Of a stretch of DNA of 24,814 nucleotides, positions 1 through 24,814 are shown in pieces. The DNA is from a virus. Position 1 is the first letter of the stretch. Every line of letters begins with the position of its first letter. The stretch covers positions 1 through 24,814 of the IMG/VR virus record IMGVR_UViG_3300030108_001226; one strand, 5' to 3'. A model generated the notes under the pieces. It saw nothing but the letters and a program-made list of their open reading frames with translations. It made no database searches and was not told the origin of the DNA. The translations under genes were made by a program, and so were the position numbers.

Positions 1-1037
1 TCTGTCTTTGATGCGTTAATCGTTGAACGTGCTGAACCACTAGCGTCAGGGTAAACTAATATTCTGTTTGAAGGATAGCGTCTGAGTAACTCCTGTGCCA
101 ACGCATCTGTATCTTTTTGTTTTGATATTTCATCAATAATTACCAGTTTGTCACCATCTCTCACACCAATGACGCAGTTGCAGTTCATCACATTGAAATC
201 TATACCGCAAAGTAAAGTCTCCATCTTGATATCAAACGGTATTTTGTTGATGACATGATGCTCCCTGGAGAACCTATTATAGACCTGTCCGCTTGTGAGG
301 TTGACCCATTGTCCAAGGAGGTAAGCCTTTATCAACTGCGGTGGATAATTTTCATACAAAGATGGAATAAATGTATCAGGTAGATAAGGATTATCAGCCG
401 TCTTTGCCTGGATCAATGCAGTATCAGATTTTCTATTTTTTTCAAAAGTTTCAAATGCCCAGCCATGACCTTCGGGAGTTGTTGTTGCATAGAACTGCTG
501 AACATTACCAGATCTAAGTCTTGCTAGTGCCATATTCATTGCACTCTCCGCATCTCGTTTTGGGATAGTATCTGCCTCGTCAAATCCAACTGCACATAAA
601 TTTTGACCTCGCAAGCGTTGATATGTAAGCATTGTCCTTAACAAAATAGTATGTGTTCCTTCTTCCCAAGAAAGTTGATACTCAGGAAGCGGTGATGCTC
701 TGAATGTGTAAGGTATTTGCCATTGATCTAATAATTCATTGAATGTACGAATTAAAATGTCTCTTAACATCGGTGCTGTTGGTTGAAAAACAGCAGATAC
801 ATGACCGATATTTAGACAGGCAAGCATTACAGCTTTAGAACATAGAGCATATGTTTTACCAGCACCAAAGCCGCAGACAAGAGCTAATTTTCTATGATCC
901 ATGTCCTGGCAGAACTTTGCCTGATGAGGAAGTAAACCTTGATAAATTCTTTCTATCGTTTCTTGCGTTGTAGGAAGATTATATGCACCAATCTCATATA
1001 AAACTTTTCCAGGTTGAACTGTATCTAAAATGCTCAC
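1..1037 (-). CDS. terL: Terminase large subunit (3' end beyond window)
   Basis: This is the DNA-packaging motor: an ATPase that drives DNA into the prohead and a nuclease that cuts the concatemer. I translated 345 codons from a GTG start at 1037-1035; the frame stays open to the left edge. Residues 55-62 (CGFGAGKT) form the Walker A loop. The hydrophobic strand ending in DEAD at 153-156 is Walker B. ATTTPEGHG near 184-192 fits the coupling motif. The RNase H-like nuclease domain begins at GIDFNV (278-283), and VYPDASGS (328-335) supplies a further acidic site. The GTG start overlaps the TGA of the upstream gene as GTGA, which indicates translational coupling and decides the start. The last part of the nuclease domain is outside the window. 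The family assignment is secure; the subfamily is not resolved. Confidence 0.93.
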   Translation of the reverse strand, partial: MSILDTVQPGKVLYEIGAYNLPTTQETIERIYQGLLPHQAKFCQDMDHRKLALVCGFGAGKTYALCSKAVMLACLNIGHVSAVFQPTAPMLRDILIRTFNELLDQWQIPYTFRASPLPEYQLSWEEGTHTILLRTMLTYQRLRGQNLCAVGFDEADTIPKRDAESAMNMALARLRSGNVQQFYATTTPEGHGWAFETFEKNRKSDTALIQAKTADNPYLPDTFIPSLYENYPPQLIKAYLLGQWVNLTSGQVYNRFSREHHVINKIPFDIKMETLLCGIDFNVMNCNCVIGVRDGDKLVIIDEISKQKDTDALAQELLRRYPSNRILVYPDASGSARSTINASKT

Positions 1038-1354
1038 GAAATAATCTGTGCAAGTCTTGCTGCTGTATTGATTGCACCAAGAGCAATATGCAGATGACCT
1101 TTTTCTCTTGCTTCCATTTGTAACGTTGCAGCTTGCGATAAAAGATTCGCTACCATTTCAGGTCTTTCCATATCCCAATCTGCTTTCATCTCGGCTCTAG
1201 CTATCTCTAAATACTTGTCAGCTGTTTTAGAACTGACCCCCCAATTTTTGGAAGCATATCTAACGCAATCAGATCTACGGCCACCTCTAGCGATGATCTC
1301 GCCAAGCTTGCGTGACCTGATAACAGTTTCTATTTTTGTGCCTTTTTTAGCCAT
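1034..1354 (-). CDS. Small terminase-like DNA-binding protein
   Basis: A 106-residue basic protein directly upstream of the large terminase, sharing a GTGA overlap with it. That is the position and size of a small terminase subunit, which recognises the packaging site and recruits the large subunit. Residues about 15-55 fit a helix-turn-helix of the kind found at small-terminase N-termini (RSDCVRYASKNWGVSSKTADKYL, the second helix being SSKTADKYL). Residues 55-106 are helical and could form the oligomerisation part. I see no clear Shine-Dalgarno sequence before the ATG at 1354. The function is inferred from position plus the helix-turn-helix; another small DNA-binding protein is possible. Confidence 0.75.
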   Translation of the reverse strand: MAKKGTKIETVIRSRKLGEIIARGGRRSDCVRYASKNWGVSSKTADKYLEIARAEMKADWDMERPEMVANLLSQAATLQMEAREKGHLHIALGAINTAARLAQIIS

Positions 1355-1400
1355 TACTTAGATGTTACACGGAAAAGCGAGAATATGAATATTTATTAAT

Positions 1401-1626
1401 TTTGAGACTCATTTGAGACTGAGCAGGTGTTCCCACGTTCCCGATGTTCCCACCTTTGCACCAAACTTACCTCGCGTTATATTTATCCCTTATATCCCCA
1501 TAATATACAATATATATATATATATACTATATACTAGGAACATAAGGAACATATATATATATAGTAGTTATAGAGAAGGTTTTGAGCGTTCCCGAAGGTA
1601 GGAACAGGGTAGGAACAGTAAGGAAC
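1401..1626. other. Candidate replication origin: GTTCC/GGAAC repeats around AT tracts
   Basis: This is the largest gene-free stretch on the left side, lying just 3' of the primase-helicase gene. GTTCCC occurs at 1429-1434, 1437-1442 and 1446-1451 (8-9 bp apart) and again at 1588-1593. Its complement GGAAC occurs at 1537-1541, 1546-1550, 1601-1605, 1612-1616 and 1622-1626 (9-11 bp apart). Between the clusters lie alternating A/T tracts at about 1501-1534 and 1551-1564. TTTGAGACT is repeated at 1401-1409 and 1412-1420, with a third copy at 1694-1703 inside the replication gene. Repeats at roughly one helical turn flanking an easily melted tract next to a replication gene resemble an iteron origin. 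The repeats are seen; the origin function is inference. Confidence 0.5.
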
Positions 1627-1627
1627 A

Positions 1628-3661
1628 TCAAGTAGATTTTTGAAACCAGACCCATTTCGGTGTTCCCATCACTCTTTTCTTTTTTCGATCATATTTGAGA
1701 CTCCTTAAGATTTGACTTACGGTCATCATGTCACTTTTTGTTTGTCTTTCGATAGGTTTTTCAATAGCATCTGTTAACAAAACTTCAATAGTAATATCTT
1801 TAACTGAGTTTGACGGATCATTCAACCAATGACTTATAACGGATGACCAGGGAGAATCAACCATGTAGGACAAATTTTCTTTTTCAATCTGATGCTCTTC
1901 TTCATAAGAAAGAAAATGAGGTTCATTATTTTTGAAGGCATGAATAGCACCTGACCAAAGAGCATCGCGCTCAAGCTGAAGGCCATCAAGATCAATAGAT
2001 TTTGCAGTGCAGGGAATAACATGAAACCTACGATTTCCTGTGTCATCAATTAATAAACCTGATTCTTTATTACTGCTTCCTACGATAATGCCACGCCTGG
2101 GCCATTCTTCCACGGCTTTACCGTAAGGAACTCTAAGGAGATCGGTTGATCTTGATAGAAAAGCCTTTACGACCCCTGCGTGTTTACGGCTTGTGATGCC
2201 ATCAATTTCAGACCATTCCATTCCCCACGATCTGTGAAGGACGAGAAGATCATCTTTTGAAGAAATATCACCGAGAGCATCTGAGAAGAAAGGGCCGAAG
2301 AGAGTTTGCCAGAAAGAAGATTTTTTTATGCCCTGTGACCCCTGCAAGACGGTGGCGGTATCATGTTTACAACCTGGCATATAAACTCTTCTCACTGCAT
2401 TTATTAAAGTAAGTTTAAGCATGGTGTCATATATTGTCGGCTCGGTAAGGCTTTGATCCTGTGGCCTTAGATATGTTGATGCAAGAGATTCAATGTAAGC
2501 TGGTTGGATTTCGTTGTAACAGTGATCAAGATAAAGCTTTACAGGATCATATTCATTTTCATGAGCTACTTTTAGGAGACAATCAACTGCCATTTCTTTT
2601 GGCACTTTATAACCAAGCTCTGCTAGGGTGAGATAAAAAATTTCAATATTTTTTATAACTTTGCCATCCATTTCTATTGAATGAGAAAAGGTATTGAATC
2701 TGATTTCGTGTTTAAGATTGCGTAAAAAATTTATAAGTTCCTGTGATGTAAGTTGTTCTAATTTACGAGGAACAGGAGTTGATTCTTCTTTTGGTTCTAT
2801 TGATGTTGGAAAAATGCGTGGTGGTGGAGTCCAACCATCTTCTGAGGCAAACTTCTGGAGAGTACCGAGAGAAACACCTGATGACTTGAAGGATGACCAT
2901 TTCTTTTCACATTCTCCTGATTTATATTTGCTGTTTTTCTGTGATAACTGTTCCCAATCGAAAAGGAGAGAGTCATCCCCAACTGAATGAGCAGCCATAC
3001 CAATTTTGACCCATATGTCGTAGTCATCTAAACGGTTTGGATTGATTGATTGAAGAAGAGATCGTGCCTTATCAGTATCTGAGTTAAGGGTTTGTATCTG
3101 TGGTGTTTTTTTCTTTTTCGGCTCCATCATCTTTTGGATTATGGCGAAAGGAGCTTCTGCAATTTCAAGATCAGAGGGTGAACGACCATCCATCCACCTA
3201 TAACCATCAGTTTTTGGATGTTTACCAGATACTATTGATTGTGTACCATTCCACCGCAACTCGATCTGTTCAACAGAACCATCTTCATCTTTTACACCTG
3301 TCTGATATTTACGAGTTTTTATCTTTGACCAATACTTTTCTGGAACTTGATAAATTATTTGGAATCTACCAACCCGACCTGATGTAACCATCCATGATGG
3401 TGGAAGTGATGATAATGAGAAACCCCATTCACCTAATATTTTTGCAGCTGATGGCCCATCATGATCAAGAAATAATAAACCACCTGAAGGAACACCACAG
3501 CAAACACCTATACCTGTTGATCTGTTGGAGGAAATTTCTTTAAATAACTGTGAACGTGTAAGAGGGTTATTTTGCCAATCATTTTGATATGGCCTTTTAT
3601 TTTGAACGGCAACAAAACCCCAGTGCTTTGGTAAGCGAAATAATTCTTCTTTTGTATCCAT
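1628..3661 (-). CDS. PrimPol / PriCT-2 / VapE-type primase-helicase
   Basis: A 677-residue multidomain replication protein that probably primes and unwinds phage DNA. Residues about 10-175 match a PrimPol-type primase-polymerase: the GIGVCCG strand at 50-56, acidic FLDHD at 64-68, the GRFQIIY strand at 99-105 and SGKH at 145-148. Residues about 195-277 look like a primase C-terminal PriCT-2 helical domain (WVKIGMAAHS, KKWSSF, GTLQKFA). Residues about 405-600 are a VirE/VapE-type P-loop ATPase: Walker A GSQGIKKS at 441-448, Walker B MEWSEID at 481-487, and the family signature RRGIIVGSSNKE...GNRRFHVI at 522-548. It lies 2 nt downstream of a small regulator gene, and its 3' end adjoins the candidate origin. 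It is the likely main replication protein. Confidence 0.9.
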   Translation of the reverse strand: MDTKEELFRLPKHWGFVAVQNKRPYQNDWQNNPLTRSQLFKEISSNRSTGIGVCCGVPSGGLLFLDHDGPSAAKILGEWGFSLSSLPPSWMVTSGRVGRFQIIYQVPEKYWSKIKTRKYQTGVKDEDGSVEQIELRWNGTQSIVSGKHPKTDGYRWMDGRSPSDLEIAEAPFAIIQKMMEPKKKKTPQIQTLNSDTDKARSLLQSINPNRLDDYDIWVKIGMAAHSVGDDSLLFDWEQLSQKNSKYKSGECEKKWSSFKSSGVSLGTLQKFASEDGWTPPPRIFPTSIEPKEESTPVPRKLEQLTSQELINFLRNLKHEIRFNTFSHSIEMDGKVIKNIEIFYLTLAELGYKVPKEMAVDCLLKVAHENEYDPVKLYLDHCYNEIQPAYIESLASTYLRPQDQSLTEPTIYDTMLKLTLINAVRRVYMPGCKHDTATVLQGSQGIKKSSFWQTLFGPFFSDALGDISSKDDLLVLHRSWGMEWSEIDGITSRKHAGVVKAFLSRSTDLLRVPYGKAVEEWPRRGIIVGSSNKESGLLIDDTGNRRFHVIPCTAKSIDLDGLQLERDALWSGAIHAFKNNEPHFLSYEEEHQIEKENLSYMVDSPWSSVISHWLNDPSNSVKDITIEVLLTDAIEKPIERQTKSDMMTVSQILRSLKYDRKKKRVMGTPKWVWFQKST

Positions 3662-3663
3662 TG

Positions 3664-3807
3664 TTATGCAGCCTGCTCCATTTTTTCAGCAACTATTAAT
3701 CTGAGTAAACAGGATCTTGATTCAGAACCTTTATTATCATCAAGCCATTTTATCTGACCCTGCGAGAGTTGAATATTGATTGTTTTTAAAATTTGTTCTT
3801 GTTCCAT
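3664..3807 (-). CDS. Small ribbon-helix-helix-like regulator
   Basis: A 47-codon gene read from ATG 3807-3805 to TAA 3666-3664, two bases before the primase-helicase start, so the two probably form one transcript. The protein has a short beta-like strand (TINIQLS, residues 9-15) followed by two predicted helices (GQIKWLDDN, then SESRSCLLRLIVAEKM). This is the strand-helix-helix layout of small CopG/Arc-type repressors, including the SxSxxLRxxI pattern at the start of the second helix. Such proteins bind short inverted repeats as dimers, and one lies upstream at 3847-3863. The start lacks a strong Shine-Dalgarno sequence. The ORF and fold pattern are seen; a role in controlling the divergent early promoters is inference. 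Confidence 0.62.
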   Translation of the reverse strand: MEQEQILKTINIQLSQGQIKWLDDNKGSESRSCLLRLIVAEKMEQAA

Positions 3808-3815
3808 ACCTAGGG

Positions 3816-3843
3816 TTGTTTATGTGTAACTATAGGGTAAGAT
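3816..3843 (+). promoter_or_regulatory. Candidate promoter for the helicase operon
   Basis: TTGTTT at 3816-3821 and TAAGAT at 3838-3843 are separated by 16 bases and lie 22 nt before the helicase ATG. This is a sigma-70-like layout in the gap between divergent genes. No good ribosome binding site follows, so the message would be almost leaderless. Confidence 0.4.
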
Positions 3844-3846
3844 ACC

Positions 3847-3863
3847 ACCATATATAGTATGGT
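3847..3863. promoter_or_regulatory. Inverted repeat, candidate operator
   Basis: ACCATA (3847-3852), spacer TATAG, then TATGGT (3858-3863) form a perfect 6-bp inverted repeat. It lies just downstream of the candidate plus-strand -10 box and between two divergent genes, one of which encodes a ribbon-helix-helix-like protein. It would be a natural site for that protein to bind; this is inference. Confidence 0.4.
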
Positions 3864-3865
3864 CA

Positions 3866-5179
3866 ATGGTTAAATTACGAGACTATCAAAAAGTGGCGAG
3901 CAGAAAGTTGACAAGGCTTTGTCAGATTAAGAAATGTGCATATCTAAGTGGCGAATGTAGAACAGGCAAGACGATGGTGGCATTGTCTGTTGTCAGGAAT
4001 ATGGCATTGGAAAAAGTTTTGATTATTACTAAGAAAAAAGCAATACCAAGTATTGAAAGTGATGTAAGAAAGATGAATCTTGAGAAGGTAGTATCCACGA
4101 CTAACTTTGAACAGTTAAAAAATTTTAAGGGTACAAGTTGGAATATGATTATCGTTGATGAAGCTCATAGTGTTGGTGCATTTCCAAAACCATCTCAACG
4201 TTATCAGAATATATTGCAGCTTAGATATAACAGCATTATTCTGATGAGTGGAACACCAAGCCCCGAAAGCTTCAGCCAACTTTATCACCAATGGTCTCTG
4301 ACACCTTTTTTATGGAGTCATTATCAGAATTTTTACAGGTGGGCGAGTGACTATGTGGATGTAAAGGAGAAAAGAGTTGGTACTGGTATTGTTATTAAAG
4401 ATTATTCAGATGCAAGACAAAGTAGAATATTGAAGGACATTGAACCTTATACAGTGCAGATGACCCAGAAAGAAGCTGGTTTTACACAGGAGATTGAGGA
4501 GGAAGTGCATACGGTGAAGATGTCCAGAAGAACATACAGGTTGGCGTTAAGGATTATAAAAGATGGTGTTATCGGTAGACCTGGAGGAAGATCGGTTGTT
4601 GCAGATACAGGTGCAAAGGTTATGAGTAAGTTACGTCAGATCTATAATGGCCATGTAATAACAGAAAGACATGGAGCGATAGTTTTTGATAAAAGTAAGG
4701 CTGATTATATAAAAGATAACTTCAGTGGAAGGATTGCCATATTATATTGCTTTATTGCAGAAGGTAAAATGCTGAGAGAATATTTTGGTGATCGTGCAAC
4801 CGATGATCCAGATATATTTAATGCCGTAAGCGATTCTGTTTTTATCGGTCAGGTCAAGAGTTGCAGAGAAGGAGTTAATCTGAGCAGTGCCGATCACTTA
4901 ATTTTTTTAGGGATAGATTATTCTGCACTTAGTTATTTGCAGGGTAGGGAAAGAGCAAGTTTTCTTGGCAGGGATAGAAAAAATAAAATACATTATATTT
5001 TTGCAGAGAAGGGAATCGAGCCAAAAGTATATGATGTTGTTAAATTAAAGGAAAGCTACACGATCAATCATTATAGAAATGACAGAGGCTCAATATCAGA
5101 AGAAGCTGATCGACAGGCACGAGAAAGAAGGATGGACAGTTATCAAGTTAATTATGTGCAACAAAGCTGGTTTACCTGA
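3866..5179 (+). CDS. SF2 (DEAH-type) helicase
   Basis: A 437-residue superfamily 2 DNA helicase/translocase. Visible motifs in order: Q-like RDYQ (5-8), Walker A SGECRTGKT (28-36), Walker B/II VDEAH (97-101), III MSGTP (127-131), V REGVNLSSADH (334-344) and VI YLQGRERA (357-364). The size is compact, with two RecA-like lobes and little else, as in phage SNF2-type helicases that work in replication or recombination. It opens the plus-strand early operon, and its last 101 nt overlap the VRR-NUC gene in another frame. The helicase stop codon is made from the P33-D34 codons of that nuclease. Helicase plus VRR-NUC is a recurrent phage pairing. The exact substrate cannot be read from the sequence. 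Confidence 0.9.
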   Translation: MVKLRDYQKVASRKLTRLCQIKKCAYLSGECRTGKTMVALSVVRNMALEKVLIITKKKAIPSIESDVRKMNLEKVVSTTNFEQLKNFKGTSWNMIIVDEAHSVGAFPKPSQRYQNILQLRYNSIILMSGTPSPESFSQLYHQWSLTPFLWSHYQNFYRWASDYVDVKEKRVGTGIVIKDYSDARQSRILKDIEPYTVQMTQKEAGFTQEIEEEVHTVKMSRRTYRLALRIIKDGVIGRPGGRSVVADTGAKVMSKLRQIYNGHVITERHGAIVFDKSKADYIKDNFSGRIAILYCFIAEGKMLREYFGDRATDDPDIFNAVSDSVFIGQVKSCREGVNLSSADHLIFLGIDYSALSYLQGRERASFLGRDRKNKIHYIFAEKGIEPKVYDVVKLKESYTINHYRNDRGSISEEADRQARERRMDSYQVNYVQQSWFT

Positions 5180-5318
5180 CTTGATATGTATGAAACCAGA
5201 TGAGGTTAAGTTTATTGAGGTCAAAGGTCCGAAGGGAAGATTGAGCGAGATCCAGAAATATAGAATTGAGGAGTTGAAAGAAAAGGGATTTGATGTAAAA
5301 GTAATGAAACCTTGTTGA
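5079..5318 (+). CDS. VRR-NUC domain nuclease
   Basis: A 79-residue single-domain nuclease of the VRR-NUC branch of the PD-(D/E)XK superfamily. This family cleaves structured DNA such as flaps or junctions. Visible core: GLPDLI (31-36, catalytic D34), FIEVKG (45-50, E47 and K49) and the following EIQKYRIEEL helix containing Q59. The N-terminal helix (TEAQYQKKLIDRHEKEGW) is typical of the family and supports the ATG at 5079. It therefore shares 101 nt with the 3' end of the helicase gene. No Shine-Dalgarno sequence lies at the usual distance, so initiation may depend on ribosomes translating the helicase. Small VRR-NUC proteins often sit beside phage helicases; physical partnership is inference. 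Confidence 0.88.
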   Translation: MTEAQYQKKLIDRHEKEGWTVIKLIMCNKAGLPDLICMKPDEVKFIEVKGPKGRLSEIQKYRIEELKEKGFDVKVMKPC

Positions 5319-5343
5319 CAGTTGTTGAAGGTAGATGTAATAT
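5315..5343 (+). promoter_or_regulatory. Candidate sigma-70-like promoter
   Basis: TTGACA at 5315-5320 is a perfect -35 box. TAATAT at 5338-5343 follows at 17 bases, with TATAAA overlapping as an alternative. The -35 box overlaps the stop codon of the nuclease gene. Transcription would start near 5350 and serve the small gene at 5367, the HTH protein and the methyltransferase. Confidence 0.5.
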
Positions 5344-5366
5344 AAAAGTAAATCAACCCCATTCAA

Positions 5367-5558
5367 ATGAAAATTATCAAAAGAAGAGGTAAGAAAAAAC
5401 TTTATCGTCAGTTCCAAATGGAGTTACCTCAAACTGTTCGTGAAGAAATCGACAGAATGATTAAAGACCATATTATGGGAACTGAAATATGGGATAACAA
5501 ACATTTCTGTAATGCTTATTGGAACATTACATTACACCTACAACCTTGGGAGGATTAG
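5367..5558 (+). CDS. Hypothetical small basic protein
   Basis: A 63-residue protein that I do not recognise. The N-terminus is very basic (IIKRRGKKKLYRQ). A short strand QMELPQT is followed by a helix VREEIDRMIKDH, which would suit a small nucleic-acid-binding or ribbon-helix-helix-like fold, and the C-terminus is aromatic. It sits between a candidate promoter (5315-5343) and the HTH protein gene, whose ribosome binding site (GGGAGG, 5548-5553) lies in its last codons. That spacing suggests an operon. The start has no strong Shine-Dalgarno sequence. Confidence 0.6.
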   Translation: MKIIKRRGKKKLYRQFQMELPQTVREEIDRMIKDHIMGTEIWDNKHFCNAYWNITLHLQPWED

Positions 5559-5562
5559 CAAA

Positions 5563-5946
5563 ATGAATAAAAAAAAATTTTCCTTTAAAAAAGATGTTGA
5601 AGAATTGAAAGAAATAGTACAACAATTAAATAAAAGTTTTTTTTCAATTAAAGAAACTGTTGATCAATTAAGAATTGATTTTGACTTAGCCCAAGAACAA
5701 AATCCGTTTAATGTTAATGTCTGGCTCAAGCCATCTGAACTTGCTGCCATTTTAAAAATTAGTAATTCAACAGTTACTAAATGGAGAAACGAGGGTTTAT
5801 TTAAAAAGACCTCTGTTAAAAAAATGGCTAGAGGAAAAAGAACAGATTTTTATTATCACCGCATTAATGCAATAAAAGATGTTTCATTAATCAAACCAAT
5901 TCAAATTTTAACTAATAAGAAAACACTCAATCATTATGGAGGCTAA
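5563..5946 (+). CDS. Coiled-coil and helix-turn-helix DNA-binding protein
   Basis: A 127-residue protein from the ATG at 5563. I chose this start because GGGAGG at 5548-5553 is ideally spaced; an upstream in-frame ATG at 5512 would run deep into the preceding gene. Residues about 8-42 (VEELKEIVQQLNK...VDQLRIDF) form a heptad-like coiled coil. Residues about 50-80 (LKPSELAAILKISNSTVTKWRNEGL) form a clear helix-turn-helix of the MerR/excisionase or helix_turn_helix_17 type, followed by basic residues. It ends 4 nt before the methyltransferase start, and its final codons carry the methyltransferase ribosome binding site (GGAGG, 5939-5943). A regulatory or recombination-accessory role is possible but not shown. 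Confidence 0.72.
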   Translation: MNKKKFSFKKDVEELKEIVQQLNKSFFSIKETVDQLRIDFDLAQEQNPFNVNVWLKPSELAAILKISNSTVTKWRNEGLFKKTSVKKMARGKRTDFYYHRINAIKDVSLIKPIQILTNKKTLNHYGG

Positions 5947-5950
5947 GTAA

Positions 5951-6949
5951 ATGAAAAAACTTAAATTACTTGATACTTTCAGTGGTATAGGAGGATTTTC
6001 TTATGCTGCTGAAAAACTTGTTGGCGGTTTTGAAACTACACAATTTGTTGAAAATGATCCATACTGTCAAAAAGTATTAAAAAAACACTGGCCAAACGTA
6101 CCTATTCACGATGACATCAGAACATTTACAGCAGAGCCTTTTCAATTTGACGCAGTTTGCGGAGGATTTCCGTGCCAGGACATCAGTACAGCAGGCCGAG
6201 GCAAAGGCATCACGAAAGAAACCAGATCAGGTCTTTTTTACGAACTCATCAGAATCGTACGCATGGTACGACCCAAATACGTCATCTTGGAAAACGTGGC
6301 AGCGATCCTTAATAACGGATTGGACATCGTTCTCGGAGAGCTTTCCGAAGCAGGGTACGATGCGGAATGGGCAGTTATATCTGCAAGTTCACTGGGAGCC
6401 TGTCACCAGCGTTCGAGATGGTTCTGTGTTGCCTACCCCAATAGCAAGCAAAGCAGTGGAACAAAGAACCAGATTCAATCAGGGAGGATATTCTCTTCGA
6501 GCAGCATTAGATCGGGAAATGTTGCCTACCCCAACAACAATGGATCATTTGCCACAGAGAAGTCCCGAAGCGCTGAAAAGACAGATGGAGGGGCCGAGGA
6601 AAGGCAGAACGAAACTTGCCAATCTCAGAGAGGCAGTGAATCCAGAGACACAAAAACTATTCAACTCAATGCTACCGACCCCGACAGCCTCAGAACACAA
6701 AGCAAGAATTACAAACCAAACAACGCAAGCTGGAAAATGCCTATCAGCGATGGCAAGACGAAACGAACTCTCAACCCCAACTGGAGAGGATATGTTTCTA
6801 AATGCGTCATTCGTAGAGGAGATGATGGGTTACGAGGTCGGATGGACAGACTTAAAGCATTAGGAAATTCCGTTGTGCCACAGGTAGCTGCTATACCACT
6901 GCAAAGAGTGAAAGATATACATGAGCAGTTGACAAGTGTTGACCGTTAG
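5951..6949 (+). CDS. DNA (cytosine-5) methyltransferase
   Basis: Transfers a methyl group from S-adenosylmethionine to C5 of cytosine; in phages this usually protects DNA from host restriction. Of 332 residues, motif I is DTFSGIGGFS (8-17) and motif IV is GGFPCQDIS (71-79, nucleophile C75). Motif VI is ENV (114-116), motif VIII is QRSRWFCVA (153-161), and motifs IX/X are RLKALGNSVVPQ (300-311). The segment between VIII and IX (about 165-280), where the target-recognition domain should lie, is polar and low-complexity with repeated PN motifs. Exactly there, a second long frame is open. Composition changes within the gene: by hand count 35 of 110 bases are G/C at 5951-6060, against 55 of 110 at 6161-6270. 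GGAGG lies 7-11 nt before the ATG. Sequence specificity is unknown. Confidence 0.9.
   Translation: MKKLKLLDTFSGIGGFSYAAEKLVGGFETTQFVENDPYCQKVLKKHWPNVPIHDDIRTFTAEPFQFDAVCGGFPCQDISTAGRGKGITKETRSGLFYELIRIVRMVRPKYVILENVAAILNNGLDIVLGELSEAGYDAEWAVISASSLGACHQRSRWFCVAYPNSKQSSGTKNQIQSGRIFSSSSIRSGNVAYPNNNGSFATEKSRSAEKTDGGAEERQNETCQSQRGSESRDTKTIQLNATDPDSLRTQSKNYKPNNASWKMPISDGKTKRTLNPNWRGYVSKCVIRRGDDGLRGRMDRLKALGNSVVPQVAAIPLQRVKDIHEQLTSVDR
6111..6863 (+). CDS. Overprinted protein nested in the methyltransferase gene (+1 frame)
   Basis: A 250-codon frame lying wholly inside the methyltransferase gene. The product is protein-like, with family-type motifs: YDPNTSSWKTWQ (53-64), WTSFSESFPKQGTMRNGQLY (71-90), and LPTP at 107-110, 138-141 and 188-191 with a fourth, divergent copy STPT at 221-224. 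It ends in FVEEMMGYEVGWTDLKH (234-250). From memory, proteins with SSWKTSQ, FSETWPRSGMMRNG, LPTPTASD and LMGFPIGWTDL occur in many phages, some free-standing and often near a methyltransferase; their function is unknown to me. The ATG at 6111 lacks a clear ribosome binding site, so the true start may be later, but conserved parts begin by residue 45. A frame merely mirrored by methyltransferase codons is the main alternative. Confidence 0.7.
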   Translation: MTSEHLQQSLFNLTQFAEDFRARTSVQQAEAKASRKKPDQVFFTNSSESYAWYDPNTSSWKTWQRSLITDWTSFSESFPKQGTMRNGQLYLQVHWEPVTSVRDGSVLPTPIASKAVEQRTRFNQGGYSLRAALDREMLPTPTTMDHLPQRSPEALKRQMEGPRKGRTKLANLREAVNPETQKLFNSMLPTPTASEHKARITNQTTQAGKCLSAMARRNELSTPTGEDMFLNASFVEEMMGYEVGWTDLKH

Positions 6950-6981
6950 TTATTATTAAAAAGCCCCTGAAAACCAACCCC

Positions 6982-7119
6982 ATGAAACATTTATTTCTTT
7001 ACATCTGTATTTTTGGCATAGGATATTTTGCACTTACAGATTCATTACTTCAATCTACCAAGATAGATTGTTTTACATATAATGTCGAGGCTGCCTGCCA
7101 GGAGCTTGCCAGAAAATGA
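6982..7119 (+). CDS. Small membrane or exported protein
   Basis: A 45-residue protein. Residues 2-20 are strongly hydrophobic (HLFLYICIFGIGYFALT), giving one transmembrane segment or an uncleaved signal anchor. The rest is short and holds two cysteines (C30, C39). Its TGA overlaps the next ATG as ATGA at 7116-7119, which supports real translation and coupling. There is no obvious Shine-Dalgarno sequence before the ATG. I do not recognise the family. Confidence 0.55.
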   Translation: MKHLFLYICIFGIGYFALTDSLLQSTKIDCFTYNVEAACQELARK

Positions 7120-7403
7120 TGAGTGAATATGATCTTGGTTTGCGCTTCCATAAACAACCGAGGAAGAAGCGACCAACCCCTGAACGCTCCGACCTCGGCA
7201 ACCCAATTTTAACCATGACCGATAAAGAAATCTTCAATACATTTGCATCTGTTATTGATTCTCCAGACGCATCACCTTTTCTAAAGAGACTTGCACAGGC
7301 TGGTCTTGTTGCGATGCCACAGGACAAGGCACTTATTTTGAAAACATGGCCTCGGATAATGATGCAATATGGCCCTCACACAAAGAGGTACTCAGACTCA
7401 TGA
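7116..7403 (+). CDS. Hypothetical protein, coupled to the exonuclease
   Basis: A 95-residue protein that I do not recognise. The first 30 residues are basic and proline-rich; the remainder is predicted helical (DKEIFNTFASVIDS, SPFLKRLAQAGLVA), with no known motif. It starts at an ATGATG overlapping the preceding stop, with AGGAGC (7099-7104) upstream as ribosome binding site. It ends in an ATGA overlap with the RecE-like exonuclease. Its place within the recombination cassette suggests an accessory role there; this is inferred from position only. Confidence 0.7.
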   Translation: MMSEYDLGLRFHKQPRKKRPTPERSDLGNPILTMTDKEIFNTFASVIDSPDASPFLKRLAQAGLVAMPQDKALILKTWPRIMMQYGPHTKRYSDS

Positions 7404-8203
7404 CAACAGGATCAATTCAAATTTCAAACGAAAACTACCATGCTGATGATGCGATCTCAGCATCCATGAAAAAAGTAATGGTAAAGCATGGCCCTAAGGC
7501 ATACTGGAACTCTTTTCTTAATCCTGACAGGCCAGAACATAAACCGACAAGTGCAATGCTCTTGGGAACATTAACTCATTGTGCAGTTTTAGAGCCTGAT
7601 GAACTGACAAAAAGGTTTGTTGCAGTATCATCCAGGACAACCAAGAAAGGCAAAGAGGAGGCAAAAGAAGCTGAAGCAAAAGGTCTTACGGCTGTCACTG
7701 AAGCTGATATGGAAAATGCGATCAAGATGAGAGATGCTGTGTTTTCAGAACCTCATGCCAAGAAGTTACTTAGCTTTGGTATTGCAGAGAAATCATATTG
7801 GTGGGATGACAAGGCTACTGGTTTGACCTGTAAGTGCCGACCTGATTGGCTTAACAAAGATATTATTGTAGATCTTAAAACAAGTAGATCAGGAGCAAAC
7901 CCTAGAGACTTTGCAAAAGCAGTGGCAAATTTTACCTACCATTTGCAGGCGAAACATTATCTCAATGGCATTCCATCAGCAAAGAGATTTATCTTTCTTG
8001 TGGTGCAATCTGAATATCCATTTGATGTCGGGTTATGGGAGTTGGATGATGATGCCTTGAAAGAAGGCCAAAAATTGTCCAGGGAAGCTTTGGACAAGAT
8101 TGCCGAATGTCGCCTGCTTGATGATTGGCCAAGCTGGTGTCAAACAGGAGTTCAATCTTTATCCTTGCCCCGATGGGCATTTTCAACCCCTTTAGAAAAA
8201 TGA
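7400..8203 (+). CDS. RecE-like PD-(D/E)XK exonuclease
   Basis: A 267-residue nuclease of the exodeoxyribonuclease VIII/RecE-like PDDEXK family. Such enzymes resect double-strand ends to give 3' single strands for annealing. Visible: LGTLTHCAVLEP (55-66, with H60), CRPDW (146-150, catalytic D149), IVDLKTS (156-162, D158 and K160) and YHLQAKHY (180-187, the Q..Y helix). I chose ATG 7400 because it overlaps the preceding stop as ATGA and AGAGGT lies about 10 nt upstream; an in-frame ATG at 7346 would overlap the previous gene by 58 nt. It is coupled by another ATGA to the Rad52-like annealing protein, so the two form a two-component recombination system like RecE/RecT or Red alpha/beta. Confidence 0.87.
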   Translation: MTTGSIQISNENYHADDAISASMKKVMVKHGPKAYWNSFLNPDRPEHKPTSAMLLGTLTHCAVLEPDELTKRFVAVSSRTTKKGKEEAKEAEAKGLTAVTEADMENAIKMRDAVFSEPHAKKLLSFGIAEKSYWWDDKATGLTCKCRPDWLNKDIIVDLKTSRSGANPRDFAKAVANFTYHLQAKHYLNGIPSAKRFIFLVVQSEYPFDVGLWELDDDALKEGQKLSREALDKIAECRLLDDWPSWCQTGVQSLSLPRWAFSTPLEK

Positions 8204-8844
8204 GTTTTACACAAAAACAGGTTGAGTTACTACAACAACCTATCGACAAAAAAAATGTAGAAACAAGAGATGGCAACAGAGATGGTACATTGCAACTATC
8301 TTATGTCGAGGGATGGCACGTTATAAACGAGGCCAATCGTATATTTGGTTTTGATGGATGGTCTTGCGAAACTATAGAAACAACTATGGTCAATGCAGAA
8401 CCCGACAATGTTACTTATACGGCAAAAGTAAGAATTACTGTTGGTAATGTAGTAAGAGAAGGCACAGGAGCAGGGCATGGTAATACAAAACAAGGTATCG
8501 GTATCAATATTGAATCTGCAATAAAGGAAGCGGAAACTGATGCAAAAAAACGTGCATTGATGAGTTTTGGAAATCAATTTGGCCTGTCTTTATATGATAA
8601 AGACAAGGCATGGTCTAAAACTGAGGACAGCAAACCAGCTACCACCTCCAGTGATAAACCGATTGACAGATCCGAAAGTGAAAAGTTCATCAAAGAATGT
8701 GAAGCCTTTATTAATAAACCAGCTAATAAAACCAAGCTGGGGATATTAAAGAAAAACATTTCCAAACGATATGAAGCTAAAACTATTAGTGAAGATCAAA
8801 GAGATGGATTACTGACACTTATTTTAGAGAAGGAGGATTCATGA
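8200..8844 (+). CDS. Rad52/22-type single-strand annealing protein
   Basis: A 214-residue protein whose first 140 residues match the Rad52/22 annealing domain. Visible: VEGWHVINEANRIFGFDGWS (36-55), the strand pair TYTAKVRITV (72-81), then REGTGAG (86-92), and AIKEAETDAKKRALMSFGNQFG (107-128), the family signature helix, then LYDKD. Such proteins form rings on single-stranded DNA and anneal complementary strands without ATP. The C-terminal 75 residues are a charged linker and helices, often the partner-binding tail. I chose ATG 8200 because of its ATGA overlap with the exonuclease stop; an in-frame ATG 25 codons earlier would lie inside that gene. It works with the RecE-like exonuclease upstream. 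Confidence 0.88.
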   Translation: MSFTQKQVELLQQPIDKKNVETRDGNRDGTLQLSYVEGWHVINEANRIFGFDGWSCETIETTMVNAEPDNVTYTAKVRITVGNVVREGTGAGHGNTKQGIGINIESAIKEAETDAKKRALMSFGNQFGLSLYDKDKAWSKTEDSKPATTSSDKPIDRSESEKFIKECEAFINKPANKTKLGILKKNISKRYEAKTISEDQRDGLLTLILEKEDS

Positions 8845-9035
8845 ATGAACTGATCACATCAGATCAACTGGCTGAAGAGCTTGGTGTAAAACCTCAAACT
8901 GTGCGACTTTGGCGAACCAAAACTCGCAAGGGTCATCCCAGTGGCCCGAAATGGATTGTCATTCTTAACAACACTATTCGGTATAACCGAGAAGATATTG
9001 AGGATTGGCAAAACAAAACTAACAACCCTAACTAA
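8841..9035 (+). CDS. Small helix-turn-helix (excisionase/MerR-like) protein
   Basis: A 64-residue winged helix-turn-helix protein: LITSDQLAEELGVKPQTVRLWRTK (4-27), then a wing and INGRY-type end (IRYNREDIEDWQ, 46-57). This is the standard layout of small excisionase-like or helix_turn_helix_17 proteins. AAGGAGG at 8830-8836 is a strong ribosome binding site, and the ATG overlaps the Rad52-like stop as ATGA. No integrase is present, so it could be a transcription regulator or DNA-bending accessory rather than an excisionase. Confidence 0.82.
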   Translation: MNELITSDQLAEELGVKPQTVRLWRTKTRKGHPSGPKWIVILNNTIRYNREDIEDWQNKTNNPN

Positions 9036-9044
9036 CTAATTCAA

Positions 9045-9350
9045 ATGGAATCAGCATTTACAGCACGTTTCAAATTTATTGCAAACAGAAAGAAAAAAAG
9101 CGGAAACGATTGTGACCGTTATTTATTGATTGACTACACTCCAGAAGAGGCAAGAAAGGCAGCCAAGTGGCTTATCGCTCAAGCTGATGCCTGCGATACT
9201 CCAGGAGGATCTACTATCAGAAAATATAGCTCTAGAACAGACTATGAAGAAATCCCTGGGTTTACCATCTTTGGCAGCCAATGGTCTATTGATCCACATT
9301 CTGAGGAAGAATGGGTTGATGGCCGTGGCACGATAGCACCGAGAGCCTAA
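9045..9350 (+). CDS. Hypothetical protein, last gene of early operon
   Basis: A 101-residue protein of unknown function. It begins with strands (FTARFKFIAN) and a basic stretch, then DRYLLIDYTPEEARKAAKWLIAQADAC (24-50). The acidic C-terminal half ends in DGRGTIAPRA. No catalytic or membrane motif is evident. It lies 9 nt after the HTH gene and 8 nt before a terminator hairpin, so it closes the operon that began upstream. Confidence 0.7.
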   Translation: MESAFTARFKFIANRKKKSGNDCDRYLLIDYTPEEARKAAKWLIAQADACDTPGGSTIRKYSSRTDYEEIPGFTIFGSQWSIDPHSEEEWVDGRGTIAPRA

Positions 9351-9358
9351 CTTTATAT

Positions 9359-9379
9359 GGGGCATTATGCCCCTTTTTT
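9359..9379 (+). terminator. Rho-independent terminator
   Basis: GGGGC (9359-9363), ATTAT loop, GCCCC (9369-9373), then six T residues (9374-9379). With one central base unpaired the symmetry extends to GGGGCAT/ATGCCCC. It starts 8 nt after the stop of the early operon's last gene. Confidence 0.85.
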
Positions 9380-9395
9380 ATTTATGGAGCAAAAA

Positions 9396-9980
9396 ATGAC
9401 TATAACACCAATTCCAACTGTAGTAAATGGCATCAAATTTCGATCAAGACTTGAAGCTAGATGGTCAATTTTTTTTGATGGTTTAAATTTAAAATGGTAT
9501 TACGAATATCAAGGTTTTAAAATTAATGATGTTTGGTACGTTCCAGATTTTTTAATTATTACACCTAGCAATGAACAACATTGGATAGAGATAAAACCAT
9601 TTAATGAAACATATAATTTGAAATATGATTTATTTAAAAAATCTATAAATGGAAGATGCTCTTTGCTTTCGGGTGATCCTCTAGATTATTTATTATATAA
9701 ACATGAACCTTATATGCCATGCCCAAGATGTGGAAATTGGCTCGAATATCAAGACTTTCATTATTCAGGTTGGGGCGGTAAAGGTCATGGTGTTTTTTGT
9801 AATTACTGTGATGAAGAAACTCCTTATGGCCGAGATAATCCCAAGCAAACAGATGGAATATTATCTATGGAGTATGAACCATACAAAGGAATCTTGGTTT
9901 ATAAAAAAGAGGATATGGAATTTTATGAAGATTTTGTTTGGGATATTGCAAGAAAAGTAAGGAGACTTAGGTTAAATTAA
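9396..9980 (+). CDS. PD-(D/E)XK nuclease-like protein with zinc ribbon
   Basis: A 194-residue protein. The N-terminal part resembles a phage PD-(D/E)XK fold: FRSRLEARW (15-23, E20), a strand YEYQGF (36-41), YVPDFLI (48-54, D51) and WIEIKPF (63-69, E65 and K67). A zinc-ribbon-like cysteine set follows: CPRC (109-112) and CNYC (135-138). The C-terminal 50 residues carry no known motif. I chose ATG 9396 because GGAG (9386-9389) is well spaced; earlier in-frame ATGs at 9357 and 9384 fall in or next to the terminator. A DNA-cutting or repair role is likely from the fold; the substrate is unknown. It lies beyond the terminator, so it probably needs its own promoter or read-through. Confidence 0.72.
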   Translation: MTITPIPTVVNGIKFRSRLEARWSIFFDGLNLKWYYEYQGFKINDVWYVPDFLIITPSNEQHWIEIKPFNETYNLKYDLFKKSINGRCSLLSGDPLDYLLYKHEPYMPCPRCGNWLEYQDFHYSGWGGKGHGVFCNYCDEETPYGRDNPKQTDGILSMEYEPYKGILVYKKEDMEFYEDFVWDIARKVRRLRLN

Positions 9981-9985
9981 TTTTT

Positions 9986-10132
9986 ATGAAAAATAAAGAC
10001 CTGATCAAAAATTATTATGACCAGCTTGCAGAATTACAGAAACAATACTGGTTTGAAGGTATGGAAACCAAGGAATATTGTGTAAGATATGATGCTATAA
10101 ATAAAAGGATAGCGGAACTAGAAAATGAGTGA
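9986..10132 (+). CDS. Small helical hypothetical protein
   Basis: A 48-residue protein, almost all predicted helix (LIKNYYDQLAELQKQYW, YDAINKRIAELENE), highly charged. It starts 5 nt after the nuclease-like gene and overlaps the next ATG by 8 nt, so it fits the operon. No family is recognised and no Shine-Dalgarno sequence is clear. Confidence 0.5.
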   Translation: MKNKDLIKNYYDQLAELQKQYWFEGMETKEYCVRYDAINKRIAELENE

Positions 10133-10409
10133 TTCAAAAAAACTTAGAAAGTTGAAAGAAATCAGACGTAAAAACTTAGAAAGAAACCTACTAGATGTTC
10201 AGCTAAAAGGACAGGATCATTATGTGTTCATCAATGAAAGAAATAAGGCACAGGTTGTTAATAAAGATGGGGCATGGATTACTGAACACATCAAAACATC
10301 AATACTGAAGTTTAATTATGAAATTGATAAGATTGAAAAGATGTTGGTAAAAGATTTTACAAAAGAAGAACTTAAGGAATACGAAAAAAGCTTTTCAAAG
10401 GATTCTTAG
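10125..10409 (+). CDS. Hypothetical charged protein
   Basis: A 94-residue basic protein. A lysine/arginine-rich helix opens it (KKLRKLKEIRRKNLERN), a beta-like middle follows (DHYVFINERNKAQVVNKDGAW), and charged helices close it. I do not recognise it. Its 3' end overlaps the convergent gene at 10372 by 38 nt, so opposing transcripts meet here. Confidence 0.6.
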   Translation: MSDSKKLRKLKEIRRKNLERNLLDVQLKGQDHYVFINERNKAQVVNKDGAWITEHIKTSILKFNYEIDKIEKMLVKDFTKEELKEYEKSFSKDS

Positions 10410-10647
10410 GTTTTCTTTGCCTCATTTCTACTACAACACGATTTGCTTCTAGCTCTATAAGCCTGTTTAATATTGAGGCCATAAAAATATCCTGATCAAA
10501 CTTTTTTCTGACTAGGTGAGTGCAATATCTTTTTATATCAACCAAATCATCAGCTTTCATTATTTCCCTGCATTGCATTTCTATCTCCAGTTCCAATTCA
10601 GGAGGTGCTGGTTCTATATTTATGTTGAGAAATTTAGTTATTTTCAT
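10372..10647 (-). CDS. Hypothetical helical protein
   Basis: A 91-residue protein with an acidic, proline-containing N-terminal part (NIEPAPPELELEIEMQC), helices (LVDIKRYCTHLVRKKFDQDIFMASILNRLIELEANRVV) and a basic tail. No known motif is visible. Its ATG overlaps the stop of the gene at 10644-10838 as ATGA, so the two are translationally coupled on the minus strand. Confidence 0.65.
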   Translation of the reverse strand: MKITKFLNINIEPAPPELELEIEMQCREIMKADDLVDIKRYCTHLVRKKFDQDIFMASILNRLIELEANRVVVEMRQRKPKNPLKSFFRIP

Positions 10648-10838
10648 TTTACTGGAAATAATTTTTCTTCAATCATCTTGACGATGGCATCATCAACGTC
10701 ATTATCTGACTTGGCACTTAAGTCTTTTAAAAGTGACAAACAGGCTTTGCGTAGCGATTCACTCTTGCCGAACTTGATGAGCAGATTGATTAGAAACTTT
10801 GACATTGGTTTTTTTGTGTTACTTTCCAAACATACCAA
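10644..10838 (-). CDS. Hypothetical small protein with DNDVDD motif
   Basis: A 64-residue protein. From residue 12 it reads as amphipathic helices (MSKFLINLLIKFGKSESLRKACLSLLKDL) followed by SDNDVDDAIVKMIEEKL. I have seen similar helix-plus-TDNDVDD proteins in phage structural or lysis regions, but I cannot name a function. The start may be the ATG at 10805 rather than 10838; neither has a strong ribosome binding site. It is followed by a coupled partner gene (ATGA). Confidence 0.65.
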   Translation of the reverse strand: MVCLESNTKKPMSKFLINLLIKFGKSESLRKACLSLLKDLSAKSDNDVDDAIVKMIEEKLFPVK

Positions 10839-10916
10839 TAATTGCTAGATTTGGCACATAGCTGTTTGTTAAGCAGTGGTCAATGCTTAGAGATACCCAC
10901 AGGCAGCTTTTTTAAT

Positions 10917-11159
10917 ATGGAAGAAGAAGAAAAAGAAAGTAAAGATTATTTCGGACACGCAATCCGATTTATTATTCTTTGCTGGGCTTTGTCAGTTATG
11001 ACTCTTGGATACATGGAAAGAATCAGGCTTGACACTTTTGCAGCAGGCCTCGTTGGGAATATCGCATCTTCTTATGGGATAGCTGTGAAGGGTAAAAATA
11101 ACAACACAAAAAAATCAGTTATAGTAGATAATAAGAACAACAAAGTTGGTATCAAATGA
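10917..11159 (+). CDS. Small membrane protein, holin-like in layout
   Basis: An 80-residue protein from ATG 10917; the frame is open 25 codons earlier, but that part has no protein character. An acidic N-terminus (MEEEEKESKD) is followed by a transmembrane helix at 15-32 (AIRFIILCWALSVMTLGY), a weaker hydrophobic segment at 41-57 (FAAGLVGNIASSYGIAV) and a basic tail. Two membrane segments with a charged tail fit a holin-like protein, but the neighbours are secreted-type proteins, not a lysin. It overlaps the next gene as ATGA. The 78-nt gap before it, between divergent genes, should hold a promoter, but I see no convincing boxes. Confidence 0.6.
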   Translation: MEEEEKESKDYFGHAIRFIILCWALSVMTLGYMERIRLDTFAAGLVGNIASSYGIAVKGKNNNTKKSVIVDNKNNKVGIK

Positions 11160-11683
11160 AAAGACTACTGCCTTTTATATTTCTTGTATCTGCGCCAGCT
11201 TATGCGGACATCAATCACTCAATCCAGAATGTTGTCTCGGTCAGTACATTAGGAGCAAGTTCAACAAGTAATCGGGTGGGTACGACCTTTTCTGCATCAG
11301 GTACAAACGTAACACCAAAAGCAAATACAGTAACAGATGCTATTGGAACTCTTGATCTTACTGACGCTGCAATAACTAATGGCGTTCCTACGATTGACTA
11401 TACAACTTCTTACTCAGTTACAAATAATGGGGATGCATGGTCTGTGTCAGAAAGCTATATTCAAGGAGATTCTATCCCTACAAGTTTTTTAGCCACAACG
11501 GTTACTAATGGTGTTGTACCAGCTTTACCAATATTTGGAGATACCACAACTGTGAGTGGTGGAGATATTGGCACTACAGCCATGACAATGGATTCTGGAG
11601 GTGCGATGACAGTTAACTTATCTGCTACAGGAGCAGGGGTTACAGCCCAGATGTCAAGCACTATAAAACTTGAAATTGATTGA
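11156..11683 (+). CDS. Secreted Ser/Thr-rich protein with signal peptide
   Basis: A 175-residue protein. Residues 1-18 form a clear signal peptide (MKRLLPFIFLVSAPAYA, then D), with AYA at the cleavage site. The mature part is rich in Ser, Thr, Gly and Val in alternating beta-like strands and lacks cysteines. NNGDAWSVSESYIQGDSIPTSF aligns with GEAFSITENFLAPGLDATST of the next gene, and RVGTTFSASGTNV aligns with RTGYSYSLQGNNI, so the two look like diverged tandem copies. The start overlaps the preceding stop (ATGA). I recall similar proteins in marine cyanophages but know no function. Surface or envelope location is inferred from the signal peptide. Confidence 0.75.
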   Translation: MKRLLPFIFLVSAPAYADINHSIQNVVSVSTLGASSTSNRVGTTFSASGTNVTPKANTVTDAIGTLDLTDAAITNGVPTIDYTTSYSVTNNGDAWSVSESYIQGDSIPTSFLATTVTNGVVPALPIFGDTTTVSGGDIGTTAMTMDSGGAMTVNLSATGAGVTAQMSSTIKLEID

Positions 11684-12111
11684 TGAAATGGCTGGTAATA
11701 TTTTTATTTGGCATACCTAGTGCTTATGCAGGGGGTATTACTCCATCGTTCTCTACAGGCCAGATGGAATCTTCAAGCTCCAGCAAGACCATTATTGTGG
11801 AGACCATTGTTACAGAAAACTACCGCACAGGTTACTCATACAGTTTGCAAGGAAATAATATACAAGTTAAAGAAGGAACAGTTATATCACCTGATGCAAC
11901 CTATACAAACACACAGACAGTTAATGGAGTTTCATTCAAATGGGTAACTCCAGATTTACCGACAAAACCTCAATGGGAGATCAAAGATGCAGGCGAAGCT
12001 TTCAGCATAACGGAGAATTTTCTTGCTCCAGGACTAGATGCAACAAGCACTATTCAGCGCACCATAAATACAGAAAGTCAAAGCACAAGCTTATCAATTT
12101 TTTCAAATTAA
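11683..12111 (+). CDS. Secreted protein, paralogue of the upstream gene
   Basis: A 142-residue protein from ATG 11683, which overlaps the preceding TGA by one base (TGATG). Signal peptide: MKWLVIFLFGIPSAYA, then GG. The mature part is a Ser/Thr-rich beta-type domain, 30 residues shorter than its upstream relative. It shares the order of motifs SxSGxNI-like (SLQGNNI), then a GEAFSITENF strand and a TSTIxxTI end. The two tandem genes have complete frames. Downstream, the next frame begins to look like protein only at the end of this gene. Confidence 0.75.
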   Translation: MKWLVIFLFGIPSAYAGGITPSFSTGQMESSSSSKTIIVETIVTENYRTGYSYSLQGNNIQVKEGTVISPDATYTNTQTVNGVSFKWVTPDLPTKPQWEIKDAGEAFSITENFLAPGLDATSTIQRTINTESQSTSLSIFSN

Positions 12112-12716
12112 GTTTACTTCTATTATTATATTCGCCGAAAACCATTGCAAATACTGTTAGTTCCCCATCAGCATCAAGTTCTGGTACGGTGATCAATAAC
12201 GGCTATCAAACTATAAATGGAGGCTTCCCAACGATGACTTATGGAGGAAATATTCAGTGCCAGCAACCGACATTAGCCTTTACACCATTTGTAACCAAAG
12301 GGGAAAACTACAGTACACCTAGAATTACCACAACTAAAACTAATATTTATGATCTTGCAGAGGATGCTTCGGGTAATTTAGTAAATCCAGGCAAAATTTT
12401 ATATCAAAGTGAACAGCCAAGGATAGATCAATCAACTCATAATTTTAATTATGGTTTCACCATCAGCTTGCAGATACCATTGGGAGAGGGATCTGATCTT
12501 TGCGTCAAGGCTGCTGAAAACCAGATAAAAGGACAGGAATTTGCATTACAGAAGGCACGTTTAGAGGCCAATCTGGCAAGGATGAAGGTATGTGCGGAGC
12601 AGTTTAAGCTTGGTGTAAAGCTGATAAATGAAGATGCGGTAGCGTGTAAAAACGTAGTATTAACAACAATTCCCAATCAGGTATTACCGCATACTCACGA
12701 GATAAAAACTAAGTAG
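12093..12716 (+). CDS. Secreted protein of cyanophage type; start uncertain
   Basis: About 207 residues. A signal-peptide-like segment (NFFKLSLLLLLYSPKTIA, then NT) leads to VSSPSASSSGTVINNG, a Gly/Thr-rich middle with a TYGGNIQCQ motif, and a helical, coiled-coil-prone end (AAENQIKGQEFALQKARLEANLARMKVCAEQ). I remember NTVSSPSASSSG...TYGGxIQCQG proteins from marine cyanophages; their function is unknown. The start is a problem: no ATG, GTG or TTG lies at the signal peptide. I give ATC 12093 as the nearest possible non-standard start. ATGs at 11940 and 11973 would add about 40-50 residues that are plainly the out-of-frame reading of the previous gene. Sequence error or start-codon decay is also possible. 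Confidence 0.6.
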   Translation: MNFFKLSLLLLLYSPKTIANTVSSPSASSSGTVINNGYQTINGGFPTMTYGGNIQCQQPTLAFTPFVTKGENYSTPRITTTKTNIYDLAEDASGNLVNPGKILYQSEQPRIDQSTHNFNYGFTISLQIPLGEGSDLCVKAAENQIKGQEFALQKARLEANLARMKVCAEQFKLGVKLINEDAVACKNVVLTTIPNQVLPHTHEIKTK

Positions 12717-12720
12717 ATTT

Positions 12721-13344
12721 TTATTTTTTCTTTGTCAGTTGTTTTTTTATCTTTTTAAATATTTCAGAAATCACCTTTTTTATTACAGGAGCCAAAAGCG
12801 CAGACCCACCAGCAACCACACCGATAACAGCAGTAGAAATGAGTGCTTGAGGTGTACCAGTAAAGCTCTCTCTGAATGGTACTTTTTCCCAGACTCCGAC
12901 ACAAGTAATACCATCTGAAGGGGATCTTTCCCATTTTACCAATCTTTCAATTCTAAGATCATTTCTGTAATCTCCAGGTCTAAATTGTGGGTTTTTAGGT
13001 GGGCAAGGTTCATATACTACTTTCTTATCTTTCTTAGGTTTTGGTTGTGCTAAGTTTGTATCTTTTTGAGTTGGCGCAGTATTAACAGGGACAGGTTCTG
13101 TATCTATTATTTGTGCAGGGTCATATCTCATCGGAGTATATGATGGGATTTCACCGTTTGGACATACAGTATATGTGCCACGTTTATCTGATATTAGTAA
13201 TGATGGATTGCGTGTAATTTCTAGGTCACGATGATATAAATAACAGCCAGGCAACTTGCCTTCTAGTTTTGGTTTTGTAAAATATGGAGCATCAGGAATA
13301 TCTATTGTTGGTAGTTTTATCTCAGGTATCTTTATTTCACTCAT
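12721..13344 (-). CDS. Hypothetical protein with C-terminal membrane segment
   Basis: A 207-residue protein. The N-terminus is a repeated I-P pattern (SEIKIPEIKLPTIDIPDAP), followed by GCYLYHRDLEI, GTYTVCPNG and a proline/lysine-rich linker (QPKPKKDKKVVYEPCPP). A membrane helix lies at about 172-190 (STAVIGVVAGGSALLAPVI), before a lysine-rich tail of about 20 residues. It resembles membrane-tethered proteins near the fibre genes of marine phages, as far as I recall. It is the last of three overlapping minus-strand genes, and its stop lies 4 nt from the stop of the convergent secreted protein. The function is unknown. Confidence 0.72.
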   Translation of the reverse strand: MSEIKIPEIKLPTIDIPDAPYFTKPKLEGKLPGCYLYHRDLEITRNPSLLISDKRGTYTVCPNGEIPSYTPMRYDPAQIIDTEPVPVNTAPTQKDTNLAQPKPKKDKKVVYEPCPPKNPQFRPGDYRNDLRIERLVKWERSPSDGITCVGVWEKVPFRESFTGTPQALISTAVIGVVAGGSALLAPVIKKVISEIFKKIKKQLTKKK

Positions 13345-13555
13345 CTTTATCTACATCACCTATAGAAATAGACCAACCATCTTCTCCAAACTTACCTTTT
13401 TCAACAATTCTAGGTTTTGTCATTTTTGCATCCATATCATTATGATATTTTTTTATCTCATCATCTAATTCAAGTTGTAGTTTTTTTATTCTTATCCAGG
13501 ACACAAGTTTATCAATATAATATTTTATTAATTTTTTAAAAAATCCAAAGATCAT
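13337..13555 (-). CDS. Small amphipathic/charged protein
   Basis: A 72-residue protein with an N-terminal basic amphipathic or membrane-touching segment (MIFGFFKKLIKYYIDKLVSWI), a charged coiled-coil-like stretch (KKLQLELDDEIKKYHNDMD), and a C-terminal GEDGWSISIGDVDKDE. It overlaps the next gene by 8 nt and the previous one by 4 nt, so the three are probably translated together. No family is recognised. Confidence 0.65.
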   Translation of the reverse strand: MIFGFFKKLIKYYIDKLVSWIRIKKLQLELDDEIKKYHNDMDAKMTKPRIVEKGKFGEDGWSISIGDVDKDE

Positions 13556-13770
13556 TTGATGATTGGCATTGAAGGCCCTGTTACTTTTGGTAATTCCTGA
13601 TCTAATACTTTTGGCATCATTCCAGACACGTTATCAAGCACCTCATTCATTACTCTAGCCTTGAACTGCTCAGAGGTTACAAATCTGAAGGCGTAATACG
13701 AACCGCCCAACATTGACAAGGTAAGGAATAGAGACAACAATGAAGCTATCTGACAAATCTTTTGAAACAT
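13552..13770 (-). CDS. Small single-pass membrane protein
   Basis: A 72-residue protein with one N-terminal membrane helix (about 6-28, QIASLLSLFLTLSMLGGSYYAF) and an external or internal tail ending in KVLDQELPKVTGPSMPII. Proteins of this shape recur near tail and lysis genes of marine phages in my memory, without known function. It overlaps the next gene as ATGA. Its ATG lies one base from the ATG of an opposing small ORF. Confidence 0.65.
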   Translation of the reverse strand: MFQKICQIASLLSLFLTLSMLGGSYYAFRFVTSEQFKARVMNEVLDNVSGMMPKVLDQELPKVTGPSMPIIK

Positions 13771-13771
13771 A

Positions 13772-13906
13772 ATGCTGAAAGAAATCCTGTTGAAATTGGC
13801 AATGCCTTTAACTTTGATGACATTTTGCCTTGTGGTTTCATTAGCTCCACTCTATCTAATTGGTGGAATTATGACCAAACAAATGCACGAAAAAGTAAAA
13901 TTTTAA
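13772..13906 (+). CDS. Small membrane protein on the opposite strand
   Basis: A 44-codon ORF on the plus strand within a minus-strand cluster. It has a basic N-terminus (MLKEILLK), a hydrophobic helix at about 9-33 (LAMPLTLMTFCLVVSLAPLYLIGGI) and a short charged tail (TKQMHEKVKF). It fills the gap between two minus-strand genes almost exactly, ending 3 nt before the neighbour's stop. No ribosome binding site is visible. The membrane-protein character is good, but expression is uncertain. Confidence 0.4.
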   Translation: MLKEILLKLAMPLTLMTFCLVVSLAPLYLIGGIMTKQMHEKVKF

Positions 13907-13909
13907 AAT

Positions 13910-14248
13910 TTACCAAGGTACACCCGAAGTCTTAGTAGGTGTTTTTGATTCTGTTATCTGTGCAGCAATACTTGTTTCAATGGATGTCACTTCATCAGAA
14001 CCTATTGCAGCTTTAGCCCATGCGATAGCATTTGCTTTTGTTATATCTGCATAAGCAGTAAAAGATCCAGAATCAGCTTCTGCAAGTCCTACAGAGCCAT
14101 AAGCAGAACCGCTATGAACTACAGCAGAATCGCCAGTGCCAACAGTTTCAGAGTCACTAGCAGTCCAGTGAACAGTTGTAACAACATCAGATAAAGAACC
14201 TACAGTTTTTGTTGCATCTAAAGAAACAACATCCCAGGTAACAGCCAT
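13910..14248 (-). CDS. Conserved phage hypothetical protein (DUF7936-like)
   Basis: A 112-residue protein beginning MAVTWDVVSLDATK, followed by a beta-type middle (TTVHWTASDSETVGTGDSAVVHSG), then a helix ANAIAWAKAAIGSDEVTSIETSIAAQI, and ending KTPTKTSGVPW. I recognise this pattern from small proteins next to the fibre genes of marine cyanophages, annotated only as a domain of unknown function. Its place after the fibre gene suggests a virion-associated or fibre-accessory role; that is inference. Confidence 0.75.
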   Translation of the reverse strand: MAVTWDVVSLDATKTVGSLSDVVTTVHWTASDSETVGTGDSAVVHSGSAYGSVGLAEADSGSFTAYADITKANAIAWAKAAIGSDEVTSIETSIAAQITESKTPTKTSGVPW

Positions 14249-14271
14249 GATAATAAATGTTTAGTTTTATT

Positions 14272-14472
14272 TTACTTGGATTCTACCGTCTGAACAACAT
14301 CACTAAGTTTTTCAAGTTGTTTTAATGCACCCTGATCTTCCATGATTGGTTGCATTAATTGTTGTGCCTCTGCTTGTTTTTCTTGAATTTCTCTTTGTAA
14401 AACTTGTAATTTTGCAATATTTAAATCTAGACGAGTTTTTGTTTCGTCATAAAGTTCTTGTGGTGTTGCCAT
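14272..14472 (-). CDS. Small coiled-coil protein
   Basis: A 66-residue protein that is nearly one continuous coiled coil (TRLDLNIAKLQVLQREIQEKQAEAQQL). The helix breaks at QPIMEDQG and resumes. It is preceded by a strong candidate promoter (14494-14522). It lies between the tail fibre and the DUF7936-like gene, so it could be a fibre assembly or trimerisation helper; this is positional inference only. Confidence 0.68.
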   Translation of the reverse strand: MATPQELYDETKTRLDLNIAKLQVLQREIQEKQAEAQQLMQPIMEDQGALKQLEKLSDVVQTVESK

Positions 14473-14493
14473 AAAATTTATTTAAGTTATCCA

Positions 14494-14522
14494 ATTATAC
14501 TAAGCAGCCTCAAGGGTTTCAA
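14494..14522 (-). promoter_or_regulatory. Strong sigma-70-like promoter at the fibre gene's 3' end
   Basis: On the minus strand, TTGAAA (14522-14517) is followed after exactly 17 bases by a perfect TATAAT (14499-14494). The -35 box and spacer lie in the last codons of the tail fibre gene, including its stop. Transcription would begin near 14487 and serve the coiled-coil protein and the genes to its left. Confidence 0.6.
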
Positions 14523-16359
14523 CTTTTGTGATTAATTCTTGTACAGCAGCTACAAGTAAAGGCACAAGTTTAGCTTGATCTATTTGTTGATAAATTGGAT
14601 CGCCTTTTTTAGCTTCTCTTGAATCTTCAGTTGCCACTTCATCTTTAGTTCCTGTTATTGCTTCTGGAACTGCTGTTACTTCATGTGCAAAGAAACCATC
14701 TACTATTGTGCTTGTATCGCTTTTAAAATTAAATCTATATGGTTTAAGTGTTTTTAATCTAGTAATTCCATCTGAAATTGAAACTGCATTTTCTTTTAAT
14801 CTATAGTCAGAAGAAGTGTTATACGCTGTTGATGATGTATTAACTTGAATAGAACCAACGATAGAACCATTGCTATCAAATCTAACCCTGTATGCCCCAC
14901 CAGATGTATCATTGTCAAAATGTAATTGCGAATCGGTATTACTAGTTGCTGTATTTACTTGTCTAATACCGCCAACTACATCTAATTTAACAGCAGGGCT
15001 TGTTGTACCTATACCTACGTTTCCAGCATTATCAGCAATAAGGACATTATTATTACTACTTTCAAAAAGAACATGATTATTAGATGTAGTGCCTATTGCA
15101 AAACGACCATTTGAATTGATTGATCTAATATCAAATTGTTGCCCTGATCCACCTGTACTAATTAAACTTAATTTAGCAGTGTCACTAGCCTTAGTTATCG
15201 TTACATCACCAGTAATGTGCAATTTTGTTGATGGACTTGTTGTACCTATACCAACTCTTCCAGAAGAATCTATACGCATACGTTCTGTAGGACTAGCAGC
15301 ACCATCGGCAGTTGTTTGAAATACTAATCTTCCCGGCATATCATCAGAGCCGGGTGTCCCATCTATTTGCGCTCTTATTTCTGCACAAAAATTGTCAAAA
15401 TTATTTCCGTCACTACCATAAAATCTAATTTTCCCTACTTCATCTCCATCTTGAACTATGGTCTGACTACCAACAGTTCCATTTCGAGACATTCCAAGAG
15501 ATAAGCAAGCACCACTTGAACCATTAGCGTATCTTCCTATAAAAAGTGTAGAATCGGCAAAATTACCTCCATGTATTTGAACACGATTATCATTACCTGA
15601 TGCTGTAACACTACTAGAGTGACCTATAAGTAGATCCCCAGCCGAATCTATACGCATACTTTCACTAGCTGATGTTGTAAATATCATATTATTGCTTGAA
15701 TGATCATATTCAATCATTCCAACATCGGCATCATCTGGGTCGCCTAAAGCGATTATAGATTTTGCATTAGATGCACCAATTATTGCAACACCGCAATTTC
15801 CATTTTTACTTACAAGCAAAGGTAAACTAGAACTTATTGTGCCAACTGTTTGTCCATCAGTACCAGCGACATGAAACAATGCTGATGGGGCATCTTCATT
15901 TATTCCAATCCGATCAGTTCCAGCGTTAAGATAAAACAAATTAACTTTTGAGTCACCTTCAATTCTAAAATCTACATCAGCACCATCTTCATTAAATACT
16001 GTTGTAGCTCCTAACTCCATCCTTTCAACACCACCAGTTGCAACATTGAAAGTATCAGCAGCAGAACTGTAGACTCCTGTGTTGAGGTCGTCCCTGAAAC
16101 TGAGTGCGGGAGTACTCGCAGAGCCATCTTCAAGAGTTAACGTGCCATCAAGCTGTAAAAGTTCTACCCAATCATTGTTGCTGGAGTTTCTTATTTTAAG
16201 AACACCGTTGGTGGTATCAGCCCACCACATATAAGCTGCTGTGGTACTAGGAGCAGAAGAACTACTGTTATTTGTAAGTATTGCTTGCAGCACATTATTA
16301 ATATCAGCCCTTACGTTAGCTCCTGTGGAGTTATCTATAACATAATCGTGAGTAGCCAT
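14500..16359 (-). CDS. Tail fibre/spike with S74 self-cleaving chaperone
   Basis: A 619-residue receptor-binding fibre. The N-terminal about 90 residues (VIDNSTGANVRADINNVLQAI ... YMWWADTTNGVLKIRN) form a head region common to cyanophage fibres. The shaft carries repeated beta elements of the type VGIGTTSPSTKLHI and SMRIDSAGDLLIG / RMRIDSSGRVGIG. The C-terminal 103 residues are an intramolecular chaperone of the endosialidase/S74 type: SDYRLKENAV at 517-526, with S517 and K522 as the cleavage dyad, then GITRLKTLKPYRFNFK and a closing coiled coil. In this family the chaperone trimerises the fibre and then cuts itself off just before the serine, so the mature fibre would be about 516 residues. 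Confidence 0.88.
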   Translation of the reverse strand: MATHDYVIDNSTGANVRADINNVLQAILTNNSSSSAPSTTAAYMWWADTTNGVLKIRNSSNNDWVELLQLDGTLTLEDGSASTPALSFRDDLNTGVYSSAADTFNVATGGVERMELGATTVFNEDGADVDFRIEGDSKVNLFYLNAGTDRIGINEDAPSALFHVAGTDGQTVGTISSSLPLLVSKNGNCGVAIIGASNAKSIIALGDPDDADVGMIEYDHSSNNMIFTTSASESMRIDSAGDLLIGHSSSVTASGNDNRVQIHGGNFADSTLFIGRYANGSSGACLSLGMSRNGTVGSQTIVQDGDEVGKIRFYGSDGNNFDNFCAEIRAQIDGTPGSDDMPGRLVFQTTADGAASPTERMRIDSSGRVGIGTTSPSTKLHITGDVTITKASDTAKLSLISTGGSGQQFDIRSINSNGRFAIGTTSNNHVLFESSNNNVLIADNAGNVGIGTTSPAVKLDVVGGIRQVNTATSNTDSQLHFDNDTSGGAYRVRFDSNGSIVGSIQVNTSSTAYNTSSDYRLKENAVSISDGITRLKTLKPYRFNFKSDTSTIVDGFFAHEVTAVPEAITGTKDEVATEDSREAKKGDPIYQQIDQAKLVPLLVAAVQELITKVETLEAA

Positions 16360-16401
16360 TACCTAATCCAATTTTTTATCTAAGTATATCCTAATCTAAA
16401 A

Positions 16402-19400
16402 CTAACTACCACGCCCAAAACCTACGGCAGTATAACTGAATGTTTTATCTTGAACAGCATTTCCAGCATTAAGAAACTTAATATTGAAACCAGTGCCACT
16501 AATACTTGTGATTTCAAACCTATCTGTTCCGCCAAGATCATTTGCAGTGATACCAATACTTGGTAACTGTGTGCCTGCCCCGACACTTGTTCCAGCCTGA
16601 CCTGTGAAGAATGTCTGATCAAAGGTAATATCAAGACCAGATGATGATGTACCCGAAGAGATATTTGATCTCTGCTCTGTTCTTCTATCCAGTTCGGCTG
16701 TATACCCTAGCTGGTCTATCTCTATGGATTGTGCAGGGTCATCACTATCCATTTCACATCTGAATTTAAAACCACGACCTACATAAGTACCATTTACAAA
16801 GGGATTAAATCTTGAAAAGTTTGCTCCATAAGTGCATGATGTTCCGCTTGATATGGTCGCACTTGTGGCAGATGTAACGGTAAAAGTATTTGCACTTGGA
16901 ACTGTAATTATTTCATAATTACCATCTGTGGCAGATCCAGCTGTAAAATCAATCACAACAAAATCACCTACAGAATATCCGTGTGATGTTTTTGTAATTG
17001 TTATCGTTGTGCCACTCTGTTCGTAGGTGGCTGAAACTGATAAATCGGGGTCTAAATCTGTGGTGGCTACTAATAATGAAGCACCGACATTGAATGCAGT
17101 GGCAGCATCAAAATCTGTCCAAGTGTCAATATTTGCTGATCTTTTATCTATCAGATCATTTGGATAAAAACCCTGCGTCACAAAATGTCTGCGTAATCTT
17201 AATGGTTGCTTACCACCTAAATCCAAAGTACTTGCAAACTCATATGAACCACCAGTAATATCAACAGCACCGATGAAATCAAAATCAGCAATACTGTCAA
17301 AATCTGCTTCATCATCAAGTGTAACTAAAGAACCAAGAACAAGACCATTAACATCATCTGAAAAGAAACAATCTACTTTCGCTCCAGCAAAAGGTGGTGA
17401 ATCTGTATCTTCTCTATCTGTAAAAACTGTTAATTTTGGTAAAGGATCAGGACTTGTAACTAAAACTGATGTTTCACCTTCACTAAGCCTGCCACCATCA
17501 TCTCTGAATTTTAAAATATATTCTCCCTCAACAATATTTGGAACAATCGTCTCATTGATAGACCCTGGAAGTGCAGGGATTACATCAACGGCATTGGTAA
17601 AAGTACCAGTGCCATCAGTGAGGTTTGACGATCTGACTACCACGTTGCCACCATGCACCACATCAACATCTGTAGATTTATCAAAACGTAATCTCACAAA
17701 CTGATCTGATATTGGTTCTATCCGTAAGTTCTGAACATCTGCTGGCCTTGCAGTTTTACCAACTGTTGTAAATGATGTTGTTGTAGGAGTAATGCTTGGT
17801 TTTCCTAATGCGTTATAACTGAACACTCTGATTTCATAAGAACCTAGCAATGTTTCAAAAATTGTGAAATCTGGTCTTGTTATTCTTTCTGAAATAAAGT
17901 TTTCATTTTTAAATCTATATTGAATCATATATTCAGTCACACCAGATACAGGTTGCCATTGAATAAATAATTTTGACACAGCACGATTATTTAATACAAC
18001 GATCTGTTCAGTAGCACTTAAACCGCTGGGTGAGGGTTTTAATGCACTTAAAGTAGTAAATGTTTTAGTTTGTAATGTTGATCCATCTTCAACATTTGCG
18101 TATTTTGAGGGGTTATGAGCGACAGCCTGTATTTCATATTCAAGTTGATTAACCTCTTTTACTGAGAAAACTCTAAAAGTTTGAAGTGATAAAGAAGCAT
18201 TTTCAATTACCCAGACAGAGTTTGCTTGAGGGACAGAGGAGAAAGCAGAAGAAACAGTGATAGTAGTTCCAGAAATAGTTGAAATTGATTTTGTCTCAAG
18301 CGTACCGTCTGACAATATGACAGATAGTGTTGCTGAGTCAGAGGTTACTAAATCAGTATTATTAGAATCATCTACTATTATCTGAGTTGTTGAAACTCCT
18401 GTTTTAATTCTTCCACCTCTTCGGACTCCAGCCCTCATAGGATCTTGAACAGATATTATTGTTCCTACTCTGACTATTGTTCCTGATTCTATAGATGTTT
18501 TAAAAGAAACTATCTCAGCTTCATTTGATTGCGTGTACAAAAACCACTTACCAAGTCTGGCAGCTTGTCCTCTGGAAGTTGTAGCAAATCCTTTTAAATT
18601 GCGAACAACAACACCATATTTGGCTTGTAATGCAGTATCTTCAACAGTTTCATAATCTATCTGTTGTGTTTCATTGTCAAAATATCCAACATTAACAACA
18701 GTTGCTTTTGTTGATTTACTTGCATTTGAATAAGAAAATCCTTCTGCTGTTATATTGCTGAGATTGTAGATATAGCTTGGATCTGTGGGTCGATCTTGAG
18801 ATATATTTATGACTCCCGCACTATAAAATGGCATTACTCTCATTACTGAACAAAGGTCATTTATTAACGAATATGCGTCACGCTGAGTATTTAAAACCAC
18901 ATTTGTTGAAAACCTTGCCTCAGTATTTCCAGTTCCTGTCATGTCATCTACTTGCTCTGAACAATAGACTGAAGCCGAATAAAAACTAAAAACATCTAAT
19001 TGTGAACTGTCTATATGATCTCCAAAACCTTTTGATGTAGTTAACAGGTCATACAAAACCCATGCTGGATCATTGGAATATTCTTTATCAGTTTTAAAAG
19101 TTCCATTAAAAGTACCTGTATAAGAAATAGAACCATCAGCCCTGACAGTACCATTGTGCGGTATGGAGATAAGGGTTCCCCTGACCCTATACATACGGGA
19201 AGGGACGGAAGGAAAGGTCTCAGCATCAAAGCGTAGTGCAGCATGAGCCGAGTTTGCGTAAGATCTTGATTCATTTATGATTTCTGTAAAAGATGACCAT
19301 TGGAATGAATCGTTCAACAATGAATCTGTGCTGTCATCAGTAGTTCTATTTACCCTAATAGTTACAGGAAAGCTAGTCCCAGAGGGTAGACTTATTTTGT

Positions 19401-20004
19401 AATCTCTAAAATAAGTACTTGCTGCTCTACCTTTTACAGTGTCTGTTATCACTGTTTGAGTTGTACCATCATTTTCTATTGTTTGAATCGTTAGGGCTAC
19501 CTCTGCTCCATTTATATCTCCATTATCCTCAAATTTTTGCAGTTGCGGAAAAGCAATAGTTACTCTAACAGCATCAATATTTGTATCTGATATTGACCTT
19601 GAAACAGGAGTATCTTTAGTAACTGTTACACCAACAGCAGTTTCAGATTCACTTTCAGTAATACCAGCAATTGCAGTTTGGTCTGAAGTACCAAAACGAG
19701 GCTCAAAAGTTACATTTTGAAAATTGAAATCGGTATCATCTGGACTTGTACCAGCAGATTGTTGTAAAACTTGAGTCCCATTAAGAAATACATCTTTGAG
19801 AGCAGAAATATCATATTCAGTCGAACCTTTGGAACCAGTAGCAGAGGGAAATCCTGAAATTACACCCTCCCCTAATAAATCAATCAGGGTCTGAAACTGC
19901 TTTGAAGCAAGAGTATTTTTTGGTAAATCGGGATTTGTTAAACCAAAAACACCAGCATTTGCTTCAATAACAGCTTGAATTATTCCAGAACCGAAAAAAG
20001 GCAT
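16402..20004 (-). CDS. Tail tip attachment protein, lambda gpJ-like
   Basis: A 1200-residue central tail-tip/host-specificity protein. The N-terminal part (TLASKQFQTLIDLLGEGVISGF, about 31-52) is the standard gpJ opening. The middle holds the tail-hub domains (AHAALRFDAETFPSVPSRMYRVRG, about 255-280; DPAWVLYDLLTTSKGFGDHID, about 311-331). Fibronectin-type repeats follow at about 650-840 (LSALKPSPSGLSATEQ..., QWQPVSGVTEYMIQYR). Residues about 990-1063 hold a module (ITITKTSHGYSVGDFVVIDF ... NTFTVTSAT) that recurs in the gpM-like protein. Its ATG overlaps the gpI-like stop. It follows K and I as in lambda. The C-terminal part probably meets the receptor or carries the fibre. Confidence 0.88.
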   Translation of the reverse strand: MPFFGSGIIQAVIEANAGVFGLTNPDLPKNTLASKQFQTLIDLLGEGVISGFPSATGSKGSTEYDISALKDVFLNGTQVLQQSAGTSPDDTDFNFQNVTFEPRFGTSDQTAIAGITESESETAVGVTVTKDTPVSRSISDTNIDAVRVTIAFPQLQKFEDNGDINGAEVALTIQTIENDGTTQTVITDTVKGRAASTYFRDYKISLPSGTSFPVTIRVNRTTDDSTDSLLNDSFQWSSFTEIINESRSYANSAHAALRFDAETFPSVPSRMYRVRGTLISIPHNGTVRADGSISYTGTFNGTFKTDKEYSNDPAWVLYDLLTTSKGFGDHIDSSQLDVFSFYSASVYCSEQVDDMTGTGNTEARFSTNVVLNTQRDAYSLINDLCSVMRVMPFYSAGVINISQDRPTDPSYIYNLSNITAEGFSYSNASKSTKATVVNVGYFDNETQQIDYETVEDTALQAKYGVVVRNLKGFATTSRGQAARLGKWFLYTQSNEAEIVSFKTSIESGTIVRVGTIISVQDPMRAGVRRGGRIKTGVSTTQIIVDDSNNTDLVTSDSATLSVILSDGTLETKSISTISGTTITVSSAFSSVPQANSVWVIENASLSLQTFRVFSVKEVNQLEYEIQAVAHNPSKYANVEDGSTLQTKTFTTLSALKPSPSGLSATEQIVVLNNRAVSKLFIQWQPVSGVTEYMIQYRFKNENFISERITRPDFTIFETLLGSYEIRVFSYNALGKPSITPTTTSFTTVGKTARPADVQNLRIEPISDQFVRLRFDKSTDVDVVHGGNVVVRSSNLTDGTGTFTNAVDVIPALPGSINETIVPNIVEGEYILKFRDDGGRLSEGETSVLVTSPDPLPKLTVFTDREDTDSPPFAGAKVDCFFSDDVNGLVLGSLVTLDDEADFDSIADFDFIGAVDITGGSYEFASTLDLGGKQPLRLRRHFVTQGFYPNDLIDKRSANIDTWTDFDAATAFNVGASLLVATTDLDPDLSVSATYEQSGTTITITKTSHGYSVGDFVVIDFTAGSATDGNYEIITVPSANTFTVTSATSATISSGTSCTYGANFSRFNPFVNGTYVGRGFKFRCEMDSDDPAQSIEIDQLGYTAELDRRTEQRSNISSGTSSSGLDITFDQTFFTGQAGTSVGAGTQLPSIGITANDLGGTDRFEITSISGTGFNIKFLNAGNAVQDKTFSYTAVGFGRGS

Positions 20005-20615
20005 TACGCAGTACCCTCCACTTGAACAGTATCAATACCAGAACTAATAACAATAGATCCAGTAAACACTTCTCCATAAATTATTGGCACTGGTACTCCA
20101 GCCCTTGTGGTGTTAGTAATTGAATTAAAACCAAAATTTGCCTGTACGTTTGGATCATTGTCTGAGAGAGTATCAGCAGCATTGAAATTAGAAACTTTTG
20201 GAGTTGGTGCAATGATACTTGTAACTCCATCAACAATTAAAGATGTACCAATAGCACTTAAAGCAGTGCTGGCTACAGTTGCAAGTAATGTGCTACCGAG
20301 TAAAGTAGTACCAATAGCTGCACTTGCAGCAGAAGCTCCAATTCCAGCAACTATAGGTATCAAAAAACCTGATCCACAAGCAACAGGAATTATTTTTATA
20401 TCTCCATCACTTTTAATTTCTAATAAATCCTCTGTTATCTCTAAATCACCCATTTTTACCTTATATAATTGATTTGCCATATGGTTTTCTACCTCTGGAA
20501 AGTTTGCAAGCAAAAAAGCAAAAGCCTGTCTAGGATTATTAGCAGCAACTTCAAAATGTGATTGGCCTAAAAATTGTCTAAGCCTCCCATAAACTGTTAG
20601 TTTTCTAAGCTGCAT
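20004..20615 (-). CDS. Tail assembly protein, lambda gpI-like
   Basis: A 203-residue tail assembly factor. The N-terminal half is a ubiquitin-like/lambda tail assembly I fold (LRKLTVYGRLRQFLGQSHFEVAANNPRQAFAFLLANFPEVENHM). The C-terminal half has glycine/alanine-rich hydrophobic segments (IPIVAGIGASAASAAIGTTLLGSTLLATVASTALSAIGTSL), as is usual for the family, then GVPVPIIYGEVFTGSIVISSGID. It overlaps the gpK-like gene by 11 nt and the gpJ-like gene by one base. In lambda, gpI helps build the tail tip and is not kept in the virion. Confidence 0.85.
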   Translation of the reverse strand: MQLRKLTVYGRLRQFLGQSHFEVAANNPRQAFAFLLANFPEVENHMANQLYKVKMGDLEITEDLLEIKSDGDIKIIPVACGSGFLIPIVAGIGASAASAAIGTTLLGSTLLATVASTALSAIGTSLIVDGVTSIIAPTPKVSNFNAADTLSDNDPNVQANFGFNSITNTTRAGVPVPIIYGEVFTGSIVISSGIDTVQVEGTA

Positions 20616-21306
20616 ATCTAAAAACTTTTTTTGTTGCTTGTATATATCTTAAATCATATATCTCTCTGCAACTCAACTGTTTTATATTGTGGTGAAAAAT
20701 AGTTTGATTGCCAATATACAAAGCAACATGATTTAATTTTTGTTTTATTCCCTCCATCAATAAAACATCATTTTCTTGTATTTCATTTTTATCTACTTCT
20801 TTAAAATTTGCATCTTTTAAAATTTTTTCAAAATGCGGATTATCAATAAACTTTTTTAAAGTTTGTGGCCTATAACAAGATCCTAAATTGATATTTAATT
20901 TTTCTCTATAAAAATCTACTATTAAACTCCAGCAATCATGTTTTCCCCAGATCCAAGTCCTACCAAATAAACCAGACTTATATCCACTAGGCTTAAAACT
21001 ATGCCAATCTTTATTCTCAACACTATAAATATAAAAAGGTAAACCCAAATGTTCACAAGATGCCTTGTCAGCTTCAGATGGAAAAGATGGGCCATAAGTA
21101 TGAGAATGAACTATGCCTATAAGTTCTCCTTGATCTTCACACTCAGCCCATGAGTCAGGACACATTACAAAGTATTCGTCAGGTGCTTCTGACAAGTTCT
21201 TACAAGGCCAAAAAGTTTCCTTGCCCTTAATTATGGCTAACAAACCGCAACACTCTTTAGGAAGGCACTCAACAGCATATTCAGCAGCTTTATCTTTCCA
21301 AGTCAT
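20605..21306 (-). CDS. Tail tip peptidase, lambda gpK-like (JAB plus NlpC/P60)
   Basis: A 233-residue protein with two peptidase domains in gpK order. The N-terminal JAB/MPN domain has E18 in the KECCGLL strand and the JAMM signature H67-x-H69 with D80 (HSHTYGPSFPSEAD). The C-terminal NlpC/P60 domain has KHDCWSLIVDFY with nucleophile C125, NHVALYIG with H193, and a third polar residue at H205 or H206. In lambda-type tails this protein helps assemble the tip and may cut peptidoglycan during DNA entry. All expected catalytic residues are present, so both halves look active. It overlaps the gpL-like gene as ATGA. Confidence 0.9.
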   Translation of the reverse strand: MTWKDKAAEYAVECLPKECCGLLAIIKGKETFWPCKNLSEAPDEYFVMCPDSWAECEDQGELIGIVHSHTYGPSFPSEADKASCEHLGLPFYIYSVENKDWHSFKPSGYKSGLFGRTWIWGKHDCWSLIVDFYREKLNINLGSCYRPQTLKKFIDNPHFEKILKDANFKEVDKNEIQENDVLLMEGIKQKLNHVALYIGNQTIFHHNIKQLSCREIYDLRYIQATKKVFRYAA

Positions 21307-21875
21307 TTAAAAGTACCAACAGAAGGAAAGTCTTTTCTTGTTACTTGTCTTTTTGGCGCACGAATATTCTCAAGATCAAGAGCAGAAACACATTCAAACT
21401 GTACAACTTCTCTATTTTCTAAAGTTTTTTTATCAATAAAATAGATTTCTTGTGGTAATTCAGTTGTACTTGATGGAGTCCCGAAAGGATTTTGATTTGA
21501 AGGGAAGTTTGCAGCGTCAAGAAACTGAGCCATTGTTCTATGCCTGATCAATTTTGCTCCCTGTAAATCATTGAATGGAGTTGTAGCATTAACTGTTGCC
21601 ATTAATGCTGTGATACTTCCTAAAACATTTGATACAGTTAGTGTTGGTCTAGGTAAAGTACCCCTGCCTACATACTCAAAGCCCTCTGCTATCACTGGAA
21701 ATTTTGTATATGTATTTCCCTGCCAGATAATATTTGCATTACTGTTCATGCCAACACCAGAATGAAACCTAGTGACATCTGTTGATCCATGTAGAGCAGA
21801 AACTAAAGTTATTGAATAAAGTTCAATAATAGATTTATTAGAAAGTGATTGTAGTTCTGCTGTAGGTATTGCCAT
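21303..21875 (-). CDS. Minor tail protein L-like, lacking the Cys-rich Fe-S domain
   Basis: A 190-residue protein matching the lambda gpL family over its main domain (IELYSITLV near 17-25, then IIWQGNTYTKFPVIAEGFEYVGRGTLPRPTLTVSN at about 49-83, and VVQFECVSALDLENIRAPKRQV at about 157-178). In the family, RRQV-type residues are followed by a C-terminal domain whose cysteines hold an iron-sulfur cluster, and cyanophage members end in FPSxGTF. Here RQVTR runs straight into KDFPSVGTFK, and the only cysteine is C162. The Fe-S part therefore appears to be cleanly missing while the extreme end is kept. It lies between the M and K genes, as in lambda. Confidence 0.85.
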   Translation of the reverse strand: MAIPTAELQSLSNKSIIELYSITLVSALHGSTDVTRFHSGVGMNSNANIIWQGNTYTKFPVIAEGFEYVGRGTLPRPTLTVSNVLGSITALMATVNATTPFNDLQGAKLIRHRTMAQFLDAANFPSNQNPFGTPSSTTELPQEIYFIDKKTLENREVVQFECVSALDLENIRAPKRQVTRKDFPSVGTFK

Positions 21876-22444
21876 TAGGGTTCAAAAACTTCTCTAAAGG
21901 TACAATTTAAAGTTGCTCTGTTGTTGTAAGGTATTGTTTTTGTCCAAGATTGACAAACATATTGACCAGCACCAGATAATGTGACTGTGACATTACCGCT
22001 ATTTGTACCAGATGAGGCTGCTGTGACAGTAAAGGTGTCTACTGTAGGAGTTGTAGCAATAACAAAGTCTCCATCAGTAGCAGATCCAGAAGTGTAGTCA
22101 ATAGTTACAACATCACCGATAGCAAGACCATGATTTGTAATTGTTATGGTCACTGTTGCACTACTTGATTGTGAATAAGTCCCTGTTTGAGAGCTTCCTT
22201 CTGCTGGTGGTGTAAATGTAAAACTTGCCTGATCATTTACTCTACTTCTTAAAAATCCTTCTATTACATCAGCTTCCGTTTCTGACACATTAAAAGTAAG
22301 ATCATATACTTTAGGGTCTTGAGTCAAAGGCAAGCCAAACAAAGCCCTAAACTCATATCCATCACCGAAAGAAGTTGTTCTTATTCTTGGTGAGCTTGTT
22401 TTTCTCATTCCGTAGGTCGGAGAGATAGAAGGAAAGGTTGCCAT
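21875..22444 (-). CDS. Minor tail protein M-like, with an inserted beta module
   Basis: A 189-residue tail protein. The N-terminal 82 residues (YGMRKTSSPRIRTTSFGDGYEFRA ... EADVIEGFLRSRVNDQASFTFTPP) and the C-terminal 32 (GQYVCQSWTKTIPYNNRATLNCTFREVFEP) together make a normal gpM-type protein. Residues about 85-157 interrupt it with a Ser/Thr-rich beta module (TITITNHGLAIGDVVTIDYTSGSATDGDF...TFTVTAASSGT). A related module is in the gpJ-like protein. The HGLxxGDVVxxxY...SGxxTDG pattern resembles what is often matched to the E1 FCCH-type domain in phage proteins. It lies one base from the tape measure and overlaps gpL-like by one. Confidence 0.85.
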   Translation of the reverse strand: MATFPSISPTYGMRKTSSPRIRTTSFGDGYEFRALFGLPLTQDPKVYDLTFNVSETEADVIEGFLRSRVNDQASFTFTPPAEGSSQTGTYSQSSSATVTITITNHGLAIGDVVTIDYTSGSATDGDFVIATTPTVDTFTVTAASSGTNSGNVTVTLSGAGQYVCQSWTKTIPYNNRATLNCTFREVFEP

Positions 22445-24760
22445 TTATCTAGTTAATAAACCCCCAGCACGTTTTTCTTTGATAAGTTGAGCCTGAACAG
22501 CCTGACCAATCACTTGTCCAAGTGCGTTTGCGTCAGCATTATTACCAGAAACAGATGAGCTAGAGGCATCTACATTTACAGTAACTAAATTTGTGGTAGT
22601 GCCGCCACCTTTTCCGATTGCACTGTTTGGAATGATATTGCCACCTTTAGAACCCATCTGTAGTATTTCTGGACCACGTTCACCCACAACGAAAGCACCA
22701 CCAGCAGATACTCTTCCACCTCTTTCTTTCTTACCACCAAACAGACCACCCAAGAATCCACCAATTTTGCCTCCTATACCAGACACAGCCTTTTGTATAG
22801 CAAGTTCAATAAGTTGACGCTTAAGGTTGTTTAATACACTTGTTGCCGCATCTGCAAGAGATTTTGTACCCATAACAGCGTCAGTTAAATTTGTAACAAT
22901 ACCTCTTTCAATATCTTCTCCTATTTTCATAAATTTGCCCTGTAGTTCTTCTGCCTCTTTCTTTGCCTTTTTTTCAGCTTCAGTAATTTGATCAACAGAG
23001 GTTTTTATCTTGCCATTTGTAGCTACTATTTTATTTTTTGCATCAATTTGTTTGTTATTTTCTTCAGTAATTTGTCTTTCAACACCACTAAACTCAATAA
23101 CAGTATTTTTTAATTCTTCAGCTTTTTCTTTAGCACCTTTGAGAAAATCTTTTCCAAAATCTTTTATTCCTTTTATTTTGAGGTCAATCGGTGGCAACTC
23201 AAGTCCACCTAATAATCTTTTTATAGGCTCTGGTATAAAACTTAATATTTTTTCAAAAGCTTGTCTAAAAAAGTCAGCAATTCTTTGTGCAAGTCCTCCT
23301 ATCTTTTGTCTAACACCATTTACAAACTCACTCACTGCTAAAGCTGCATTACCAATCACACCGCCGATTACTTGACCAATAAAAATAGCTCTGTCTGAAG
23401 CGTCTGTAATAGCCTCTTTTATACCTATCCACCCTTGTTCTAAATTAAATAAAACGTTAGTTGATTCTATTCCAAGTGCATTACCTATAATTGATCCGAT
23501 TTCACCTACAGCAGCAACAACGGCTCTTACTGGTGCTAGGACTATTTTAAATGCAGCCCCTAAAGCTTCAACAGTAACAGCAGCTACTTTAAGAGTTTCT
23601 CTTATTATTATTCCAAACTCAGATCCTTCCGTAGTTAGATTTGTAAATGCGGTTCCAAGTCTTGTTAATTGTCCTTGTATAGTATTTGATGCTGTAAATG
23701 CAGCTTCAGCCGCAGTGCCTTGTGCGTTTGCCTGATTCTCTAAGTTTTTATTGAAGCTGACAAGCTGGTCATTTAACAAAGGTAATATTGCTGTCCTTGC
23801 CTCAACAGATCCAAAGAATTTTGCAAGCGTTTCTTCACTAGCACCACCCTTCGCAACAAGCTCCTCTAATACACCTCCTAAACCTTTTGTACTTAAAGCT
23901 GTAGCACTAAAGTCTATTCCTAATTCTTTTGCCGCTTTAGCTGCCTCACTTGTCGGTTTTTGTATTGCAGCAATAACTTGTCGTAATCCAGCAAAGGTTG
24001 ATTCAACAGGAACACCAGTTGCAGTGACAGTAGATATTGCAGCATTAAGTTCATCTATCCCAACACCAGCACCAGCTGCTATAGGTGCTAAACGACCTAT
24101 CTGTTGTGCATATTGATCTACAACAATTTTACCATCATTCTGTGTTTGAATAAATCCATCTACAAGTTTTGCAGCCTGATCGGAACTCAAACCATAAGCA
24201 TTTAAAACAGATGTTGTTGCATCAGCAACAGTAGCTAATTCAGAAAAACCACCAGTTGCACCTAACTGTGATGCCTTTAAAACGTCTGAAAGTTCTGCGA
24301 CCTCACCAAAGCCAGCAGATGCTACATCATAAGATGCTGATAGCAAATCAAGTTGAGAAACTTGACCACTTAGCTGATTAGATAAACTTGCAAGTTTTGG
24401 ATTTAAAGTATCAACATCAACTCCAAGAGTCTTAACCTTTGCACTAGCAAAATCAGCAGCCGCTAAATTTGCAAAAGTTTTAGTGAGTGCAGCAACTAAA
24501 GTTAAGCCAGCAGTAAGTGGCCCTAAAGCTGTTGCTAACGCAGCACCAGCAGTTTTAAAACCTAAAGCCGCCCCTTTTGCACCAGCACCAGCACCAAAAA
24601 AACTTTTTCCTAATATTGGTAAAGCTTTATTTGCATCTTTTAGTTTGCTATTTGTTCCGTTTACAGTTTGATTAAATTTTTGTGCCTGCGTATTTACATT
24701 CTTTAGTGCTGTTATGGCTTGCGTAGCTCCTACTCTAAGTTCTACGTTTGAAACTGCCAC
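22445..24760 (-). CDS. Tail tape measure protein
   Basis: A 771-residue protein of the TP901-type tape measure family, whose length sets the tail length. It starts at GTG 24760, with AAAGGAG (24780-24774) 13 nt upstream. An N-terminal helical start (MAVSNVELRVGATQAITALKNV) precedes a hydrophobic Ala/Gly stretch (about 50-100). The conserved minor-tail domain covers about 105-370 (ATTSVLNAYGLSSDQAAKLVDGFIQTQNDGKIVVDQYAQQIGRLAPIAAGAGVGIDELNAAI). Hydrophobic segments follow at about 385-500 and a charged helix at about 560-620. The C-terminal signature GGRVSAGGAFVVGERGPEIL ... NIIPNS (about 677-712) is typical. At 771 residues it predicts a fairly short tail. Confidence 0.9.
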   Translation of the reverse strand: MAVSNVELRVGATQAITALKNVNTQAQKFNQTVNGTNSKLKDANKALPILGKSFFGAGAGAKGAALGFKTAGAALATALGPLTAGLTLVAALTKTFANLAAADFASAKVKTLGVDVDTLNPKLASLSNQLSGQVSQLDLLSASYDVASAGFGEVAELSDVLKASQLGATGGFSELATVADATTSVLNAYGLSSDQAAKLVDGFIQTQNDGKIVVDQYAQQIGRLAPIAAGAGVGIDELNAAISTVTATGVPVESTFAGLRQVIAAIQKPTSEAAKAAKELGIDFSATALSTKGLGGVLEELVAKGGASEETLAKFFGSVEARTAILPLLNDQLVSFNKNLENQANAQGTAAEAAFTASNTIQGQLTRLGTAFTNLTTEGSEFGIIIRETLKVAAVTVEALGAAFKIVLAPVRAVVAAVGEIGSIIGNALGIESTNVLFNLEQGWIGIKEAITDASDRAIFIGQVIGGVIGNAALAVSEFVNGVRQKIGGLAQRIADFFRQAFEKILSFIPEPIKRLLGGLELPPIDLKIKGIKDFGKDFLKGAKEKAEELKNTVIEFSGVERQITEENNKQIDAKNKIVATNGKIKTSVDQITEAEKKAKKEAEELQGKFMKIGEDIERGIVTNLTDAVMGTKSLADAATSVLNNLKRQLIELAIQKAVSGIGGKIGGFLGGLFGGKKERGGRVSAGGAFVVGERGPEILQMGSKGGNIIPNSAIGKGGGTTTNLVTVNVDASSSSVSGNNADANALGQVIGQAVQAQLIKEKRAGGLLTR

Positions 24761-24762
24761 GA

Positions 24763-24814
24763 CTAAACAATAACTCCTTTAACTATATCTTGATTTGCGT
24801 TTGATTGCATCTGC
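24763..24814 (-). CDS. 3' end of a gene upstream of the tape measure (frame uncertain)
   Basis: Only the last codons are in the window. One minus-strand frame ends in DIVKGVIV at a TAG (24765-24763); another ends in ADAIKRKSRYS at a TAA (24781-24779). By position in a lambda-like tail operon the gene should be a tail assembly chaperone, but too little is present to choose the frame or confirm the function. Confidence 0.3.
   Translation of the reverse strand, partial: QMQSNANQDIVKGVIV

Follow-up and report, generated by a model that had tools for sequence, protein, structure and literature searches.

A Conserved, Putatively Envelope-Directed Gene Module Common to Marine Picocyanobacterial Myo-, Sipho- and Podoviruses

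Gene Content of the Locus

The window, that is, the whole stretch of DNA analyzed here, is a 24,814-base virus record of a lambda-like siphovirus. It carries terminase, helicase/primase and recombination genes as well as tail J-like and tape-measure genes, and the Prochlorococcus phages MED4-117 and P-HS2/MED4-184 are distant relatives. Positions 10917–12716 contain four consecutive ORFs on the plus strand (genes 1–4), the fourth being open to 12716; genes 1 and 2 share 4 nt (ATGA), and genes 2 and 3 share 1 nt (TGATG). The four-gene block described in an earlier, sequence-only reading of this DNA is thus present. The same reading placed the block on the strand opposite to its flanking genes. 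This holds downstream, where the tail genes from 12721 on are on the minus strand, but not upstream, where just two small minus-strand genes (10372–10647 and 10644–10838) are followed by further plus-strand genes.

Gene 1 (10917–11159, plus strand) was characterized by profile matches and hydropathy. It encodes a putative holin-like protein of the DUF6450 family with two hydrophobic segments and a basic C-terminus, in agreement with the earlier claim that a two-segment membrane protein comes first in the block. By hydropathy, the two segments recur in the gene 1 family (nine homologues, with KBS-P-1A and S-RSM4 less clear). The window protein scores 18.9 bits against DUF6450, under the 25-bit cut-off. 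No match to known holin families was found, the only significant matches being to uncharacterized families, phrog_21865, phrog_721, phrog_2714 and DUF6450; the last of these connects gene 1 to T4-GC 218. Phage S-TIM5 retains both gene 1 (DUF6450) and gene 4 without their being adjacent, the former at about 11.7 kb and the latter at about 154.7 kb.

Genes 2 (11156–11683) and 3 (11683–12111), both on the plus strand, are paralogues with predicted exported products. Gene 2 was assigned to phrog_564 (T4-GC 237) as an ORF with a PHROG match and a signal peptide, and gene 3, by ORF and profiles, to phrog_650/DUF6322 (T4-GC 236); the gene 3 product is beta-rich and carries a C-terminal S[IV]F-x-[QN] motif. 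Signal peptides were scored by a simple home-made rule, with predicted cleavage between AYA and DIN in gene 2 and between AYA and GGI in gene 3. Three of the 30 window genes passed this rule, namely genes 2 and 3 and the gene at 13552–13770, although the segment of the latter more closely resembles an N-terminal membrane anchor. In the non-redundant sets of homologues, the rule was satisfied by 52/52 gene 2 and 69/84 gene 3 products. The C-terminus of gene 3 products is near-invariant, S[IV]F-[STG]-[QNH] (12094–12108 in the window), and a looser form of the motif occurs in 367 of 373 gene 3 family ORFs versus 0 of 10,692 other ORFs. A striking likeness to T7 gp18.7, which also ends in VFSQ, was taken as chance, as four gp18.7 relatives lack it.

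Of the 15 non-redundant myovirus-like loci, 6 have a late-promoter-like sequence, [AC]TAAATA, ahead of gene 2 (−32 to −36), against a background of 0.008 per 60 nt. A late promoter of the T4 type was rejected, as NATAAATA was found upstream in only 3 of 40 myovirus-like and 0 of 145 siphovirus-like loci.

Several further genes accompany the block, all of them on the minus strand in the window. The one at 10644–10838 matches phrog_2738 (E 3.8e-11), an uncharacterized family; among loci with full flanks, it adjoins the block in 36 of the 40 that are siphovirus-like and in 29 of the 29 that are podovirus-like. Separate in the window, it is fused to the C-terminus of gene 4 in podovirus P-GSP1 (7550–7717), which suggests that the two products work together. 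Gene 5 (12721–13344; phrog_570, T4-GC 234) has a product that is rich in proline and carries a single, C-terminal hydrophobic segment and a basic tail. Its podovirus counterpart belongs to another PHROG (phrog_9426), and 35 ORFs were matched by both home-built profiles. It is followed by a small gene with a weak match to the T4-GC 219 family (13337–13555), by the gene for a small protein with an N-terminal hydrophobic anchor (13552–13770; phrog_568, "plasmid stability," T4-GC 414), and by a gene for a DUF7936 protein (13910–14248; phrog_7802), which adjoins the block in some podoviruses too.

Overlap of Genes 3 and 4

Gene 4 (phrog_848/1755, T4-GC 235; plus strand) codes for a product with four invariant cysteines and a PHxH motif. 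Its signal-like segment, LINFFKLSLLLLLYSPKTIA (12090–12149), is hydrophobic, ends in TIA and is followed by NTV. Neither in the window nor in most other loci of the initial set does an ATG, GTG or TTG stand beside this segment. The nearest in-frame starts in the window are ATG codons at 11940 and 11973, both within gene 3, so that gene 4 would occupy 11940–12716, and its first part (11940–12111) would overlap the last part of gene 3 in a stop-free −1 frame. Since the frame is open into gene 3 and an overlap of 140–190 nt is conserved in homologues, translation of gene 4 probably begins at a gene 3-internal ATG. Thus, out of the three signal peptides originally claimed, those of genes 2 and 3 stand by our rule, while gene 4 has only a signal-like segment lacking an adjacent start codon; the sequence-only reading had overlooked both the gene 4 start and the larger module described below.

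Genes 3 and 4 are both present in 212 of 218 loci, and gene 4 is in the −1 frame relative to gene 3 in 211 of these 212 (one being the window's own copy). The sole exception is P-HS2 (7938–8001), likely due to a 1-nt indel or a sequencing error in the overlap; MED4-117, a close relative, keeps the −1 frame. We counted frame openness in 206 of the 212 loci, equivalent to 141 non-redundant ones, leaving out P-HS2 with its other frame, the window copy, one locus with gene 4 cut by the contig end, and three in which the overlap contains a stop. With these three set aside, the −1 frame was open in 141/141 non-redundant loci. Over the last 46 codons of gene 3, it was open in 58/58, 56/56, and 27/27 loci of three groups, whereas the openness expected from synonymous shuffles was 0.038, 0.015, and 0.117, respectively. 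Codons that would create a stop if ending in T never do so in the overlap (0 of 991), compared to 655 of 1307 upstream.

Candidate starts of gene 4 are an ATG ∼166–178 nt and/or an ATG or GTG (rarely TTG) 136–145 nt upstream of the stop codon of gene 3. Both are created by a conserved tryptophan codon preceded by a codon with A or G in third position, so that the fact that they are conserved has little weight in itself; it is the lack of stops that constitutes the evidence for the gene 4 extension.

In NATL-type podoviruses, the open gene 4 frame spans nearly the whole of gene 3. It was open in 52/52 non-redundant loci for the last 40 codons and in 50/50 for the preceding block, and T was the last base of 0/442 and 0/197 at-risk codons, respectively. 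In the MPP-C group, gene 4 is in the other frame with a short overlap (74/74 loci) and has, in place of the signal-like segment, a regular ATG start with a signal peptide, e.g., MTRSTLLALSLLCLSLVSNKARA followed by EG, a pattern found in 57 of 81 loci.

The extension preceding the signal segment always has a positive net charge, with a median of +6 to +8. We rejected amino-acid constraint in the overlap: measured at residues with four or more codons, in up to 600 random pairs per group, synonymous variation was not clearly reduced (0.58 versus 0.50, 0.47 versus 0.43, and 0.43 versus 0.51), and synonymous sites are roughly as variable as those upstream. This leaves openness and net positive charge as the features kept in the extension, which apparently must be translatable and basic, its sequence not being fixed. 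Two other ways to express gene 4 were considered. A programmed −1 frameshift yielding a gene 3–gene 4 fusion is not favored: the open gene 4 frame extends up to an ATG that in many cases has a stop right upstream, and inspection by eye revealed no conserved slippery site. Initiation at a non-AUG codon next to the signal segment was rejected, there being no conserved codon at this place in the loci displayed.

Distribution of the Module

A tblastn search for gene 4 relatives yielded 424 phage records with the window query and 460 with the Syn19 query, nearly all of them marine cyanophages by name. The sequence-only reading proposed to look for the block in cyanophages and host genomes; its recurrence in hundreds of phage records is beyond chance. 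Module genes are present in T4-like, TIM5-like, siphovirus and T7-like cyanophages, and sequence comparison places the block in a larger module common to marine picocyanobacterial myo-, sipho- and podoviruses. To describe its composition, we considered 90 loci with full flanks (22 + 18 siphovirus-like, 21 myovirus-like and 14 + 15 podovirus-like), which were fetched by gene 4 similarity and not de-duplicated; the profiles were built and iterated in this analysis. Near gene 4, gene 3 was found in 90/90 of these loci, gene 5 or its podovirus counterpart in 90/90, and gene 1 in 89/90. Gene 2 was found in all 61 sipho- and myovirus-like loci and in none of the 29 podovirus-like ones.

In 20 whole phage records, genes 1 and 4 were both present in 14, and neither gave a match over the threshold in the other six (S-CREM2, S-SZBM1, Syn5, PSS2, S-PM2, and P60; in S-CREM2, the gene 1 match was sub-threshold). 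Estuarine S-CREM2 has no gene 3 or gene 4 match, and its annotated genes include a C39 peptidase and two lysozymes (35440–37316); it possibly lyses its host by another route.

With regard to a possible host origin, a scan of genomes revealed eight loci in SAG, MAG or isolate contigs, any of which may be viral. One is a 188 kb contig filed under the flavobacterial isolate Nonlabens xiamenensis 1Q3, which holds a T4-like cyanophage block; the size of the contig suggests that it is a cyanophage genome within that assembly.

Part of the module has been described before. T4-GCs 218, 219, 234, 235, and 237, together with a "plasmid stability" gene, were reported in all T4-like cyanophages except S-PM2, and, in the available part of that paper, the cluster is regarded as functionally linked, with unknown role (Sullivan 2010, PMC3037559). 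In the records of Syn19 and S-SM1, notes assign genes 2, 3, 4, and 5 to GC 237, 236, 235, and 234, and the PHROG and home-built profile matches and the conserved order place the module in the T4-GC 218/234–237 cluster.

Structure Models

The AlphaFold2 model of the mature gene 4 product, built on 61 sequences (pLDDT 65, pTM 0.33), combines two long strands with a helix of 38 residues, and that of the gene 3 product has strands of 22–23 residues at both ends (41 sequences, pLDDT 73, pTM 0.37). A fold search of the PDB with these models gave nothing with E < 0.001, all neighbors having Z < 5; the best, non-significant ones were beta-pore stems, flagellar rings, and phage collar proteins. In a profile search for solved relatives, no PDB chain fell below E 0.06, and a search of BFVD yielded no informative match apart from the gene 4 family. 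The weak models are compatible with oligomeric beta-hairpin assemblies, short of showing them. A TolC-like gene 4 product, suggested by a strand-helix pattern, was rejected, with no Pfam match up to E 1 and no TolC among the PDB matches shown.

Possible Function

The signal peptides conserved across distant phages, the four invariant cysteines of gene 4 and the membrane partner make export of the products to the envelope well supported as a prediction. The module is real, conserved and, by these predictions, envelope-directed, and it is known in part as an unnamed cluster. The sequence-only reading suggested an action on the host envelope, in lysis or superinfection exclusion; its export part is well founded, and of the two guesses, lysis is the better, though putative, one, since the genes overlap, lie where T7 has its lysis genes, and occur in phages listed as spanin-less.

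In T7-like cyanophages, the module is located between the tail fiber and terminase genes. In P-GSP1, NATL1A-7, and NATL2A-133 it lies downstream of large tail-region genes, and in P-GSP1 and NATL1A-7 it is followed by a terminase gene; the same stretch in T7 contains the tail fiber, the two-segment holin, terS, the overlapping spanins 18.5/18.7, and terL. The list of spanin-less phages in the available part of Kongari 2018 (PMC6139136) includes 20 Prochlorococcus and Synechococcus phages, and that text suggests that spanins might be replaced by an inner-membrane protein of type I or by a protein of the outer membrane. Gene 5 and genes 3/4 are candidates for these two roles. In phage P-SCSP1u, no holin, endolysin or spanin family was found in 20 of 38 proteins (the small or unassigned ones) and three cassette proteins. 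Further points in favor are the conservation across morphotypes, the joint occurrence of genes 1 and 4, the signal peptides, the invariant cysteines and PHxH of gene 4, and the late-promoter-like motif in some myovirus-like loci. On these grounds, we consider the chances evenly balanced that this is an envelope-disruption (lysis) module comprised of a holin-like gene 1 and a non-lipoprotein analogue of spanins. Counting against lysis, the block in T4-like phages is near phosphate and replication genes, outside any recognized lysis cluster. Also against it are the lack of matches to known holin or spanin families, the missing lipobox and the weakness of the structure models. Moreover, the absence of the module from Syn5, PSS2, S-PM2, P60, S-CREM2, and S-SZBM1 means that it is not needed to lyse all such hosts, and module-less Syn5, P60, S-PM2, and PSS2 are also on the available list of Kongari 2018. 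In the open literature on cyanophage holins and spanins, lysis cassettes, and signal peptides, the accessible text gives no lysis role to these genes; they are not discussed in the available parts of PMC10575957, PMC9860041, PMC2984593, PMC10665884, PMC9602691, PMC13002823, PMC9146016 (tables included), and PMC9964418.

Other functions would fit parts of the same evidence. Exported beta-proteins could coat or plug the outer membrane and block adsorption or injection by a second phage. Such superinfection exclusion or receptor masking, which we consider unlikely, agrees with small exported proteins having a membrane partner and with a gene set that varies with the phage type, gene 2 being restricted to sipho- and myovirus-like loci; still, conservation across myo-, sipho-, and podoviruses favors a common late step, as do the late-promoter-like motifs in some loci and a podovirus position corresponding to the T7 lysis genes. 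The long beta-hairpins of the models, whose weak PDB neighbors are largely beta-barrel pores and rings, could instead form an outer-membrane pore or remodel the surface for nutrient uptake or metabolite export in a long infection. The neighboring hsp20, pstS, and phoA in S-SM1, and hsp20 and pstS in Syn19, are in line with this function, but podovirus and siphovirus records keep the block without such annotated neighbors and no porin or TolC family match was found, making it very improbable.

We assign the lowest probability to a role in the virion or entry apparatus, with the proteins built into or beside the tail. The block does adjoin tail genes in the window and in podoviruses, and the weak fold neighbors include phage collar and upper-tail proteins. 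However, Sec signal peptides are at odds with such a role, profiles retrieved no PDB chain below E 0.06, and the S-SM1 and S-TIM5 records label other genes, but not these, as structural. Nor, by the indirect evidence of record labels, did the homologues prove to be known virion proteins: in S-SM1, the virion-detected GC 969 is named "virion structural protein," and the cassette genes stay "hypothetical." S-CREM2 and S-SZBM1, for which virion tables are published, had no match to the gene 3 or gene 4 profiles.

In the favored reading, the block is the core of a module with which marine picocyanobacterial phages would act on their host's envelope at a late stage, in all likelihood to breach it for lysis. 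Gene 4 would be translated from within gene 3, and the gene 1 product would be a holin-like protein of the inner membrane. The products of genes 3 and 4 and, where present, 2 would be exported via Sec, with disulfides formed in that of gene 4, and could assemble at the outer membrane through long beta-hairpins. The gene 5 product would be anchored in the inner membrane and extend its proline-rich part into the periplasm, linking to the outer-membrane assemblies, and joint action would disrupt the outer membrane without the lipoprotein that defines known spanins. In its most specific form, this would be a lipoprotein-free outer-membrane-disrupting machine of picocyanophages, in which overlapping-gene beta-hairpin proteins are driven by a type I, proline-rich protein of the inner membrane and a two-segment holin, and which has spread through myo-, sipho-, and podoviruses as it suits this host envelope; we regard this version as rather doubtful. 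The module offers concrete candidate genes, with fitting compartments and gene architecture, in many phages from the spanin-less list. It also provides a clear example of an envelope module common to three virion types, in viruses whose hosts are the ocean's most abundant photosynthetic bacteria.

Comparison With Known Systems

The T4-GC cluster (PMC3037559) has the same genes in the same order as the window module. Unlike here, the available description covers T4-like myoviruses only, with no podovirus or siphovirus copies, and the export signals, the overlap and the proposed function are absent from it.

Similar to T7 gp17.5, a type II holin, gene 1 is small, has two hydrophobic segments and a mostly basic C-terminus, and in podoviruses occupies the same map interval; unlike it, gene 1 has no sequence match to a holin family, its Pfam family being DUF6450.

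With two-component spanins, such as lambda Rz/Rz1 and T7 gp18.5/18.7, the cassette shares exported proteins encoded by overlapping genes in a shifted frame, as well as the T7-like position. Spanin genes form overlapping, embedded or adjacent pairs, as genes 3 and 4 do (−1 frame), and T7 18.7 has a basic leader before its signal segment, as does gene 4. On the other hand, genes 2–4 gave no match to known spanin families among PHROG and Pfam profiles, and no lipobox follows their signal sequences in the window and the listed homologues, by eye and by rule, so that the defining feature of o-spanins is missing. The membrane segment of gene 5 is C-terminal and not N-terminal as in the type II inner-membrane spanin subunit; the phrog_568 protein does have an N-terminal one, but it is missing from podovirus-like blocks. 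Finally, the cassette products are beta-rich, in contrast to the coiled-coil spanins, to which no sequence similarity was found.
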